In this document: one piece after another, positions 1 to 64,000 of the stretch | Numbering within the stretch: position 1 is the first letter of the stretch | Layout of the letters: each line of letters opens with the position of its first letter | DNA from: Chloroflexi bacterium HGW-Chloroflexi-4 | Lineage (GTDB): Bacteria > Chloroflexota > Anaerolineae > Anaerolineales > Anaerolineaceae | DNA length: 64,000 nt | Reading direction: 5' to 3' | Assembly: GCA_002840715.1 (NCBI GenBank) | Contig: PHBW01000008.1 | Coordinates: 62,001 to 126,000 of the forward strand | The notes under the pieces: model-generated | What the model saw: the letters and a program-made list of their open reading frames with translations, nothing else | Told to the model about the DNA's origin: nothing | Database searches by the model: none | Translations under genes and position numbers: made by a program

Positions 1-1929
1 ACCATGGATTTGGATTTTTCACAATATGATCCCGGCGCCATTGCAATACAAGGTAATTCCATATTAGCAGTCGGAGAAGAAAAAGAAATATTGGCGCAAT
101 ACACATCAGATAAAATTATTGACTGCAATGGCAAAGTGTTGATGCCTGGCTTGGTCAACGCCCATACACACGTGCCAATGAACCTGTTGCGCGGCCTTGC
201 AGACGACCTGAGACTGGATGTATGGCTAATGGGCTATATGATGCCCGTAGAACGCGAATTTGTCTCAAAAGACTTCGTCACCCTCGGTACCCAATTAGCC
301 TGTGCAGAAATGATCCGTTCAGGAGTCACAACCTTCGCAGACATGTATTACTTTGAAGAAGATATTGCCAAGGCAACGGCTGATATTGGTATGCGCGCCT
401 TATGTGCCCAATCGGTTATGAAATTCCCCACGCCTGATGCGCAGTTCTTTGAACAAAGCCTCGAAATGTCTCGAGATTACATCCAGCGGTGGAAGGGACA
501 TGAACTAATCATCCCATCCGTCGCGCCGCACGCCCCTTACACCTGCCCACCTGAAATTCTCAAAGCCGCCTCAGCCCTGGCTGTGGAATTTGATGTCCCT
601 TTACATACGCATCTTTCTGAAACATCCTACGAAGTTGAAAACATGCGTAAAGAAAACGGCATGCCGGTCATTCCGTATGTCAAAAAACAAAACCTGTTTG
701 AAGCCAAAGTGCTGGCTGCCCATTGTGTTCACGTGGATGACGGCGAGATCCGCACAATGCAGCATTTCAATGTGGGGGTGGCGCACAATCCTTCTTCAAA
801 CATGAAGTTGGCTTCTGGGGTTGCACCCGTGAAACGTATGTTGGAGCTTGGCTTAAACGTCGGCATCGGCACGGACGGCGCTGCCTCCAACAACGACCTT
901 GATATGTTCGAAGAAATCCGCCTGGCTTCCTTTTTGCAAAAAGGCTTCAGCGGTGACCCCACCACACTGCCAGCCCGCCAGGCAATTCTGATGGGCACTC
1001 GCTTGGGTGCTCAAGCTATGCATATTGGACACCTCACAGGTTCACTCGAAGCCGGTAAACGCGCAGATTTAATTCTTGTGGATCTTACCCCCTTACATAA
1101 CAGCCCACAGTTTAAACATAATCCTCAAGGAGCCTATGCCCAACTTGTTTATGCAACCAAAGCATCAGATGTAACTGATGTGATGGTTAATGGCAAGTGG
1201 CTGATGCAAAAACGTGAATTGCTCAATATCAATGAGGATGAACTTCTTAGAAACAGTCAGGAATATGCGCGTAAAATTGACACCTTCCTAATCCACCGCG
1301 AATCTTCGGTGCTGTCAAAACTGGTCGCCATTGGCGGCGCGGCAGAAGAAGAAAGTTTTGAAATTCAAATTAAAGTGCGTGTCAAAGATACCGAACCGAT
1401 TTATAAAGCACTTCAAAGCGAAAAAATTGAGATATTGCGCAAGCGTCATTATCGCGAATATGATATTTATTTCTTCTTCAAGGACGCTGAACAGGGCATT
1501 CTCCGATACCGCGAAGATGAATTCCTCGGACCCGATAAGAATATCGAACAAGTAAGATCAAGGCTAACCCTGATTGGTCAAACCATAGAAGACCGCTTCC
1601 CACAGGAAGTGCTGCTCTCGCGCAGCCGATATATGGCCGCTGCCACGCAAAGTCCGCGCTTCTATCGCGAATACTTCAAACCGCAAATCGAAAAAGAAAT
1701 CGAAAAAGACCGCATCCGTTTTTTGGTAAGGTATGAGGGTTTTGAGTTTTTCATCAATATTGATGAGATCACCAAACCGCATATTGGCTTCTTCCTTGAG
1801 GTTAAAAGCCGCACCTGGAGTCGCCAGGATGCTGAGTTGAAATCAACTTTAGTAACCCAATTGATTGAGTTCCTGGGCGGCGATTTGACCGAAACCACCT
1901 CGGATGATTACATCGAAATGGTGAAATAA
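1..1929 (+). CDS. MTA/SAH deaminase-like amidohydrolase fused to a C-terminal CYTH domain (5' end cut by window)
   Basis: Residues 1-430 (numbered from the ATG at 4) are a metal-dependent amidohydrolase of the S-adenosylhomocysteine/methylthioadenosine deaminase group. It shows the metal pair H54/H56 in NAHTHVPMN, H201/H203 in LHTHLSE, H240 in AAHCVH and D291 in GTDGAASNN. Family members deaminate adenosine-type or related purine substrates in the cytosol. From about residue 450 a second domain follows with CYTH features: E453-x-Q455-x-K457 in place of ExExK, LRYREDE near 500, and FLEVKSRTW near 598. CYTH proteins act on triphosphates or as class IV adenylate cyclases. The frame is open to base 1, where ACC-ATG reads TMD, so the ATG is probably internal and the true start lies upstream. 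The fusion is directly visible; the substrate of either domain is not known. Confidence 0.85.
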   Translation, partial: TMDLDFSQYDPGAIAIQGNSILAVGEEKEILAQYTSDKIIDCNGKVLMPGLVNAHTHVPMNLLRGLADDLRLDVWLMGYMMPVEREFVSKDFVTLGTQLACAEMIRSGVTTFADMYYFEEDIAKATADIGMRALCAQSVMKFPTPDAQFFEQSLEMSRDYIQRWKGHELIIPSVAPHAPYTCPPEILKAASALAVEFDVPLHTHLSETSYEVENMRKENGMPVIPYVKKQNLFEAKVLAAHCVHVDDGEIRTMQHFNVGVAHNPSSNMKLASGVAPVKRMLELGLNVGIGTDGAASNNDLDMFEEIRLASFLQKGFSGDPTTLPARQAILMGTRLGAQAMHIGHLTGSLEAGKRADLILVDLTPLHNSPQFKHNPQGAYAQLVYATKASDVTDVMVNGKWLMQKRELLNINEDELLRNSQEYARKIDTFLIHRESSVLSKLVAIGGAAEEESFEIQIKVRVKDTEPIYKALQSEKIEILRKRHYREYDIYFFFKDAEQGILRYREDEFLGPDKNIEQVRSRLTLIGQTIEDRFPQEVLLSRSRYMAAATQSPRFYREYFKPQIEKEIEKDRIRFLVRYEGFEFFINIDEITKPHIGFFLEVKSRTWSRQDAELKSTLVTQLIEFLGGDLTETTSDDYIEMVK

Positions 1930-2028
1930 ATTGTTGATTCTTACATTGCTTAATATTAGAATCTGTGCAAATGACTATCGGTAGTTTTATTTCTGGATTC
2001 TATTTAAGTGGTTTGAAAGGGTAAGAAT

Positions 2029-3519
2029 ATGGCCTTGCAGCGCAAATCAGGAATTCTTTTACACCCGACCAGCCTGCCTGGGCCTGACGGTATCGGCGAT
2101 CTCGGACCTGAAATCTATCACTGGATTGATTATTTGGATCAATGCGGCTGCCGTCTTTGGCAGATTTTACCGTTGGGACCGACTGGCTTTGGAGATTCTC
2201 CATATCAATGTTTTTCAGCCTTCGCCGGCAACCCATATCTTGTCAGTCCACTGCTGCTGCTTGAGCAAGGATTATTACTGCCATCCGACCTCAGCGACCG
2301 TCCGATATTTCCAAATCATGCCGTTGATTTTGGACTGGTGATCAACTGGAAAATCACCCTGCTTGATCGTGCTTACGCCCATTTCATCAAAAATAAACTT
2401 CCCGCCATAAAAAAGGCTTATGCTGATTTTTGCACGAAAGAAATCGATTGGCTACATGATTTTGCCCTGTTTATGGGCATTAAAGAAGCCTTTGGCGGTG
2501 TTTCATGGGATCATTGGACTGAAGAGTACCGTAAACGCAACCCAGAGACGCTGGCGCTTTTTGAACGGGAATATAATGATGTCATCGAAAAACAAAAATT
2601 CCGTCAATTCTTGTTCTTTCAACAGTGGCAGCAAGTGCACGAATATGCCCATAAAAAAGACATACAGATCATTGGGGACATACCCATTTTTGTCTCTTAT
2701 GACAGCGCAGATGCCTGGTCTCACCCCGAATTATTCCATTTTGATATCAACGGGCTGCCCACCTGCGTGGCAGGCGTTCCGCCCGATTATTTCTCCCCGA
2801 CCGGTCAATTATGGGGAAATCCGCTCTATCGGTGGGATGTTCATAAAGCACAGAATTATGCCTGGTGGATCAATCGTCTACGCGCGACCCTGAAGGTGGT
2901 GGATATCATCCGCCTCGACCATTTCAGAGGATTTTATAATTATTGGGAGATTCCATACGGGGCTCCCACCGCAGTAACTGGCAAGTGGAAAAAAGGTCCG
3001 GGAAAATCAGTCTTTGAAGCGATTGAAAAAGAACTGCATGCCCTGCCGATCATTGCTGAAGATTTAGGTGAAATGGACCCCGGTGTCTACGCGTTGAGGG
3101 ATGCCTTGAACCTGCCTGGGATGAAAGTCTTGCAATTTGCCTTCGCCTCAGACGCCTCTGATCCTTTCTTGCCACACAATTATCCTTCAAACTGTGTGGT
3201 CTATACCGGCACCCACGATAATGACACTTCAGTAGGTTGGTACAGGCAGGCGCCCGAAGAAGAACGTGACTTTTGCCGACGTTACCTTGCCCGTTCAGGG
3301 GATGATATTGCCTGGGATCTAATACGCGCCGCATGGAGTTCAAAAGCAAATTACGCCATCGCACCGCTGCAAGATTTGCTCAATTTGGGCACTGAATCCC
3401 GCATGAATTACCCTGGCAAACCATCAGGCAACTGGGGCTGGCGGTTCCTCTCAAGCAACTTATCTGAACCGATGGCTAACAGACTTCGCGAACAAAATAT
3501 ACTTTACGGACGCATGTAA
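2029..3519 (+). CDS. malQ: 4-alpha-glucanotransferase (amylomaltase, GH77)
   Basis: A cytosolic enzyme that transfers alpha-1,4-glucan segments between maltodextrins, part of glycogen and maltodextrin turnover. At 496 residues it has the usual length of bacterial amylomaltases. The N-terminus has the typical RKSGILLHPTSLPGP motif, followed by GFGDSPYQ. The catalytic residues can be placed by family motifs: nucleophile D297 in IIRLDHFRG, acid/base E344 in IIAEDLGE, and D397 in YTGTHDNDT. The ATG at 2029 follows an AAAGGG Shine-Dalgarno-like sequence. It is a single gene on the plus strand, converging on the EamA transporter. The GH13 and broken GH57 genes at 28-33 kb are the other alpha-glucan genes in the window. 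Confidence 0.95.
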   Translation: MALQRKSGILLHPTSLPGPDGIGDLGPEIYHWIDYLDQCGCRLWQILPLGPTGFGDSPYQCFSAFAGNPYLVSPLLLLEQGLLLPSDLSDRPIFPNHAVDFGLVINWKITLLDRAYAHFIKNKLPAIKKAYADFCTKEIDWLHDFALFMGIKEAFGGVSWDHWTEEYRKRNPETLALFEREYNDVIEKQKFRQFLFFQQWQQVHEYAHKKDIQIIGDIPIFVSYDSADAWSHPELFHFDINGLPTCVAGVPPDYFSPTGQLWGNPLYRWDVHKAQNYAWWINRLRATLKVVDIIRLDHFRGFYNYWEIPYGAPTAVTGKWKKGPGKSVFEAIEKELHALPIIAEDLGEMDPGVYALRDALNLPGMKVLQFAFASDASDPFLPHNYPSNCVVYTGTHDNDTSVGWYRQAPEEERDFCRRYLARSGDDIAWDLIRAAWSSKANYAIAPLQDLLNLGTESRMNYPGKPSGNWGWRFLSSNLSEPMANRLREQNILYGRM

Positions 3520-3556
3520 AAAATCATTATTTGATTTGCTAAACAACTCAAACGGA

Positions 3557-4501
3557 TTATTCTTGTTTGAGTGGTATTTGATTATTAGCCCTTGATGCCA
3601 CAAAGATACCGATCAGGATCAATATTCCACCTCCGATTTCAAGCAAGGACGGGCTTTCGTGCAAAAAAAGATAGGCCAGGATGACTGTACCGATCGGTTC
3701 ACCGAGAAGTGCAATGGAGACAAATGCTGCTGAAAGTGTTTTTAGAAAATAGTTAAAAGTTGAATGTCCAAGCAATTGCGGCACAATGGCCAGTAAAACT
3801 ATCCAAATCCAGGTATTGGCAGAATATGCTTCAATGGATGTACCGGTCAAAACAACCAATATAATTAAAACCACCGCTGCCATGCCATAGACCAAAAAAG
3901 TATAAACCGGTAGTGTCAGAGAATTTCTCACCCGCCTGCCGATCAATAAATATCCGCCTGAGAACAATGCCCCTGCCAAAGCCAGCAGGTTGCCAATAAA
4001 TAGTCTTCCTCCAAACATGCTTTCAAGTGAGAGACATGACACCTGACCACCAGAAAAATGGCAGGCACTATTTAGCCCTACGATAAAGCTCCCCAAAAGT
4101 GAAACAATCAACCCAAAAAAGACTATTTTATTAATTTTCTCTTTGAGGAATATCGGTGCAAGCAAAGCCACCCATAAAGGAGATGTGGCGACCAAAACAA
4201 CTGAACTTGCCACACTGGTATACTCCAATGAAGTAATCCAGGAAGCGAAATGCAGACCTAAAAAGAGTCCGGCAAGAATCAGCAAACCGAATTTCCGTCT
4301 GGGAATTGATTTAATTTCCGCCCAGAATCGAATTAAAACAAAAGGTGCAAGCAGAAGCGTGGCTATAACCAATCGCCCCGCAGCAATCACCAACGAAGGA
4401 GCCTGACCCTGTGCAAAACGAATAAAAATGGAGGCTGTTGAGACAGCCAAAATACCCAAAAAAAGCCCGAAACCTGGTGAAACATTTATAATTTTATTCA
4501 A
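3557..4501 (-). CDS. EamA/DMT-superfamily transporter
   Basis: An integral membrane protein of 314 residues with about ten hydrophobic helices in two similar halves, as in the drug/metabolite transporter superfamily (two EamA repeats). The first half has the characteristic stretch around ASWITSLEYTSVASSVVLVATSPLWVAL, here read in two parts (ASWITSLEYT and SVASSVVLVA). The second half has LLGEPIGTVILAYLFLHE, the family's LGEP motif near the end. The substrate cannot be told from sequence; characterised relatives export amino acids, nucleosides or drugs. It stands alone, convergent with malQ and divergent from the superoxide dismutase gene. Confidence 0.88.
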   Translation of the reverse strand: MNKIINVSPGFGLFLGILAVSTASIFIRFAQGQAPSLVIAAGRLVIATLLLAPFVLIRFWAEIKSIPRRKFGLLILAGLFLGLHFASWITSLEYTSVASSVVLVATSPLWVALLAPIFLKEKINKIVFFGLIVSLLGSFIVGLNSACHFSGGQVSCLSLESMFGGRLFIGNLLALAGALFSGGYLLIGRRVRNSLTLPVYTFLVYGMAAVVLIILVVLTGTSIEAYSANTWIWIVLLAIVPQLLGHSTFNYFLKTLSAAFVSIALLGEPIGTVILAYLFLHESPSLLEIGGGILILIGIFVASRANNQIPLKQE

Positions 4502-4553
4502 TGACCTGATCCCGTAGTAATTTGTTTTATTTGACCAAGTTACTCTACTTCAC

Positions 4554-4582
4554 TTGACAAAGACTTTTTCCTTGACTAGAAT
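4554..4582 (+). promoter_or_regulatory. Sigma-70-type promoter for sod
   Basis: TTGACA at 4554-4559, 17 bp, then TAGAAT at 4577-4582: a perfect -35 and a 5-of-6 -10 at ideal spacing. Transcription would start near 4589, giving a leader of about 60 nt before the sod ATG. Consensus match only. Confidence 0.75.
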
Positions 4583-4647
4583 CTAATTGTACTTGAGATA
4601 CATCAGCGTTTTTCGATGGAATATAAATAGGTCTAGAGGAGGAAAAA

Positions 4648-5250
4648 ATGCCTTACGAAATACCACCATTAAGATATGCCGTAGACGCATTGGAACCATT
4701 TATTGATACTCAAACAGTAGAAATTCATTATGGCAAGCACCATGCCACTTATTTGAAAAATCTTAACACTGCCATTGAAAAACACCCTGAATTGTTTTCT
4801 TTACCCTTAAAAGAAGTATTAACCGATCTTAACAAAGTTCCTGAAGATATTCGCCTGACCGTCAAAAATATGGGCGGCGGGGTTTACAACCACAATGTCT
4901 ACTGGACCTGTCTGGCTCCTGGTCAGGGGGGAGAACCAGTAGACAAGCTGGCTCAAGCAATTACAAAAAAATGGGGCAGCTTTGAAACCTTCAAAGCTGA
5001 ATTTGAAAAAGCTTCTCTAGGCCGTTTTGGCAGTGGTTGGTGCTGGTTAAGCAAAGATAAAAATGGCGAGTTGGTTATCCACTCCACTGCAAACCAGGAT
5101 GCACCCATGCAAGAGGGTCTTGAACCGCTTCTTGTGATCGATGTTTGGGAGCATGCCTATTATTTGAAATATCAGAATCGTCGTGCAGACTACATCACCA
5201 ATTGGTGGAACCTAGTCAACTGGCAGGAAGCCGAAAATCGGTTTGCCTGA
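4648..5250 (+). CDS. sod: Superoxide dismutase, Fe/Mn family
   Basis: Dismutates superoxide to oxygen and peroxide in the cytosol. The 200-residue protein has the four expected metal ligands: H27 in EIHYGKHH, H82 in VYNHNVYW, D165 and H169 in VIDVWEHAYY. The STANQDAP segment carries the glutamine at the position typical of manganese enzymes, so Mn or cambialistic use is the better guess, but metal choice is not certain from sequence. A strong Shine-Dalgarno (GAGGAGG) precedes the ATG. It has its own near-consensus promoter and is followed after 33 bp by a ferredoxin gene, probably co-transcribed and ending at a strong terminator. Confidence 0.95.
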   Translation: MPYEIPPLRYAVDALEPFIDTQTVEIHYGKHHATYLKNLNTAIEKHPELFSLPLKEVLTDLNKVPEDIRLTVKNMGGGVYNHNVYWTCLAPGQGGEPVDKLAQAITKKWGSFETFKAEFEKASLGRFGSGWCWLSKDKNGELVIHSTANQDAPMQEGLEPLLVIDVWEHAYYLKYQNRRADYITNWWNLVNWQEAENRFA

Positions 5251-5283
5251 AATCACATACAATTTATAATATCGGAGGATTGA

Positions 5284-5691
5284 ATGACCAGAGTAATTAC
5301 AAGTTTATGTGTGCGTGAAGGCGCTTGCGCCACTGTTTGTCCAGTTGAATGTATCGTAGCCGGAAAACCCGAAGATAAATATCCGTGGTATTACATTGAT
5401 GCAGAAACCTGCATTGACTGCGGCGCCTGTGAATCAGAATGCCCTGTAGGTGCCATTTTCCCTGAAGATGAAGTCCCTTCAGCCTACAAAGCCAAGGGCG
5501 GCGAAACCCAATCCATGCCCGTTGGAACTGCCGGATTCACAACCGTTTATGACGGCAAGAATCATGACGGTGATCCAGTTCATCTCGAAGCCACCAAAGT
5601 TTTGGCTGCCGGCGAGGTTGTTGACCTGACCCCCGCCATCCAATCGAATAACGATTTCTTCAAGAGCGGACCCGGCTACAACGCAAAATAA
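5284..5691 (+). CDS. Seven-iron-type (3Fe-4S/4Fe-4S) ferredoxin with C-terminal extension
   Basis: A small 135-residue electron carrier. The N-terminal cysteine spacing is C9-x5-C15-x3-C19-P-x2-C23. The second motif is C43-x2-C46-x2-C49-x3-C53. This resembles the Azotobacter FdI pattern, where the first, second and last cysteines hold a 3Fe-4S cluster and the others a 4Fe-4S cluster. Residues 75-135 are an extension with no cysteines and no recognised domain. A GGAGG ribosome site lies just before the ATG. The gene follows sod and is closed by the palindromic terminator. The redox partner is unknown; pairing with sod suggests, but does not prove, a role in oxidative stress. Confidence 0.9.
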   Translation: MTRVITSLCVREGACATVCPVECIVAGKPEDKYPWYYIDAETCIDCGACESECPVGAIFPEDEVPSAYKAKGGETQSMPVGTAGFTTVYDGKNHDGDPVHLEATKVLAAGEVVDLTPAIQSNNDFFKSGPGYNAK

Positions 5692-5711
5692 TCTATACCT
5701 TGATTACAAAA

Positions 5712-5741
5712 CGCAGGGGAGGTTCATGAACCTCCCCTGCG
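5712..5741. terminator. Bidirectional intrinsic terminator
   Basis: A perfect 30-bp palindrome (arms of CGCAGGGGAGGTTCA type) lies between the ferredoxin gene on the plus strand and mltG on the minus strand. TTTT follows on the plus strand and an equivalent TTTT on the minus strand, so it can stop transcription from both sides. Confidence 0.88.
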
Positions 5742-5747
5742 TTTTAT

Positions 5748-6875
5748 TTACTCACATGCTTTCGATAGATGCTCTTCAAAAGTTGATGAAAAAACATGCG
5801 AACCAGATCCATCACAATTGGCGCGGAAGTAATAATAAAAACTGCTCTCTGGTTTTGCCACTGCCAAAATGGACGGCAAATCAGGATTTGAAATCGGATG
5901 ATCAGGTAATGCTGGAATTATATAGGTGTTAAATGGGGATTGTACGGACAGGTCGCCTACCGCCAGCGGTGTCTTCCACCAACCGCCCCATGAATCATTG
6001 TACCCAAGGGCATATTGAACCGTCGGGTCCGTTTCAAGTTTCATCCCGTCTGCCAAACGGTTATAAAAGACGGAAGCCATCAAAGCACGTTCGCTGTCAT
6101 CGAATGTTTCACGTTGAATAATGGATGCCAAAACGATGGATTGACGGAAAGAAAGACCATTTTCTTGTAATTGCACTTGAATATCGGCGCTTACTGATTC
6201 TTCAAAGCGTTGAACAAAGGTCATCACCAGGTTTTGTGCACTTATCTTGCGATTGATCACATACTCACCCGGGAATAGATATCCTTCCAGAGAAAGCAAC
6301 CCATGCAGATTACCTGGCAAATCAAGATTGCCCGGATTTTTTACCAATTCCATGAACTCATCTGGGGTAACTTCAATACCTGAGGAAGGTAAAGCCGCTG
6401 CGATCTCTTCAGCTCGCCAGCCTGGATAAATATAGAACGGCACATCTGCTGAATAAGCAGATTGAATGGATTGTGAAATTTCAACAGCTGTCATGGAGGG
6501 TGAAAGCTTGAAATCACCGGCCTTGATCTGAGTATCCATCCCTTTATAGATCACGTAATAGCGAAACGCTTCCCAACTGGAGATATATCCATTTTGTTCC
6601 AAGGCCATGGCTACTGAAGTGACACTTGCTCCAGAAGGAATGGTGAAAATAGTCTGCGAAGCAACTAACGATTTTGGCATGGTCAATTTGTTTTCATTGA
6701 CCAACACCTGAAGGCTGTAGGTCCAGCGCTGCATGGGGGTCAGGTTGTGTGCAGCACTTCCAAAACTGCCTTCGGCCAGTGCAGGCACACCCACCCAAAA
6801 AATAGCGAGTCCCAATACAAGTAATAAGAAAATCAATAAAATCGGAATTAACGAACAAAAAGTTGATTTACGCAT
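5748..6875 (-). CDS. mltG: Endolytic murein transglycosylase MltG (YceG family)
   Basis: A membrane-anchored lytic transglycosylase that cuts nascent glycan strands and sets their length. From the chosen ATG at 6875 (MRKST) it has 375 residues, with one N-terminal membrane helix at about residues 5-30 and the rest outside the membrane. The YceG core shows LEGYLFPGEY, then ASIIQRETFD, DPTVQYALG and SPFNTYIIPALPDHPISNP. The catalytic Glu of the family (the one before Thr in the EKET motif) is retained, while the preceding Glu is Gln. An in-frame TTG at 6905 is also possible. The ATG is preferred because it overlaps the end of ruvX and has an AAGGACGG ribosome site at good distance. Confidence 0.92.
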   Translation of the reverse strand: MRKSTFCSLIPILLIFLLLVLGLAIFWVGVPALAEGSFGSAAHNLTPMQRWTYSLQVLVNENKLTMPKSLVASQTIFTIPSGASVTSVAMALEQNGYISSWEAFRYYVIYKGMDTQIKAGDFKLSPSMTAVEISQSIQSAYSADVPFYIYPGWRAEEIAAALPSSGIEVTPDEFMELVKNPGNLDLPGNLHGLLSLEGYLFPGEYVINRKISAQNLVMTFVQRFEESVSADIQVQLQENGLSFRQSIVLASIIQRETFDDSERALMASVFYNRLADGMKLETDPTVQYALGYNDSWGGWWKTPLAVGDLSVQSPFNTYIIPALPDHPISNPDLPSILAVAKPESSFYYYFRANCDGSGSHVFSSTFEEHLSKACE

Positions 6876-7305
6876 GGTCTTTTCCGTCCTTATGATGCTC
6901 TTCAAGCCAGGTTTGTAAAATTACGGCAGCCGCTACTTCGTCTAGGTGTCCGCCTCGTTTATCGCGTTTTGCTCCGCTTTCCAAGCGGATTTCTTTAGCC
7001 CTATTAGTGCTTCCGTTTTCATCCCACAATTCCACTGGCAGCCCTGAAACTTCAGCCAGCATTTCAGCCACTTTTTGGGCATGCCGCGTTTGAGGTCTGT
7101 CTTCGTTGTTTTCACCGATCGGACTACCAATGATAATGCGTGTTGCCTCATTCTTTTTTGCCAGCTCTGTGATTTCAATACAATCTTGCTTAAGCGACAC
7201 GTGTTTGATAACGCCTAATCCGCGGGCTAAAGTGGCGGTTTCATCGCTAATGGCCAGGCCTATACGTTTCTCACCTGGGTCAACTGCCATGATCCTGCCG
7301 GTCAT
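6868..7305 (-). CDS. ruvX: RuvX/YqgF Holliday-junction resolvase-like nuclease
   Basis: A 145-residue RNase H-fold protein. YqgF members act in pre-16S rRNA processing and have been proposed as Holliday-junction resolvases. Visible motifs are MAVDPGEKRIGLAISD with the first acidic residue (D9), IIIGSPIGENNEDRPQ in the middle, LWDENGST in place of the DERxT motif, and HLDEVAAAVILQ with the last acidic residue. The ATG at 7305 overlaps the upstream stop (ATGA), and the end overlaps the mltG start, so the three genes are translationally coupled. The longer reading frame upstream of 7305 is not conserved in type and lies in another frame of the preceding gene. Confidence 0.93.
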   Translation of the reverse strand: MTGRIMAVDPGEKRIGLAISDETATLARGLGVIKHVSLKQDCIEITELAKKNEATRIIIGSPIGENNEDRPQTRHAQKVAEMLAEVSGLPVELWDENGSTNRAKEIRLESGAKRDKRGGHLDEVAAAVILQTWLEEHHKDGKDHA

Positions 7306-8807
7306 TGAACATCTCCAGAAGCGAACGAAATGTTGGTCGAAAGAAACGGCATCCAGGGCCATTTTGAGAACCAACTCTCTATCACCGCCGGGGAACGTTG
7401 TGCAAAGATATTTGAAAAAAGTGACTGAGCCTGGTTGACCTTCATACCCGCCAAATTGGCTGAGGCTTGTTCCATATTCCACTCTGGCACAAGCAGGCGC
7501 GAAGCTTTCATCGTCCAAGCAGCCTGACCAAAATCATCCACTCGAAAATCACCTACTCGATTCAAAGTGATACTGTCTTTAACCGGCACAAATCCTTGCG
7601 GTTGGTTTGAGGTTAATACTAAATCTGCAATGGCGTTAAGATCGCTTTGCTGATAGCCAAATATTTTTAACCTGACATTCAAACGCAAGATCGCTTCGTC
7701 AGCCGGTTCGTCAATCTTGTTAACCTGTTCACTCAGTAAAATTTTTTCAAGAGTGAGACTTGGCTCAATATACACCAACCCTTCAACTTTTTCAGCTTGC
7801 AAACTTGCCAACCCCTGAATCATCAGGTCTTCTAACAATTGTCTTTCAAGCAGTGCGTAATCTTCGGCGCTGGGAGACGGCGTTTCCACGCCTCCACCAC
7901 CGCTAAATTTTTCAGGATTGCTGACACTCACCAGTGCATACATGCCGCCGGGCAAGGTCCAGACCGAATTGGCTGCCAGGTTGCCTTCTGTGCCGGTAAT
8001 TAAGGCTTCCACTTTGCCAGCAGCAGAATCAATCACACCTGCCGGAACCACAACGGCTTCTGTCAAACTAAAACTTGTCAGGGTTTGATCACCTGCCAGT
8101 AAAAGAGTGCCGGTTGGCAAGGTGACATCTGAAAAAGTCAGGTTTGTGAAAATCACTTCCCCCACTGCTTTGGTGGTTGGAATGGAAACCTTGCCAGTAC
8201 TTGGCATGGCTTTCTCTCCGTTCACATCAATAAACACGGCTTTTGCGGGGATACCGCCCGAAGGATTAATGCCGGAAAAAACCTCTGATGCTTTGATCCG
8301 TATTTCAACTTCTTGTAATGAGGTTACTGGAAAATATGTAATTTCAGCATGCGGGAGGAGCACCACCAAAAGTGCAATCAAGGCTCCCAGACTAATTACA
8401 AGAGCCAACCCCTTAGTCAAAGGGGTTTCCGGTTTGGATGATGCCTGGCGAGGCAGTTGCGCTCTGATTGCTTTGTTGGCATCCACCCCTTTAGGCACCT
8501 TATTGGCAATGCTGCCCTTGGTATCAGCTTTCCAGGCACTTCTTTCAGCTGCAGATATAGAAGCAAATAATGGCACATTAGAATCCAACGCCCATTCACT
8601 TATCACAGGATGATGCGTAACCAAAGCTAGCTCAGACCCAAGTGAATTGGCTTCACGATTGAGCAGCACTAATTCCAATTCATTGTGTAGAATTCTGCCC
8701 TTTTTTGGCCAAACCAAAATCATGCGCTGGCAAGATTGCCAGGCCATCTTGTCTTTAATTGAGATGACATCATCATGCGCTTCAAGTTGAATCACATTGG
8801 TTTTCAT
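7302..8807 (-). CDS. Baseplate-J-like envelope protein with N-terminal cytosolic domain
   Basis: A 501-residue protein of the type often named baseplate J/gp47 family in Chloroflexota. Residues 1-95 form a soluble alpha/beta domain (ILVWPKKGRIL, LELVLLNREA, ALVTHHPVIS). A basic, proline-rich linker is followed by one membrane helix at about 132-152. The rest (155-501) is a beta-rich exported region with GEVIFTNLTF, LPTGTLLLAG and VEALITGTEGNLAANS segments. It probably sits in the membrane with most of its mass outside; its job is not known. The ATG at 8807 is preferred over the GTG at 8852. It heads an operon with ruvX and mltG, which suggests a link to cell-wall growth rather than to phage. 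Confidence 0.7.
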   Translation of the reverse strand: MKTNVIQLEAHDDVISIKDKMAWQSCQRMILVWPKKGRILHNELELVLLNREANSLGSELALVTHHPVISEWALDSNVPLFASISAAERSAWKADTKGSIANKVPKGVDANKAIRAQLPRQASSKPETPLTKGLALVISLGALIALLVVLLPHAEITYFPVTSLQEVEIRIKASEVFSGINPSGGIPAKAVFIDVNGEKAMPSTGKVSIPTTKAVGEVIFTNLTFSDVTLPTGTLLLAGDQTLTSFSLTEAVVVPAGVIDSAAGKVEALITGTEGNLAANSVWTLPGGMYALVSVSNPEKFSGGGGVETPSPSAEDYALLERQLLEDLMIQGLASLQAEKVEGLVYIEPSLTLEKILLSEQVNKIDEPADEAILRLNVRLKIFGYQQSDLNAIADLVLTSNQPQGFVPVKDSITLNRVGDFRVDDFGQAAWTMKASRLLVPEWNMEQASANLAGMKVNQAQSLFSNIFAQRSPAVIESWFSKWPWMPFLSTNISFASGDVQ

Positions 8808-8876
8808 AGCACTCAAATTATTATACCTGAAGCATTTTTCCGTGAAAAACACCCTTGTTTAAACTTACAGAATTAT

Positions 8877-8905
8877 TTGTGAAGAATCTTGTGAAAAGCT
8901 ATAAT
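8877..8905 (+). promoter_or_regulatory. Sigma-70-type promoter for the lipoprotein gene
   Basis: TTGTGA at 8877-8882, 17 bp, perfect TATAAT at 8900-8905. The predicted start near 8912 leaves a short leader with a GAGAGGAAA ribosome site before the ATG at 8928. It may also serve the DNA-processing genes downstream, since no other promoter is obvious before them. Confidence 0.72.
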
Positions 8906-8927
8906 AAAAATATAACTGAGAGGAAAT

Positions 8928-9770
8928 ATGAAAAAAATACTATTTATTACACTTATCATGGTCATGATTTTGACCGCTTGCAATTTGCCCAAAGCGAATG
9001 GCACCCCCGCAGTGGATGTTATCTCCACGCGCGTGGCCGGTACACTGGCCGCTTCAGAAACCTCCGCAGCCATGATTCAACCCACAGAAGCCCTTCCGAC
9101 ATTGGCACTCGACACCGCCACACCCGAACCTACCCCCACGGCCACAGTAACCCCAACTGCGACCGTGAACCCCAGCGACCCCAAACTCACACTTGGCGCG
9201 CCGGACTTCACCTTCAATTCTGCCACCAGCGGCAATCCCTTTGGTCTTGCAGGAAATCCTTATGAAGATAATTCAATTATCATTTCTCACCAGGTAGGCG
9301 GACTAAATTTCACCAGTAAAACTATCAACGGGGGAAAACGCTGGCGCCTTTCTGCACCAACCCCAACCAATTTCTACCTTGAAGGCACCTTCAAAGTTAT
9401 TACCTGCTCAGATCGCGACAATTATGGCCTGGCAATGCGGGTTCCAACCTATGCAAGCACACTTGGCTATTTCATTGGTCTTTCTTGCGATGGCAGCTAT
9501 ATCATTGACCGTATTGACGCTGAAGGCAATGGTTACAACCTCAAAACATGGACTGCGGATGCCAACATCAAAACTGGCAGCGGACAAGTTAACCGATTGG
9601 GTGTTATGCTGATCAATGATTCCTTCAAAATATACATCAATGGTGTAAAAGTGACTGAATTTATTGATGGCACAATACCAACCGCGGGTCACGGCGGCGC
9701 ATACATCTCTGCTCGCGGCAATCCTAATTTCACGGTCGAATTGCAGGAACTCTTGGAATGGGATCAATAG
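8928..9770 (+). CDS. Exported lipoprotein with Thr/Pro linker and LamG/DUF1080-like domain
   Basis: A 280-residue lipoprotein. The N-terminus is a type II signal peptide with lipobox LTAC (lipidated C18). A low-complexity Thr/Pro-rich linker (about 60-85) is followed by a beta-rich domain (about 90-280). Its features (TNFYLEGTFKV, NYGLAMRV, YFIGLSCDGSY, INDSFKIYINGVKV) resemble concanavalin-like LamG or DUF1080 sugar-binding sandwiches. It would sit on the outer face of the membrane. No catalytic residues can be named, so binding rather than hydrolysis is the cautious reading. It lies 10 bp upstream of the exonuclease gene and may share its transcript, although a functional link is not apparent. 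Confidence 0.75.
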   Translation: MKKILFITLIMVMILTACNLPKANGTPAVDVISTRVAGTLAASETSAAMIQPTEALPTLALDTATPEPTPTATVTPTATVNPSDPKLTLGAPDFTFNSATSGNPFGLAGNPYEDNSIIISHQVGGLNFTSKTINGGKRWRLSAPTPTNFYLEGTFKVITCSDRDNYGLAMRVPTYASTLGYFIGLSCDGSYIIDRIDAEGNGYNLKTWTADANIKTGSGQVNRLGVMLINDSFKIYINGVKVTEFIDGTIPTAGHGGAYISARGNPNFTVELQELLEWDQ

Positions 9771-9780
9771 GCAAAGATTC

Positions 9781-10362
9781 ATGACAAATCCCGCACCCGA
9801 ACCATTAAAGCAAAATGCCATCCAAACCGCAGCCCGTTGGGTCGCTGAAAAACCGGTCTACATTGACACTGAAACAACCGGACTTGATAAAACAGATGAA
9901 ATTGTCGAAATTTCGATCGTGGATTTTAACGGCAGCGTTTTATATTCATCTTTGGTGAAACCTTCCAAATCCATTCCGGCCGAAGCTTCACGTATCCACG
10001 GCATCACAAACGAAATGGTAGCTTCATCCCAAAACTGGCTGGTTCAATGGCCTACCATCCGCAACATATTGTATGGACGCACCATTGCAGCCTATAACGC
10101 GCCTTTTGATCTACGTATGATGCAGCAATCGCACGCCGCTTATAAATTTCCATGGCGAGAAAATTTCAAAGTGGTGGATGTGCTGGCATTGTATTCTGAT
10201 TACCGCGGTGTGTGGAACCCGGTCAGGGGATCAATGAAGTATTTCAAACTTGAAGAAGCCGGTGCATCTTTTCAGATCGCACTGCCGAATGCACACCGCT
10301 CCACCGCAGATTCGATTTTGACACGCGCTGTGCTGCACAGCATGGCGGGGCAGCCTTTTTAG
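9781..10362 (+). CDS. DnaQ-like 3'-5' exonuclease (DEDD superfamily)
   Basis: A 193-residue exonuclease-domain protein. ExoI has D29 and E31 in VYIDTETTGLD, ExoII is AAYNAPFDLRMM, and the last motif is NAHRSTADS with the H and D of the DEDDh type. Family members remove nucleotides from DNA or RNA 3' ends with two metal ions. The ATG at 9781 is chosen because conservation begins there; the frame also runs upstream inside the lipoprotein gene. It is the first of five genes tightly packed in the same direction that all act on DNA, so a repair or recombination role is more likely than proofreading. No polymerase gene is near. Confidence 0.88.
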   Translation: MTNPAPEPLKQNAIQTAARWVAEKPVYIDTETTGLDKTDEIVEISIVDFNGSVLYSSLVKPSKSIPAEASRIHGITNEMVASSQNWLVQWPTIRNILYGRTIAAYNAPFDLRMMQQSHAAYKFPWRENFKVVDVLALYSDYRGVWNPVRGSMKYFKLEEAGASFQIALPNAHRSTADSILTRAVLHSMAGQPF

Positions 10363-10380
10363 AACCTGAAGGACATTTTT

Positions 10381-12504
10381 TTGACAGAATCAAAGCTTAC
10401 TTCAATACAGCAGCAGATCGCAGATTTACCCGTTCAATCACGGGTATTTTTGCACGGACCGGCAGGCTGCGGCAAAACCTTCGCAGCAGTCCACCACATG
10501 CAAGCGTTGATTAAAGCCGGTGTACCCTCAGATTCCATCTTGATCCTCGTGCCTCAGCGCACGCTGGCCGAACCGTTTAAAAAAATCATAAGAACACCAA
10601 ATTTTACATCAGGGGGCGAACCAGCCATCCTTACCATTGGTGGTTTGGCGCAGCGCATGTTGACCCTTTTTTGGCCCCTGGTTGCCAAAGAAAAAGGTTT
10701 TGGTGCGCCTGATAAACCTCCCCGTTTTCTGACACTTGAAACAGCCCAATATTACCTTTCAAACCTTGTGGAACCACTGTTACAAATTGGATACTTTGAA
10801 AGTGTGACCGTCGATCCCAACCGCCTTTACAGCCAGATACTCGACAACCTCAACAAATCTGCAGTGGTGGGTTTCTCGCCAGAAGAAATATCAACACGGC
10901 TCATCCAAGCCTGGGCGGGCAAACCCTCGCAAGCCATCATTTATGATCAAGCTCAAGAATGCGCGCTGCGATTCAGGCAGTTGTGTCTGCAGCAAAATCT
11001 GCTGGATTTTTCTTTGCAGTTATCCGTTTTTGCCAATCATTTATGGCCTTCGCTTTTATGCAGGCAATACCTGACTTCCACGTACAGACACTTGATCTAC
11101 GATAATACTGAAGAGGATTACCCGGTGGCGCACGACTTGATAGAATCCTGGATGCCTGATTTTGAGTCAGCTTTGATCATAAAAGACGAACAAGGCGGAT
11201 TTCGCTCCTTTATGGGCGCGGATCCTATTTCAGCCAGCCGATTCAGCAAGGCTTGTGAGAAGACAATCAAGTTCACCGAATCCATGATTAAAACACCAGA
11301 GCTGGAACATCTGGAAACTGCACTGACCACCAGCCTGACTTACCACAAAATCGAATCTGAAATCCCAATAGAAATCCAAAACGCTTTTTCAATCCACACC
11401 TTCCGTTTCTATCCCCAGGGCCTGGATTGGATCACAGACCAGGTGAAGGATTTGGTTGATAACCAGGGTGTAAGGCCAGAAGAAATTGTGGTTCTGACGC
11501 CCTTTTTAAGCGATTCGCTACGCCACTCGATTAATGCACGTTTCACCAATGCAGGACTCAGTTTGAGCACCTTTCGCCCATCCAGAGGACTGCGCGACGA
11601 ACCAGCCATCAATGCAGTGCTCACACTGGTAAAACTGGCTTTTCCGACCTGGAATTTGAAACCCGTTAAGGACGAAATACGAATCGCCATGTTGTTGTTG
11701 ATTGAAGACTGTGATTACATCCGTGCAGATTTGATCACCCAGGTGCTTTTTGGCCAAGCTAATGGAATTCTGCGCTCATTTGATTCCGTGAAGAACAAAG
11801 AAATGCAGCAGCGCATCAGCTTTCTGGTTGGCGAACGCTTTGAAAGACTGCGGCTGTGGCTCGAAGAGAACGCCATAGATGATTCTCTAGAACTGGATAT
11901 ATTCATCAGCCGATTATTCGGTGAACTCCTTTCTCAGCCAGGTTATAAATTCCATCAAAATTTCGATTCTGCCGCTGCTGTCAACCGGCTGGTGGAATCC
12001 GCCCGCAAGTTCAGACAGGTGATGAACATTGAAACCTCTCCAAAAACACCTGATTTGAATAAAGAGTACATCCGTCTTGTCGAAACAGGCATACTCTCTG
12101 CCCAATATATGAGTGATTGGGAATCCAAAACCAGATCCGGTTCTGTTCTGGTTTCTCCGGCTTTTTCTTACTTGATGAACAACCGCCCTGTGCGATTTCA
12201 ATTCTGGCTGGATATCGGTTCACAAGGCTGGTGGACGCGTCTGGATCAACCCCTAACCCATCCTTACGTGCTCAACCGCAACTGGCAGAACGGAAAATTG
12301 TGGTCAGACATGCACGAAAACGCAGCCAACCAGCAATCCCTCATCCGCATCATGGATGGCCTCATTCGCCGCTGCAGTGAGCACATTTTCATGTGTACAC
12401 TGGGGGTCAACGAACAAGGTAATGAAGAGCGCGGCGCATTGATCATGGCTGTGCAAACCATCCTGCGAAAACTTCAAAACAAGCCGGGGGTGAAGCATGT
12501 TTAA
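10381..12504 (+). CDS. AddB-like superfamily 1 helicase/ATPase without nuclease domain
   Basis: A 707-residue protein starting at TTG 10381. A Walker A motif is clear (GPAGCGKT, residues 26-33). A Walker-B-like acidic stretch (HLIYDNTEEDYP) sits near residue 240, where UvrD proteins have DEAQD. Motif V/VI-type signatures are weak. This is the pattern of AddB/RecC-like subunits, whose helicase folds have drifted. Unlike AddB it has no C-terminal nuclease; that domain is on a separate gene two places downstream. It overlaps the following helicase gene by 8 bp, implying coupled translation and probably a complex. The AddB-like reading is inference from fold signatures and gene order. Confidence 0.7.
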   Translation: MTESKLTSIQQQIADLPVQSRVFLHGPAGCGKTFAAVHHMQALIKAGVPSDSILILVPQRTLAEPFKKIIRTPNFTSGGEPAILTIGGLAQRMLTLFWPLVAKEKGFGAPDKPPRFLTLETAQYYLSNLVEPLLQIGYFESVTVDPNRLYSQILDNLNKSAVVGFSPEEISTRLIQAWAGKPSQAIIYDQAQECALRFRQLCLQQNLLDFSLQLSVFANHLWPSLLCRQYLTSTYRHLIYDNTEEDYPVAHDLIESWMPDFESALIIKDEQGGFRSFMGADPISASRFSKACEKTIKFTESMIKTPELEHLETALTTSLTYHKIESEIPIEIQNAFSIHTFRFYPQGLDWITDQVKDLVDNQGVRPEEIVVLTPFLSDSLRHSINARFTNAGLSLSTFRPSRGLRDEPAINAVLTLVKLAFPTWNLKPVKDEIRIAMLLLIEDCDYIRADLITQVLFGQANGILRSFDSVKNKEMQQRISFLVGERFERLRLWLEENAIDDSLELDIFISRLFGELLSQPGYKFHQNFDSAAAVNRLVESARKFRQVMNIETSPKTPDLNKEYIRLVETGILSAQYMSDWESKTRSGSVLVSPAFSYLMNNRPVRFQFWLDIGSQGWWTRLDQPLTHPYVLNRNWQNGKLWSDMHENAANQQSLIRIMDGLIRRCSEHIFMCTLGVNEQGNEERGALIMAVQTILRKLQNKPGVKHV

Positions 12505-14734
12505 GCCCCGTCCAATGCAGGCAGAAATTCTCAAATATCAAAACGGCAAAATGGGCGTGGCTGCCGTGCCTGGCAGCGGAAAAACTGCCACACTTTCTGC
12601 ACTGGCTGCCCAATTGATCACACAAGGCACCATCTACGACGACCAGGAAATTTTGATCGTCACTCTTGTCAATTCTGCCGTGGATAACTTTTCGACTCGC
12701 ATCGCATCATTTGTACGCGAAGCTGGACTTCTCGAAAACATGGGCTACCGTGTTCGCACCCTGCACGGTTTGGCGCATGACATCGTGCGAGAAAGACCTG
12801 ATTTGGCTGGTCTTTCAGAACAATTTTCCATTCTTGACGAAAATGAATCTTCGCGCATGATTGAAGCAGCCGCGGCTGCTTATCTTAGGGAGCATCCTGA
12901 ACTGGCCGAACAATATATAGACCCAAGTATTGACTTGCATAATGAACCAAAAACGCATAAAAATTGGAATGAAAGCATAACCAGCATTTGCGCCAATTTC
13001 ATCAGCCAGGCAAAAGATCTGCAAATTGAGCCTGCCGAATTGCGTGAGAAAATCGAAAAACATCATCTTTCCGATCCACTGCTTGAGATGGCCGTTCAGG
13101 TCTATTTTGAATATCAAAGGGGACTGCGTTATCGGGGTTCTGTGGATTTCTCAGACCTGGTCCGACTGGCTCATCGCGTGCTCTCATCAGACCGTGAATT
13201 TCTTGAACGGCTGCGCTACCGCTGGCCATATATCCTTGAGGATGAAGCCCAGGATTCTTCGTTGGTGCAGGAGCGCATCCTCAGGCTGCTGGTGGGACCG
13301 GACGGCAATTGGGTGCGGGTGGGTGACACCAATCAGGCTATCTATGAGACTTTTACCACCGCCAGCCCTACTTTTCTACGCGACTTTTTACGTGAACCCG
13401 GTGTGGTTGCAAAAGACCTTGCCAATTCCGGACGTTCCAATAAAAGCATCATCCGTCTCGCCAACGATCTAAACAAGTGGACACGAGACGCTCACCCGGT
13501 GGAAGACCTTCGCAGTTCGCTTTCACTTCCTTACATCATCCCCGCCCCGCCTGGCGATCCGCAGCCCAACCCGCCTGATCACCCGCAATCCGTTTACATC
13601 ATGAAGAACGCGGTGAATTCTGAAGAAGAGATCAAAAAAGTAGTCGAATCGATTAGAAATTGGCTACCTGCTCATCAAGATAAAACAGTCGCTGTTCTCT
13701 GCCCGATCGGTTTTCACGCTGAAAAAGTGGTTGAAGCGCTGGAATTTGCCGGCATCGAAATCGTTGAAATGCTAAAAAGCACCCAATCCACTCGCCGTGT
13801 AACGCGCATCCTCGAAAAAGTGCTCGTCTGTCTGTCTGACCCCTCCGCCGTTAATAAGTTGGCTGCAGTGTTTCAATTGTTAACTCATGATAACCCTGAC
13901 CTTGAGACCTGCAAATCTGATGTTTCGAACCTGTTCAACCAATTGAAAAAGGTGCGTGAATTGGAAGTTTTGCTATACGCAGACACCCCAAATGGTTGGC
14001 GCAAAACACTTCAACTTGAAGCATTGCCGCCAGTCCTGGATCGAAAATTCAGCAAGTTCCTGGTAGATATGGTCCGCTGGCAAAATGCAGCACCCCTGCC
14101 AATAGATCAACTGCTGCTAACCGTCGGACGAGACCTCTTCACTTCACCACAGGATTTAGCATTAACACATAAACTGGCGTTACTGCTTGAATTCAGCGCA
14201 CGCAACCACCCTGAATATCAATTGCCGCAGTTTGCGATCGACCTGGCTGAAATTGCCTCCAATGAGCGCAAATTCGCTGGTTTCAGTGAGGATGATACCG
14301 GATTCAACCCGGAAGCCCACAAAGGTAAAGTGCTGGTCAGCACCTTCCATAAAGCCAAAGGGCTTGAGTGGGACAGGGTTTATCTGCTATCCGTCAATAA
14401 TTATGATTTCCCTTCCGCGCAGGAGTTTGACAATTACAAGGGTGAAAAATGGTTCATTGCCAACCATCTCAATCTTGAAGCGGAACTGCTCTCCAAGTTG
14501 AAAGCCATCGTGAATGACGACATCCCTGGCATGTTCATGGAACCCGGATATGCCACACGCGAGGCAAGGATCGAATATTCTTCAGAACGACTGCGCTTGT
14601 TGTATGTTGGCATTACCCGTGCCCGCGAATCACTGATCATCACCTGGAACACCGGAAGGCGCAAAGAAGCCCGCATGGCGCTTCCGCTTGAGGCTTTGCA
14701 CGCCATTTTGGAGGAAAAGAATGCTGCTGCCTGA
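12497..14734 (+). CDS. UvrD/PcrA-like superfamily 1 DNA helicase
   Basis: A 745-residue 3'-5' helicase-type protein with a full motif set: Walker A AVPGSGKTA (K29), Walker B YILEDEAQDSS, motif III VGDTNQAIYETF, motif V LVSTFHKAKGLEWDRVYL, and motif VI RLLYVGITRARESL. It has no nuclease domain at its C-terminus, so it is not a complete AddA. The overlap of 8 bp with the AddB-like gene and 14 bp with the nuclease gene, both with coupled starts, points to a stoichiometric three-protein machine. It is expected to unwind duplex DNA in the cytosol while the separate nuclease degrades or processes it. Confidence 0.9.
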   Translation: MFKPRPMQAEILKYQNGKMGVAAVPGSGKTATLSALAAQLITQGTIYDDQEILIVTLVNSAVDNFSTRIASFVREAGLLENMGYRVRTLHGLAHDIVRERPDLAGLSEQFSILDENESSRMIEAAAAAYLREHPELAEQYIDPSIDLHNEPKTHKNWNESITSICANFISQAKDLQIEPAELREKIEKHHLSDPLLEMAVQVYFEYQRGLRYRGSVDFSDLVRLAHRVLSSDREFLERLRYRWPYILEDEAQDSSLVQERILRLLVGPDGNWVRVGDTNQAIYETFTTASPTFLRDFLREPGVVAKDLANSGRSNKSIIRLANDLNKWTRDAHPVEDLRSSLSLPYIIPAPPGDPQPNPPDHPQSVYIMKNAVNSEEEIKKVVESIRNWLPAHQDKTVAVLCPIGFHAEKVVEALEFAGIEIVEMLKSTQSTRRVTRILEKVLVCLSDPSAVNKLAAVFQLLTHDNPDLETCKSDVSNLFNQLKKVRELEVLLYADTPNGWRKTLQLEALPPVLDRKFSKFLVDMVRWQNAAPLPIDQLLLTVGRDLFTSPQDLALTHKLALLLEFSARNHPEYQLPQFAIDLAEIASNERKFAGFSEDDTGFNPEAHKGKVLVSTFHKAKGLEWDRVYLLSVNNYDFPSAQEFDNYKGEKWFIANHLNLEAELLSKLKAIVNDDIPGMFMEPGYATREARIEYSSERLRLLYVGITRARESLIITWNTGRRKEARMALPLEALHAILEEKNAAA

Positions 14735-15515
14735 TTCCTTCGTTTTTACCCAACAAAACCTGCAAGATTATAAAGACTGCGCTTACCGTTTCTACCTCAA
14801 AGAAATTTTGAGACTCGATTGGCCTGCGGTTGAAAGCGAACCCATTAGAGAACAGGAAGCCCTGATGCTGATGGGCACCCGTTTTCACCTGCTCTGTCAA
14901 CAATATTTTTCGGGCATCCCGGCGGATGTGCTTTCGGGGCAAATTACACATCCGGAGCTAACAGATTGGTGGCAAAATTTCTTAAACCTCAATCTTCACC
15001 CAACACCCGGCAGTTTTTCAGTTGAGAAACTTAACACCATTCCGTTTGGCGGCTTCCGTCTGGCAGCCAAAATCGACCTGATGCTCAAGACAGACGGAAA
15101 AATAATTATCTATGATTGGAAAACTTCACAGCACCAACCCAAACGCCAGACCTTGTTGGCGCGTATGCAGAGCAAAGTCTATCCTTTTGTGATCTCTAAC
15201 CTTCCAGCAAGTCAGACTGTTCAGCCTGAATCCATTGAAATGGTTTACTGGTATCCAGCCTTCCCTCAATCGCCCGTCATATTCGCCTATTCAAGCGCGC
15301 AAAATGACGCGGATCAAACCGAGCTTGAACTTTTAGCCGCCGAAATCACTTCAAAAGACAAAGAAGCTTTCAATAAAACCGACAACACGAAAGTTTGTAA
15401 ATTCTGCCGCTACCGTTCACTTTGCGACCGGGGAAAAGAAGCTGGCACAAGTGAATTGGATGAAGAACCGGCCGATTCAGACGCTGCCTTTATTTTTGAT
15501 TTTGATTCGATTTAG
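14721..15515 (+). CDS. Free-standing PD-(D/E)XK nuclease with AddB/Cas4-type iron-sulfur cysteines
   Basis: A 264-residue RecB-family nuclease. The catalytic set can be read as H56 in MGTRFH, D119 in AKIDLML and D132-x-K134 in IYDWKTS. Four cysteines, C20 in YKDCAYRF and C226, C229, C235 in CKFCRYRSLC, have the one-plus-three layout that holds a 4Fe-4S cluster in AddB, AdnB and Cas4. The ATG at 14721 has a GGAGGAAAAG ribosome site and lies inside the end of the helicase gene; a TTG at 14688 is less likely. Cas4 is an alternative family name, but there is no CRISPR locus here and the two helicases beside it favour an AddAB-like end-processing role. Confidence 0.88.
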   Translation: MLLPDSFVFTQQNLQDYKDCAYRFYLKEILRLDWPAVESEPIREQEALMLMGTRFHLLCQQYFSGIPADVLSGQITHPELTDWWQNFLNLNLHPTPGSFSVEKLNTIPFGGFRLAAKIDLMLKTDGKIIIYDWKTSQHQPKRQTLLARMQSKVYPFVISNLPASQTVQPESIEMVYWYPAFPQSPVIFAYSSAQNDADQTELELLAAEITSKDKEAFNKTDNTKVCKFCRYRSLCDRGKEAGTSELDEEPADSDAAFIFDFDSI

Positions 15516-15518
15516 AGC

Positions 15519-17855
15519 ATGAAACCCTTACTACCTGCTTCTGCAACCCGCTGGATCAATCCACCGGAAAATCCCCTGCCATCCGATTTGACTACCATGT
15601 TGAATTTGCCTGAATTGGTGCTGCGTATTCTGCACCGCCAGGGGGTGCATTCCTCCGCTGAAGCCCGCGCCTTTATGGATTTTCAAACCTATACCCCCGC
15701 CTCACCTTACGAACTGCAGGACATGGAAAAAGGAATCGAACGCACACTGCATGCCAAAAAATCCGGCGAGTTGATCGGTGTGTGGGGTGATTTCGATGTG
15801 GACGGCCAAACTGCGACTGCCACTTTGGTTTCAGCTTTGAGACAGGTTGGCGCGAAAGTGGTCTATCATGTGCCCGTGCGCGGACCAGAAAGTCATGGCA
15901 TAAAACTGGAAGTCTTGCAGACATTTGTGCAGCAAGGCGTCACATTGTTGATCACCTGCGATACTGGCATTTCTGAGGTTGATCAGATTGCCTGGGCACA
16001 ATCGCACAATATAGATGTGATCATTACAGACCATCACACCCTGCCCGAAGTACTTCCTCAAGCTTATGCGATCATCAATCCACAGCGGCTTGCATTTGAC
16101 CATCCGCTGCGTCCACTGCCGGGGGTCGGGGTGGCCTGCAAGTTCGCTGAAGCATTATTTGAACGCAGCCACAAGGAAGATGGAGCGCGTTCACTTCACG
16201 ACCTTGCCGCTTTGGGCATCGTTGCTGATATTGCAGAATTACACGCAGATTCACGCTATTTGGCACAATCAGGCATTGACTTGATCCGTCAATCTCCCCG
16301 GGCTGCTCTGCGTGCCATGTTGCAAGCTGCGGAGATTGAGGCAGCGCAATTCTCCGAGGAATCCATCTCATTTGCACTTGCACCACGCATGAACGCTGTT
16401 GGAAGACTCTCAGACGCCAACCCAATGGTTGAATTTTTACTCTCTGATGACCCGGCAGTCATATCGGTTACCATCAATCGTTTGGAAGGTCTAAACGCGC
16501 AGCGTAAACTATTATGCGACCATGTCTTTCAAGGCGCACTCGCTCAAATTGAACGCAATCCAGGTTTGCTTGACCATCCTGTCTTGATCCTCTCTCACCC
16601 TGAGTGGCCGGCAGGTGTGGTGGGTATTGTAGCCAGCCGTTTGATCTCACTTTATCATCGTCCGGTGATTCTGATGGTGGCTCCTCCTGGCGGTTTAATG
16701 CGTGGATCAGCACGATCCATTGAAGGAATTGACATCACCGCTTCCATCAGACAAAACGCGGTTTTCTTGACTTCTTTTGGCGGGCATCCCATGGCTGCCG
16801 GCCTCGCCCTGGATCCTAAGAATTTCAAAGCTTTTCAGCGTGAACTGGATAAAGCCGTGGAGGCACAGTGCGAACTCCATCCAGTGGTGAACGAACTTCA
16901 GATCGACGTCTGGCAGCAGCCATCACAAATTGATCTCGCACTGCTGCAATCCATTGATCAACTGGCACCATTTGGAGCAGGAAACCCACCCATTGTGATG
17001 GCCGCCAAAAATATGAGGCTGGTCAGCGCCACCCCAATAGGTAAAACCAAAGAGCACATGCAGCTTTTGGTTGAAGACGCAAAAGAGCAAGCATCAAAAT
17101 TTTTGTGGTGGCAATCCGCCGGACTGCCCCAGCCCGAAGGGTTGTTTGATCTGGCTTATACAGCCCGAGCATCAACTTATAAAGGTCAAGCTCAATTTCA
17201 ACTCGAATGGCTGGATTTCCGTCCAGTCGAAAATGAAACCCTGGTGCTCATTTCTAAAAAAAGAAAAACCATCGAGCATCATGATTACCGTAAAAGTTCA
17301 GTCTCATCGTTGTTTACAAAGAACCTGGTCGATAAATATCAGCCAGAAGTGTATTACGAAGGGTTGAATCAATATCCCTTTGCAACAAAAAACCGACTCG
17401 AATTAACGACGAATGAGACTTTATTAATCCTTTCCATGCCGCCTTCGCAAGCCATTCTGGATCAGATCATTACAAAAGTTCAACCGGTACGCGTGTTTTG
17501 GTTTACGAGCGAACCAGTTGAAAACGAAACTGAAATTGTAATTAAAAACACGGCCCAAAAAATTAAACAAAGTTTCATACAAAACCAGCCTATGATCAAC
17601 GTTGGAGAACTTGCTATTGAATTGGCTACCACTGAAGAGATCATTCGTTTAACCGTCCAGTGGATGACCGCACGAGGCGATATCACCATCCAAACCGAGG
17701 GCGATAAAACCATCCTGCTTACGCCAGGCGGCTTTGCAGACCTCACTAAACAAGAAGAGTTTAAAAAGAAAATTCAAAAAAGCATGGCTGAAACCCAGGC
17801 CTTTCGCCGATATGCTCTTCGCTGTGATCTCTCTGATTTGATTGAAAATGCTTGA
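15519..17855 (+). CDS. recJ: Single-stranded-DNA exonuclease RecJ, long form
   Basis: A 5'-3' single-strand exonuclease of recombination and repair. The DHH domain has GDFDVDGQTA (D91, D93, D95), D148 in ITCDTGIS and the TDHH motif at 170-173. The DHHA1 part has GRLSDANP and SFGGHPMAAGLAL, and an OB-fold region follows around 450-550. At 778 residues it is about 200 longer than the E. coli enzyme. The tail from roughly 570 includes a segment that looks like a winged helix (VGELAIELATTEEIIRLTVQ) but has no certain assignment. It starts 3 bp after the nuclease stop, so it belongs to the same operon and supplies the opposite exonuclease polarity. Confidence 0.93.
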   Translation: MKPLLPASATRWINPPENPLPSDLTTMLNLPELVLRILHRQGVHSSAEARAFMDFQTYTPASPYELQDMEKGIERTLHAKKSGELIGVWGDFDVDGQTATATLVSALRQVGAKVVYHVPVRGPESHGIKLEVLQTFVQQGVTLLITCDTGISEVDQIAWAQSHNIDVIITDHHTLPEVLPQAYAIINPQRLAFDHPLRPLPGVGVACKFAEALFERSHKEDGARSLHDLAALGIVADIAELHADSRYLAQSGIDLIRQSPRAALRAMLQAAEIEAAQFSEESISFALAPRMNAVGRLSDANPMVEFLLSDDPAVISVTINRLEGLNAQRKLLCDHVFQGALAQIERNPGLLDHPVLILSHPEWPAGVVGIVASRLISLYHRPVILMVAPPGGLMRGSARSIEGIDITASIRQNAVFLTSFGGHPMAAGLALDPKNFKAFQRELDKAVEAQCELHPVVNELQIDVWQQPSQIDLALLQSIDQLAPFGAGNPPIVMAAKNMRLVSATPIGKTKEHMQLLVEDAKEQASKFLWWQSAGLPQPEGLFDLAYTARASTYKGQAQFQLEWLDFRPVENETLVLISKKRKTIEHHDYRKSSVSSLFTKNLVDKYQPEVYYEGLNQYPFATKNRLELTTNETLLILSMPPSQAILDQIITKVQPVRVFWFTSEPVENETEIVIKNTAQKIKQSFIQNQPMINVGELAIELATTEEIIRLTVQWMTARGDITIQTEGDKTILLTPGGFADLTKQEEFKKKIQKSMAETQAFRRYALRCDLSDLIENA

Positions 17856-17867
17856 CAAAAAATCTGC

Positions 17868-17876
17868 TGGTATAAT
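17868..17876 (+). promoter_or_regulatory. Extended -10 promoter, likely leaderless transcript
   Basis: TGGTATAAT fits an extended -10 (TGn plus perfect TATAAT at 17871-17876). A TTGACA lies at 17852, but only 13 bp away, too close for a normal pair. The expected start (about 17883) is 3 nt before the ATG at 17886, and there is no Shine-Dalgarno, so the mRNA may be leaderless or nearly so. Confidence 0.55.
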
Positions 17877-17885
17877 TCAGACAAT

Positions 17886-18947
17886 ATGAGTCAAGAATTC
17901 TCGCGTCGCAACTTTCTAAAATTGACAGGCTTGACCCTTTCTAGCCTGGCCTTTACACCTGCATTCAATTTCGCAGAATTACAAGACAGTGGACCGTTGA
18001 TTCGCGTGGCTGTAGATTCATCCCAATCTTTAAGTGTTTACAGCCGCCCGGATGAAGAAAGCACAATCAAGTTTCAACGCCAGCGTGATGAAATTATGCC
18101 AGTTTATTATGAAGTTATCTCGGATAAAAAACCCAAATACAATCCCAAATGGTATCGCGTCTGGGGCGGCTTTATCCATTGCGCCGCTGTTCAACCGGTG
18201 GAAGTTAAACTTAATCAGGTGCCATCTTTTCTACCCGAGGGCTTGACCGCCATCGAAATAACGGTGCCATTTACTCAAAGCATGTTCCAGCGCACCCCCG
18301 GTGTGTGGACCGAGAGCTACCGACTCTATTTTGACACCGTCCATTGGGCGGTAGGGATTGCCGAAGGACCTGACGGAGAACCGTGGTTTCGCATTCGCGA
18401 TGAGATGTTGAAATATGCTGAAAATCTGGATTACTACATCCCTGCAAAACATGCCCGTGTCGTGCCGCCATCAGAAATGTCACCCCTTGCTACGGATGTG
18501 CCCCCCGAGAAGAAATTTATCGAAGTCTCTCTCGAGAATCAGGAATTAACCGCTTACGAAGACGGCAAAATCGTTTTGCATACCAAAATTTCTTCCGGCC
18601 TCAATTACACCCCACCCACCGGCTCCACCTGGAAAACCCCAACCGGGTATTTCAATGTTCAATCAAAAATGCTTTCCAAACATATGGGTTATCCGGAACC
18701 TTACAATAATTACACCAACGGTGCTTATGTGCTGCCAGGTGTTTCATGGACTTCATTCTTTGAAATGACCAACGGCGTCGCCTTTCATGGCACGCATTGG
18801 CACCAAGATTTTGGCGTCCCCAAAAGCCACGGATGCATCAACATGCTGACCGACGAAGCACGCTGGCTTTACCGGTGGGTGACACCAGAAGCCGATCACC
18901 AATTAATGGAAACCATCGGTTTCGGAACACTGGTGCATGTTTACTAA
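17886..18947 (+). CDS. L,D-transpeptidase (YkuD domain), twin-arginine-type signal
   Basis: A 353-residue exported enzyme that forms 3-3 peptidoglycan cross-links or anchors proteins to the wall. The N-terminus carries SRRNFLK followed by a hydrophobic stretch, a Tat-type signal. Residues 35-110 and 120-195 look like SH3-type repeats (YSRPDEES, KYNPKWYRVWGGFIH). The catalytic YkuD domain covers about 208-353 with H301 (FHGTHWH), H315 and nucleophile C317 in KSHGCINM. It is separated from recJ by 30 bp with its own -10 element, so it is probably an independent gene. It converges on hemW. Confidence 0.9.
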   Translation: MSQEFSRRNFLKLTGLTLSSLAFTPAFNFAELQDSGPLIRVAVDSSQSLSVYSRPDEESTIKFQRQRDEIMPVYYEVISDKKPKYNPKWYRVWGGFIHCAAVQPVEVKLNQVPSFLPEGLTAIEITVPFTQSMFQRTPGVWTESYRLYFDTVHWAVGIAEGPDGEPWFRIRDEMLKYAENLDYYIPAKHARVVPPSEMSPLATDVPPEKKFIEVSLENQELTAYEDGKIVLHTKISSGLNYTPPTGSTWKTPTGYFNVQSKMLSKHMGYPEPYNNYTNGAYVLPGVSWTSFFEMTNGVAFHGTHWHQDFGVPKSHGCINMLTDEARWLYRWVTPEADHQLMETIGFGTLVHVY

Positions 18948-18956
18948 TTTTTTCAG

Positions 18957-20159
18957 TTAGAGTGAATCCAATGGTGGGTTTCCCACAAATTGAGCAAAAA
19001 CATTGTTACCAAACAACCGTCCTCGCCGGGTAAGGCGAAGACGAGTTTTATCCTGCGGATGTGGTTCAATCAATCCATTTTTTACCAAGTAGTTTATCTG
19101 TTTCCCAAAAGCTCCTTCCAAATTGTGTCCAAACATGGTTTGAAAAACATTTTGCGACACCCCTTCATCAGTTAGTCTGAAACCGACCATCAGAAATTCC
19201 TGCATCAGATCCCAGGTCGATAGCTGGTCAAGTCTTTCTCCTGCCGGTCCGGTTGGAAATACAACTTGCTGATTTTGATTTACCTTGCGGATGTACTCAA
19301 GGATCGCGCCAGTATTTTCGTTGCGGATGCCATTGACAAACCCATGTGCTCCTGCACCAAAACCAAAATATGGTAAAAATCGCCAATATTGCAAATTGTG
19401 CTGGCAGCGGTTGTCATCCTCGGCTCGTTTCGCCCAATTTGAGATTTCGTATTGCAAATAGTCTGCCTGCTCCAACCTGTCCATGGCAATTTCATACATG
19501 TCCGCTGCCAGGTCATCATCGGGACCTTGAAGCAGACCACGGGCCACCCAACGGTGCATGGGTGTGCCTTCTTCAACGATCAATGAATAAAGAGAGAAAT
19601 GATCAATATTTTCAGCCAAAGCAAGGTTGAGGGTTTCCTCCCATCGCTCAAGACTTTGCCCGGGGATACCAAAGATCAGATCCAGGTTAATATGGTTAAA
19701 TCCAGCCTGTTTGCTCCACGCGACGGCATTGATTACATCTTCATGGTGATGTTGGCGATCCAGAATGTGTAAATCATCTGGATGCGCAGATTGCATTCCA
19801 AAACTGATGCGGTTGATGCCTGCATCATGTAACCCTGCCAAATAGTCCCGATTAACTGTTCCGGGGTTGGCTTCGATGGTGATTTCTGTCGTTAATGACA
19901 GATCAAAGAAATTTCTACATGTTTCAAAGAGTTGTTTATATTGTTGAATGGATAATAAAGAGGGTGTTCCGCCGCCAAAAAAGATGGTTCCAACTTTGAG
20001 GTTTTGACCGGAGGAGACAGAGACCATTTTAATTTCGTTACACACAGCATCCACATATTGCGGTATAAAAGATTTCATGCCCGCAAATGTGTTAAAATCA
20101 CAATATCCGCATCTGCGGTTGCAAAAAGGAACGTGAAAATAGAGGCTGATGGTATTCAT
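18957..20159 (-). CDS. hemW: HemW-like radical SAM protein (heme chaperone)
   Basis: A 400-residue radical SAM protein. The 4Fe-4S motif is C13-x3-C17-x2-C20 in FCNRRCGYCDF. The residue after the last Cys is not followed by the extra Cys seen in true HemN, which argues for HemW, a heme-binding and heme-delivering chaperone, rather than coproporphyrinogen dehydrogenase. Other family stretches are FFGGGTPSLL, ITIEANPGT, RISFGMQSAHPDDL and HINLDLIFGIPGQ. The C-terminal HemN-type helical domain is present. The ATG at 20159 has no strong ribosome site. It is monocistronic and divergent from the LysM gene. Confidence 0.88.
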   Translation of the reverse strand: MNTISLYFHVPFCNRRCGYCDFNTFAGMKSFIPQYVDAVCNEIKMVSVSSGQNLKVGTIFFGGGTPSLLSIQQYKQLFETCRNFFDLSLTTEITIEANPGTVNRDYLAGLHDAGINRISFGMQSAHPDDLHILDRQHHHEDVINAVAWSKQAGFNHINLDLIFGIPGQSLERWEETLNLALAENIDHFSLYSLIVEEGTPMHRWVARGLLQGPDDDLAADMYEIAMDRLEQADYLQYEISNWAKRAEDDNRCQHNLQYWRFLPYFGFGAGAHGFVNGIRNENTGAILEYIRKVNQNQQVVFPTGPAGERLDQLSTWDLMQEFLMVGFRLTDEGVSQNVFQTMFGHNLEGAFGKQINYLVKNGLIEPHPQDKTRLRLTRRGRLFGNNVFAQFVGNPPLDSL

Positions 20160-20218
20160 CGATTTCTAGAATATCACACACTCATACCCTTGCAAAGGAA
20201 ACCAGTGGTCTTTAGTGA

Positions 20219-20227
20219 TGTTATAAT
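20219..20227 (+). promoter_or_regulatory. Extended -10 promoter for the LysM gene
   Basis: TGTTATAAT, an extended -10 with a perfect TATAAT at 20222-20227 and no convincing -35. The start would fall near 20234, about 25 nt before the ATG at 20259, with a GAAAGAATAA purine run as a weak ribosome site. Confidence 0.5.
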
Positions 20228-20258
20228 TTCTCTTTTGACCCTCTTGAAAGAATAATAT

Positions 20259-21419
20259 ATGAGTCCTGAATCCAACACTTCACCCAATAAAGTCTGTCCT
20301 ACTTGTGGAACTCGCTTAAGCGAGAACGCCACCCGTTGTCTGGTTTGTGGAAGGAACTTTACCACTTCAACAAAAACTGCCGCAACAAGCCCGGTGCAAT
20401 CACCCAAACTGCCCGAATTGAAATTAAGTCTGCCGGCCGCACTTGGCCTGGTCGTGCTGGTTTTGGGTCTCGGCGCCGCATTGATCTTTGTAATTCTAAA
20501 GGGAACCGGCAGCATTGCTGAACCGACTGTAACTCCAACGGTTACATTAACCCCAACCAGCACTAACACGCCTGCTCCGACCACCGAGCCTACTTTAGCA
20601 CCAACCCCCACAAATTTACCTCCCATCAGTTATGTGGTAAAAGCGCAAGATTCTTGCAGTTTAATTGCTGCAATCTATGGTGTTTCTGTGGGCAGCATCA
20701 CAAAATTGAATAATCTGGACGCAGAATGTCTGACTTTAACAGAAGGCCAAACCATTCTGGTGCCTGTACCCACCCCAACCGCATCCCCCATGCCGACTGC
20801 CACCTTAAGCGCCCAGGAAGCCACTGAAAATGCCTGCGGCACGTATCCATATACTGTTGTTGAAAATGACACCTTGATGGGCATCTCCTTAAATTACAAC
20901 ATCAGCGTGGATTCCATCAAGACTTTTAATAATTTGAATTCAGATATAGTATATGAAGGTATGCGTTTGTCACTGCCATTGTGTGAAAGAAAACCCACCG
21001 CGGGCCCAACCCCGACGCCAACACTGCCACCGCCTTATTCGCAGCCAAGCCTCTTGCTGCCCGCGGATGGCACAGTTTATACCAACCTGAATGACACCAT
21101 TACTCTGCAATGGGCATCAGTCGGCACTTTACGCGAAAACGACCGCTATGCAATCACGGTTGAAGATGTCACCTCGGGCGGCGAAAAGAAATTGACCCAA
21201 TATGTTACCGAGACCAAATTCATCGTCCCGGCCAGCATGCGCCCGCTGGATAATACCAACCACATCTTCAGATGGTCTGTTGTTGTGGTCAGACAAAATG
21301 GCTCAACCTCCGACGGTGAACCCATTTATGTCAATTTTGGCACCGTCAGCCTCTATCGCGTCTTTGGCTGGTCTGGTACAGGCTCGGGTTCCAACACTTC
21401 ACCTACTTCAACCCCGTAA
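20259..21419 (+). CDS. Membrane protein with cytosolic zinc ribbon and two exported LysM domains
   Basis: A 386-residue protein with a clear domain order. A zinc ribbon is at 13-30 (C13-x2-C16, C27-x2-C30). One membrane helix lies at about 58-80, followed by a Thr/Pro-rich linker. LysM 1 is at about 124-170 (SYVVKAQDSCSLIAAIYGVS), a second linker follows, then LysM 2 at 196-241 (YPYTVVENDTLMGISLNYNI). A beta-sandwich-like tail is at 262-375. LysM domains bind peptidoglycan or chitin-type sugars, so the outer part probably holds the wall while the ribbon faces the cytosol. Partner and signal are unknown. It is a single gene closed by a terminator. Confidence 0.8.
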   Translation: MSPESNTSPNKVCPTCGTRLSENATRCLVCGRNFTTSTKTAATSPVQSPKLPELKLSLPAALGLVVLVLGLGAALIFVILKGTGSIAEPTVTPTVTLTPTSTNTPAPTTEPTLAPTPTNLPPISYVVKAQDSCSLIAAIYGVSVGSITKLNNLDAECLTLTEGQTILVPVPTPTASPMPTATLSAQEATENACGTYPYTVVENDTLMGISLNYNISVDSIKTFNNLNSDIVYEGMRLSLPLCERKPTAGPTPTPTLPPPYSQPSLLLPADGTVYTNLNDTITLQWASVGTLRENDRYAITVEDVTSGGEKKLTQYVTETKFIVPASMRPLDNTNHIFRWSVVVVRQNGSTSDGEPIYVNFGTVSLYRVFGWSGTGSGSNTSPTSTP

Positions 21420-21443
21420 AAAAGACCGCATAGTATTAAAATT

Positions 21444-21470
21444 AAAATCCCGAATAATATTCGGGATTTT
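21444..21470. terminator. Bidirectional intrinsic terminator
   Basis: Inverted repeat AAAATCCCGAA-5 nt-TTCGGGATTTT with T runs on both strands, between the LysM gene (plus) and trxB (minus). Confidence 0.88.
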
Positions 21471-21493
21471 TTTGTTTGACACTATTTCAAAAA

Positions 21494-22411
21494 TTATTCA
21501 GATAAAAATCGGCCAGCTTCAATTGCTGCAGCCGCACCCATACCAGCTGAAGTGACGACCTGTTTGAAATCTGCATCAGCAGCCTCACCAGAGGCAAAAA
21601 CTCCCGGCACACTGGTATGCATTTTGGAATCCACCTTGATGAAATTGCGTTCATCCATTTCAAGTTGACCTTTATAAAGGTCATTGTTGGGTGTGTGTCC
21701 AATGAAAATAAAGATCCCATCTGTCTCAAAGGTGGATTCTACGCCGGTTTTCACATTTGAGATCAACAAATTTTCAACTTTTCCAGTGCCCCTGATCTCT
21801 TTGACCACTGAATCCAGCACCAATTTGATCTTTGGGTTTTCGTGCATCCGTTTCTGCAAAATCGCACCGGCACGGAAGGCATCCCTTCTGTGGATGATGG
21901 TCACTTCAGTGGCGTAGCGTGTTAAGAAGAGCGCCTCTTCAAGTGCACTGTCTCCACCGCCCACCACAGCCACTTTTTTTTCTTTGAAAAACCAGCCATC
22001 ACAAGTGGCGCAATATGATACGCCTTTACCTAATAATGTGTCCTCACCCGGAATATTCAACTTGACCGGACTGGCACCCGTTGCGATGATAACCGCTTCT
22101 GCAAGAATTTCTTTGCCATAGGTGTTGATCTTAAAAGGTCTCTTGCTGAAATCCACAGCAGTAACTGAGTCATATTCCATCCTGGCGCCAAAACGTTCAG
22201 CCTGTTTTTGAAACAAGTCGCCCAATTCAGATCCGCCCACACCGTCTGGAAAGCCCGGATAATTTTCAATGGTATGCGTGAGGGCAGCTTGTCCGCCAGG
22301 CTGCAATCCTGTCAGCACGAGCGGATTTAACTCGGCTCGAGCCGCGTAAAGTGCAGCAGAATATCCAGCCGGACCAGCCCCCAGAACAACAACTTTTTCA
22401 ATACCTTCCAT
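21494..22411 (-). CDS. trxB: Thioredoxin-disulfide reductase
   Basis: A 305-residue flavoprotein that passes electrons from NADPH to thioredoxin. The FAD-binding motif GAGPAGYSAA is at 11-20. The redox pair C134/C137 lies in VSYCATCDGWFF, the NADPH-binding motif is VVGGGDSALEEALFL, and the second FAD motif is GVFASGEAADADFKQVVTSA. Length and order are standard. No thioredoxin gene is visible in the window. It is the last gene of a minus-strand group and starts 3 bp after the aminotransferase stop, so it is probably co-transcribed, although the functional tie is unclear. Ferredoxin-dependent relatives exist, but the nucleotide motif supports NADPH use. Confidence 0.93.
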   Translation of the reverse strand: MEGIEKVVVLGAGPAGYSAALYAARAELNPLVLTGLQPGGQAALTHTIENYPGFPDGVGGSELGDLFQKQAERFGARMEYDSVTAVDFSKRPFKINTYGKEILAEAVIIATGASPVKLNIPGEDTLLGKGVSYCATCDGWFFKEKKVAVVGGGDSALEEALFLTRYATEVTIIHRRDAFRAGAILQKRMHENPKIKLVLDSVVKEIRGTGKVENLLISNVKTGVESTFETDGIFIFIGHTPNNDLYKGQLEMDERNFIKVDSKMHTSVPGVFASGEAADADFKQVVTSAGMGAAAAIEAGRFLSE

Positions 22412-22414
22412 CTC

Positions 22415-23770
22415 TTACTCCCGATTCTTGGCAATTTTATCTGTGATGTTTAATGCATTATCAAGTACTTCAAATCCCTGGGCCAATTCACTATCAGTGA
22501 TGATGAGCGGAGGAATCAATAATATGATGTTCCAATGGGTATAAAGATACACCCCATGGTCAAGTAAAAATTGTTTCAAGGCTGTCATTTCAGGGCTGCC
22601 CAAGCCGTAACCTGCTGTGGGTTCACGCGAGGTTTTGTCCTTGACCAACTCAATAGCCCCGAACAATCCAATCGAACGTACCTCGCCCACGGAGGGATGT
22701 CTTTCAACCAGTTCTGCCATCATCTCGGCCATCACCTGCCCCCTTTGCTTGGACATTTCAATTAGGTGATCCTGCTTAATAACCTCGATGTTGGCAATGG
22801 CAGCCGCCATGGAAACTGGATGTGCATTATAGGTTAATCCACCCTGAAAAACGCGCTCATTGAAGGTGGCTGCGATTTCGGGTTTCATGGCTACAGCCCC
22901 GAGCGGAGCATATGCAGAGGTCAGGCCTTTAGCCATTGTCATAATGTCTGGCACAACATTCCAGTGATCCACGGCGAACCACTCACCTGTACGACCAAAT
23001 CCACTCATGACTTCATCAGCGATCATAACAATCTGGTATTTATCACATAATGCCCGCACACCCTGCATATAACCTGCAGGCGGCACAAAAATGCCGTTGG
23101 TGCCGGTGACCGATTCGATCATGACTGCGGCGATTGTTTCAGGCCCTTCATACTGAATGATCTCTTCAAGATGATTCAGGTAATCCTGAGCAAATTCTTC
23201 ATCGCTGATATTTGGATTCAATCGGTGAAATGTGGAACGGTAGCGATAGGGATCGAGAAAATGCACCACCCCCGGCATGACCGTAGGTTCCCAAGCTACC
23301 CGGCGTGGATCGCCGGTGGCCGCAATGGCGCCGTAAGAAGCACCGTGGTACGAGCGGTATCTGGTAAGAATCTTGTGTTTGCCAGTGTAAGCTCTGGCTA
23401 GTTTTATGGCATTCTCGTTGGCATCCGCTCCGCCCAAAGTGTAAAGAAATTTGGTCAATCCGGACGGACAGATCTCACTCAATAGTTTGCCTAGCACAGC
23501 CCGTGGTTTGGTGGCCATGCCCGGCCCGGCATAAGGCAGTTCACGCACTTGATCAATCATGGCATTAATAATTCGCTCATCACCGTGACCAATATTGACA
23601 CACATGGTCATCGAGTTTAGATCAAGGTAACGGTTATCTTGCACATCCCAAAAATAAACACCCTTGGCACGTTTGATAGCAATGGGGTTGACTTTGGATT
23701 GCGCCGACCAAGTCCAAAAATTGTGTTCCATCGAAAGCGGCAAGATTTCATTATCCTGAAGTTCGATCAT
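22415..23770 (-). CDS. Class III (PLP-dependent) aminotransferase
   Basis: A 451-residue omega-aminotransferase-type enzyme. PLP binding is shown by D252 in MIADEVMSGFGRTG and Schiff-base K281 in MAKGLTSAYAPLGAV. Other family segments are LYTLGGADANENAIKLARAYTG and SYHGASYGAIAATGDP. Class III enzymes transfer amino groups between omega-amino compounds (taurine, beta-alanine, putrescine, GABA) and keto acids. LGGADANENA and RSYHGASYGA resemble the taurine/beta-alanine:pyruvate group, but the substrate cannot be fixed. It lies between a cyclase-family hydrolase and trxB on the minus strand, with a 40-bp gap to the cyclase, suggesting a small catabolic operon. Confidence 0.88.
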   Translation of the reverse strand: MIELQDNEILPLSMEHNFWTWSAQSKVNPIAIKRAKGVYFWDVQDNRYLDLNSMTMCVNIGHGDERIINAMIDQVRELPYAGPGMATKPRAVLGKLLSEICPSGLTKFLYTLGGADANENAIKLARAYTGKHKILTRYRSYHGASYGAIAATGDPRRVAWEPTVMPGVVHFLDPYRYRSTFHRLNPNISDEEFAQDYLNHLEEIIQYEGPETIAAVMIESVTGTNGIFVPPAGYMQGVRALCDKYQIVMIADEVMSGFGRTGEWFAVDHWNVVPDIMTMAKGLTSAYAPLGAVAMKPEIAATFNERVFQGGLTYNAHPVSMAAAIANIEVIKQDHLIEMSKQRGQVMAEMMAELVERHPSVGEVRSIGLFGAIELVKDKTSREPTAGYGLGSPEMTALKQFLLDHGVYLYTHWNIILLIPPLIITDSELAQGFEVLDNALNITDKIAKNRE

Positions 23771-23810
23771 TTCACCTCATAATGAACAGAAGTTTTAGTT
23801 TTTTTTCAAA

Positions 23811-24446
23811 TTATTCTTGTGTCAAAATCACTCTTGCTGGAGCGCCGTCTGCGCCGTGGAGTTTTAGCGGCAGGCAATACAACGTATACAATCCGGCACT
23901 AACTGAACGAAGATCCAGACCTTCAATGATGATCATATGAGCACCCAATAATTCATCATGGGTGGGTTTGCTGTTCTTGTAGGGTGAGACCGAAATATAA
24001 TCAATGCCAACCAACCGTATACCGCGATTAACCAACGCTTCAGAAGCACTCAGATCAATGCCAACAAAGCCTGGTTGAAATTCGTTGGTTTCCAAATCCC
24101 AATATTTTGAATTGCTGGTCTTAAATAGCAGGCGTTTAGGTTCATCTGAAATCTTTAACGAGGTAATCACGTCAGCAGTAATCACTTTTACAGCTCCAGG
24201 CACTTCCACCACCTGAGCTGGGCCTACCAACACATCCAGCGGCATTTCGTCTGCTTTTGAACCTTCTGCAATGAAGTGAAAAGGAGCATCCACATGAGTG
24301 CCGGTATGAGCACCAAGACTCATAAAAGAGACATTCGCATGTGCTCCCTCTTCAATCTTGGTGCGCCTGTTTAATACCACAAGGGGTTCACCTGGCCAAA
24401 CAGCCATTCCTTCACGAATGGTCAAACTCACATCAAAAATTTTCAT
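23811..24446 (-). CDS. Cyclase-family metal-dependent hydrolase (kynurenine formamidase-like)
   Basis: A 211-residue member of the cyclase/KynB family. The metal motif HxGTHxDxPxH is complete (H47, H51, D53, H57 in GAHTGTHVDAPFHF). Relatives hydrolyse N-formylkynurenine, isatin or other amides and lactams. A GIDYISVSPYKN segment near residue 145 and the C-terminal YTLYCLPLKLHGADGAPARV are typical. No tryptophan-catabolic gene is nearby, so the kynurenine role is not supported. It starts 2 bp after the CapA stop and precedes the aminotransferase, which suggests that the two enzymes act on one nitrogen compound. Confidence 0.85.
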   Translation of the reverse strand: MKIFDVSLTIREGMAVWPGEPLVVLNRRTKIEEGAHANVSFMSLGAHTGTHVDAPFHFIAEGSKADEMPLDVLVGPAQVVEVPGAVKVITADVITSLKISDEPKRLLFKTSNSKYWDLETNEFQPGFVGIDLSASEALVNRGIRLVGIDYISVSPYKNSKPTHDELLGAHMIIIEGLDLRSVSAGLYTLYCLPLKLHGADGAPARVILTQE

Positions 24447-24448
24447 GT

Positions 24449-26128
24449 TTACCTCATCCCACTGGCATCAAATATTTCACTCAATAACACTTGGCGATCC
24501 TGATAGGTCATCGGCACCGGTCTGGACCAATCCGTCAGTGTGGCCGTCAATAGCTCAGTGTTGATATATTTACCATTGTAAATGATATGGCGGTCATAAA
24601 ACTCACGGATATTATGCGGTTCCATTTGATCAAAGAGAAAATTGCCCAATCCGTAGTGGATCAGGCTATTGTTGACAAATTCAAACCCCATGGGCACATG
24701 CGCCTGCGATCCTTGAACGATATCTGCACCGGCAGTAGCAGCATCTTTAAATTTTTGGCGGTAAAACCCATCGTACATTTGCCTGTCAATTTCTTCTGCT
24801 TGAAAAGTGGTGATCACTATAAAACCTTGAGATTTTAGTTCGGCTATTTTTGTATTCATCCAATCATAATCGCAATTGGCTGACCCTGCCCGTGTTTCTG
24901 TTGCCCAGGCTGTTTCAAACCCAACCGGATTGCAGCCAATAAATGCGATCTTATTGCCGTTAACTTCAGTGGTCGCAGGTTGGATGGCAGCTTCATGGTT
25001 GATACCGCCGCCAAAACTCAACCAGCCGCGTTCCTGATACATCTTAAGCGTTTTGGCAAAATAATCGCCAGGATAATCATTCAAATGATTGCCGGTGGAT
25101 TCCACCACATTAACTCCGATATTTTCAAGAACCTTAATCTGGTCTGGCTTTGAGCAAAACTGCATGGTATAGGCGTCCACATATGCGCAGCCTTCCATGA
25201 AAGACACTTCATTGCTCACATGGCGCAGATCAGCACTCAAAAACCAATCCTTTATCATTTCCACCGGATACTCAAATCCATTAAGGTCAATTTTTTTGAG
25301 GGTCACTCGGGCCAGGGCAGTTGTGCCCGTCATCATGACCACGGTCATTTTTGATTCATCGCGGTTGGTGGTAGGGATGATTGATTTGATTTGATCGATT
25401 TCTGGCTGAAGCAGGGCGGCTGCTTCTTGTGAAGCAGATAGAGAATATGTAATCGTTAACCCATAATTTTCGACATCCATCGGACGGTCAAGCGGGCTGA
25501 TGCCATCAACTTTTAGAATTTTAATCTTAGGTTCAATGTCTTCAAATGGCAGAATGGCAAAGGCATCTGATTGCGCCCACAAGTCTGAGATAAGTTCCTG
25601 CTTTTCAACCAATTTAACGGAAGATTTTTTAGGTAATCCCCAAAATTGTGAGAATGCTTTATACGTGGTCTCTGCCATAAGAATCTGATCATAACCGACG
25701 ATTGAAGTTGTACCGGTTGACCACAGGGATCTCAATTCCACTATCGAAATATTGTCGGCAACCGTATCAAAAGGCACTCCAACGGCATAAATACGCTCAA
25801 ATTGTGCGATTTGAGACAATTCAGCTTGCCCAGATATTTCCAGGACCAAGTCAGCCGTTGTTGAATCATCATTGAGTGTCAGATTTCCATACTCCTGAAT
25901 CCAATCTTGAGGAACAGAATCGGCAAAATAAATGGTTTCAGGCTTGGGGGCGGGTTGAAAAGGGGTTGGGGTTGCTGTAGCGTCACGTGCCGCTAATATT
26001 TGAGTAGCCTTAACCGTATCGGTTGAGATTACTTCTATTGAATGATCATCCCCATTATTCGATGGGGAGCATGAATATAAAATGAGTGAAAAAAGAAAAG
26101 CACCGATTAATAATTTATTTTTTTGCAT
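24449..26128 (-). CDS. CapA-family lipoprotein with extra N-terminal domain
   Basis: A 559-residue exported protein. The signal peptide ends in lipobox LYSC (C20). A Thr/Pro-containing linker is followed by a region (about 65-290) with periplasmic-binding-protein character (IYFADSVPQDW, YDQILMAETTYKAFSQFWGL, WAQSDAFAILPFEDI). The CapA metallophosphatase-like fold begins near 310 and shows FMEGCAYVDAY, VVESTGNHLNDYP, FIGCNPVG and GSQAHVPMGFEF. CapA proteins act in poly-gamma-glutamate or capsule synthesis, yet many family members have no proven role, and no capB/capC genes are seen. It is the first gene of the leftward operon and has its own promoter. Confidence 0.82.
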   Translation of the reverse strand: MQKNKLLIGAFLFSLILYSCSPSNNGDDHSIEVISTDTVKATQILAARDATATPTPFQPAPKPETIYFADSVPQDWIQEYGNLTLNDDSTTADLVLEISGQAELSQIAQFERIYAVGVPFDTVADNISIVELRSLWSTGTTSIVGYDQILMAETTYKAFSQFWGLPKKSSVKLVEKQELISDLWAQSDAFAILPFEDIEPKIKILKVDGISPLDRPMDVENYGLTITYSLSASQEAAALLQPEIDQIKSIIPTTNRDESKMTVVMMTGTTALARVTLKKIDLNGFEYPVEMIKDWFLSADLRHVSNEVSFMEGCAYVDAYTMQFCSKPDQIKVLENIGVNVVESTGNHLNDYPGDYFAKTLKMYQERGWLSFGGGINHEAAIQPATTEVNGNKIAFIGCNPVGFETAWATETRAGSANCDYDWMNTKIAELKSQGFIVITTFQAEEIDRQMYDGFYRQKFKDAATAGADIVQGSQAHVPMGFEFVNNSLIHYGLGNFLFDQMEPHNIREFYDRHIIYNGKYINTELLTATLTDWSRPVPMTYQDRQVLLSEIFDASGMR

Positions 26129-26166
26129 AGAAGGCGTTTTGTCTTTCGTAATGTTTGATAAGCCAA

Positions 26167-26196
26167 ATTATACGCTACCCTGACTGCAAGTTCCAA
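26167..26196 (-). promoter_or_regulatory. Promoter for the capA-cyclase-aminotransferase-trxB operon
   Basis: On the minus strand, TTGGAA (26191-26196), 18 bp, perfect TATAAT (26167-26172). The start would be near 26160, about 30 nt upstream of the capA-like ATG. Confidence 0.6.
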
Positions 26197-26271
26197 ACAA
26201 GAAAAATTTGATAGCTCCTGATAGAGTTCACCGATATAATGCAATAAGAAACTAAATTATAAGGAATGATT

Positions 26272-27426
26272 ATGCGAGAAGTCGCGGTTATTGGAATCGG
26301 GCAAATCAAAGTTGAAGAAAATTGGGAAAAATCTCTGCGCGAATTAGCCGGGGATGCAGCCCTTTCTGCCCTGTTGGATTCAGGACTGCAAAGCGTGGAT
26401 GCCGTTTATGTTGGTAATATGATGTCTGGTTCTGCCAACCATCAGCAGCACCTGGGCGCATATATTGCAGATTGGATCGGAATGCGTCATGCAGAAGCCA
26501 TGCGTATTGAAGCCGCCTGCAGTTCTGGAGCAGCCAGTTTTCGGACCGCAGTTATGGCGGTTGCTTCAGGTCAGGTGAAAACGGCTCTTGCTGTTGGCGT
26601 TGAAAAGATGACCGACAGCCCCGGCGACGAGATCACAGCTCAATTGGCTACTGCCGCCGATGCCGATTGGGAAGCCGACCAAGGGCTATCTTTTGTGGCA
26701 TTGAACGCCCTGATCATGCGCCGTTATATTTATGAATATGGCTGGAACAAAGAATCTTTTGCACCTTTTGCAGTTAATGCACATGCCAATGCCGTCCACA
26801 ATCCTTATGCCAGGTTTCACGAACCTACCAGTATTGAAAAGTATATGAAAGCCGGTATGATCGCCGACCCCATCAACTTGATGGATGCTTCTGCCATTGG
26901 TGACGGTGCTGCAGCAGCCGTGGTGGTTCCGCTTGAGTTAGTAAAATCAGCAGGCCGCCGGCTCATTCGGGTGATAGGTTCTGCGGCTGCGACTGACACA
27001 ATTGCCATAGACCATCGCAAAGATCCGCTTTGGCTCAAAGCGGCTTATGAATCAAGTCGGCAAGCCTACGCGCAGGCCGGCATCACCCCCTCGGATATTG
27101 ATCTTTTTGAATTACACGATGCTTTTTCGATCATGGCCACTCTTTCACTCGAAGCCAATGGTTTTGCAGAACGCGGCAAAGGTCCTCAACTGGCTCTGGA
27201 TGGAGAAATCACACCAACAGGAAAAATCCCCATCGCCACTCGCGGAGGACTCAAAGCCCGCGGACACCCGGTGGGTGCGACAGGCATGTATCAAATCGTA
27301 GAAGTGGTTCAACAACTGCGCGGCGAAGCATCTGGTTCACAAGTTCAAAACGCTCGCATTGGTATGGCTCAAAACATCGGCGGAAGCGGCTCAAATATCA
27401 TCACGCACATTTTTCAGACGGTATAA
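26272..27426 (+). CDS. Thiolase-family protein (SCP2/acetyl-CoA acetyltransferase-like)
   Basis: A 384-residue thiolase-fold protein. The nucleophile is C83 in EAACSSGAASF, and the histidine motifs are ELHDAFSIM and GGLKARGHPVGATG. This is the pattern of SCP2-type and archaeal-type thiolases, which usually work with a DUF35 zinc-ribbon/OB partner. No such partner is next to it, which is unusual. Family members condense or cleave acyl-CoAs. The second ATG at 26272 is preferred because AAGGA lies 6 nt before it, while it directly abuts the ATG at 26266. A TATAAT at 26235-26240 may be its -10. Confidence 0.85.
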   Translation: MREVAVIGIGQIKVEENWEKSLRELAGDAALSALLDSGLQSVDAVYVGNMMSGSANHQQHLGAYIADWIGMRHAEAMRIEAACSSGAASFRTAVMAVASGQVKTALAVGVEKMTDSPGDEITAQLATAADADWEADQGLSFVALNALIMRRYIYEYGWNKESFAPFAVNAHANAVHNPYARFHEPTSIEKYMKAGMIADPINLMDASAIGDGAAAAVVVPLELVKSAGRRLIRVIGSAAATDTIAIDHRKDPLWLKAAYESSRQAYAQAGITPSDIDLFELHDAFSIMATLSLEANGFAERGKGPQLALDGEITPTGKIPIATRGGLKARGHPVGATGMYQIVEVVQQLRGEASGSQVQNARIGMAQNIGGSGSNIITHIFQTV

Positions 27427-27472
27427 TTGCTAAAAATTCTATAAGAAAGTTTTTTGGTAATTAATTGTATTG

Positions 27473-28333
27473 ATGACAACGCTTTCAGCCGCTCAGCTTA
27501 AGCAATATCAAGAAAAAACCTTTCGCACTACTGAATCTGCAAGACTGCGAACACCCCAACAAGCAGTGGATTTTGTGAATGAACGCGGTTTTATCTTTTT
27601 CTGGCCGGTTAAGGGTGTCACCATGCCAAGTCTGTGGTGTAGCGTGGCTGGTGACAGACCTGTCGCCGATGCTCATGATGATCCAGGCCACACCAGCTGG
27701 GGTTGGAAGGATCAAATGCTGGATAAACGCGTCTGGTATTACGGACGCATTTTACGAAAACGCAATACTATCATTTCGCTGCAAACCGTTCCTTTCTTTT
27801 ATGCTCTTTCTCCCAATTTTGGTGAACCTGAACTTGAGATCAGCGATCAGTATCATGCAGGTCAGATTCCGCTTGAAGTCAAACTCATCTTTGAAGCTTT
27901 GCTTGTAAAAGGTCCGCTTGATTCGATTGCGTTGCGGCGAGAAGCACATCTTTCAGGTCCGAATAGCAATACACCCTTTAACCGAGCCCTTGACATTCTT
28001 CAACGGGATTTTAAAGTTATGCCGACTGGCATTGCTGAAGTGGGTACCTGGAAATATGCGTTTGTTTATGACCTTACCCACCGCTACCATCCCGAACTGC
28101 TTGATCAAAGCCGCTACATCTCTGAGAACCAGGCACGAGATCATCTAGTTACCACTTTTTTCAATTCAGTTGGTGCAGCCAGTGACAAACAAGTTCAATC
28201 TTTGTTCGGCTGGACCCAACCTGAAACTCAAAAATCAATTTATAGATTGATCGAAAAAGGATTGCTGAGTAATTACTCTCAAATTGGTGAAAATTCAATC
28301 TTTCAATATTGTTTAACTTCATTATTGAAGTAA
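27473..28333 (+). CDS. Winged-helix protein related to AlkZ/YcaQ
   Basis: A 286-residue protein without membrane segments. It resembles the winged-helix DNA-binding family that includes the DNA glycosylases AlkZ and YcaQ. It has a basic helical N-terminus (RTPQQAVDFVNERGFIFFWP), a central region with LYWW-like aromatic stretches (DKRVWYYGRILRKRN), and helix-turn-helix-like segments (KGPLDSIALRREAHLSG and VQSLFGWTQPETQKSIYRLI). The catalytic QxQ/QxD of AlkZ-type glycosylases is not evident, so enzymatic activity should not be assumed. The ATG at 27473 is adjacent to an in-frame TTG. It is 46 bp after the thiolase on the same strand, with no obvious functional link. A conserved protein of unknown role is the safe reading. 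Confidence 0.55.
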   Translation: MTTLSAAQLKQYQEKTFRTTESARLRTPQQAVDFVNERGFIFFWPVKGVTMPSLWCSVAGDRPVADAHDDPGHTSWGWKDQMLDKRVWYYGRILRKRNTIISLQTVPFFYALSPNFGEPELEISDQYHAGQIPLEVKLIFEALLVKGPLDSIALRREAHLSGPNSNTPFNRALDILQRDFKVMPTGIAEVGTWKYAFVYDLTHRYHPELLDQSRYISENQARDHLVTTFFNSVGAASDKQVQSLFGWTQPETQKSIYRLIEKGLLSNYSQIGENSIFQYCLTSLLK

Positions 28334-28495
28334 TTTCAACTTGTTTTTCTTTTCCGTTTTCAAAATTTTATTTTCTATTACATAAAGAAATATTGTTAAG
28401 TATTTCCGGCAAAATCTGCCATAAATTAAACCCCTCTTTTATACGAAGGGATATAATTCATATACTGGCATAACGGTTTAATCGGGAGAATAGAT

Positions 28496-31400
28496 ATGCG
28501 ATTTCCTATCACCAAACGGGCGCGGATTAGATACCGGTTTGAATCTTCTCTTTTTACTTCCACTGGCAAAGTAAACCTCCCGGATACCAGAACACTCCAT
28601 TCCTTTGTCTATCAAATTTACCAGACCAACATTAAACAAGGAATCTCAAATAAAAGCCTGAAAGCCAGTCAAATTCACGGTATCGGCTTGTTGGATGAGA
28701 TTTTTCACCATGTTTTCAAGCTCTATAAACAGAATAACCCCAACATGATTAACGAATTATTTTCATCATTGCAACTTACCTTTTCGCCCATTAATCTGGA
28801 TATGCTGCTCAACTTATTCGTCAAGCATTATTCACCACAAGCTGTTTATGACGAACTCATTTCAACTCAGGAATTTTTGCAGGAAAAAGGACCTGCGGGA
28901 CCAAATCAAGAATCTGTTCTTGTTGATCTCATTCTGCTATGGGTTTCCACTCAAAACCAGGCATTGATACCGTTTGCCAGCTTGCTTTGGGAACCGGATG
29001 TATTAATACATCCATTGTTCAATCCAATTCTTAACTACATCGAACGTTTATTTTCAGAATTGCCAGGTTTTGGCCCTGAAAAACAATCACTGGTAGAGAT
29101 GTTAAAATCGCCTGCCGAAAAAGTTCCCGATTCCATATCCGGTCAGTTGGAATTCATCAGAATCCATTGGGGATACTTATTGGGAGACTTGATCAATTTT
29201 CAACTTTTGAATAATTTCGATCTACTAAAAGAGGAAGAAAAATCCGGGTTTACCGGTCCAGCACTGGCTGAAGTGCTGGTATATGATTCAAAAACAATGT
29301 CCTCCACATTTTCGTCTTCAGGTTTTAATCGTGAGATTAAAGCTTTCAGTATTGACCGTGAATGGATGCCCGGTCTTGTATTGATCGCCAAGAATATTTT
29401 TGTCTGGATGGACCAACTTTCTAAAAAATATAATCAATCAATCAAAACGCTTGATCAAATACCAGATTCAGAATTGATGGCTTTGCAATCTCATGGCATA
29501 AATGGGCTATGGTTAATCGGTTTATGGCAGCGCAGCCCAGCTTCAGCACGCATAAAACAGCTTACCGGCAACCCTGAAGCAGTATCTTCGGCGTATTCAC
29601 TCTATTCTTATAGAATTGCTGATGAACTTGGCGGCGATAGCGCCTATGAGGTGCTTAAACATAAGGCAGAAAGATTTGGCATCCGCCTCGCATCAGATAT
29701 GGTTCCCAATCACATGGGCATTGATTCTGAATGGGTCATTCATCACCCTGAATGGTTTCTATCAGTAAGTGAGAGTCCATTTCCTGCATATAGCTTTACT
29801 GGACCTGATCTCTCTTCAGACGATAATATCACCATCCAAATTGAGGATCATTATTATGATCGCACAGATGCTGCCGTTGCCTTTCGGCGAATCGACAAAC
29901 GAAATGGTGAGACGAGGTTTATCTATCACGGCAATGACGGCACCGCCATGCCTTGGAACGATACCGCCCAATTGAATTACCTTGATGCTGCAGTTCGTGA
30001 AGCGGTCATTCAAACCATCATTGAGATTGCACGAAAATTCCCGATCATCCGTTTTGACGCGGCCATGACGTTGGCAAAGAAACATATTCAACGATTGTGG
30101 TATCCAGAACCGGGTTCCGGCGGAGCGATCCCTTCAAGGGCAAATCACTCGATCTCTCAACATGATTTTAACCAGGCTGTGCCCAAGGAATTCTGGCGTG
30201 AAGTGGTTGAGCGGGTCGAAAAAGAAGTACCCGGCACGCTGCTGCTCGCTGAAGCTTTTTGGCTGATGGAAGGCTACTTCGTCCGCACCTTGGGGATGCA
30301 CCGCGTTTATAACAGCGCGTTCATGCACATGCTGCGCGATGAAGATAATGCCGGATATCGAAAGCTGATTAAAAATACACTTGAGTTCGACCCTGAAATT
30401 TTAAAACGCTTTGTCAATTTTATGAACAACCCTGATGAACGTACAGCCATTGATCAATTTGGCAGCGGAGACAAGTATTTCGGCGTTTGCACACTAATGG
30501 TCACCCTGCCCGGCCTCCCCATGTTTGGACATGGCCAAATTGAAGGGTTGACTGAAAAATACGGCATGGAATACCGCAAACCCATGTTGGATGAAACCGG
30601 CATATATGAATTTGATAAACAACATTTCGAAAAGATCAGTCCGCTGCTGCGAAACCGGGAGTTGTTTGCCAATGCAGACCATTTCAGATTGTTTGATTTT
30701 CAACAGTCTGATGGAAACATCAACGAAAATGTATATGCTTTTACCAATCAACATGGAAAGAATCGTGTGTTGGTTTTGTTTAATAATGCTTATCAAGAAG
30801 CCGATGGCAAAGTGGTTAATTCCTTCGCCCATGCTGACTCGGCAGACCACCATACAGGTAAATATTCGTTAAATATCGCCGCTGCATTTGGCCTCTTTGC
30901 AGAAAACCACCGCTTTGTGTGTTTGCATGACCTTTCGACCGACAGCTACCATATTCGCCTTTCAAACCAAATCGTCGAACATGGTTTTAAGATTCATTTG
31001 AATGGTTATGAATATCATGTTTTCAGTAAAGTACAACCAAATGAAATACTAAATGATGAGACCTTTAAGCGCCTTTACGAGCTTTACGGCCAAAATTCTA
31101 TTCCAAATTTACAAAAGGCACTCGCTCAAATTGTTGGTCAACAAAAAGATCCAATTCAAACGAATGCCGATCTCTTGACTGCCGTATTGGATAGCGTGCG
31201 TCAAGATCAACACAATCAAAAGTTAGACAACACCCAGCGTCTTAATCAGGCAGTGAATGCGTATTTGAATAATGTTAAAGAAATTTCAAATTATCAGGGC
31301 GATTTATCTCAACTTCAATTAGAGATTATGCAGATGTTTACAACCTTTTTTCAGTTGCCACAACTTATTAAATCGCTTGAGGTGCCAGGAACCAAAAAAG

Positions 31401-31966
31401 CTGCACAGCACCTATCAAATATGGCCGCTGATATTGCATCAAATTTTCCGCGCTCAATATCACTTTGTGTTTGGATTCTCGCAAGTCAATTTCACCATCA
31501 CATTAATTCGTTGAATTCCCCGGCTGATGGAATTGATTGGATTAATAAATGGAATTTGGATCAATCGATAAAATATGCCTTGCTCAAATCAGGATTTTCA
31601 GAGGATGATGCAATTCACAAAACCACTTTCATAAAGTTGGCAGTCAAGCAGCAAGACTGGTTCACTCAAGAAAACGCTAAAGATTACTCAAAAATCCTTC
31701 AGACTTGGTTGACCACACCCGATATCAGAGATGTACTTAAAGTAAATTTTTATGAAGACATACTTTGGTATCACCAGGAGTCCTTCTTGGAATTGATGTG
31801 GTGGATGGAATTTGTACCAATTCTTAAAGCTTTTTCAACAAAAGAATCAAACAGAGTCACTGGTACAGAGACAGTGCTTGCGTTACAAGATATATTCAAA
31901 AAGATACAAACCCGCCACAAAAAGTCTTATTGCAAGGTTGATTTGTTATTGGGCAATAAAGGTTAA
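28496..31966 (+). CDS. Very large GH13 (alpha-amylase family) protein
   Basis: A 1156-residue alpha-amylase-fold protein with no signal peptide, so cytosolic. The catalytic barrel occupies roughly residues 290-760. The triad is placed by motifs: nucleophile D521 in IRFDAAMTLAK, acid/base E586 in LLAEAFWLM, and D647 in MNNPDERTA. MVPNHMGIDSEWV is the first conserved GH13 region. Residues 1-280 and 850-1156 are mostly helical and not recognised. The family acts on alpha-glucans (hydrolase or transferase). In this window malQ and a GH57-type pseudogene share that theme. The ATG has a CGGGAGAA ribosome site and a TATAAT lies at 28452-28457. It ends 4 bp into the convergent pseudogene. Confidence 0.85.
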   Translation: MRFPITKRARIRYRFESSLFTSTGKVNLPDTRTLHSFVYQIYQTNIKQGISNKSLKASQIHGIGLLDEIFHHVFKLYKQNNPNMINELFSSLQLTFSPINLDMLLNLFVKHYSPQAVYDELISTQEFLQEKGPAGPNQESVLVDLILLWVSTQNQALIPFASLLWEPDVLIHPLFNPILNYIERLFSELPGFGPEKQSLVEMLKSPAEKVPDSISGQLEFIRIHWGYLLGDLINFQLLNNFDLLKEEEKSGFTGPALAEVLVYDSKTMSSTFSSSGFNREIKAFSIDREWMPGLVLIAKNIFVWMDQLSKKYNQSIKTLDQIPDSELMALQSHGINGLWLIGLWQRSPASARIKQLTGNPEAVSSAYSLYSYRIADELGGDSAYEVLKHKAERFGIRLASDMVPNHMGIDSEWVIHHPEWFLSVSESPFPAYSFTGPDLSSDDNITIQIEDHYYDRTDAAVAFRRIDKRNGETRFIYHGNDGTAMPWNDTAQLNYLDAAVREAVIQTIIEIARKFPIIRFDAAMTLAKKHIQRLWYPEPGSGGAIPSRANHSISQHDFNQAVPKEFWREVVERVEKEVPGTLLLAEAFWLMEGYFVRTLGMHRVYNSAFMHMLRDEDNAGYRKLIKNTLEFDPEILKRFVNFMNNPDERTAIDQFGSGDKYFGVCTLMVTLPGLPMFGHGQIEGLTEKYGMEYRKPMLDETGIYEFDKQHFEKISPLLRNRELFANADHFRLFDFQQSDGNINENVYAFTNQHGKNRVLVLFNNAYQEADGKVVNSFAHADSADHHTGKYSLNIAAAFGLFAENHRFVCLHDLSTDSYHIRLSNQIVEHGFKIHLNGYEYHVFSKVQPNEILNDETFKRLYELYGQNSIPNLQKALAQIVGQQKDPIQTNADLLTAVLDSVRQDQHNQKLDNTQRLNQAVNAYLNNVKEISNYQGDLSQLQLEIMQMFTTFFQLPQLIKSLEVPGTKKAAQHLSNMAADIASNFPRSISLCVWILASQFHHHINSLNSPADGIDWINKWNLDQSIKYALLKSGFSEDDAIHKTTFIKLAVKQQDWFTQENAKDYSKILQTWLTTPDIRDVLKVNFYEDILWYHQESFLELMWWMEFVPILKAFSTKESNRVTGTETVLALQDIFKKIQTRHKKSYCKVDLLLGNKG

Positions 31967-33317
31967 CTTGGTTTTTGTCCTTGTTCAAATCGTAGCATGA
32001 CCTCATTAAAAATATCCAAAGCGGATAAATTTATTCGCCAGCTTTTGGATTTCTCCAATAAGGGTGAAACCTCAGCAGATAGGTCAAAGGCGGCAAACTG
32101 TCTGGTCAGCCAAACTGCATGCGCACCATAAAGAACGGCGTTCCTGGGTTCGATTCGGTCAAGATCATCAAAAAACCATCCGCATGATGTAAACATACGT
32201 TGGCAATCGAGTTCGGCCTGAAAAAGTTGATCCAACTGCTTAATTTTTTCGTCGGTCATTTGAGCATCCGACATTTTTCGCACCCAATCTGCAAATTTTT
32301 GATCCCCGCTGAAGACCTCAATGTATCTGTCTCGTGCTTCCCATACGTTTTCTAAAATGCCATTACAAGATGCTACGAACAGCTTATCCACTTCATCAGA
32401 AATTCTTTCAAGTGCTTCTCTGAGAGGTTTTTTCCAGTCACTATTAGGCGTGCACGCGCAAACGCTGCTCCACCTTAGCACGCCATGATGACAGCTCCAA
32501 GAGGTGTTGTCACGAACCTTTATGACAGGGAATACTTTTTGCTGGGTCAATTGCAACCCAGGATAAACAGTTTCAATGTGCTGTGCAGAAATTGACCCAT
32601 CCAGCAGGTAAGATAGAAATTTATCCCGAAAGATTTGATGATGTCCATAAAGTTCACCATCCGTGGCAATCATCAACCATTGGGATGCCTCTCCAGCAGT
32701 AAATTCTGGTTTTACAAAATTCCGGGCAAATGCATCAGCATTCATGGTGGCATGCGGATCAAAACTGACCCTGGCACTCAATCCACTGTGATAGAAAAAG
32801 ACTTGGATTGACTTATGACCTGGCAAGATCACCTGGTAGGCTTTGTGCGGATCAACACCAGTACTTCAAGCGTTTCTTGATCCACCGCGGTTTCAGGCAG
32901 CCACATCCCTTGCGGTTTATGTTTAAAGGTTTGCTCAAATTCATAAATTCCCCATCGGATTTGAGTCTGCTTATCGCGTCTTTTACCAAGGGGTAATATG
33001 GTGTGATGATAGGGCTGTGCCATCGCATTTCCGACACCAAAGCGTTCTAAATTTTGCCGATCTGAAAGAACAATCTTCTCAAATACACCTGTATGGTTTT
33101 GTCGGAGCCATTTAGATAAAGTTGGACCAATATTGAAACTGATTCGCGCAAAATTGCCCAATTCGGCATTTGGTTTGTAGCAGGTTTGATATATTCTTTC
33201 ATTCCAATTGGAATATGGATGCGCCCCTTGTTCTATGGGGATAATACCAGTAAATGGGTCTTCGCGAGTAGGTTGATAAAAATGTGCATGAACGCATAAT
33301 GAATGACGGTTCGGCAT
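31963..33317 (-). pseudogene. Broken GH57/DUF3536-type glycoside hydrolase gene
   Basis: Two reading frames make up one former gene. The first (33317 to 32829, 162 residues) has the family's N-terminus: VHAHFYQPTREDPFTG, PYHHTILPL and MWLPETAVDQETLEVL. The second (32832 to 31963, 289 residues) has ATDGELYGHHQ and DNTSWSCHHGVLRW and the DUF3536 tail. They overlap by 4 bp in different frames. At the joint the second frame can be read upstream as VDPHKAYQVILPGH, while the segment expected after LEVL (the RFTILAP-type strand and about 35-40 residues) is absent. An internal deletion with frameshift explains this. Coupled re-initiation at the GTG of the second frame is possible, but the missing core argues against activity. 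An assembly error cannot be excluded. Confidence 0.75.
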
Positions 33318-33325
33318 GCTTAAAG

Positions 33326-34231
33326 TTATTTCCTTTTTGGGATTTCAGTATTGAGATAATCTAGGTGTTGATGAAATCTGGCTGGCATGATTCCAAATTC
33401 GCGCGGCAGGCTGTCAAGGTTTGCGGTACGATCCTCTGCCAGATGATCCAACCAAAAGATTGAAACTGGAAATGAGGGGAAAATCTGGTCAATCCACAAG
33501 GTAATAACACGCAGAGTTGCCGGTGAAATTGGGATGATATAACGTTTTAAGCCGGTTTTGTTCATAATCAAGCGCACTATTTCACGATACGGCAGAGGTT
33601 CCATGCCCCCGATAGAATAGATGCGGTTTACTGCTTTTGGATCTTCCATGACCAGCAGTAAAACATTGATCAAATCATCAATCCATAAAGGTTGAAGCAA
33701 AACGTGCCCCTTTGAAGGCATAAGAAAAAAAGGAGAGATTTTTATCAATTTAGCCAACGACACTGTAAATTGGTCTCCTGGACCAAAAATTGATCCCGTT
33801 CGCACGATGGTATAAGGGATACCGCTGTTAATGATCCAGTGCTCGGCGATAGCTTTAGCCTTCAACACCGGGTATGCTGAGGCGCGTGCTGCCCCGTGAT
33901 GACTCAAATAATAGACACGTTCTATTTTGGCTTCTTTGGCTGCCTGCATTATTGTGGATGTACCTTCCACATCCACCTGATTGAGATCTCCACGGCTGCC
34001 TTTACGTTCTGCACCGGCAAGGTGAAAGATTTGCGTCACGTCTTTGAGTGCCGCTCTGACTCCGCGTTGATCAGACAGGCTGCTAACCGCCACCTCCACC
34101 GCAATCCCCTTGGGGAAATTTGGTGAGGTTGTTGAAGGTTTGAGCAGAATCCTCACTTTGTGCCCTGATTCAACCAGCGCTTTAATGAGATTTCTGCCAA
34201 TAAAACCTGTTCCGCCTGTCACTAATATCAT
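33326..34231 (-). CDS. NAD(P)-dependent SDR-type epimerase/NmrA-like protein
   Basis: A 301-residue atypical/extended short-chain dehydrogenase. The Rossmann motif GGTGFIGRNL is at the N-terminus, and SLSDQRGVRAALKDVTQIFHLAG follows the second strand. The active-site YxxxK is not in canonical form (ASAYPVLKAKAIAEHW has Y-x3-K), so catalysis is plausible. Relatives include NDUFA9-like and quinone-related reductases. The ATG at 34231 (MILVTGG) is preferred over one 9 bp upstream, because that ATG overlaps a perfect -10 box. It lies 8 bp upstream of the broken GH57 gene on the same transcript. Confidence 0.8.
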   Translation of the reverse strand: MILVTGGTGFIGRNLIKALVESGHKVRILLKPSTTSPNFPKGIAVEVAVSSLSDQRGVRAALKDVTQIFHLAGAERKGSRGDLNQVDVEGTSTIMQAAKEAKIERVYYLSHHGAARASAYPVLKAKAIAEHWIINSGIPYTIVRTGSIFGPGDQFTVSLAKLIKISPFFLMPSKGHVLLQPLWIDDLINVLLLVMEDPKAVNRIYSIGGMEPLPYREIVRLIMNKTGLKRYIIPISPATLRVITLWIDQIFPSFPVSIFWLDHLAEDRTANLDSLPREFGIMPARFHQHLDYLNTEIPKRK

Positions 34232-34238
34232 GAATGCC

Positions 34239-34244
34239 ATTATA
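34239..34244 (-). promoter_or_regulatory. -10 element of a probable leaderless promoter
   Basis: On the minus strand TATAAT ends 7 nt before the ATG at 34231, so a normal start would fall on or next to the first base of the gene. No Shine-Dalgarno precedes it and the -35 match is poor. Confidence 0.42.
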
Positions 34245-34335
34245 GCAGACGATTTAATCCTTAATTAACGAAAATGGCACAGTACTTGCTACAAAGCATT
34301 TGAGTTAACTATATCAGTGCCAGGTTGGATGCAAT

Positions 34336-35661
34336 ATGATCAACTCAAAATCAAACTCAGATAGCAATCGTCTTGGACTCCACTATTTCCAAGACACTTT
34401 GCACTATTCCGCCCAAGATCTGTCAGTCTGGCTGCCTGAATTAACCAGATTGAATGCTGCCTGGGTAGTTCTGCTTTCTGATTCCAACCGCGCCATACCA
34501 GAAAACTTCATTACCGGTCTGGTTGAAGCCGGCATTCAACCCATCGTACATTTCAAACTTCAACTTCCAAACGCTCCGTCTTCGTCCGACCTGAAACCAA
34601 TCCTTTCAGCGTATGCCCGCTGGGGAGTCAAACATGTTGTATTCTTTGACAAACCCAATGACTCCTCAAGCTGGTCAGCCTCCGGTTGGTCTCATCAGGA
34701 TCTTGTGGAACGATTTATCGACCGCTTTTTACCACTTGCGCTTGAAGCCCAGCGCAATGGATTGACCCCGGTCTTTCCTCCACTCATGCCTGGCGGTAGC
34801 TATTGGGACACTTCATTTTTCAAAACATCTCTGCAATCTTTAGCACGCCGTGGACAGCAGCACTTGTTGAACACGATGGCTGCAGGTGTATATGCTTACA
34901 CATATGGACATGAACTATCCTGGGGAATGGGCGGACCCGATAAATGGATCCACTCCAGACCTTATTTGACTCCGATAGGTTCAGAAGATCAGCGCGGTTT
35001 CAATAGCTATGAATGGATGGGCTCACTTGCCGCCTCGGCTGGAATCAAAAATATGCCCTTCATCCAGTTTGGCGCAGGCATTAAACAACCTGGCTCTTAC
35101 TATTCTCCAGAAGTACATGCCGAAATGGTTGAAGCCATGCTATCTTTGATTAACGATGTTGAAGAACTTGAAGCTGCCCACGCGATCATGGCTTGTAATT
35201 TTTGGCTGCTGGCGGCCGACCCTGATTCTGAAGAATACTCACCAAGTTGGGTCAAAGCGGAAGGTACTGTTTTACCCGTCGTGCGTGTGCTCGCCCCTGC
35301 AACCCAAAAAACAAATACACCGGTACGCCTTCCCATTCAACCTGATATTCAGGATTCCAAAACTGAAGAAACATCTGCTCAAGCGAGTGGATTCCCCATA
35401 GAGCATTATCTGCTTTTACCCGTTTACGAATGGGGATTGGCCGATTGGCATTTGGATGTGACCCGTCCGTTCGTTCGCAAATACAAACCGACAGTCGGGT
35501 TTTCGCTGGCTGAAGCCGCTTTGGCTCGCAAGGTCACCATCATCGGCGGTGAAAAAGATTTTTCAAGCGAAGAGATCAACAAGCTGCGCGATTTAGGTTG
35601 TCTTGTAGATCAGATTACAGGTGATGGTACAAGTATTGCAACACAACTTTTGGAGAGGTGA
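34336..35661 (+). CDS. TIM-barrel glycoside-hydrolase-like protein, function unknown
   Basis: A 441-residue soluble protein with no signal peptide or membrane helix. The first 320 residues have the alternating strand-helix pattern and aromatic signatures of a sugar-active TIM barrel (LHYFQDTLHYSAQDLSVW, GVKHVVFFDKPND, AAGVYAYTYGHELSWGMGG, NMPFIQFGAGIKQPG). Residues 370-441 form a separate small alpha/beta unit (IEHYLLLPVYEWGLADWH, KVTIIGGEKDFSS). I do not recognise a named family and cannot place catalytic acids with confidence. It lies directly upstream of ftsZ, its stop overlapping the ftsZ ribosome site, so the two are co-translated. That context suggests, without proof, a link to envelope growth or division. 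Confidence 0.65.
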   Translation: MINSKSNSDSNRLGLHYFQDTLHYSAQDLSVWLPELTRLNAAWVVLLSDSNRAIPENFITGLVEAGIQPIVHFKLQLPNAPSSSDLKPILSAYARWGVKHVVFFDKPNDSSSWSASGWSHQDLVERFIDRFLPLALEAQRNGLTPVFPPLMPGGSYWDTSFFKTSLQSLARRGQQHLLNTMAAGVYAYTYGHELSWGMGGPDKWIHSRPYLTPIGSEDQRGFNSYEWMGSLAASAGIKNMPFIQFGAGIKQPGSYYSPEVHAEMVEAMLSLINDVEELEAAHAIMACNFWLLAADPDSEEYSPSWVKAEGTVLPVVRVLAPATQKTNTPVRLPIQPDIQDSKTEETSAQASGFPIEHYLLLPVYEWGLADWHLDVTRPFVRKYKPTVGFSLAEAALARKVTIIGGEKDFSSEEINKLRDLGCLVDQITGDGTSIATQLLER

Positions 35662-35666
35662 AAACC

Positions 35667-36854
35667 ATGATAATCACTGAGTCAGCAACCCCCTTTGAAT
35701 ATACTCCCATCGAAGCCAGAAACCCGGTTTTAAAAGTGGTTGGTCTGGGCGGTGGTGGACAAAACGCAGTGGATCGCATGATTGAACTCGGCCTTTCCGG
35801 GATTGAGTTTATTGCAGCCAATACAGACGCCCAGGTGTTGAAATCCAGCCAGGCATCGATCAAGGTTCAACTTGGCCCAAAACTCACGCGCGGACTTGGC
35901 GCCGGAGGAAACCCCGAAGTGGGTGAAGCGGCATCTGAAGAAAGTGTCGCAGAATTAAGTGAAGTATTGGCCGGTGCGGATATGGTCTTCTTGACAGCAG
36001 GTATGGGAGGCGGCACCGGAACTGGCGCAATCAGTGTGGCAGCCCGGGTTGCTAAAAGTCTTGGCGCAGTGGTTGTGGCCGTAGTAAGCCTGCCTTTTTC
36101 ATTTGAAATGGGTAGACGTCAAAAGAATGCCCGCGAAGGGCTTGCAAAATTACAACCATTCACTGACACCTTGATAACGGTCCCGAACGACCGCTTGTTA
36201 TCGGCGGCTCCGCGCGATCTTCCATTAGAAATGGCATTTCGCATGGCAGATGATATATTACGCCAGGGTATTCAAGGCATCTCAGAGTTAATCACCCAAC
36301 CGGGATTAATTAATGTCGATTTCGCACACATCCGCAATTTAATGAAAAACGGCGGCGGTTCTTTGCTGGCCATTGGCACAGGTGAAGGTGATAACAAAGC
36401 CATCGATGCATTGGAACACGCGCTTCACCACCCGATGATCGAAACTATAGACCTGTCAGATGCCGGCGGCATTATTGCAAACTTTACCGGTGGAACAAAC
36501 CTTACTTTCTCGGAAGTAACCGATGCGCTAAGTTATTTGCAAGCCAGAACCGGCACCGGTGTTGAGATCATACCTGGTGTTATTTGCGATGAACTTATGG
36601 AAGACCGAGTGCAGGTCATTCTGGTTTTGACAGGCATTGGAGCAACATCAATTGATACTCAAAAAGTTCAAAACGAACAGCCGAAAATCCAAACCGAACA
36701 ATCAAAAATTCAACCCATTCCAATGGACCTAAATATTGGAAATGAACCGATCCAGGTAAATGCTTTTGCTCCCACCCCCGTCCCACAGGTGGATATGGTT
36801 ATCAATCAGCCGAACCTGGATGTTCCGGCCTTTCTAAGACGTCGGATAAATTAG
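35667..36854 (+). CDS. ftsZ: Cell-division GTPase FtsZ
   Basis: The tubulin-like GTPase that forms the division ring. The 395-residue protein has VVGLGGGGQNAVDRM for nucleotide binding, the tubulin signature GGGTGTG at 114-120 (AGMGGGTGTGA), and a T7-loop segment PGLINVDFAHIRNLMKNGG. A linker rich in Gln and Pro is followed by the conserved tail DVPAFLRRRIN, which in other bacteria binds FtsA and similar anchors. That tail argues for a true division FtsZ rather than a CetZ paralogue. The ATG at 35667 is chosen over the GTG at 35658 because GGAGAGG is then at proper spacing. It is not in a standard dcw cluster here; its neighbours are a TIM-barrel-like gene and two small genes. Confidence 0.95.
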   Translation: MIITESATPFEYTPIEARNPVLKVVGLGGGGQNAVDRMIELGLSGIEFIAANTDAQVLKSSQASIKVQLGPKLTRGLGAGGNPEVGEAASEESVAELSEVLAGADMVFLTAGMGGGTGTGAISVAARVAKSLGAVVVAVVSLPFSFEMGRRQKNAREGLAKLQPFTDTLITVPNDRLLSAAPRDLPLEMAFRMADDILRQGIQGISELITQPGLINVDFAHIRNLMKNGGGSLLAIGTGEGDNKAIDALEHALHHPMIETIDLSDAGGIIANFTGGTNLTFSEVTDALSYLQARTGTGVEIIPGVICDELMEDRVQVILVLTGIGATSIDTQKVQNEQPKIQTEQSKIQPIPMDLNIGNEPIQVNAFAPTPVPQVDMVINQPNLDVPAFLRRRIN

Positions 36855-36862
36855 GAGATACC

Positions 36863-37081
36863 ATGGAAGCCAGTGCAAAAAGTCACGTTTGTAATTCCGT
36901 TTACAGCCAGTTTCCCGAAGTACGCGGATCAAATCCAACCATCACCACACTGCCTGGCGATAAGTTTCAATTGATCTTTCACGGAAAAGTAAAAACCTCT
37001 GATGGCAAAACGATGGAACGCACTGTTCGAGTTTCTGCCTCTGCAGATGGCAGAATTCTAAAAATGACAACCTCAAGATAA
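36863..37081 (+). CDS. Small protein of unknown function downstream of ftsZ
   Basis: A 72-residue protein, soluble and basic, with predicted beta strands (DKFQLIFHGKVKTSDG, MERTVRVSASADGRILKMTTS). No family is recognised. A clear AGGAGATACC ribosome site lies before the ATG, 8 bp after the ftsZ stop, so it is translated from the same mRNA. The size and position fit a small accessory protein of the division ring or simply a conserved hypothetical. One Cys (C10) is present, but no metal motif. Confidence 0.6.
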   Translation: MEASAKSHVCNSVYSQFPEVRGSNPTITTLPGDKFQLIFHGKVKTSDGKTMERTVRVSASADGRILKMTTSR

Positions 37082-37090
37082 AGGTGAATT

Positions 37091-37309
37091 ATGATCTCTC
37101 AACTCTCTAAAAAAATTGAACTCAAGTTTTGGGATACCGTTATTCCTGTGTTATCCAATTCTGCCTGGTTGAGATCCACCGCCAAGACTTTATCTGACCT
37201 TTATCATGACGAGCAAATTGTCAGACACATCGCAATCGGCGTGGTGATTGCCTTTGCAGGTTTTGCCTCCGGGTTTTTACTTTTTTCACTCAGTACCATC
37301 TTCTCATAA
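37091..37309 (+). CDS. Small single-pass membrane protein downstream of ftsZ
   Basis: A 72-residue protein with an amphipathic N-terminal half (LSKKIELKFWDTVIPVLSN, then STAKTLSDLYHDEQI) and one membrane helix at about 47-70 (IAIGVVIAFAGFASGFLLF). It lies 9 bp after the preceding small gene, has an AAGGTGA ribosome site, and ends just before an intrinsic terminator, so ftsZ and both small genes form one unit. No family is recognised. A membrane anchor for FtsZ or its partner is a reasonable guess, because no ftsA or sepF is visible here. Confidence 0.65.
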   Translation: MISQLSKKIELKFWDTVIPVLSNSAWLRSTAKTLSDLYHDEQIVRHIAIGVVIAFAGFASGFLLFSLSTIFS

Positions 37310-37317
37310 AAAATCTG

Positions 37318-37337
37318 CGGCGCGAAAGCGCCGTTTT
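37318..37337 (+). terminator. Intrinsic terminator of the ftsZ unit
   Basis: CGGCGC-GAAA-GCGCCG hairpin with a stable tetraloop followed by TTTT, 8 bp after the stop of the small membrane-protein gene. Confidence 0.85.
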
Positions 37338-37410
37338 GATTTCCCTTGATTTAATCCTGATGGTAAAATAATTAAGCATAATTAATCAAATTGTCTGGAC
37401 AAATCTACTT

Positions 37411-38118
37411 ATGAAAAAGATCATTGTACCGGTCATAATAGTAGTTTTTGGAGTATGCGCCTTTTTTGGTTATAAGGTTGCATCAAAGATATTGTCCACA
37501 CGCCAAACATCAAATATTCAAACTGAACAAACCACTGATATTCCATTGGTTTCACAATCCAATTTCATATTTATCCATGTGAATGATCTTTCACTTGAAA
37601 AACCAGAATTGGTCTCTATTTGGGTTGGATTCGTAAATCAATCCTTACAATCTCAAATGATGGTTTTGCCAATTTTTCCTACTTTGAATGCAGAAGTACA
37701 TGATCAAATTATTCAAAAATTCAGTATAAATTCTGAAAACAAAATTAACCAACGCTGGATCAATCAAATACAGTCTTCTTTTGATATCAAAATTGATGGT
37801 TACATTCTCACAGATGATATTGGTGTGGGCTTATCGAATCAATGGATCACTGGAAAAGAATCTCTGACCACCACCATCTCGGCAAAATCTGATTTTGAAA
37901 AACACACTATCCTTGTAAACGGACAGAACTCCTGGCAGCAATTCTGCACACTTGTCAACACGGGCACTGCCAATTCATTTTTTTCTGCTATCAATTGGGG
38001 GCTTCTATTGCCAGACCACTTCTCCACCAACCTTGATTTTGAAAGCCTGACTCTGCTTGCAGACAACATCGTGCATGCTAATGGTCAAGTGCAATGTGAA
38101 GTACTTTCCAACGAATAA
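37411..38118 (+). CDS. Membrane-anchored protein, possibly a degenerate LytR-CpsA-Psr relative
   Basis: A 235-residue protein with an uncleaved or signal-type N-terminal helix (KKIIVPVIIVVFGVCAFFGYK) and an exported remainder. Segments such as IFIHVNDLSLEKPELVSIW, MMVLPIFPTLN and SSFDIKIDGYILTDDIGVG recall the LCP fold (VDxR, S-x-PRDT, then an IDYYV strand), but the arginines that bind the pyrophosphate are not there. I therefore do not assign the LCP activity of attaching wall polymers. It lies 26 bp before the DUF362 gene in the same direction and may share its transcript. Confidence 0.45.
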   Translation: MKKIIVPVIIVVFGVCAFFGYKVASKILSTRQTSNIQTEQTTDIPLVSQSNFIFIHVNDLSLEKPELVSIWVGFVNQSLQSQMMVLPIFPTLNAEVHDQIIQKFSINSENKINQRWINQIQSSFDIKIDGYILTDDIGVGLSNQWITGKESLTTTISAKSDFEKHTILVNGQNSWQQFCTLVNTGTANSFFSAINWGLLLPDHFSTNLDFESLTLLADNIVHANGQVQCEVLSNE

Positions 38119-38144
38119 GTTCCCGCATTTTCAGGAGTAAACTC

Positions 38145-39152
38145 ATGAAAGATCAATCAAGGCGTGAATTTTTGCGTAATTTTATATTGGGTGCCACTAC
38201 TTTAGCCGCTCAACCAATATTAGCATCATGCAGTGTTAAACCAATGGCTGAAACGCAATTGCCAGCCGAAACGGTAGCCATAACTGAAATAAGCCCGACT
38301 GAATCAACGACTGAATTTGCAACAGAAGCACAAAATCAATATCCATACCTGGTGGTAGCCCGCGGAACCGATGCCGAACAACTAGTTAGACAGGGAATGC
38401 TTGCCATGGGGGGGATGGAACGCTTCATGAAGGCGGGTGCAGATGTAATCATTAAACCCAACATCTGCATTGGATATTATTCATATGAATATGCTGCCAC
38501 GACCAATCCCTGGGTGGTCGCCGCATTGGTCAAAATGTGCCTTGAAGCTGGCGCAAAACGGGTGCGTGTGATGGATTACCCATTCGGTGGCACAGGCGAA
38601 CAATGCTATAAAAACAGCGGCATCGCTGATTTGGTCACTGCGGCCGGCGGTGAAATGGAAGTCATGTCTGAACTAAAATTTGTGGAGCAAAAGATTCCAA
38701 ATGCGGTTCGATTAAAAAGAGCCTCCATTTATCAAGATGTATTAACCACTGATTTATTGATCAATGTGCCCATCGCAAAAAGCCATAGCATGGCCAAACT
38801 CACATTGGGGTTGAAAAACCTTATGGGCACCATGTTGAATCGCGAAAGTATTCATCCTTCTTTTGAGCAAAATCTGGTGGACCTTGCCACAGTTGTTCGC
38901 CCTCAGCTCACAATTATTGATGCTATCCGCACCCTCATGGCCAACGGTCCTACCGGTGGCGATCTCAACGACGTAAAACTTCAGAACACACTCATTTTCT
39001 CACATGATGTTGTGGCGGCAGACAGCTACGCAACTCGACTGTTCGAAAAAACGCCAGAATACCTGCCCTATGTGTTAAAAGCCGCAGAACGCGGATTAGG
39101 AAAAGCTGATCTGACCGGTTTGACGATCCAAGAGATTAACGTCGATGCCTGA
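38145..39152 (+). CDS. DUF362 protein with twin-arginine signal
   Basis: A 335-residue exported protein. The N-terminus has SRREFLRNF followed by a hydrophobic stretch ending near a Cys (ILASC), a Tat signal that may also be lipidated. The DUF362 domain covers about 70-330 with VIIKPNICIGY, MDYPFGGTGEQCYKNSG, LLINVPIAKSHSMAKLTLGLKN and IIDAIRTLMANGPTGG. DUF362 proteins often accompany ferredoxin domains, but their reaction is not established. It overlaps the following polyferredoxin gene by 8 bp, so the two products are made together and probably form one redox unit on the outer membrane face. Confidence 0.88.
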   Translation: MKDQSRREFLRNFILGATTLAAQPILASCSVKPMAETQLPAETVAITEISPTESTTEFATEAQNQYPYLVVARGTDAEQLVRQGMLAMGGMERFMKAGADVIIKPNICIGYYSYEYAATTNPWVVAALVKMCLEAGAKRVRVMDYPFGGTGEQCYKNSGIADLVTAAGGEMEVMSELKFVEQKIPNAVRLKRASIYQDVLTTDLLINVPIAKSHSMAKLTLGLKNLMGTMLNRESIHPSFEQNLVDLATVVRPQLTIIDAIRTLMANGPTGGDLNDVKLQNTLIFSHDVVAADSYATRLFEKTPEYLPYVLKAAERGLGKADLTGLTIQEINVDA

Positions 39153-40677
39153 TCATAAAAATCTGAAAAAGGTTTCAAATGGCTGGGTGATAGCCAGAAA
39201 ACTTACCCAGGTTTTATCATTGGTGTTGTTCATTTTGGCAGTGCTTTTCAGCCGCCAGAATGGATTGCCCTCGAATCTGGTGGATTTCACCGTCCGATTA
39301 AGCCCATTGGCAATGGCTTCACATCTGCTCAGCAGCAAAACCTTTCTGGCTGGATCAGCACTTTCGCTCATCCTTCTCATTTCCAGTTTATTTTTTGGCC
39401 GCGCATGGTGCGGATGGTTATGTCCGCTGGGCACAATCCTTGATCTTTTTAAATTCTCAAAACACAAAAATCGTCGCCAACCTTCTGAAACTCTTCGAAA
39501 AATAAAATATGGATTATTGATCCTGGTTTTGCTTTCAGCTCTTTTCGGCAACCTGACCCTGCTTTTCTTTGACCCACTGACTATTTTTGTGCGTTCGACA
39601 ACACTTACCATCTTGCCGGCAATGGATCGCATAATATTTGCAGTTGAAAAACTTTTGATCAAGATCCCATTTATGTCAAAACCGGTTTTTGCTTTTGACT
39701 CCTGGCTTCGACCTGATATTCTGCCCAGCACTGCCCCTTCAATTCAATACGCCTTTTTGGTGGGTTTCTTCTTTGCATCCCTCATTCTTTTGAATTTGAT
39801 CGCCGAAAGGTTTTGGTGCCGCTATTTATGCCCTTTGGGCGCGTTGCTTGGCATCCCCTCAAGATTGGCATTTTTTCAAAGGCGCACCAAAGCCTTGTGT
39901 TCAGAATGTGGAATATGCAGCAATAATTGCCCGACGGATACGATTGACTCACACAATAAATATCAAAGTGATCCGTCTGAATGTACTTTATGCATGAACT
40001 GCCTGGAAAGTTGTCAAAAAAACTCTCTTTCTTTCACACCAAAATGGCAGCCCTCAGCATCTCGACCTTATGATCTGAATCGAAGGCATTTTCTTACTTC
40101 CGTAGGAATTTCGATTTTTTCAGTGGCGGTATTGAGTTTTGATTGGATAAAAAACAAAGCAAAGAGTTTTCTCCTACGCCCCCCTGGCGTGGATGACGAG
40201 AGCCAATTCCTTTCAACCTGCATCCGCTGCGGCATCTGCCTCAAAGTTTGCCCCACCCAGGCTCTTCAACCCGATTTCAGTGAATCCGGTTTGGAAGGTG
40301 CCTGGACGCCTATCCTTGTTCCTCGAAATGGTTTCTGCGATTTCGGATGCAATTCCTGTGGTGAAAACTGCCCGGTTCAGGCGATTCCAAGTTTAACGAT
40401 CGATAACAAACGACAAGCAAAGATTGGACAAGCCTATATTGACCAGGACCGCTGCCTGGCATGGTCAGACCACATTAACTGCATTGTTTGTGAAGAAATG
40501 TGTCCAATCCCACAAAAAGCCATTACGCTTGAATATGGCAAGCATACCCTAACCGATGGCAGCCAGGTCGAAATTATGCTTCCGGTCGTAAATCGCGAAA
40601 GCTGCATTGGCTGCGGCACTTGTGAAAACAAATGTCCGGTTCAAGGGGATGCCGCAATCCGCGTGTACACTATTTAG
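39145..40677 (+). CDS. NapH-NapG-like fusion: membrane polyferredoxin with internal Tat-like motif
   Basis: A 510-residue membrane Fe-S protein. Residues 1-240 are NapH/MauN-like, with membrane helices and two CxxxCP motifs, RAWCGWLCPLG (C89, C93) and RFWCRYLCPLGA (C225, C229). Two ferredoxin motifs follow (C252-C262 and C280-C290). An internal DLNRRHFLTSVG with a hydrophobic helix comes next (R313, R314), which looks like the start of a NapG-type Tat protein. Four more Cys clusters fill the C-terminus (CIRCGICLKVCP, CDFGCNSCGENCP, CIVCEEMCP, CIGCGTCENKCP). NapH and NapG pass electrons from quinol across the membrane in nitrate and related systems. No reductase gene is in the window; the DUF362 protein is the likely partner. 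Confidence 0.85.
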   Translation: MPDHKNLKKVSNGWVIARKLTQVLSLVLFILAVLFSRQNGLPSNLVDFTVRLSPLAMASHLLSSKTFLAGSALSLILLISSLFFGRAWCGWLCPLGTILDLFKFSKHKNRRQPSETLRKIKYGLLILVLLSALFGNLTLLFFDPLTIFVRSTTLTILPAMDRIIFAVEKLLIKIPFMSKPVFAFDSWLRPDILPSTAPSIQYAFLVGFFFASLILLNLIAERFWCRYLCPLGALLGIPSRLAFFQRRTKALCSECGICSNNCPTDTIDSHNKYQSDPSECTLCMNCLESCQKNSLSFTPKWQPSASRPYDLNRRHFLTSVGISIFSVAVLSFDWIKNKAKSFLLRPPGVDDESQFLSTCIRCGICLKVCPTQALQPDFSESGLEGAWTPILVPRNGFCDFGCNSCGENCPVQAIPSLTIDNKRQAKIGQAYIDQDRCLAWSDHINCIVCEEMCPIPQKAITLEYGKHTLTDGSQVEIMLPVVNRESCIGCGTCENKCPVQGDAAIRVYTI

Positions 40678-40729
40678 AACTTGGTTTAGCATAACAATAG
40701 ATTGGGTTTCTGAATAATAACGTCGAACA

Positions 40730-40738
40730 TGATATAAT
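40730..40738 (+). promoter_or_regulatory. Extended -10 promoter for slyD
   Basis: TGATATAAT (TGn plus perfect TATAAT at 40733-40738), no convincing -35. The start would be near 40745, about 33 nt before the TTG start of slyD. Confidence 0.5.
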
Positions 40739-40777
40739 CCGGGTCTATTTTTTACTATTTCCAGAAAGAGAGTTCCC

Positions 40778-41326
40778 TTGAGTGCTAAAACCGAATTAAA
40801 TAAAGTAGCCAAAGACCTGGTCGTCAGTATGGAATATGAATTGACCGTCGATGGTGAAATCATTGATGCCACTGAAGCCGGTGATCCTATTGATTTTATC
40901 CAGGGTTACGAGAATATTATTGCAGGTCTCGAAAAAGCCGTTGAAGGATTGGCGGTTGGCGATACCAAAGAAGTATTGGTAAAGGCAACAGAAGCATATG
41001 GCGAATATGACGCTGATGGATTCGTGGAAGTTCCAAAAGCCGAATTCCCGGATGACATCCCCATGGAAGTGGGTGTCGAGATCAGTGTAACCAATGACGA
41101 TGGCGAAGAAATGACCGCTTTTATTGAAGAAGTCAGCCTTGAAACAATCACATTGAATTTCAACCATCCCCTGGCCGGCAAAGATTTGACATTCAAAGTC
41201 AAAATTGTTGGCATTCGCGAAGCCACTGCCGAAGAACTTGAACATGGGCACGTCCATTTCAATGATTGTGAGTGCGGTGAAGATTGCGAATGTGAAGACG
41301 GCGGATGTAACTGCGGTAACCACTAA
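40778..41326 (+). CDS. slyD: FKBP-type peptidyl-prolyl isomerase SlyD
   Basis: A 182-residue cytosolic prolyl isomerase and chaperone. It has the SlyD order: half of the FKBP fold (YELTVDGEIIDATEAGDPIDFIQG), the insert-in-flap domain around 75-130 (YGEYDADGFVEVPKAEFPDD, then SVTNDDGEEMTAF), and the closing strand FNHPLAGKDLTFKVKIVG. The tail from 155 holds 4 His and 7 Cys (HGHVHFNDCECGEDCECEDG), a nickel or other metal store as in E. coli SlyD. It is read from TTG 40778, which has GAAAGAGAG at good spacing; the first in-frame ATG would remove the first strand. Confidence 0.9.
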   Translation: MSAKTELNKVAKDLVVSMEYELTVDGEIIDATEAGDPIDFIQGYENIIAGLEKAVEGLAVGDTKEVLVKATEAYGEYDADGFVEVPKAEFPDDIPMEVGVEISVTNDDGEEMTAFIEEVSLETITLNFNHPLAGKDLTFKVKIVGIREATAEELEHGHVHFNDCECGEDCECEDGGCNCGNH

Positions 41327-41331
41327 CCAAT

Positions 41332-41361
41332 AAAAAAATCACCCTCACGGGTGATTTTTTT
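41332..41361. terminator. Bidirectional intrinsic terminator
   Basis: A 13-bp stem (AAAAAAATCACCC with GGGTGATTTTTTT) and TCAC loop between slyD and the convergent hydrolase gene, with T runs for both strands. Confidence 0.9.
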
Positions 41362-41363
41362 AT

Positions 41364-42149
41364 TTAAAGGGTCAATATTTCACCAGGTTTCATCCATTTT
41401 ACTTTTTGATTTGGAAAATGAATTTTTGCATGATTGTTGAGACGCTCAGGATCAAGACTGTTAATTTTAAACATATCATTGTGTAAGGGGATTAGCACAC
41501 CGGAGTTTATTTTTTGAGCCAATTCGAGACTCTCTTCAGGATGAAGATTGCCAATCATACCCATGGCTTCACGCCCGGCGTCTCTACCGTTTACAGGCAG
41601 ACAGCAAACATCAAAATGGCCCGAAATTGATCTTAGATTCTCAAGCATTCCCTCATACAAAATAGTATCCCCGGCGTGATAAAGCACCTTGCCGCCAAAC
41701 TCGATCACATACCCCAGATAGACATATTCCCCTGTTGTTTCATCTCTATCAAATTCATAATGGGCAGATGGCAGCGCAGTGAAGTTTATTTCACCAATAG
41801 ATTCCCTCTTAAATACCTGTGCCAGGCGGAGTTGACCCTCACCCACTCCAAGCGACTTCAAATGCACGAGCGAAGAGTGGGGACCAATAACCACACATTG
41901 CGGATTGTTTTTCAATATTGGCAGCAGCGTGTCAGGATCAGTATGATCTGCATGATCATGCGTCACGAAAATCACATCAATGCCGCGGACTGAGGCTGCA
42001 TCAATCGGAGAAGGAAATTCCCGTGAAAAATGTTCTGCATTACCTATTCCGCTGGTCACAACATAATTGCTTAAGTATGGATCAATAAGTGCACAGGTGG
42101 AATGATCTATGATTTGTATGCCTGCTTGGCCAAGATATTTGATTTCCAT
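41364..42149 (-). CDS. Metallo-beta-lactamase-fold hydrolase (UlaG-like)
   Basis: A 261-residue zinc/manganese hydrolase. The HxHxDH motif is intact (H64, H66, D68, H69 in VTHDHADHTD). Further metal or fold motifs are GYVIEFGGKVLYHAGDT and a late histidine in IPLHNDMF. Order and length match the UlaG/YtnP-like group, which includes L-ascorbate-6-phosphate lactonase, but no ascorbate genes are near. It is a cytosolic hydrolase of unknown substrate. Single gene, closed by the terminator it shares with slyD. Confidence 0.85.
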   Translation of the reverse strand: MEIKYLGQAGIQIIDHSTCALIDPYLSNYVVTSGIGNAEHFSREFPSPIDAASVRGIDVIFVTHDHADHTDPDTLLPILKNNPQCVVIGPHSSLVHLKSLGVGEGQLRLAQVFKRESIGEINFTALPSAHYEFDRDETTGEYVYLGYVIEFGGKVLYHAGDTILYEGMLENLRSISGHFDVCCLPVNGRDAGREAMGMIGNLHPEESLELAQKINSGVLIPLHNDMFKINSLDPERLNNHAKIHFPNQKVKWMKPGEILTL

Positions 42150-42268
42150 TGTTCAACCCTCAATCCGGGATATATTGCTACAAACCTTATACAAATTATA
42201 CAAATATTTGAATGTAATTGTATAATAATAAATAGTATAAAACATTAACCGCCAGCAATGAGGGAAAA

Positions 42269-43108
42269 ATGACTATAAAAATTGTTACGGACAGTACCTG
42301 TGACCTTCCAGGGGAAATCATTGAAAAATATGGTATTACGGTTGTTCCTGCTTATATCAACTTTACTGATGGAAGTTATTTAGACGGTATTGAAATCAGT
42401 CGAAAAGAGTTTTACGACAAACTGCCAAATTATCAAACACCTCCAACAACATCTGCCCCCGCCATTGGCACTTTTGCGCGTGCATATAAAAAGCTTTTGG
42501 ATGAAGGGGCGACCAAGATCATTTCCATTCATATCTCTTCAACCCTGAGTGGTATTTACAATGTTGCAGTGTTGGCAGCAGAAGCCATGGAAAACATTGT
42601 GGTAAAAACCTTTGATCCCGGCAATTTAAGCCTCGGCACAGGTTTGATTGTTGAAGCCGCAGCCAAAATGGCTGAAGCCGGAAAAAGTCTGGAAGAAATT
42701 CTGGTAAAACTCAAAGACCTGGCACAACGTACCTATACCTTTGCGGCCTTGGATACCCTTAAATTCTTACAAAGAAGCGGACGTATCTCACGCTTAAAAG
42801 CAGGTTTTGGCAGTTTATTGCAGGTCAAACCCGTCTTGAAAATGAATGCCGGCCAGGTAGCCATGGAAGCTGCACGTACAAGCAATGGCGCCATAAAACA
42901 TTTGCTTGAAACTCTGAAATCACTTGGACCTATCGAATCCATAGCATTGGTTCATACTAATGCTTCAGAGCGGGCAGAATTATTAAGGACACAAGCCAAA
43001 GAAATGTGCGCCCAGATATCTGAAGCCTATTCCATGGAAGTCACTCCGGTCATAGGATCTCACATTGGTCCCGGAGCCGTCGGTTTCGTGGCAATTAAAG
43101 CTACTTAG
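42269..43108 (+). CDS. DegV-family fatty-acid-binding protein
   Basis: A 279-residue DegV protein. The N-terminal KIVTDSTCDLP motif, TSAPAIGTFARAYKKL, SIHISSTLSGIYN and the late IGSHIGPGAVGF are typical. DegV/FakB proteins bind a fatty acid and, with FakA kinase, feed exogenous fatty acids into phospholipid; no fakA is visible here. The ATG follows GAGGGAAAA. The upstream region is very A+T-rich, with TATAAT at 42221 and TATAAA at 42236 as possible -10 boxes. It may be followed in the same transcript by the two membrane-protein genes, 17 bp downstream. Confidence 0.93.
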   Translation: MTIKIVTDSTCDLPGEIIEKYGITVVPAYINFTDGSYLDGIEISRKEFYDKLPNYQTPPTTSAPAIGTFARAYKKLLDEGATKIISIHISSTLSGIYNVAVLAAEAMENIVVKTFDPGNLSLGTGLIVEAAAKMAEAGKSLEEILVKLKDLAQRTYTFAALDTLKFLQRSGRISRLKAGFGSLLQVKPVLKMNAGQVAMEAARTSNGAIKHLLETLKSLGPIESIALVHTNASERAELLRTQAKEMCAQISEAYSMEVTPVIGSHIGPGAVGFVAIKAT

Positions 43109-43125
43109 CAAAGAAAAGAGTTGTT

Positions 43126-43929
43126 ATGAATATGGTCACGCTATTTCTAACCGCTGGTGCGGTCGTTTTTGGATTGATGTTGATCTTGTGGATCGTCAGT
43201 TTGATATTGAAAAATTCCAGTATTGTTGATATTTTCTGGGGATTCGGTTTTGTCATTTCGACCTGGCTTTACTTTTTTTTATCACCAGAAGGATTTTTAA
43301 TAAGAAAGTTATTGATTGTTGGTCTAGCCACGATTTGGGGACTGCGTTTAACGCTTCATATTTTAATTAGAAACTGGGGCAAGCCTGAAGATTTCCGATA
43401 CCAGAAGTGGCGCGATGAGCATGGCAAAGTATGGTGGATTAGAAGCCTGTTTCAAGTTTTCATTTTACAAGGCTTCTTAATGTGGATCATTTCAACACCT
43501 CTTCTGGCTGCTCAATACTCAAACCTGCCTGCAAGTTTAACTTTCTTAGATTATCTAGGGGTAGTCTTGTGGGTCATAGGTTTTTACTTTGAGACAACGG
43601 GTGATCAACAATTAAAAGTATTTAGAAGTAATCCTGCAAATAAGGGGCACATCCTCAACACCGGCGTTTGGCGTTTCACCCGCCATCCTAATTATTTCGG
43701 TGATGCTGCACAATGGTGGGCGTTTTACCTTTTTGCCCTTGCTGCAGGCGGATGGTGGAGCATTTTCAGCCCTATCATCATGACGCTCTTCCTAATCAAG
43801 GTATCTGGTGTCGCTCTACTTGAAAAAACTTTAAATGAAACAAAACCTGGTTATCGGGAATATATGGAAAGCACCAGCGCATTCATCCCGTGGATTCCGA
43901 GAAAATCTTCAAAAACGGAGGCGAAATGA
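43126..43929 (+). CDS. DUF1295/steroid 5-alpha-reductase-like membrane protein
   Basis: A 267-residue integral membrane protein with about six or seven helices. The C-terminal motif TGVWRFTRHPNYFGDAAQWW is the signature shared by DUF1295, steroid reductases and isoprenyl-cysteine methyltransferases. RNWGKPEDFRYQKWRDEHG between helices is typical of DUF1295. The family is thought to act on lipids or sterol-like substrates with NADPH, but the reaction is not established. It overlaps the following DUF1475-type gene by 4 bp (ATGA), so they are coupled. Confidence 0.88.
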   Translation: MNMVTLFLTAGAVVFGLMLILWIVSLILKNSSIVDIFWGFGFVISTWLYFFLSPEGFLIRKLLIVGLATIWGLRLTLHILIRNWGKPEDFRYQKWRDEHGKVWWIRSLFQVFILQGFLMWIISTPLLAAQYSNLPASLTFLDYLGVVLWVIGFYFETTGDQQLKVFRSNPANKGHILNTGVWRFTRHPNYFGDAAQWWAFYLFALAAGGWWSIFSPIIMTLFLIKVSGVALLEKTLNETKPGYREYMESTSAFIPWIPRKSSKTEAK

Positions 43930-44261
43930 GACTGGCCAAGGTTATTTCATTTTTAGGTATTTTGGCAATGACCGGCGTAATTATGTGGGCATTCATCAGT
44001 GGTGATTTTGCTTCAGAAGGGGCTAAATTATTAGCCATGCCCTGGGGTATTGTTTCAATGGTTGATCTCTATGTGGGTTTCATAATTTTTACCATGTGGA
44101 TCGTTTATCGCGAAAAAGCTGTCTTACCATCTATTTTCTGGGTCTTCTTCATGCTTACTTTAGGGTTCTTTACCGGCAGTCTTTATGTCTTCATAGCCTT
44201 ACAGAGAAGCGGAGGCAGTTGGCAGAAATTCTGGCACGGCAATCGGAAAATGCCAAACTAA
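43926..44261 (+). CDS. DUF1475-like small membrane protein
   Basis: A 111-residue protein with three predicted membrane helices (KVISFLGILAMTGVIMWAFI, then MVDLYVGFIIFTMWIVYRE and PSIFWVFFMLTLGFFTGSLY). It matches the size and pattern of DUF1475, a family of unknown function often found with DUF1295 proteins. The ATG at 43926 has a GGAGG ribosome site and overlaps the preceding stop. The longer frame from 43890 lacks such a site. It ends before an intrinsic terminator, so these two membrane proteins form the end of a unit. Confidence 0.75.
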   Translation: MRLAKVISFLGILAMTGVIMWAFISGDFASEGAKLLAMPWGIVSMVDLYVGFIIFTMWIVYREKAVLPSIFWVFFMLTLGFFTGSLYVFIALQRSGGSWQKFWHGNRKMPN

Positions 44262-44270
44262 ACAGATTTG

Positions 44271-44299
44271 AAGTCCGGCATCGACCGGACTTTCTTTTT
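44271..44299 (+). terminator. Intrinsic terminator
   Basis: AAGTCCGG-6 nt-CCGGACTT hairpin followed by TCTTTTT, after the DUF1475-like gene. Confidence 0.85.
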
Positions 44300-44346
44300 A
44301 GTTGGGCATGATATACTCATAGTCCATTGGTTCAAAGGAATTCGCA

Positions 44347-46125
44347 TTGTTTTTACCGACCACAAAAGATGAAATGACCGCCTTGGGATGGCACGAACTG
44401 GATGTCATCTTAATTAGCGGAGATTCTTATATTGACAGCCCATATTCAGGTGTCGCAGTCATCGGCAAGGTGCTGCAAAAAGCTGGTTTTCGCGTTGGCA
44501 TTATTGCCCAACCTGAACTTACAACAGATGCTGACATTTCCCGCCTTGGCGAACCCACCCTATTCTGGGGTGTCACCTCTGGCACGGTGGATTCAATGGT
44601 AGCCAACTACACGGCCACGCTGCGAAAAAGACGTTCTGATGATTTCACGCCTGGTAGTGAAAACAACCGGCGCCCAGACAGGGCTGTGATTGCCTATACC
44701 AACCTCATCAAACGCTATTTCAAAAATTCCCGTCCCATTGTGTTGGGAGGTATTGAAGCCAGCCTGAGAAGGGTCACGCATTACGATTATTGGACAGATA
44801 AACTGCGTGCACCGGTGCTTTTCGATTCAAAAGCGGATTATTTGCTTTACGGCATGGCAGAAACCAGTGTGGTTGAATTGGCGAGGGCTTTTAAAGAAAA
44901 GAAATCCCCGCTTTCCATTCGCGGATTGTGTTATCTGGCAAAGACTGCACCAGAGGGTTATATATCACTGCCCTCATTTGAGGAGTGTGTCTTTGACCAA
45001 ATCGCATTCACTAAAATGTATCACCTTTTTTATCAGAACAATGATCCCATTACGGCCAAAGGTTTGGCACAGCAGAAAGGTGATCGTTTTCTGGTGCAGA
45101 ACCCTCCTGCATTAACACTCACGCAACCCCAGCTTGATAAAATTTATGCGCTTACCTATGAACGCGACCAACATCCTTATTATGAAAAACAAGGGACTGT
45201 CAAAGCACTTGAAACCATTCGCTTTTCGATTCCCACTCACCGCGGATGCTATGGTGAGTGTAATTTTTGTGCCATCGCCGTTCACGAGGGACGCACCGTT
45301 GCGTCAAGAAGTGAAAACTCCATCTTGGCTGAAGTAAAAGCGATTAGCAGGCACCCCAAGTTTAAGGGCATCATTAATGATCTGGGCGGACCAACGGCCA
45401 ACATGTACGCCATCGAGTGCGCCAAAAAACTTCACAATGGAGCCTGTGTAGATAAACGCTGTCTCTTCCCTGATATATGTCCGGTCTTGAAAATTGATCA
45501 CTCATCTCAACTGGATTTGTTAACCAAAATCCGATTGATCCCCGGCATAAATAAAGTCTTTGTGGGTTCCGGTATCCGATACGACATGGTTCTGGCCGAC
45601 AAACAAAACGGGCTGGCATATCTTAAAGAAATTGTTGCCCATCACACCTCAGGCCAGTTAAAAGTAGCCCCCGAACATGCCGCCCCCCATGTTTTAAAAA
45701 TGATGGGCAAACCTTCAGTTGGTTCACTATTAAAATTCAAGAAGATGTTTGAAAATCTCACATATGCAGTGGGTAAAGACCAATACCTGACTTATTATTT
45801 AATTGCCGCCTACCCGGGCAGCAGTGATCGAGAGATGAAACAACTCAAAGATTTTGTGACCAACAAACTTCACCTCACACCTGAACAGGTTCAGGTATTT
45901 ACCCCGACCCCTTCCACTTACGCCAGTGTGATGTATTACACTGAAAAAGATCCATTCACTGGTGAAACGATCTTTGTTGAAAAGAACATCACTCAAAAAG
46001 TTGCCCAAAAAGAAATGATTGCCAAGCCAACAGCAAGTTCTGCACAAAAAACTCAGGCAGTGAAACCATCCAATCTGCCTCATGGCTACGCGAATAAACC
46101 TCGGCTTCAAAGGAAATCAAGATGA
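44347..46125 (+). CDS. ygiQ: YgiQ-family radical SAM protein
   Basis: A 592-residue UPF0313/YgiQ protein. The N-terminal part (DVILISGDSYIDSPYSGVAV) is the B12-binding-like domain of the family. The radical SAM motif is C301-x3-C305-x2-C308 in HRGCYGECNFCAI. Other markers are GGIEASLRRVTHYDYW, NDLGGPTANMYA and YYLIAAYPGSS. The physiological reaction of YgiQ is not known. It starts at TTG 44347 and its stop overlaps the next gene by 4 bp. A TATACT -10-like box lies near 44310. Pairing with an rRNA methyltransferase is seen directly, but the functional link is open. Confidence 0.92.
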   Translation: MFLPTTKDEMTALGWHELDVILISGDSYIDSPYSGVAVIGKVLQKAGFRVGIIAQPELTTDADISRLGEPTLFWGVTSGTVDSMVANYTATLRKRRSDDFTPGSENNRRPDRAVIAYTNLIKRYFKNSRPIVLGGIEASLRRVTHYDYWTDKLRAPVLFDSKADYLLYGMAETSVVELARAFKEKKSPLSIRGLCYLAKTAPEGYISLPSFEECVFDQIAFTKMYHLFYQNNDPITAKGLAQQKGDRFLVQNPPALTLTQPQLDKIYALTYERDQHPYYEKQGTVKALETIRFSIPTHRGCYGECNFCAIAVHEGRTVASRSENSILAEVKAISRHPKFKGIINDLGGPTANMYAIECAKKLHNGACVDKRCLFPDICPVLKIDHSSQLDLLTKIRLIPGINKVFVGSGIRYDMVLADKQNGLAYLKEIVAHHTSGQLKVAPEHAAPHVLKMMGKPSVGSLLKFKKMFENLTYAVGKDQYLTYYLIAAYPGSSDREMKQLKDFVTNKLHLTPEQVQVFTPTPSTYASVMYYTEKDPFTGETIFVEKNITQKVAQKEMIAKPTASSAQKTQAVKPSNLPHGYANKPRLQRKSR

Positions 46126-47288
46126 CCAACTCTGAAATATTACGTTTTTATATCTCCTGCCCTCCCGGGCTTGAACCCATGCTGGCCGCTGAATACAAAA
46201 CGATTGGACTTTCCCGTGTAAAACTAAAAAAGGATGAAGACAACCAAGTCATCCACACAATTGGCGAAGATACCGGTGGTATGGAATTTGAAGGTCCGTT
46301 GGAACATGTTTATCTTGCTAACCTTCACTTGAGAACCGCCAGCCGTGTCACAGTAAGACTTGGTGAGTTTAAAGCCATCACTTTTGCAGAATTGCGTAAG
46401 AAATCCTCAAAAATGGAGTGGTCAAGATACTTAATACCAGGTCAAAAAGTCTCTATCCAGGTAACCTGCCATAAATCCAGACTCTACCATTCTGATGCTG
46501 TTGCTGAACGGATTTTAGGTTCTATTGACGACTATTTTTCAGCTTCAAGCAAGAAAACGGAGCTATCCACTGAAGGTCAAATTGTTCTGGTCAGGCTGGT
46601 CAATGATAATTGCACAATCAGCCTGGATTCATCTGGTGATTTGCTACATAAACGCGGCTACCGTCAGGCGGTTGCCAAAGCCCCTCTGCGAGAGAACCTC
46701 TCAGCCGGCATCATTATGGCCTCTGGCTGGGATAAAGTAGCACCTTTAATCGATCCGTTTTGCGGCTCAGGAACAATACCCATTGAAGCAGCCATGATGG
46801 CTCAACACATTGCTCCTGGTATTAACCGGTCTTTTAAATTTACGAATTGGCCTGCATATAACAAACTCACCTGGATTCAAATTCTGGATGAGGCAAAAAA
46901 ACAGATCATAAAAGAATCTCCGCCGATTTTTGGTTACGATCGCGACGCTGGCGCCATTGAGATGTCAAAAGCCAATGCAGCAAGAGCAGGGCAAAAGGAT
47001 CAAATTCAGTTTTTCTGTCAGGCGGTCTCGCTGCTCGAATCATCTTCTTCAACCGGATGGATCATCACCAATCCGCCTTACGGCATCAGAGTCAGTGAAA
47101 ACAAGGATCTTCGCGATTTATATGCACGATTTGGTGCTATCTTAAAACAAAACTTTTCATCTTGGCATGTCTCGGTTTTGTGTAATGACGATCAATTAAT
47201 TGCTAATTTAGGGCTGCAAAAGCCCGAAAAAACAATCCGTTTAATCAACGGAGGAATCTCAGTCAAACAAGGAAATTACTTTTTATAG
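46122..47288 (+). CDS. THUMP-domain SAM-dependent RNA methyltransferase (RlmL/Trm14-like)
   Basis: A 388-residue class I methyltransferase. The N-terminal ferredoxin-like and THUMP region (about 1-165) binds RNA, including FYISCPPGLEPMLAAEYK and LRTASRVTVRLGEFKAI. The Rossmann core has FCGSGTIPIEAAMMA for SAM binding, and the N6/N2-type motif NPPYG at 317-321 (ITNPPYGIRV). RlmL methylates 23S rRNA G2445 and Trm14 a tRNA guanine, both N2. This protein has only one methyltransferase unit, so it matches the N-terminal half of E. coli RlmKL or the Trm14 group. The ATG at 46122 overlaps the ygiQ stop, so the two are coupled. Confidence 0.9.
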   Translation: MTNSEILRFYISCPPGLEPMLAAEYKTIGLSRVKLKKDEDNQVIHTIGEDTGGMEFEGPLEHVYLANLHLRTASRVTVRLGEFKAITFAELRKKSSKMEWSRYLIPGQKVSIQVTCHKSRLYHSDAVAERILGSIDDYFSASSKKTELSTEGQIVLVRLVNDNCTISLDSSGDLLHKRGYRQAVAKAPLRENLSAGIIMASGWDKVAPLIDPFCGSGTIPIEAAMMAQHIAPGINRSFKFTNWPAYNKLTWIQILDEAKKQIIKESPPIFGYDRDAGAIEMSKANAARAGQKDQIQFFCQAVSLLESSSSTGWIITNPPYGIRVSENKDLRDLYARFGAILKQNFSSWHVSVLCNDDQLIANLGLQKPEKTIRLINGGISVKQGNYFL

Positions 47289-47672
47289 GATTTTCATATC
47301 CTTTGTTTATTATGACTGTATAATATTTTTATATATTAGCAATCACAATAACCTTTAATCTCTTTCAAGGAGGAACAGATTATTCTGATTGTAATAATAA
47401 AAATTGTTTCGATGCCATCATCATCTATGGGGAATCCGCCGAATTCGAAACAAAAACCAATATAACTTCTATTAATCAAAATACCAGACATTTTCAATTA
47501 TTTTTGATCAGCAATATACGTAGGTTGGCTGAGGAAAAATGAAATTTTACCACTTTATACGTCGGGTAGATCTAGACTTTCAACCAGATTCAAAAAATCC
47601 GTTATTAAGATCTACCAAAAATAAGCTAGAAGGAATTCAGATTTTCGTAAAGAATCTGAACTATTAATTTTC
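47289..47672 (+). other. 384-bp intergenic leader upstream of the sensor kinase
   Basis: This A+T-rich gap holds a TATAAT at 47319-47324 with no good -35. A perfect AAGGAGG at 47367-47373 is not followed by ATG, GTG or TTG at useful distance, though an ATT is at 47379. Inverted repeats are GGTAGATCT (47565-47573) with AGATCTACC (47608-47616) and TTCAGATT (47636-47643) with AATCTGAA (47653-47660). A 42-codon frame (47539-47667) is listed separately. No RNA gene or riboswitch family is recognised. Confidence 0.5.
47539..47667 (+). CDS. Short reading frame (42 codons) directly upstream of the sensor kinase
   Basis: ATG at 47539 is preceded by GAGGAAAA at normal spacing. The frame encodes a basic 42-residue peptide (MKFYHFIRRVDLDFQPDSKN...) that ends 5 bp before the kinase ATG. 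The kinase itself has no Shine-Dalgarno, so translation of this frame could deliver ribosomes to it. It resembles no family. It may be a translational-coupling leader rather than a functional peptide, or chance. Confidence 0.4.
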   Translation: MKFYHFIRRVDLDFQPDSKNPLLRSTKNKLEGIQIFVKNLNY

Positions 47673-50600
47673 ATGCAAATTCAGATCTTTCTCTCAATAA
47701 TTGTCGGCACATGTGCTTTAGCATTAGCTTTGGCTTTTTTTGCATTCAGACAGCAAAAAAGTGTTCCTGGAATCCGGGTTTTTGCCTTTTTTTCACTGGC
47801 AGCAGGCTTGCTAGCTTTAGCCGAACTGATTTCCATGGTGAGCAAAACCACGCAAGGAGCTCTTTTTTGGTTCAATATACGTGCTATTTTTCTGGGATTC
47901 ACCCCAACCTTATGGCTGCTTTTTGTCTTGATCTATTATCAAAGAAAAAAATGGCTTTCAAATTGGATATTAATCATTTTATCCATCATTCCCCTCGGCA
48001 CAATACTATTACCGATGATTCCATTATTTTCTCAATTGTGGGTACAACAAAATGTGAGTTTTTTTCAGGTGGAATCGTTTTGGCTGGTAGACACTTCCAC
48101 TAGAATTCCAGGTCCTTGGTTCTTTATTCACTCAATTTATAGTCTTCTGATCGTGCTTTTCACCATGGCAATTATTATTTTTGATGCCATTAAATGCAAG
48201 ACCATAAAACGCCCTCTCTCAATAATGCTTTTGTCAGGTTGTTTAGCATATCTGGTTGCAGGTTTTTATCCGTCATTCTTTCCTGTTGGAAATACCATCT
48301 ATAACCCAATAGTTATGGGCATAGGCATTGGTGAACTATTTCACGTGATTTCAGTTTTCACCTTTAATTTTCTGATGCCATCCAACCAGACTTCTCAAGT
48401 GAATTCTGATACGGCAAGAGATCAAGAAAAACAATCATTCAATCTCCTTGTGTTAATTTTTATTGTGATTGCAGTCAGTATTGTATCAATAGGATTTCTA
48501 TCCAATAAAAATTTCCAACATCAATATCGTTCTCAGATCGAAGCACAATTAACAAGTATTTCATTGTTAAAAGTTTCTGACATTCAAAAATGGCGAAACG
48601 AACGACTTGATGATGCACTTACTTTTTTTAATAACGATTCGTTTAGTCAAATCGTTGAAGATTACACTGCAACTCCGTCATTATTTCAAAATATAAACCT
48701 ACTAAAATCATGGCTTAATGCATACTCAGCCCATACAGAATATGATCAAGTTTTTTTTGTTGATTTACTCCATAATACCGTTGTTACATCAAATGGTGCT
48801 GAAATAACTTTGGCAAAGCATCTTGAATTGGTTATCCCTGAAATTATGCGTAACGGTGCAGTTCATTTTGAAGATTTTCATAAAGACTCAGAAAACTCTC
48901 CAATTTATCTTTCTATAGTAATTCCAGTGTATTCAACTACAGGAATGACTCCGTTGGGTGTAGTGGTCATGCGGATAGATCCAAAAGTTTATTTATACCC
49001 AATGATATTAAGGTGGCCGGTTCCAAGTGAGAGTGCCGAAACCGCACTGGTGCGTCTTGAAAATAAAAGCGTTCTTTATCTAACAGACCTAAGATTTGAA
49101 CCAAATGCCCCCCTCAATAAATTTATTGACTTATCAGACTCCAACCGCCCATCTGTGAAAGCAGTCACAGGCTCAATTGGTATTGTTGAAGGTATTAACT
49201 ATAGGAGTCATCATGTTATTGCCGATGTACGCCCGGTTACAGGAACCCCATGGTTCCTCGTTTCTCGGATTGATATTAATGAAGTTTCAGGTCCGCTTCG
49301 TGAAAGGGAAAGATTATCTTGGGTTCTTTACACAACTCTAATCCTGGCTTCAGGTGTTGGTTTAAACCTCATATGGCGGCAGTTGAAACTTCATTCATTA
49401 ATAACTCAGAATAAAATCCAAGGAGAAATCTTAGAACGAGACCGTAAATTAAAAGAAGCTCAAGAAATGGCACATCTCGGTTTTTGGTACTGGGACGTTA
49501 AATCGGGTGATGTTGAATGGTCCGATCAGGTTTATAAGATTTTCCAAATCGATCCAAAAAATTTTAAACCCAAAATTGATTCAATTCTTGCTCTATCTCC
49601 CTGGCCAGAAGAACAAAATCGAGATAAAGAATTAATTGACCGAGCAATAAATACACATCAACCCGGTATGTATGAGCAAAAATTTTTACGACCCGATAAT
49701 TCAATTGGTTATTATTCATCCACTTTCTTAGGTCAGTTTGATGAAAAAGACGATTTGGTCTCTATTGTTGGTTCGGTCATGGATATTACAAACCAAACCA
49801 TCAAGGATCAAGCCTTAGTAGAAAGTGAAAAAAAGTTTAAAACACTTTTTGACCATGCTGCCGTTGGTGTGGCAATAATTGACACAAAAACCGGTCAATA
49901 TGTTGATATCAATCAGAAATATTGTGATTTTCTGGGCTATTCCAAAGAAGAAATGCTTTCAAAAACCTTTCAAAGTGTTACTGAATCAAAATATTTAAAA
50001 ATCAATATTCAACAAAATAATAAATTATTACGCGGAAAAATTAAAGAATTTTCACTCGAAAAACAATATATCCAAAAAGACGGCAACATTGTTTGGGGCG
50101 AGCTAAACGCTTCACCATTATGGGAACCCGGCACCCAACCGGAAAAATACCTTCATATCGCAGTTGTAAAAGATATAACTGAACAAAAAATAGCCGAACT
50201 GGCTCTCAGAGATAGTGAGAAAAAATTCAGAGAGATGGTTGCCAACCTAGATGAAGGCTTATTCAGTGCAACTATGGATGGCATACTCGTGGATCACAAT
50301 GAAGCTTTCAATCGGATATTGGGTCTACCAGTACAACAGGATTTAAGAGGATTTGCATTACCTGATTTCTGGGAAAACAAAGAAGAGAGACAAAAGTATT
50401 TATCAGATTTAAATTTGAAAGGGTCCGTATCATCCTTTCAAATTTCTGCCAGGAAAATTAATGGAGAAGCAATAAGTATTCTATTAAGCGCTCATTTGGT
50501 GAGAAACGAAAATAATAAACCGATAAAAATTGATGGCGTGTTTATGGATATTACCAATCGAATTCATCAAGAAGAACGGCTGCTTGCCACTCAAGAAGAA

Positions 50601-51437
50601 TTACAAAGATTGTTTGAACAAGCCGAGAAGTCACGCCGAGCTCTCCTGACCATTGTCGAAGATCAAAAATTGGCACAAGACGAGATCAAACAATTGAACA
50701 AAACGCTTGAAGACAGGGTAAACCAAAGAACTGCCGAGTTAAAGGCATCCAATGATGAACTAGAATCATTTGCTTATTCGATTTCTCATGATTTACGAGC
50801 CCCCCTTAGAGCTATTGACGGATATTCGCGCATACTTGAACAAGATTACGCAAAAGTGTTGGACGTTGAAGGTGTAAGGCTGTTAAACATCGTCCGCAGC
50901 AGCACCCGCAGTTTGGATAGGTTGATCACAGATTTGCTCTCGCTTTCAAGAGTTGGGAGGAGTGAATTAAAACTTGAAATTCTGGATGTTAACTCCATGA
51001 TTGATTCCATCTATTTGGAGTTGACAACCCCTGAAATGCAAGAAAGAATAAAATTTAAAGTGCAAGAACTTCCAAGTGGATATGGAGATGCCACACTTAT
51101 TCGACATGTGTGGATGAACTTAATTTCCAATGCTATTAAGTACAGTTCTCCAAAAGACCACCCAGTAATCGAAATTTTCGGCAAATCAGATGAAAAAAAA
51201 TGTACGTATAGCATAAAAGACAATGGCGTCGGATTTAATCCGGATTTTAAAGACAAGCTTTTTGGATTATTTCAACGCTTGCATAAAGCCAGTGACTTTG
51301 AAGGTACAGGCGTAGGATTGGCGATTGTGCATCGAATTGTGGCACGACACAATGGTGAAGTCTGGGGTAATGGCGAGATCGAAGTGGGGGCTGAGTTTAC
51401 CTTTACACTCCCAAAAAAGATTGGAATGGATGAATAA
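47673..51437 (+). CDS. Multi-domain sensor histidine kinase (7TM, Cache-like, three PAS, HisKA, HATPase)
   Basis: A 1254-residue membrane kinase. Residues 1-235 are a seven-helix N-terminal region of the 7TMR-HisK type. A helix at 256-276 leads to an exported Cache-like domain (about 280-545) and a helix at 549-568 returns to the cytosol. Three PAS domains follow (about 595-710, 718-840, 845-965) with PAC-type endings (VVKDITEQK), then a coiled coil. HisKA has phospho-acceptor H1039 in SISHDLRAPLRAIDGYSR. The ATPase has N-box MNLISNAIKYS, G1 KDNGVGFNP and G2 GTGVGLAI. This HisKA type normally phosphorylates Rcp1-like single-domain regulators, and such a gene, though damaged, overlaps its end by 8 bp. 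Signal unknown. Confidence 0.93.
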   Translation: MQIQIFLSIIVGTCALALALAFFAFRQQKSVPGIRVFAFFSLAAGLLALAELISMVSKTTQGALFWFNIRAIFLGFTPTLWLLFVLIYYQRKKWLSNWILIILSIIPLGTILLPMIPLFSQLWVQQNVSFFQVESFWLVDTSTRIPGPWFFIHSIYSLLIVLFTMAIIIFDAIKCKTIKRPLSIMLLSGCLAYLVAGFYPSFFPVGNTIYNPIVMGIGIGELFHVISVFTFNFLMPSNQTSQVNSDTARDQEKQSFNLLVLIFIVIAVSIVSIGFLSNKNFQHQYRSQIEAQLTSISLLKVSDIQKWRNERLDDALTFFNNDSFSQIVEDYTATPSLFQNINLLKSWLNAYSAHTEYDQVFFVDLLHNTVVTSNGAEITLAKHLELVIPEIMRNGAVHFEDFHKDSENSPIYLSIVIPVYSTTGMTPLGVVVMRIDPKVYLYPMILRWPVPSESAETALVRLENKSVLYLTDLRFEPNAPLNKFIDLSDSNRPSVKAVTGSIGIVEGINYRSHHVIADVRPVTGTPWFLVSRIDINEVSGPLRERERLSWVLYTTLILASGVGLNLIWRQLKLHSLITQNKIQGEILERDRKLKEAQEMAHLGFWYWDVKSGDVEWSDQVYKIFQIDPKNFKPKIDSILALSPWPEEQNRDKELIDRAINTHQPGMYEQKFLRPDNSIGYYSSTFLGQFDEKDDLVSIVGSVMDITNQTIKDQALVESEKKFKTLFDHAAVGVAIIDTKTGQYVDINQKYCDFLGYSKEEMLSKTFQSVTESKYLKINIQQNNKLLRGKIKEFSLEKQYIQKDGNIVWGELNASPLWEPGTQPEKYLHIAVVKDITEQKIAELALRDSEKKFREMVANLDEGLFSATMDGILVDHNEAFNRILGLPVQQDLRGFALPDFWENKEERQKYLSDLNLKGSVSSFQISARKINGEAISILLSAHLVRNENNKPIKIDGVFMDITNRIHQEERLLATQEELQRLFEQAEKSRRALLTIVEDQKLAQDEIKQLNKTLEDRVNQRTAELKASNDELESFAYSISHDLRAPLRAIDGYSRILEQDYAKVLDVEGVRLLNIVRSSTRSLDRLITDLLSLSRVGRSELKLEILDVNSMIDSIYLELTTPEMQERIKFKVQELPSGYGDATLIRHVWMNLISNAIKYSSPKDHPVIEIFGKSDEKKCTYSIKDNGVGFNPDFKDKLFGLFQRLHKASDFEGTGVGLAIVHRIVARHNGEVWGNGEIEVGAEFTFTLPKKIGMDE

Positions 51438-51822
51438 TAATTTACCTCTTGAAATAATACTGGTTGAAGATAATGATCAAGATGCAGAACTGACCAATCG
51501 TGCCATGCGGCAGTTCAACTTGGGAATCAATATTGTTCGATTAACCGACGGGCAAGAAGCAATAGACTATTTCTTTTCTGAGAATTCAAAAACTACTGCA
51601 ATCCGACGCCTGATTCTTATGTATAGTAAATTCCCTGTATTTAGTGGTCTTCAAGTTCTGAAACGGTTTAAAAGACTTGAATCAACCCGTTGTATTCCGA
51701 TAGTAATGCTAACCTCATCCACCGAAGAAAATGACATTCAAGCATGTTATCATCTAGGTGTTAACAGTTACATCTCAAAACCAGTTGAGTTTGACAGTTA
51801 TCAAAATATGATGAGAACATAA
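51430..51822 (+). pseudogene. Degenerating Rcp1-type response regulator
   Basis: A receiver domain of 130 codons from ATG 51430. It keeps the acidic pair E13/D14 (LVEDNDQDAE), the Thr/Ser motif (VMLTSSTEEND) and Lys (SYISKPVEF). At the phospho-acceptor position, where the family has LILLDLxLP, it reads LILMYSKFP, so Asp is replaced by Tyr65 (TAT, one change from GAT). The frame stops at TAA 51820-51822, but the next in-frame codons read GMY-stop-LLMNRDP. That matches the usual LGMYWLLMN-type ending of this family with Leu and Trp turned into TAA and TGA. Either a pseudogene or a truncated pseudo-receiver that can no longer be phosphorylated. Confidence 0.65.
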
Positions 51823-51840
51823 GGCATGTACTGATTATTA

Positions 51841-53508
51841 ATGAATAGAGATCCCCAGATAATGACCGAACCTTACCGCGTATTAAACATCCTGGATTTT
51901 GAAAATGAAGAATCTTTAATTGCCGGTGAACTCGATAATGAGAGCTTCCGGTTTGAATCAGTCTGTGTCGCCACAATTTCTGCATTTGAAAAATCAATTC
52001 AAGATTTTCAACCCGATCTTGTGATTACTGATTTTCTTCACAAAAAATTCGATGGGATTACCGCTATTACCGAGGCAAAAAAATCTCATCCTGATACCCT
52101 CTTTATTATTTTGACAGAATCCATCTCTGAATTTGATGCTATTGAGTGTATAAAAGCAGGCGTCTCGAACATAATAAACAAAGATCAGGTTTCCAGCATC
52201 CTGATGATCGTTCAAGAAGCACAAAAATATCAACAAGCAAGAATTGAGAAACGTCAAGTAGAAGAGCAACTTGCAAGAGAAAGAGAGATTTTATCCATTT
52301 CACTGGCAAGCATCGGTGAGGCAATTGTAACCATCAGCCTTTCAGGAGAAATTGTTTTATTCAATAATGCCGCACAACAGATTACAGAGTATTCTGTGTT
52401 AGAAGCAGTCGGAAAGCCTGTTTACGAAATTTTAAGAATTCTTGATGAAAAAACGAACAAGATTCTAGATGATCCAATCACCCATTTGTTAGAAATCGAG
52501 AAATCAATCGACATTAACAAAGTTCATCATCGACCTGTTTTATTAACTAAAACTGACAAAAAGATCTTAATTTCTGGAAAAATAACTTCCATCAGAATTG
52601 ACCAGAATACCCACACTGGATACGTTTTGGTGTTTGACGATGTAACCGAAAAAGAGCGAGTTGCTGCTCAATCCATGTTGTCATCTAAAATGGAATCCAT
52701 TGGACAATTGGCTGCCGGTATCGCGCATGAAATAAATACACCAATTCAATATTTAGGTGACAATCTGCATTATCTTCAACATGCTCTTGAAACTTACATA
52801 GAAACAGATGAGAGACAGACTCAATTCTTGAAATCGATTGCATCAAAAAACGCATATGCACAAGAAATTCTTGAGTTTAGAAACAGTCAACGAATAGACC
52901 ACCTCAACAAAGAAGTCCCTGAAGCCATTCATGAATCGTATGAAGGGCTTGACCGAGTTCGGAAAATTATATTGGCAATTCGTGAATTTTCACATCCATC
53001 TCAAAAAGACAAAGCTTTTTCAGATATTAACAAATGCGTTCAAACCACTGTCACCATCTCGCGCAATGAGTGGAAATATTGCGCTGATCTGGACACCATC
53101 CTGGATCCTGATCTGCCTTTGGTTTATTGCAGGATTGATGAACTCAACCAGGTTCTGCTGAATATGATTGTAAACGCCGCCCATACGATTCAAGAAAAAC
53201 TTAAAGAATCAGATAAAGAAAAAGGCAAGATTACAATAAAAACCAGTTTTGATCAAGATAAAGTGCTTATTGCCATTACAGATACTGGCTGTGGAATTTC
53301 TGACAAGATCGTAAACCGCATTTTCGATCCATTTTTCACAACTAAAGATGTTGGTAAAGGCACCGGTCAAGGCCTTTCTTTGGCTTATAATATAATTGTA
53401 AATCATCATCACGGCGCTATTCATGTGAGCACTGAAGAAAATATTGGTACTACTTTTACAATAGAAATGCCACTCGCTAAAACAGAAACTGAGGGAAACC
53501 GTGATTAA
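51841..53508 (+). CDS. Hybrid histidine kinase with N-terminal receiver, PAS, HisKA and HATPase
   Basis: A 555-residue cytosolic kinase. Residues 12-125 are a receiver-like domain with the phospho-acceptor site D64 in DLVITDFLHKKFDG, although the usual acidic pair is altered (ILDFENEE). A PAS domain follows (about 150-280, ending in VLVFDDVTEKE). HisKA has H296 in AAGIAHEINTPIQYL, and the HATPase domain includes LLNMIVNAAHTIQ, ITDTGCGISDKI and GTGQGLSLAYNII. The start could be ATG 51841 or 51862 (MTEPYRV); the region between them is in frame with the lost tail of the preceding regulator, so 51862 is quite possible. It overlaps the next gene by 8 bp and belongs to the signalling operon. Confidence 0.85.
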   Translation: MNRDPQIMTEPYRVLNILDFENEESLIAGELDNESFRFESVCVATISAFEKSIQDFQPDLVITDFLHKKFDGITAITEAKKSHPDTLFIILTESISEFDAIECIKAGVSNIINKDQVSSILMIVQEAQKYQQARIEKRQVEEQLAREREILSISLASIGEAIVTISLSGEIVLFNNAAQQITEYSVLEAVGKPVYEILRILDEKTNKILDDPITHLLEIEKSIDINKVHHRPVLLTKTDKKILISGKITSIRIDQNTHTGYVLVFDDVTEKERVAAQSMLSSKMESIGQLAAGIAHEINTPIQYLGDNLHYLQHALETYIETDERQTQFLKSIASKNAYAQEILEFRNSQRIDHLNKEVPEAIHESYEGLDRVRKIILAIREFSHPSQKDKAFSDINKCVQTTVTISRNEWKYCADLDTILDPDLPLVYCRIDELNQVLLNMIVNAAHTIQEKLKESDKEKGKITIKTSFDQDKVLIAITDTGCGISDKIVNRIFDPFFTTKDVGKGTGQGLSLAYNIIVNHHHGAIHVSTEENIGTTFTIEMPLAKTETEGNRD

Positions 53509-54715
53509 TCATAAAAGGCAAATTATTTTTGTTGACGATGATGTTTATGTATTAAAGGGATACCAACGTGCACTCGAATCCTATGCCAATGACTGGGATG
53601 TCTATTTTTGTACTTCAGGTTCAGATGCTTTAACAATATTAGGTCGTCAACCTATAGATGCAATTATTACTGATATGCGCATGCCCGGCATGAGTGGCAT
53701 CGATTTATTGGAACAGGTTATTCAGCACTACCCTTCTGTCATTCGCATGATTATGTCAGGGAGCGTTGAAGAACCCTCTGCATATAGAGCTGCCAGTCTG
53801 GCACATCAATTGATGGCCAAACCCTGTGATATACAAACCATTTTTAGTGCTGTTGAAGACACCTGTCATTTGAGAGACGCACTTTCAGATAAAAAACTGG
53901 TGAAAATAATCACCGGCCTCAAAAGTTTGCCAAGTGTGCCAACTCTTTATGTCAGATTGCTTAAAGAATTTGAACGTGAACAACCTACACTGGCAAAAGT
54001 CGGCGAAATCATCAGCATGGATATCGCCATGACTGCTAAAATTCTCCAGTTGGTCAATTCGGCTTTCTTTAGCATTCCTTACAAGGTATCTAACCTAAAT
54101 CAGGCTCTCTCGATATTAGGACTCAACACGATTAAATCGCTCGTCTTGAGTGTGGGTGTTTTTTCGGAATATCAAAACAGATCCTTTAACGCCTTTTCAA
54201 TTGATGAGTTATGGCAGCACAGTATTTTTGTGGGCAATCTTTCAAGAGCCATAGCCGTTTCAGCAAATCTCAGCCGAGCTGAACAAGATGAAGCTCAAAT
54301 GGCAGGCATTTTGCATGATGCCGGCAAACTGATCCAGACCGACATTCCTGGTTTTTACCGTTTGCTCTCAATGAACACAAAAATTCCTGAAATTCAGATG
54401 GAATACCACTATCTTGGCACCTCTCATGCTGAAATCGGCGCCTATATGTTAAGTTTATGGGGATTACCCAGCACAGTCATCAAAGCCGTTGCCTTTCATC
54501 ATAAACCGATTGCAGAGACAGCATTTAAAATGGATGCCATTTTTTGTGTTTATCTTGCTAATCATTTGTATTATGAAGAAAAACCAACGAATAAAAGTAC
54601 TTTATCACACGCCCCATTGGATATGCAATTACTTGAACAAATCAATGCAGCCCATATGGTGGAAGAATGGCGGTATATGGCCAATCGAATATTTGCAGGT
54701 GAAAAACCTGATTGA
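53501..54715 (+). CDS. Response regulator with HDOD output domain
   Basis: A 404-residue regulator starting at GTG 53501. The receiver (1-125) is complete: D12-D14 in FVDDDVYVL, phospho-acceptor D58 in AIITDMRMPGMSG, and K107 in LMAKPCD. The HDOD domain (about 135-330) has LPSVPTLYVRLL, LQLVNSAFFSI, LNTIKSLVLSVGVF and HD residues H272-D273 in GILHDAGK. HDOD domains are usually non-catalytic signalling modules, though the retained HD pair leaves hydrolysis open. It probably receives phosphate from the kinase whose gene overlaps it by 8 bp. Confidence 0.93.
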   Translation: MINHKRQIIFVDDDVYVLKGYQRALESYANDWDVYFCTSGSDALTILGRQPIDAIITDMRMPGMSGIDLLEQVIQHYPSVIRMIMSGSVEEPSAYRAASLAHQLMAKPCDIQTIFSAVEDTCHLRDALSDKKLVKIITGLKSLPSVPTLYVRLLKEFEREQPTLAKVGEIISMDIAMTAKILQLVNSAFFSIPYKVSNLNQALSILGLNTIKSLVLSVGVFSEYQNRSFNAFSIDELWQHSIFVGNLSRAIAVSANLSRAEQDEAQMAGILHDAGKLIQTDIPGFYRLLSMNTKIPEIQMEYHYLGTSHAEIGAYMLSLWGLPSTVIKAVAFHHKPIAETAFKMDAIFCVYLANHLYYEEKPTNKSTLSHAPLDMQLLEQINAAHMVEEWRYMANRIFAGEKPD

Positions 54716-54742
54716 ACTAAGATATATCAAAGAGGGATATTT

Positions 54743-55945
54743 ATGAAAGAGGTCATCCTACTTGTTGATGATGAACCGAACGTACTTTCTGCATTAACTC
54801 GGGCATTAAATTCAAACCAATACTTTGATATCGTTACTGCAAATGATGGCATTCAAGCGATAGACCTTTTAAAAAACACACCGAATGTGGCATTGATAAT
54901 CTCAGATTACCGCATGCCTGGCCTGGATGGCGTCTCTTTTCTCATCGAAGCCCAGGATATATGCCCGGACGCCACGCGCATGATCCTGTCAGGAGTAGCC
55001 GACCTTGAAATGGCGACTAATGCCATAAATCTTGGTCAAATTTTCAGGCTACTTCTCAAACCTTGCGCTCCTGAAATTTTTTTATCATCGGTCAAAGCAG
55101 GGCTGCGTCAATATGAACTCATGACCAGCGAACGAGATTTACTGCAAAACACACTAAAAGGTAGCATTAAGATTCTTACTGATCTTCTAGCTGCAATTAA
55201 CCCCGATTCTTTTTCACAATCCACGCGTATCAGTGTGTTAACTCGAAAATTCGCTACTTCATTGGGATTAGTAAATGCCTGGGAATTGGAATTGGCTGGC
55301 GTTCTTTGCCGTATAGGGTGTGTAACAGTGCCCCCCGAAGTTATGGATGCCTGGATGAAGGGTCGGCTTCTCGATGACAATCAACAGCATATGATCGATT
55401 CCGTTGGAAAAGTCGGTCATCACTTATTGCGAAATATTCCACGCCTCGAAAAAATTGCAGAAGGAATACTTCATCAAGCTACCCCTTTCAAGCCAGTGGA
55501 ACAGGCAACCTCGAATACACTCAAAGGATCGGACATTCCGCTAATTGGCCGTATTCTTAAAATCATCATCGATTATGATCGTTTTCTAGCGATAGACCCA
55601 ATACCAATTACAGCATTAAATAGGATGTTGCATCAAGCTTATGAATATGATCTTGACCTATATAAATCATTTAAAGAGTTTATCGTTAGCGAAAATGAAG
55701 CTGATAAACGCCCGGCGTCCAAAAAAGAATCGGCGATCACCGAAGTATCCATTGATGAAGTAAAAGATGGCATGGTCATCATGGGCAACGTGTTTGATAA
55801 AAAGGGACGTCTCTTGATAGGCAGCGGCACGCTGGTAACAGATATCATCAAATTAAGGTTGTCAAATTATAATAATATTTATGGTTTGGATCAAACACTG
55901 TTGGTAAGAAAAGCGGAGTTACCGCCACAAAATATTAATAATTAA
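54743..55945 (+). CDS. Response regulator with degenerate HD-GYP-like output domain
   Basis: A 400-residue regulator. The receiver is intact (D9-D10 in LLVDDEPNV, acceptor D55 in LIISDYRMPGLDG, Lys in LLKPCAP). Residues 140-310 have the helical HD-GYP plan, but where active enzymes have LHDIGK it reads LCRIGCVTVPPEV, and no GYP motif is seen. Cyclic-di-GMP hydrolysis is therefore unlikely. The last 70 residues (VSIDEVKDGMVIMGNVFDKKGR and GSGTLVTDIIK) are the C-terminal domain common in such regulators. It closes the signalling operon, 27 bp after the HDOD gene, and is followed by the ilv promoter. Confidence 0.85.
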   Translation: MKEVILLVDDEPNVLSALTRALNSNQYFDIVTANDGIQAIDLLKNTPNVALIISDYRMPGLDGVSFLIEAQDICPDATRMILSGVADLEMATNAINLGQIFRLLLKPCAPEIFLSSVKAGLRQYELMTSERDLLQNTLKGSIKILTDLLAAINPDSFSQSTRISVLTRKFATSLGLVNAWELELAGVLCRIGCVTVPPEVMDAWMKGRLLDDNQQHMIDSVGKVGHHLLRNIPRLEKIAEGILHQATPFKPVEQATSNTLKGSDIPLIGRILKIIIDYDRFLAIDPIPITALNRMLHQAYEYDLDLYKSFKEFIVSENEADKRPASKKESAITEVSIDEVKDGMVIMGNVFDKKGRLLIGSGTLVTDIIKLRLSNYNNIYGLDQTLLVRKAELPPQNINN

Positions 55946-55976
55946 TGAAAATTATCTTAAAATATGGGGCAAATGC

Positions 55977-56005
55977 TTGACAATTACTTTGCAGGGTTGT
56001 ATAAA
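55977..56005 (+). promoter_or_regulatory. Near-consensus promoter of the ilv-leu operon
   Basis: TTGACA at 55977-55982, exactly 17 bp, TATAAA at 56000-56005 (5 of 6). Transcription would begin near 56012, about 60 nt before the leader-peptide ATG and about 278 nt before ilvD. The only frame that spans the promoter (from 55964) starts upstream of it and is not expected to be expressed from it. Confidence 0.82.
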
Positions 56006-56071
56006 CAAGTAATTAATTTTGTTGAAGGTTTAAAAAGGAATAATTCGAGCTTTTCGAAAAAAAATAACCAT

Positions 56072-56197
56072 ATGAATTACTTTACCTCCCTCGTCCTTAT
56101 TAGCATTATTTTGGTTCTCGTCCTTATTGAGAGCCAAATTACGGTTGGATGGAAGAGGGAAGCCAAATTACGGTTGGATGGAAGAGGGAAGGTGTAA
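56072..56197 (+). CDS. Branched-chain amino-acid leader peptide (attenuator)
   Basis: A 41-residue frame in the 5' leader of the ilv-leu operon. Residues 7-19 read LVLISIILVLVLI: 12 of 13 are Leu, Val or Ile. This is the hallmark of leader peptides that sense charged tRNAs, as in ilvL of enteric bacteria (SLVVISVVVIII). A hairpin, TTTGGTTCTC (56110-56119) with GAGAGCCAAA (56129-56138), one G-U pair, forms within and just after these codons. A terminator follows at 56229. Its ribosome site is weak (AAGGAA at 56035 is far upstream, near a small hairpin). Stalled ribosomes would block the first hairpin and favour read-through into ilvD. Confidence 0.75.
   Translation: MNYFTSLVLISIILVLVLIESQITVGWKREAKLRLDGRGKV
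56132..56189 (+). repeat. 29-bp perfect tandem duplication in the ilv leader
   Basis: Two identical adjacent 29-bp copies (56132-56160 and 56161-56189) beginning AGCCAAATTACGGTTGGATG. They cover the second half of the leader-peptide frame. Because 29 is not a multiple of three, the second copy is read in a different frame (TVGWKRE, then KLRLDGRGKV). Each copy carries GGTTGGATGG, which could pair imperfectly with the CCACC of the terminator arm. A 12-bp repeat CTCGTCCTTATT also occurs at 56090 and 56117. Confidence 0.92.
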
Positions 56198-56228
56198 GAG
56201 CATAAAACACCAAGCAACATGAAAAACC

Positions 56229-56260
56229 AAAACCACCCAATCAGATCGGGTGGTTTTTTT
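56229..56260 (+). terminator. Attenuator terminator before ilvD
   Basis: AAAACCACCC (56229-56238), 9-nt loop, GGGTGGTTTT (56248-56257) and an uninterrupted T run. It lies 30 bp before the ilvD start and after the operon promoter, so it can only act as a conditional stop within the leader. Confidence 0.85.
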
Positions 56261-56289
56261 TATTCTTTTCACAATACGGAGGCTTCATC

Positions 56290-57957
56290 GTGCGCTCAGA
56301 CAAGATTAAACTAGGTTTCGAACGATCACCCCACCGGGCTTTATTAAAAGCCACCGGTGTTACCGATGCAGATATGCACAAACCGTTTATCGCCATTGTC
56401 AATTCCTATGTGGATGTCGTCCCAGGGCATGTTCATTTGCAAGCCTTTGGCAAAATCGTTAAAGAAGCCGTTCGTGCTGCGGGCGGTGTACCCTTTGAAT
56501 TCAATACTATCGCCGTGGATGACGGCATTGCCATGGGCCACCAAGGTATGAAATATTCACTACCCTCTCGTGAGCTGATCGCCGATTGTGTTGAAACCAT
56601 GATAGAAGCTCACCAATTTGACGGCATGGTGTGTATACCTAACTGCGACAAAATTGTACCGGGTATGTTAATGGCAGCCATGCGCGTCAACATCCCCGCG
56701 ATTTTTGTATCGGGCGGCCCCATGCCCGCCGGACGCACGCCTGACGGTGAAGCCGTTGACTTGATCTCAGTCTTCGAAGGGGTTGGTGCTTATCAAACCG
56801 GCAAAATAGACCTGAAACGTTTGAAGATGCTCGAAGACCTGGCCTGTCCTGCTTGTGGCTCTTGCTCTGGCATGTTCACAGCCAACAGCATGAATTGTCT
56901 GATGGAAGCCCTGGGTTTAGCCTTGCCTTACAATGGTTCTGCGCTGGCACTCACCCCCGAACGTAATGCATTGGCTCAAAAAGCTGCGACATTGATTCTG
57001 GACCTCGTCGAGAAAAACATCACCCCGCGCCAGATTGTTACCGCCGAAGCTTTTGATGATGCTTTTGCCCTGGATATGGCCATGGGTGGATCATCCAACA
57101 CGGTTTTACACGCCTTGGCTATCGCAAATGAAGGCGGTGTCGATTATTCCCTTGAGCGCATCAGTCAGGTCGCTGATCGCATTCCGTATCTGTGCAAAGT
57201 CAGCCCGGCTGGTAAATGGCACATGGAAGATGTTCACCGTGCTGGCGGCATCCCCGCCATTCTCGCTGAACTGCATAAAAATACTCACTGCCTGCACACT
57301 GACCGCATCACTGTAACCGGCGGATCATTCGGCAAAAGTTTTGCCGATGCAGAAATCCTTGATCCAGAAGTTATTCATCCCTTTGACCAGGCATACTCAG
57401 CCCGTGGTGGTCTGGCTGTATTGTTTGGTAACCTGGCCCCTAATGGTTCAGTGGTTAAAACTGGCGGTGTCAGCGAAACTATGAAGATATTCAGCGGACC
57501 CGCCCGCATCTATGATTCACAAGATTCTGCCCTTGCCGGCATCATGGCGGGTGAAGTTAAAGCCGGTGAAGTGGTTGTCATCCGCTATGAAGGCCCCAAA
57601 GGCGGCCCTGGCATGCAAGAAATGCTTTCCCCCACCAGCGCCCTGATGGGCATGGGGTTGGGAGACAAGGTCGCCCTGATCACTGATGGCCGCTTTTCTG
57701 GAGGTACCCGCGGTGCGTGCATCGGGCATGTGTCGCCTGAAGCTGCTGCTCGAGGTCCTATTGCAGCCATACAAGCTGGCGATATTGTTGAACTCGATAT
57801 CGAAGCAAGATCTTTAAATGTCAAACTTGATGATGCCACCATAAAATCCCGTCTGGCAGCGCTGCCTGAATTTGAAACGACAATACAAAGTCGCTGGCTG
57901 AGACGTTATTCAAGCATGGTCACCAGTGCCGATACTGGTGCAGTGCTGCGCTACTAG
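56290..57957 (+). CDS. ilvD: Dihydroxy-acid dehydratase
   Basis: Dehydrates dihydroxyisovalerate and dihydroxymethylvalerate to the keto acids of valine and isoleucine; cytosolic Fe-S enzyme. The 555-residue protein has the cluster cysteines in [12 protein letters not shown] (C119) and [16 protein letters not shown] (C186, C189, C192), and [12 protein letters not shown] and [14 protein letters not shown]. It starts at GTG 56290 with ACGGAGG ahead. It is the first structural gene of the operon, directly behind the attenuator, so the whole pathway would be switched by it. It lies 34 bp before ilvB. Confidence 0.96.
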
Positions 57958-57991
57958 GCTTATTTATATTAGGAATTATTTTGGAGGAAAG

Positions 57992-59698
57992 ATGAACAAG
58001 ACTGGTGCACAAATTTTTTGGGAATGTTTGGAACGTGAAGGAGTTGATGTAATTTTTGGCTACCCGGGTGGGGCAACCCTGCCCATCTATGATGCGCTGG
58101 TCACCAGCAAAATCCACCATGTTCTCGTTCGCCATGAACAAGGTGCTTCACACATGGCCGATGGATATGCCCGTGCATCAGGCCGCGTGGGTGTTGCATT
58201 GGCAACTTCAGGCCCTGGCGCCACCAACTTGATTACTGGCATAGCCACTGCTTTAATGGATTCCTCGCCGACAGTCTTTATCACCGGCCAGGTTTCAAGC
58301 CCATTGATCGGGTATGATGCCTTTCAAGAAACTGATGTCACCGGCATCACACTGCCCATCACCAAGCATAATTATCTTATCACGGACGTTAATGACATCG
58401 CCCCCACAATCCGCGAGGCTTTCTTCCTGGCCAAATCTGGCCGACCCGGTCCGGTTTTGATTGACATCACCAAAGACGCCCAACAAGCCACGATTGACTG
58501 GGAATATGACGACCAACCTGCTCATTTACCGGGTTATCGACCAGATTTTCGCCCTGCCAATTCAGAATTTGAACGCGCGGTCGAAATGATCCATAATGCC
58601 AAAAAACCACTCATTCTGGCGGGGCACGGCATTCTGATCAGCGGCGCCATGGAAGAAGTATTGGAATTTGCCGAACGCACTCAAACCCCTGTTGCCGATA
58701 CTCTATTAGGCTTGGGCGCTTTCCCTGGATCCCATTCTCTTTCTTTGGGCATGATGGGCATGCATGGTGAAGCCTGGGTTAACAAAGCCATTCAAGAAGC
58801 TGATCTGTTACTGGCCTTTGGTATGCGCTTTGATGACCGCGTAACTGGCAAGATCAGTCATTATGCCCCCAAGGCAAAAAAGATACATATTGAGATTGAT
58901 CCTTCTGAAATCAATAAAAACGTGCAAGTTGATATTGCCCTGGTGGGTGATTTAAAAGAAATCCTGCAAAAAATGCTGCCTTCCATCTCAACTGTTGACC
59001 ACACCGAATGGTTGGAAGAGATCAATACCTTAAGAGGTCACAGCGCGGTTCGCGATATTAAAAACCTGCCTGACAACGGTCATTTATATGCCGCACATGT
59101 GATCAATGCCCTGTGGCAGGTCACCAAAGGTGAAGCCATCATCGTTTCTGATGTGGGTCAAAACCAAATGTGGACGGCACAGTACTATCGCCATGATAAA
59201 CCAAACACTTCGATCACTTCTGGTGGTCTGGGCACCATGGGATTCGGCCTGCCAGGAGGCATCGGTGCCAAATTTGCCAAACCTGATCAGGAAGTCTGGG
59301 TTATCGCTGGTGACGGAGGCATCCAAATGACACAGGCCGAACTTTCTACCATTGCCCAGGAAGGAATCAAAGTAAACATTGCCATTCTAAATAATGGTTA
59401 CCTTGGCATGGTAAGGCAGTGGCAGGAATTTTTCTATGACAAACGATACTCTGCCACCCCCATGAAGGGACCCGATTTGGTCAAGATCGCCGAAGCCCAT
59501 GGTTTGACTGGCATACGCGTCAGCAGCCGTGACGAAGTTGTGGATGCCATTGAAGCAGCCCGCAAGAACCCCGGCACAGTGCTGATCGACTTCAAGGTTG
59601 AAAAAGAAGATAGTGTTTATCCCATGGTACCTACTGGCGCAGCCATTGATGCCATGATCCGGCGCCCTTTACCTGAGTCCGTGATTCAGGAATCCTAA
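57992..59698 (+). CDS. ilvB: Acetolactate synthase, large (catalytic) subunit
   Basis: A ThDP-dependent enzyme that joins pyruvate with pyruvate or 2-ketobutyrate, the first common step to Val, Leu and Ile. 568 residues from the ATG at 57992, which has GGAGGAAAG. Motifs: FGYPGGATLPIYDAL and the catalytic Glu in VRHEQGASHMADGYARASG, FAD-site region LGMMGMHG, and the ThDP motif GDGGIQMTQAELSTIAQ with NNGYLGMVRQWQ. The frame also runs 66 bp upstream within the end of ilvD, but without a ribosome site. It is followed by the regulatory subunit gene. Confidence 0.96.
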   Translation: MNKTGAQIFWECLEREGVDVIFGYPGGATLPIYDALVTSKIHHVLVRHEQGASHMADGYARASGRVGVALATSGPGATNLITGIATALMDSSPTVFITGQVSSPLIGYDAFQETDVTGITLPITKHNYLITDVNDIAPTIREAFFLAKSGRPGPVLIDITKDAQQATIDWEYDDQPAHLPGYRPDFRPANSEFERAVEMIHNAKKPLILAGHGILISGAMEEVLEFAERTQTPVADTLLGLGAFPGSHSLSLGMMGMHGEAWVNKAIQEADLLLAFGMRFDDRVTGKISHYAPKAKKIHIEIDPSEINKNVQVDIALVGDLKEILQKMLPSISTVDHTEWLEEINTLRGHSAVRDIKNLPDNGHLYAAHVINALWQVTKGEAIIVSDVGQNQMWTAQYYRHDKPNTSITSGGLGTMGFGLPGGIGAKFAKPDQEVWVIAGDGGIQMTQAELSTIAQEGIKVNIAILNNGYLGMVRQWQEFFYDKRYSATPMKGPDLVKIAEAHGLTGIRVSSRDEVVDAIEAARKNPGTVLIDFKVEKEDSVYPMVPTGAAIDAMIRRPLPESVIQES

Positions 59699-59727
59699 TT
59701 TATTGAGTATCGAGATTTGGAGGAATC

Positions 59728-60270
59728 ATGCGACATACGTTTGTAGCTTTAGTAGAAGATAAACCGGGTGTGCTGAACAGAGTTGTTTCAGTGTTCAGAC
59801 GCCGCACGTTCAACATTGAATCCCTAACAGTCGGGCGTACCCACCAGGAAGGCATTTCACGTATCACCATCGTCGTGGACAGCGACAAAACGGACGTGGT
59901 TCGGATCATGCCGTACATGTATAAACTTATCAACGTTTTGCAGGTCGAAGACCTCACCTACCAACCCCACGTCAATCGTGATTTGGCCATGGTTAAGATC
60001 AATGCCACTCCCGAGAATCGCGCCGCGATCATGCAGTTGGCTGAGGTGTTCAGAGCCCGTGTAGTTGATGTGACCAACAATTCGCTGATCATCGAGATCA
60101 CTGGGGATGAAGAAAAAATAGACGGTTTCGTGGATGTTTTACGGCCGTACGGCATCATTGAAATGGTACGCACCGGCATCATCGCCATGGAGCGCGGCGC
60201 GTCAACCCTGATCAATAATATGGGTGAGAATCAAAATTATGAACTTCCCATCGAATTCAAGATGGCTTAA
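59728..60270 (+). CDS. ilvN: Acetolactate synthase, small (regulatory) subunit
   Basis: The regulatory partner of IlvB, giving feedback inhibition by valine. The 180-residue protein has an N-terminal ACT domain (TFVALVEDKPGVLNRVVSVF, then RRTFNIESLTVGRT) and the C-terminal ALS_ss domain (LAMVKINATPENRAAIMQLA, GIIEMVRTGIIAMERG). Length and order are those of the ilvH/ilvN long form, which usually responds to valine and in some species to leucine. A GGAGG site precedes the ATG, 29 bp after ilvB. Confidence 0.95.
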   Translation: MRHTFVALVEDKPGVLNRVVSVFRRRTFNIESLTVGRTHQEGISRITIVVDSDKTDVVRIMPYMYKLINVLQVEDLTYQPHVNRDLAMVKINATPENRAAIMQLAEVFRARVVDVTNNSLIIEITGDEEKIDGFVDVLRPYGIIEMVRTGIIAMERGASTLINNMGENQNYELPIEFKMA

Positions 60271-60308
60271 GAAATTATTCTACATTACACAAACAAGGAG
60301 AAAATAAA

Positions 60309-61373
60309 ATGGCAAAGATCAATTTTGGTGGTGTTATCGAAGATGTAGTTACCCGTGAAGAGTTCCCACTTTCACGTGCACAAGAAGTCTTGAAAAACGA
60401 AGTCGTGGCTGTGTTAGGTTATGGTGTTCAAGGTCCTGCCCAATCGCTCAATATGCGCGACAACGGAATCAATGTAATTATTGGTCAAAGAGAAAACCTG
60501 CCCGAATGGGATAAAGCTGTCAAAGATGGCTGGGTTCCTGGCAAAACCCTTTTCTCACTCGAAGAAGCCACCAAACGCGGAACCATCATCCAATTTTTGG
60601 TTTCAGATGCCGCCCAGAAAATGATCTGGCCAGTGGTCAAACCCTTTATCAATGAAGGTGATGCCATTTACTTTTCACATGGCTTCAGCATCGTGTATGC
60701 AGATCAAACCGGTGTGATCGCCCCCAAGAATGTGGATGTCATCCTCGTTGCTCCGAAAGGTTCAGGCACCAGCGTGCGCCGCAACTTCCTGGATGGCTCA
60801 GGAATCAACAGCAGCATGGCAGTTCATCAAGATTTCACCGGTCGCGCCATGGAACGTACCATGGCTGTCGGTATCGCCGTTGGCTCCGGTTACCTCTTCC
60901 CGACCACGTTTGAACAGGAAGTTTACAGCGATCTGACCGGCGAACGCGGTGTCTTGATGGGGTGTTTAGCCGGCGTCATGGAAGCTCAATACGAAACCCT
61001 GCGCAAATATGGACATTCCCCCAGCGAAGCTTTCAACGAGACCGTTGAAGAACTCACCCAGAGTCTCATCCGCCTCGTAGCCGAGAATGGTATGGACTGG
61101 ATGTATGCCAACTGCTCGACCACTGCCCAACGTGGTGCCTTGGATTGGCGTCCAGAATTCAAAAAAGCCACCTTGCCTGTGTTTGAAAAACTATACAACA
61201 GCGTCAAGACCGGTGAAGAAACTCGCATCACTATTGAAGCCAACAGCAAACCTGATTACCAGGTCAAATTATCAGCTGAGTTAAAAGAAATACACGATTC
61301 AGAAATGTGGCAGACCGGTGCCACGGTTCGCTCGCTGCGCCCGGAAAACTGGGGCAAGGTCAGCCATGGATAA
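60309..61373 (+). CDS. ilvC: Ketol-acid reductoisomerase, fungal-like class
   Basis: Isomerises and reduces acetolactate or acetohydroxybutyrate with NAD(P)H and Mg2+. The 354-residue protein has the nucleotide motif [14 protein letters not shown] and the metal-site helices [14 protein letters not shown] and [15 protein letters not shown]. Segments [46 protein letters not shown] and [17 protein letters not shown] follow the yeast Ilv5-type sequence more than the E. coli or Bacillus forms. The cofactor loop [10 protein letters not shown] lacks the simple Arg/Ser pattern of NADPH enzymes, so cofactor preference is open. Overlaps leuA by 8 bp. Confidence 0.95.
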
Positions 61374-62988
61374 TCTGGTAAAGATTTTTGACACCACTCT
61401 GCGAGACGGAGAGCAATCTCCGGGTGCCACGATGACGGCCGCTGAAAAGCTGGAAGTCGCGCGCACATTGGCTCGCATGGGCGTGGATGTCATTGAGGCG
61501 GGTTTCCCTGCAGCCTCACCGGATGATCTGGAAGCCGTAAAACGTATCGCTCTGGAGGTCGGAAGACCTTCAGGCGAGATCAACAGGGTTCCAGTCATCT
61601 GCGGACTGGCTCGCACCACCCAAAACGACATTGACAAATGTTGGGAGGCGGTGCGTGATGCCGCTCACCCCCGCATCCACACCTTTATTGCCACTTCAGA
61701 TATTCACATGAAATACAAACTGAAGATGGAACGTGCCCAGGTTGAAGCAAAAGTTGCCGAAATGGTAACCTACGCCCACAGCCTGTGCGACGATATTGAG
61801 TTCAGTCCAGAAGACGCCGGCCGCAGCGACCCCGAATTTCTCTACCGCGTTTTGGAGATCGCCATCAAAGCAGGCGCCACCACCTTAAACATCCCCGATA
61901 CAGTCGGCTATACCATGCCAGATGAATTTGGTGCGCTGATTGCCGGTATCAAAAAGAACACGCCTGGCATCGAAAATTGTGTGATTTCTGTTCATTGTCA
62001 CAATGACCTCGGGTTGGCGACAGCCAACACTTTGGCAGGCATCCGCAACGGTGCGCGCCAGGCAGAAGTGACCATCAACGGCATCGGCGAACGCGCCGGC
62101 AACACTGCCTTAGAAGAAGTGGTCATGACCCTGCACACCCGCCGTCAAATTTTGGATCTGGACACCCACATTGACACGACACAAATAGCACGCGCCAGCA
62201 AACTGGTCAGCAATTACACCGGCATGTCAGTGCAGCCCAATAAAGCCATCGTCGGCGCAAATGCCTTTGCCCATGAGGCAGGCATCCATCAGGATGGCAT
62301 GCTCAAGAACCACCTGACCTATGAGATCATGATGCCCGAAACCGTGGGTGTGCTGCAAACCCGATTGGTGTTGGGAAAACACTCAGGCCGCCATGCCCTC
62401 AAAGAGCGTTTATCTGCGCTTGGCTATGCACTGGATGATGAAGCATTGAACAAAGTCTTTGACCGTTTCAAGACTCTGGCTGATAAAAAGAAAACCATCA
62501 CCGATGCAGATATTGAAGCGCTTGTTTCTGACGAAAGTTATCAGCACAAGGTCATCTTCAGCCTGGATGGCTTAATGGTTTCCTGCGGCACCATGGGCTT
62601 GCCCACAGCCACTGTTCGCCTGGTTGGACCTGACGGACAGTCACAGGTGCATGCTTCGATTGGCACCGGTCCAGTGGATGCAGCCTTTAAAGCCATTGAC
62701 GCCATCGTTCACACCAGCAGCACTCTGGTGGAGTTCGTCATCCATGCCATCACCGAAGGCATTGATGCACTCGGTGAGGTCACTGTGCGCATCGAAAGCA
62801 GTGATTTGCCGGCCATACAAGATGCACAAAACGAGACCGGCCAACCGCGCACCTTTGGTGGATACGGAGCTGATACCGACATCGTGGTTGCCAGCGCCAA
62901 GGCATATCTATCCGCATTAAACAAAATGCTGGTTGCCACCGGTCAATATGGTGAAGTGGAAACACCAGCCTACCAAACCATTCGATAG
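61366..62988 (+). CDS. leuA: 2-isopropylmalate synthase
   Basis: Condenses acetyl-CoA with 2-ketoisovalerate, the first step to leucine. 540 residues from ATG 61366, which lies inside the ilvC end. Motifs are [16 protein letters not shown] (catalytic/metal Asp), [29 protein letters not shown] with the HxH metal pair, and the C-terminal regulatory LeuA-dimer domain ([17 protein letters not shown]). Length and the presence of the regulatory domain argue for feedback-regulated LeuA rather than homocitrate or citramalate synthase. The earlier in-frame starts are in the ilvC overlap and less likely. Confidence 0.95.
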
Positions 62989-63013
62989 TAATTATGAAGT
63001 AAGGAGAATCATT

Positions 63014-63202
63014 ATGAAACCTGCACAATATTCACAAATCCCTCAGACCGAGAGACCCATGGAAACCTTCCCCCAGCCGCGCACCATCCCCGAAGCCTGG
63101 GATATGTCAGACATGTTCACCTCCGAAGAAGCCGGTTTTGACCTCAACAACACCGCTGAAGCCACTGAAGAAACCGGAAGTGAAAAATGGGAAGCCCATT
63201 AA
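63014..63202 (+). CDS. Small acidic protein between leuA and leuC
   Basis: A 62-residue protein with a proper AAGGAGAATC ribosome site before ATG 63014. The first half is Pro/Gln-rich ([20 protein letters not shown]) and the second acidic ([20 protein letters not shown]). It has no cysteine, membrane helix or recognised domain. The leuC start lies 16 bp inside its end, so the two are coupled. It may be a small pathway-specific protein, or a translational spacer that sets leuC expression. No family is recognised. Confidence 0.6.
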
Positions 63203-64000
63203 CCCTCTTTCAGAAGGTCTGGAATGAACATTTAGTCACCCAACAGCCTGGCGCACCGGCCATTTTATTTATTGATCTGCACCTGGTCCATGAAGTGACA
63301 TCTCCACAAGCTTTCACCAGCCTTCGCTCGCGCGGTTTGATCGTTCGCAGGCCTGATCGCACCATTGCCACTGTGGATCACGGCGTGCCGACCCTGCCCT
63401 CAAAAGACGGAACGGTCGAAGGCCGTCTTGCCTGGGCGGATGATTTGAGCCGAAAACAAATTGCTCAGCTTGAAGACAATGCCAAAACTTACGGTATCCG
63501 TGCTTATGGACCGGCAAGCTCAAACAACGGTATCGTGCATGTCATCGCTCCTGAATTGGGTTTCACCCAGCCAGGGATGACCATCGTTTGCGGTGACAGC
63601 CACACTTCAACGCACGGCGCTTTCGGCGCTTTAGCCTTTGGCATCGGCACCAGCGAAGTGGAGCATGTACTGGCCTCGCAATGTCTCTTGCAGCACAAAC
63701 CCAAAACCATGGAAGTGCGCATCGATGGCAAACTCTCCAAAGGTGTGACCGCAAAGGATATCATCCTGGCGCTCATCGCAAAAATCGGTGTGGGCGGCGG
63801 CATCGGCTATGTGCTCGAATATTGCGGGTCGGCTATCCGTGCGTTGAGCATGGAAGAACGCATGACCATCTGTAATATGTCCATTGAAGCAGGCGCCCGT
63901 GCAGGTATGATCGCTCCTGATAAAGTCACTTATGATTACATCAAAGGCCGCGAATATGCCCCCAAAGGCGCAGATTGGGATAAATCCCTGGCCTATTGGA
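63187..64000 (+). CDS. leuC: 3-isopropylmalate dehydratase large subunit (3' end cut by window)
   Basis: Aconitase-family Fe-S enzyme that, with LeuD, isomerises isopropylmalate in leucine synthesis. The frame from ATG 63187 ([15 protein letters not shown]) is open to base 64000, giving 271 codons of about 420-470 expected. Typical segments are [35 protein letters not shown] and [12 protein letters not shown], and [20 protein letters not shown]. The first cluster Cys region lies further on. The start has GGAAGTG ahead and lies within the end of the small acidic gene. leuD and leuB are expected just outside the window. Confidence 0.94.

Follow-up and report, generated by a model that had tools for sequence, protein, structure and literature searches.

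In most bacteria, DNA breaks are described as being processed by one of the complexes AddAB, RecBCD and AdnAB (PMC6452273). An operon in the window (the whole stretch of DNA analysed here, 64,000 nucleotides from Chloroflexi bacterium HGW-Chloroflexi-4) raises the question of whether such a complex can also be built from separately encoded parts. We consider it likely that this operon specifies a single DNA double-strand-break end-resection machine made from separate polypeptides, in which an AddB/AdnA-type nuclease is combined with RecJ and an AddA-type nuclease is lacking. All five open reading frames named in a preliminary description of this DNA were confirmed in the window, on one strand (+) and over the span it gave: a DEDDh 3'-5' exonuclease (9781..10362; 193 aa; RNase_T match at 1.7e-15; DEDDh residues judged by eye), AddBl (10381..12504; 707 aa, TTG start), HelA (12497..14734; 745 aa), Nuc (14721..15515; 264 aa) and RecJ2 (15519..17855; 778 aa). 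The start of Nuc was placed at ATG 14721, with GGAGGA upstream; in the mechanical list of ORFs the frame begins at TTG 14688. Read directly from the sequence, AddBl and HelA overlap by 8 nt (12497-12504) and HelA and Nuc by 14 nt (14721-14734), as previously noted, which may point to translational coupling and to nothing further. Family-model scans found no nuclease family match in either AddBl or HelA and no cas gene within the operon, and a Pfam family scan of the operon found no RecD-type helicase. The proposal that AddAB/AdnAB-like parts are encoded here as separate polypeptides, with no nuclease domain on either helicase-like protein, is therefore upheld.

HelA has the full motor motifs of an SF1A 3'-5' helicase. 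It matches Pfam UvrD_N (162 bits) and UvrD_C (77 bits), and 16 of the 17 motif positions checked are invariant in all 93 of 93 sequences, the remaining one being kept in 91/93. HelA would thus be the sole 3'-5' motor of the machine. In the tree, it forms its own clade (support 100/100), whose branch is 2.16 changes per site long; a single clade of HelA and AddA is not rejected (p-AU 0.084). The Rep/PcrA models of NCBIfam give HelA higher scores (135 and 134 bits) than addA does (87 bits). This last value falls below the addA equivalog cut-off of 708 and AddBl has no match to these models at all, which decides little by itself because local AddAB pairs miss the addA/addB cut-offs too.

AddBl was predicted with AlphaFold2 (pLDDT 90.6), and the comparison of the model with known structures places the 707-residue protein inside the UvrD/AddB/AdnB fold, as had been proposed. 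The VIA Z scores are 29.9 for UvrD, 25.3 for AdnB (615 residues aligned with the AdnB motor) and 22.2 for AddB, so that plain UvrD/PcrA/Rep proteins rank above AddB. AddBl residues 20-699 correspond to AddB 2-696 in a loose structural alignment (rmsd 6.8). Among Pfam families UvrD_N alone scores above its cut-off (35.7 bits), and ADDB_N stays below (12.6 bits). Profile alignment with hhalign matches AddBl to the local AddB profile over 594 columns (E 6e-11), better than to HelA or AddA. The Walker A motif is kept, with K32 in 135/141 sequences, whereas motif II reads DNxEE against DGFD in the local AddB consensus, and the catalytic Glu site is occupied by Asn (N242) in 140/141 sequences. Because of this replacement, AddBl is probably an AddB/AdnA-like scaffold and not a second motor; it would probably bind ATP, without a catalytic Glu. 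The earlier idea that one nuclease serves two helicases is not supported, since only HelA looks active. In two long AddBl frames (L039 and L057), checked as possible gene fusions, the N-terminal extensions are free of Pfam domains.

Nuc is a free-standing PD-(D/E)XK nuclease of the RecB family (PDDEXK_1, 94 bits for the ORF from 14688) that retains the catalytic residues. The four Fe-S-type cysteines ascribed to it were found as described: C20, C226 and C229 are present in 70/70 aligned Nuc proteins and C235 in 69/70. They form the quartet of the AddB-type nuclease, from which an iron-sulphur cluster is predicted. In the AlphaFold2 model (pLDDT 85.7), the fold is closest to the AdnA nuclease (VIA Z 18.9), followed by AddB (15.2), with RecB at only 10.9, and Nuc 1-240 aligns with AddB 782-1135. 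Nuc matches the local AddB nuclease profile over 239 columns (E 1.2e-13), and the AddA nuclease profile over 60 columns only (E 4.9e-5). Since the sequence profile favours AdnB (1e-8) over AdnA (0.002), assigning Nuc to the 5' strand rests on the fold, the cysteines and the AddB profile match. Nuc would then be an AddB/AdnA-type iron-sulphur nuclease present as its own protein. The top Foldseek rank goes to ACE1, of the Cas4 family; CRISPR Cas4 was considered and rejected, with the cas4 model at 15.6 bits against a cut-off of 65 and no cas gene in the operon.

RecJ2 is a RecJ by its TIGR00644 score (449 bits, cut-off 397) and its three Pfam domains (DHH, DHHA1 and OB). The RecJ reported in the operon is indeed present, but as a second, long paralog; a short RecJ is encoded elsewhere in the same genome (G000:C18). 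What is added is a C-terminal domain of ~200 aa, which gives only weak matches, to PF10141 (3/30 members) and to winged-helix families. In Deinococcus radiodurans, RecJ is described with an added C-terminal tail that binds the HerA ATPase (PMC4663267). The likeness is one of architecture, RecJ plus an extra C-terminal domain, with tail homology not established, and it offers a precedent for the RecJ2 tail docking on an ATPase, where the partner would be AddBl or HelA instead of HerA. In the machine, RecJ2 would act as a dedicated RecJ and second 5'-strand exonuclease. The DEDDh exonuclease had been named as a gene of the operon. It has a same-strand upstream match in 22/80 named loci and none in the 60 other genome loci; it is therefore not core but a lineage-restricted add-on, an optional upstream gene. 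Three loci of the window's own family (L250, L251 and L252) have no obvious DEDDh gene upstream.

The gene set was surveyed in 150 Anaerolineae genomes, in which 89 AddBl matches minus six weak ones (E 1e-4 to 1e-3) leave AddBl in 83. HelA is present in 81 genomes, Nuc in 72 and the RecJ2 tail in 61, in each case always together with AddBl (81/81, 72/72 and 61/61); no genome of the 150 has HelA, Nuc or the tail without it. AddBl, HelA and Nuc occur together in 70/150 genomes and none of the three in 67/150. The co-occurrence of the four is thus near-obligate in Anaerolineae. Among the 83 genomes with AddBl, two have no HelA match, 11 no Nuc match and 22 no RecJ tail; some of these absences come from broken assemblies and some may be true losses. 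The tail is missing from all six f34 genomes in the sample, and G064 has a short RecJ only. Gene linkage, which had been proposed for survey, is conserved: AddBl, HelA, Nuc and RecJ2 stand in a row at 17/61 genome loci and 25/80 named loci. The set is retained even where it is unlinked, as AddBl, HelA and Nuc lie far apart in G107 and G064, and in G026 Nuc lies ~128 kb from AddBl. Outside the class, plasmid pSR56 of Salinibacter ruber, a halophile of another phylum, carries AddBl, HelA, Nuc and RecJ2 genes in the same order at 37-42% identity, with its HelA nested inside the sampled Anaerolineae HelA in the tree; this too speaks for one machine.

Compared with known systems, the operon resembles AddAB of the Bacillus subtilis type in its parts: one complete SF1A motor (HelA), an inactive partner with a helicase fold and a degraded ATPase (AddBl, by its Z of 22.2 and the K32 and N242 counts) and an Fe-S-type RecB-family nuclease (Nuc), with AddBl and Nuc together aligning with AddB. 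It differs in that AddA carries a motor-fused nuclease, whereas the 745-aa HelA has no nuclease family, and in that the nuclease fused to AddB is here a separate gene, AddBl covering AddB 2-696 only. A long RecJ is a further difference, present in 61/83 AddBl genomes. AdnA and AdnB are both motor-nuclease fusions; the operon instead has three proteins and one nuclease, although Nuc is closest in fold to the AdnA nuclease and AddBl aligns with the AdnB motor. RecBCD likewise relies on a single nuclease of the RecB family and has, in RecC, a scaffold with a dead helicase fold; the split system differs by lacking a motor-fused nuclease and a RecD-type helicase in the operon, and by the low Nuc-RecB Z.

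These parts suggest how the machine might work. AddA-type nucleases are reported to act on the 3' strand and AddB-type nucleases on the 5' strand (PMC4824097). In B. subtilis, 3'-strand cutting by the AddA-type nuclease goes on until Chi turns that nuclease off. The present operon has no such nuclease, and because of this absence the machine would, by its design, strip the 5' strand, leave a 3' tail ready for RecA and need Chi control less or not at all.

Is the split system a broken-up AddAB? In the window's own genome (assembly 85.6% complete) there is no AddAB- or RecB-sized PDDEXK_1 frame besides Nuc, as expected from the preliminary description, and the same was found in Longilinea arvoryzae, Anaerolinea thermolimosa and Ornatilinea apprima. 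In some relatives, AddAB of the usual type lies beside the split system (G026 and G096 were checked by family models). Frames with PDDEXK_1 of at least 900 aa occur in at least 39/150 genomes, at least 27/83 with AddBl and at least 12/67 without (Fisher p 0.06), of which not all are proven AddAB: three gene pairs were checked by family models, and others appear as neighbouring long ORFs. A full AddAB elsewhere combined with absent linkage had been named as evidence against the proposal; the first is found in some relatives, but linkage is conserved, so the objection as a whole does not stand. The co-residence also rejects a simple replacement of AddAB. A fission that freed the AddB nuclease while AddA lost its own, with function unchanged, would account for the 594-column match of AddBl to local AddB, better than to HelA or AddA, for the match of Nuc to the AddB nuclease including its cysteines, and for the tolerated HelA-AddA clade. 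Yet derivation from AddAB is not supported for HelA: its own clade, long branch and preference for Rep/PcrA models leave fission not established, and with intact AddAB alongside in some genomes we find it quite improbable. A more far-reaching reading, which we offer tentatively, is that of a separate class of recombinational end-resection machine, put together independently of AddAB/AdnAB. Its parts would be a motor of the UvrD type, a dead helicase serving as scaffold, a free-standing Fe-S nuclease and its own dedicated RecJ. Such a machine would cut only the 5' strand, make 3' tails without Chi control, and be sufficiently portable to function when carried by a plasmid in a different phylum.

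The proteins could also be repair enzymes of the same pathway, co-inherited and often co-transcribed with no single complex; AddBl would then do something separate, such as acting as a regulator with a UvrD fold. The separate HelA clade, the unlinked genes in several genomes and the top Z scores of AddBl with UvrD-type proteins fit this view, but we judge it rather unlikely given the overlapping genes, the near end-to-end coverage of AddB by AddBl plus Nuc, and a co-occurrence of 81/83 for HelA and 72/83 for Nuc, neither of which is ever found without AddBl. The preliminary description had left open a distinct recombination or defence machine. A defence role, the degradation of invading linear DNA, draws on the plasmid copy: on pSR56 the genes lie near an HTH-M78 peptidase gene, and the plasmid also carries a type I restriction system and toxin-antitoxin genes. 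HelA also matches the GajB models of PADLOC, but the PADLOC families listed for the operon's proteins (for HelA, 25 of 54) do not include GajA, and Gabija was rejected. Against defence, an inspection by eye of the 14 neighbour clusters that recur most often in Anaerolineae shows no defence family, AddBl is found in 83/150 sampled genomes, and no match was found in 50,697 phage records (AddBl and Nuc) or in viral contigs (AddBl alignment). The defence part of the earlier claim thus loses ground and appears highly improbable, with the plasmid copy leaving it some room.

The preferred reading, one resection machine of separate polypeptides, would add another layout to AddAB, RecBCD and AdnAB, one whose scaffold is found in 83 and whose three core proteins in 70 of the 150 Anaerolineae genomes, and which three named-strain genomes have without an AddAB-sized nuclease frame. 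No description of the gene set was found in the open-access literature searched. With scaffold, motor and nuclease encoded apart, any one of them can be deleted or exchanged independently of the others. This makes two old questions testable: what a dead helicase subunit does, and whether it is solely the attack of the AddA nuclease on the 3' strand that makes Chi control necessary.

In a wider survey of 301 Chloroflexota genomes, 37 were matched; the 32 strong AddBl matches are all from Anaerolineae, and the five from outside the class are weak (E 1e-11 to 1e-18). For four of these the HelA model gives a better score than the AddBl model, and for the fifth the two are about equal. One of them, L245 (G186), also matches Nuc and has no separate AddBl or long RecJ match; it is a candidate UvrD-Cas4 fusion that follows dnaA-dnaN-recF-like genes (neighbours named by eye). 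UvrD-Cas4 fusions with the same two catalytic domains in one polypeptide have been described, as has an unfused pair of UvrD and Cas4-like nuclease genes in one predicted operon, mostly in Clostridiales, whose context suggests repair (PMC5704561). The account of this pair gives two genes and mentions neither RecJ nor a protein resembling AddB, and it is by this description only that the pair is set apart from the present operon. Besides pSR56, the AddBl search of plasmids matched two records. A Nonomuraea plasmid has a weak match (E 3e-4). An Ilyobacter megaplasmid encodes a protein that resembles AddBl (18% identity), and no member of the set is among the annotated neighbours of its gene; the two PDDEXK_1 matches of this plasmid lie in frames of 891 and 1044 aa.

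The five genes of the operon (9781-17855) lie on the same strand in the order DEDDh exonuclease (9781-10362), AddB-like protein (AddBl, 10381-12504), UvrD-type helicase (HelA, 12497-14734), lone PD-(D/E)XK nuclease with four cysteines (Nuc, 14721-15515) and long RecJ (RecJ2, 15519-17855), and direct reading of the sequence gave overlaps of 8 nt (AddBl-HelA) and 14 nt (HelA-Nuc), as the preliminary description had stated. The window's genome, placed in Anaerolineae through its named relatives, is 3.86 Mb and 85.6% complete. Motifs in AddBl, HelA and Nuc were assigned by the usual features of SF1A helicases and RecB-family nucleases. In HelA, 16 of 17 checked positions are invariant in 93/93 aligned proteins and the remaining one, A251, is retained in 91/93. 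AddBl keeps Walker A (K32 in 135/141; four gaps and two Thr in the other rows), and its motif II has Asn in place of the catalytic Glu in 140/141, inside a conserved D-N-x-E-E (D241 in 134/141, E244 and E245 in 141/141). H56, E102, D119, K134, Q150 and Y154 of Nuc are each present in 70/70 aligned proteins and D132 in 68/70, and the four cysteines are retained in 70, 70, 70 and 69 of 70.

To follow these genes across the class, AddBl, HelA, Nuc and the RecJ2 tail each served as query against one set of 150 Anaerolineae genomes and were found in 83 (six weak matches excluded), 81, 72 and 61 genomes, respectively. AddBl, HelA and Nuc occur together in 70 genomes and are all missing from 67; 2, 11 and 22 of the 83 AddBl genomes lack HelA, Nuc and the RecJ2 tail, respectively, and none of the 150 has any of these three without AddBl. 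Because shared ancestry inflates the Fisher p-values, the weight of the co-occurrence rests on the zero counts and on the unlinked cases: AddBl, HelA and Nuc are all present though far apart in genomes G107 and G064, and in G026 HelA and Nuc lie ~9 kb and ~128 kb from AddBl.

Gene order was compared at loci from 60 of the 83 AddBl genomes and at 80 named loci (the best 80 of 516 confirmed relatives), many of which end at contig edges, so that more than 2.6 kb remains downstream of AddBl in only 52 of 61 and 58 of 80. AddBl and HelA are adjacent at 41/61 genome loci (window included) and 45/80 named loci, and the four genes from AddBl to RecJ2 are contiguous at 17/61 and 25/80. The DEDDh gene, described earlier as part of the operon, holds that place in the window and lies upstream on the same strand at 22/80 named loci, those of Longilinea arvoryzae and Ornatilinea apprima among them; it has no such position at any of the other 60 genome loci. 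By eye, the 14 most recurrent neighbor clusters include DEDDh and housekeeping or variable genes, with no defense family among them. A genome from the same family as that of the window, with a short RecJ only, has a very divergent AddBl-HelA-Nuc operon (L250, 6777-12417; AddBl 30% identical to that of the window).

The operon had been proposed to be an AddAB-like machine split into separate polypeptides. AddBl and Nuc look AddB-like because profile comparisons tie both to AddB, Nuc to its nuclease and AddBl over 594 columns (E 6e-11), with HelA (382 columns, E 3.5e-8) and AddA (222 columns, E 2.5e-7) following for AddBl. HelA, which may or may not derive from AddA, forms its own clade in the helicase tree (support 100/100); a single clade of HelA and AddA was not rejected (p-AU 0.084). 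The AlphaFold2 models (mean pLDDT 90.6 for AddBl, 85.7 for Nuc) were compared with known structures by VIA-align. AddBl aligned with UvrD 4c30_I (Z 29.9, rmsd 3.3, 482 residues), AdnB 9np6_B (Z 25.3, rmsd 5.2, 615) and AddB 4cei_B (Z 22.2, rmsd 6.8, 606), and Nuc with AdnA 9np6_A (Z 18.9, rmsd 3.0, 219), Cas4-family ACE1 9iac_B (Z 15.6, rmsd 3.5, 219), AddB 4cej_B (Z 15.2, rmsd 3.8, 227), Cas4 7mi4_A (Z 12.9, rmsd 3.4, 190) and RecB 8b1t_B (Z 10.9, rmsd 3.9, 174). Since AddBl 20-699 corresponds to AddB 2-696 and Nuc to AddB 782-1135, the two proteins together cover AddB except for a linker of ~85 residues, although the AddBl-AddB alignment is loose. However, Foldseek alone puts UvrD first for AddBl and ACE1 first for Nuc, and the best Nuc score in a PDB sequence search was AdnB, not AdnA.

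Some Anaerolineae have AddAB gene pairs of the usual type, in G026 and G096 alongside the split system and in G023 in its absence; these pairs match addB_Gpos and addA_Gpos best, with scores that fall short of the curated cut-offs. The genomes of L. arvoryzae, Anaerolinea thermolimosa and O. apprima have no AddAB-sized PDDEXK_1 frame; their PDDEXK_1 frames are Nuc and frames of 204-222 aa, with a second one of 279 aa in Ornatilinea. An unfused UvrD and Cas4-like pair, mostly from Clostridiales, and fused UvrD-Cas4 proteins have been described (PMC5704561), section 8 of that paper naming no AddB-like or RecJ partner; the open-access literature searched gave no nearer precedent.

Of 10 genomes or records examined for RecJ, 7 encode both a short form (frames of 576-633 aa) and a long form (764-845 aa); G064 and G317 encode the short form alone, and the plasmid record the long form alone. 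The window's genome has a short copy on another contig (G000:C18), and therefore RecJ2 is a second paralog, the short RecJ presumably being the housekeeping enzyme. In Bacillus subtilis AddAB, as passages of PMC4824097 describe it, one motor feeds two nucleases, that of AddA cutting the 3' strand, from which it is kept off after Chi, and that of AddB cutting the 5' strand; RecJ is described as a 5'-3' exonuclease (PMC4663267). In the split system the motor lacks a nuclease, unlike that of B. subtilis AddAB, a nuclease of the AddB/AdnA type is retained, and a second RecJ accompanies the system in most of its genomes; read most simply, the machine would trim the 5' strand only, its assembly into a complex, its polarity and its regulation being inferred.

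The system also occurs on plasmid pSR56 of Salinibacter ruber M8 (Rhodothermota), where tblastn of plasmid sequences located AddBl, HelA and Nuc at 40%, 40% and 37% identity, followed by a RecJ that aligns with residues 12-770 of the 778 of RecJ2 (37% identity), in the same order as in the window. These genes are annotated, in order, as hypothetical protein, ATP-dependent helicase, PD-(D/E)XK nuclease and recJ, and the gene upstream of the set has no DEDDh match. Among the 18 HelA rows of the helicase tree, that of Salinibacter nests within the Anaerolineae HelA in a 10-row group (support 99/100), a placement as expected for transfer. The plasmid further carries a type I restriction system, toxin-antitoxin genes and dinB. 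Just upstream of its operon (NC_014028.1, 8059-9928), an HTH-plus-M78-peptidase gene and a 202-aa protein without Pfam match are possibly a toxin-antitoxin pair or a regulator.

Plasmid pILYOP01 of Ilyobacter polytropus (Fusobacteriota; NC_014633.1, 7995-9968) encodes a 657-aa AddBl-like protein (18% identity) with the motif DNxEN; none of its annotated neighbors is a HelA, Nuc or RecJ. A 925-aa protein from a Chloroflexota genome outside the class (L245, 6789-9563) matches both the HelA and Nuc models, and its gene directly follows genes resembling dnaA, dnaN and recF. Elsewhere in the window, the gene of an FtsZ/tubulin-like protein of 398 aa (35658-36854; GGGTGTG motif by eye) shares 4 nt with a 441-aa gene of no assigned role, and a 1156-aa protein (28496-31966) looks by eye like an alpha-amylase-family member with long N- and C-terminal extensions.
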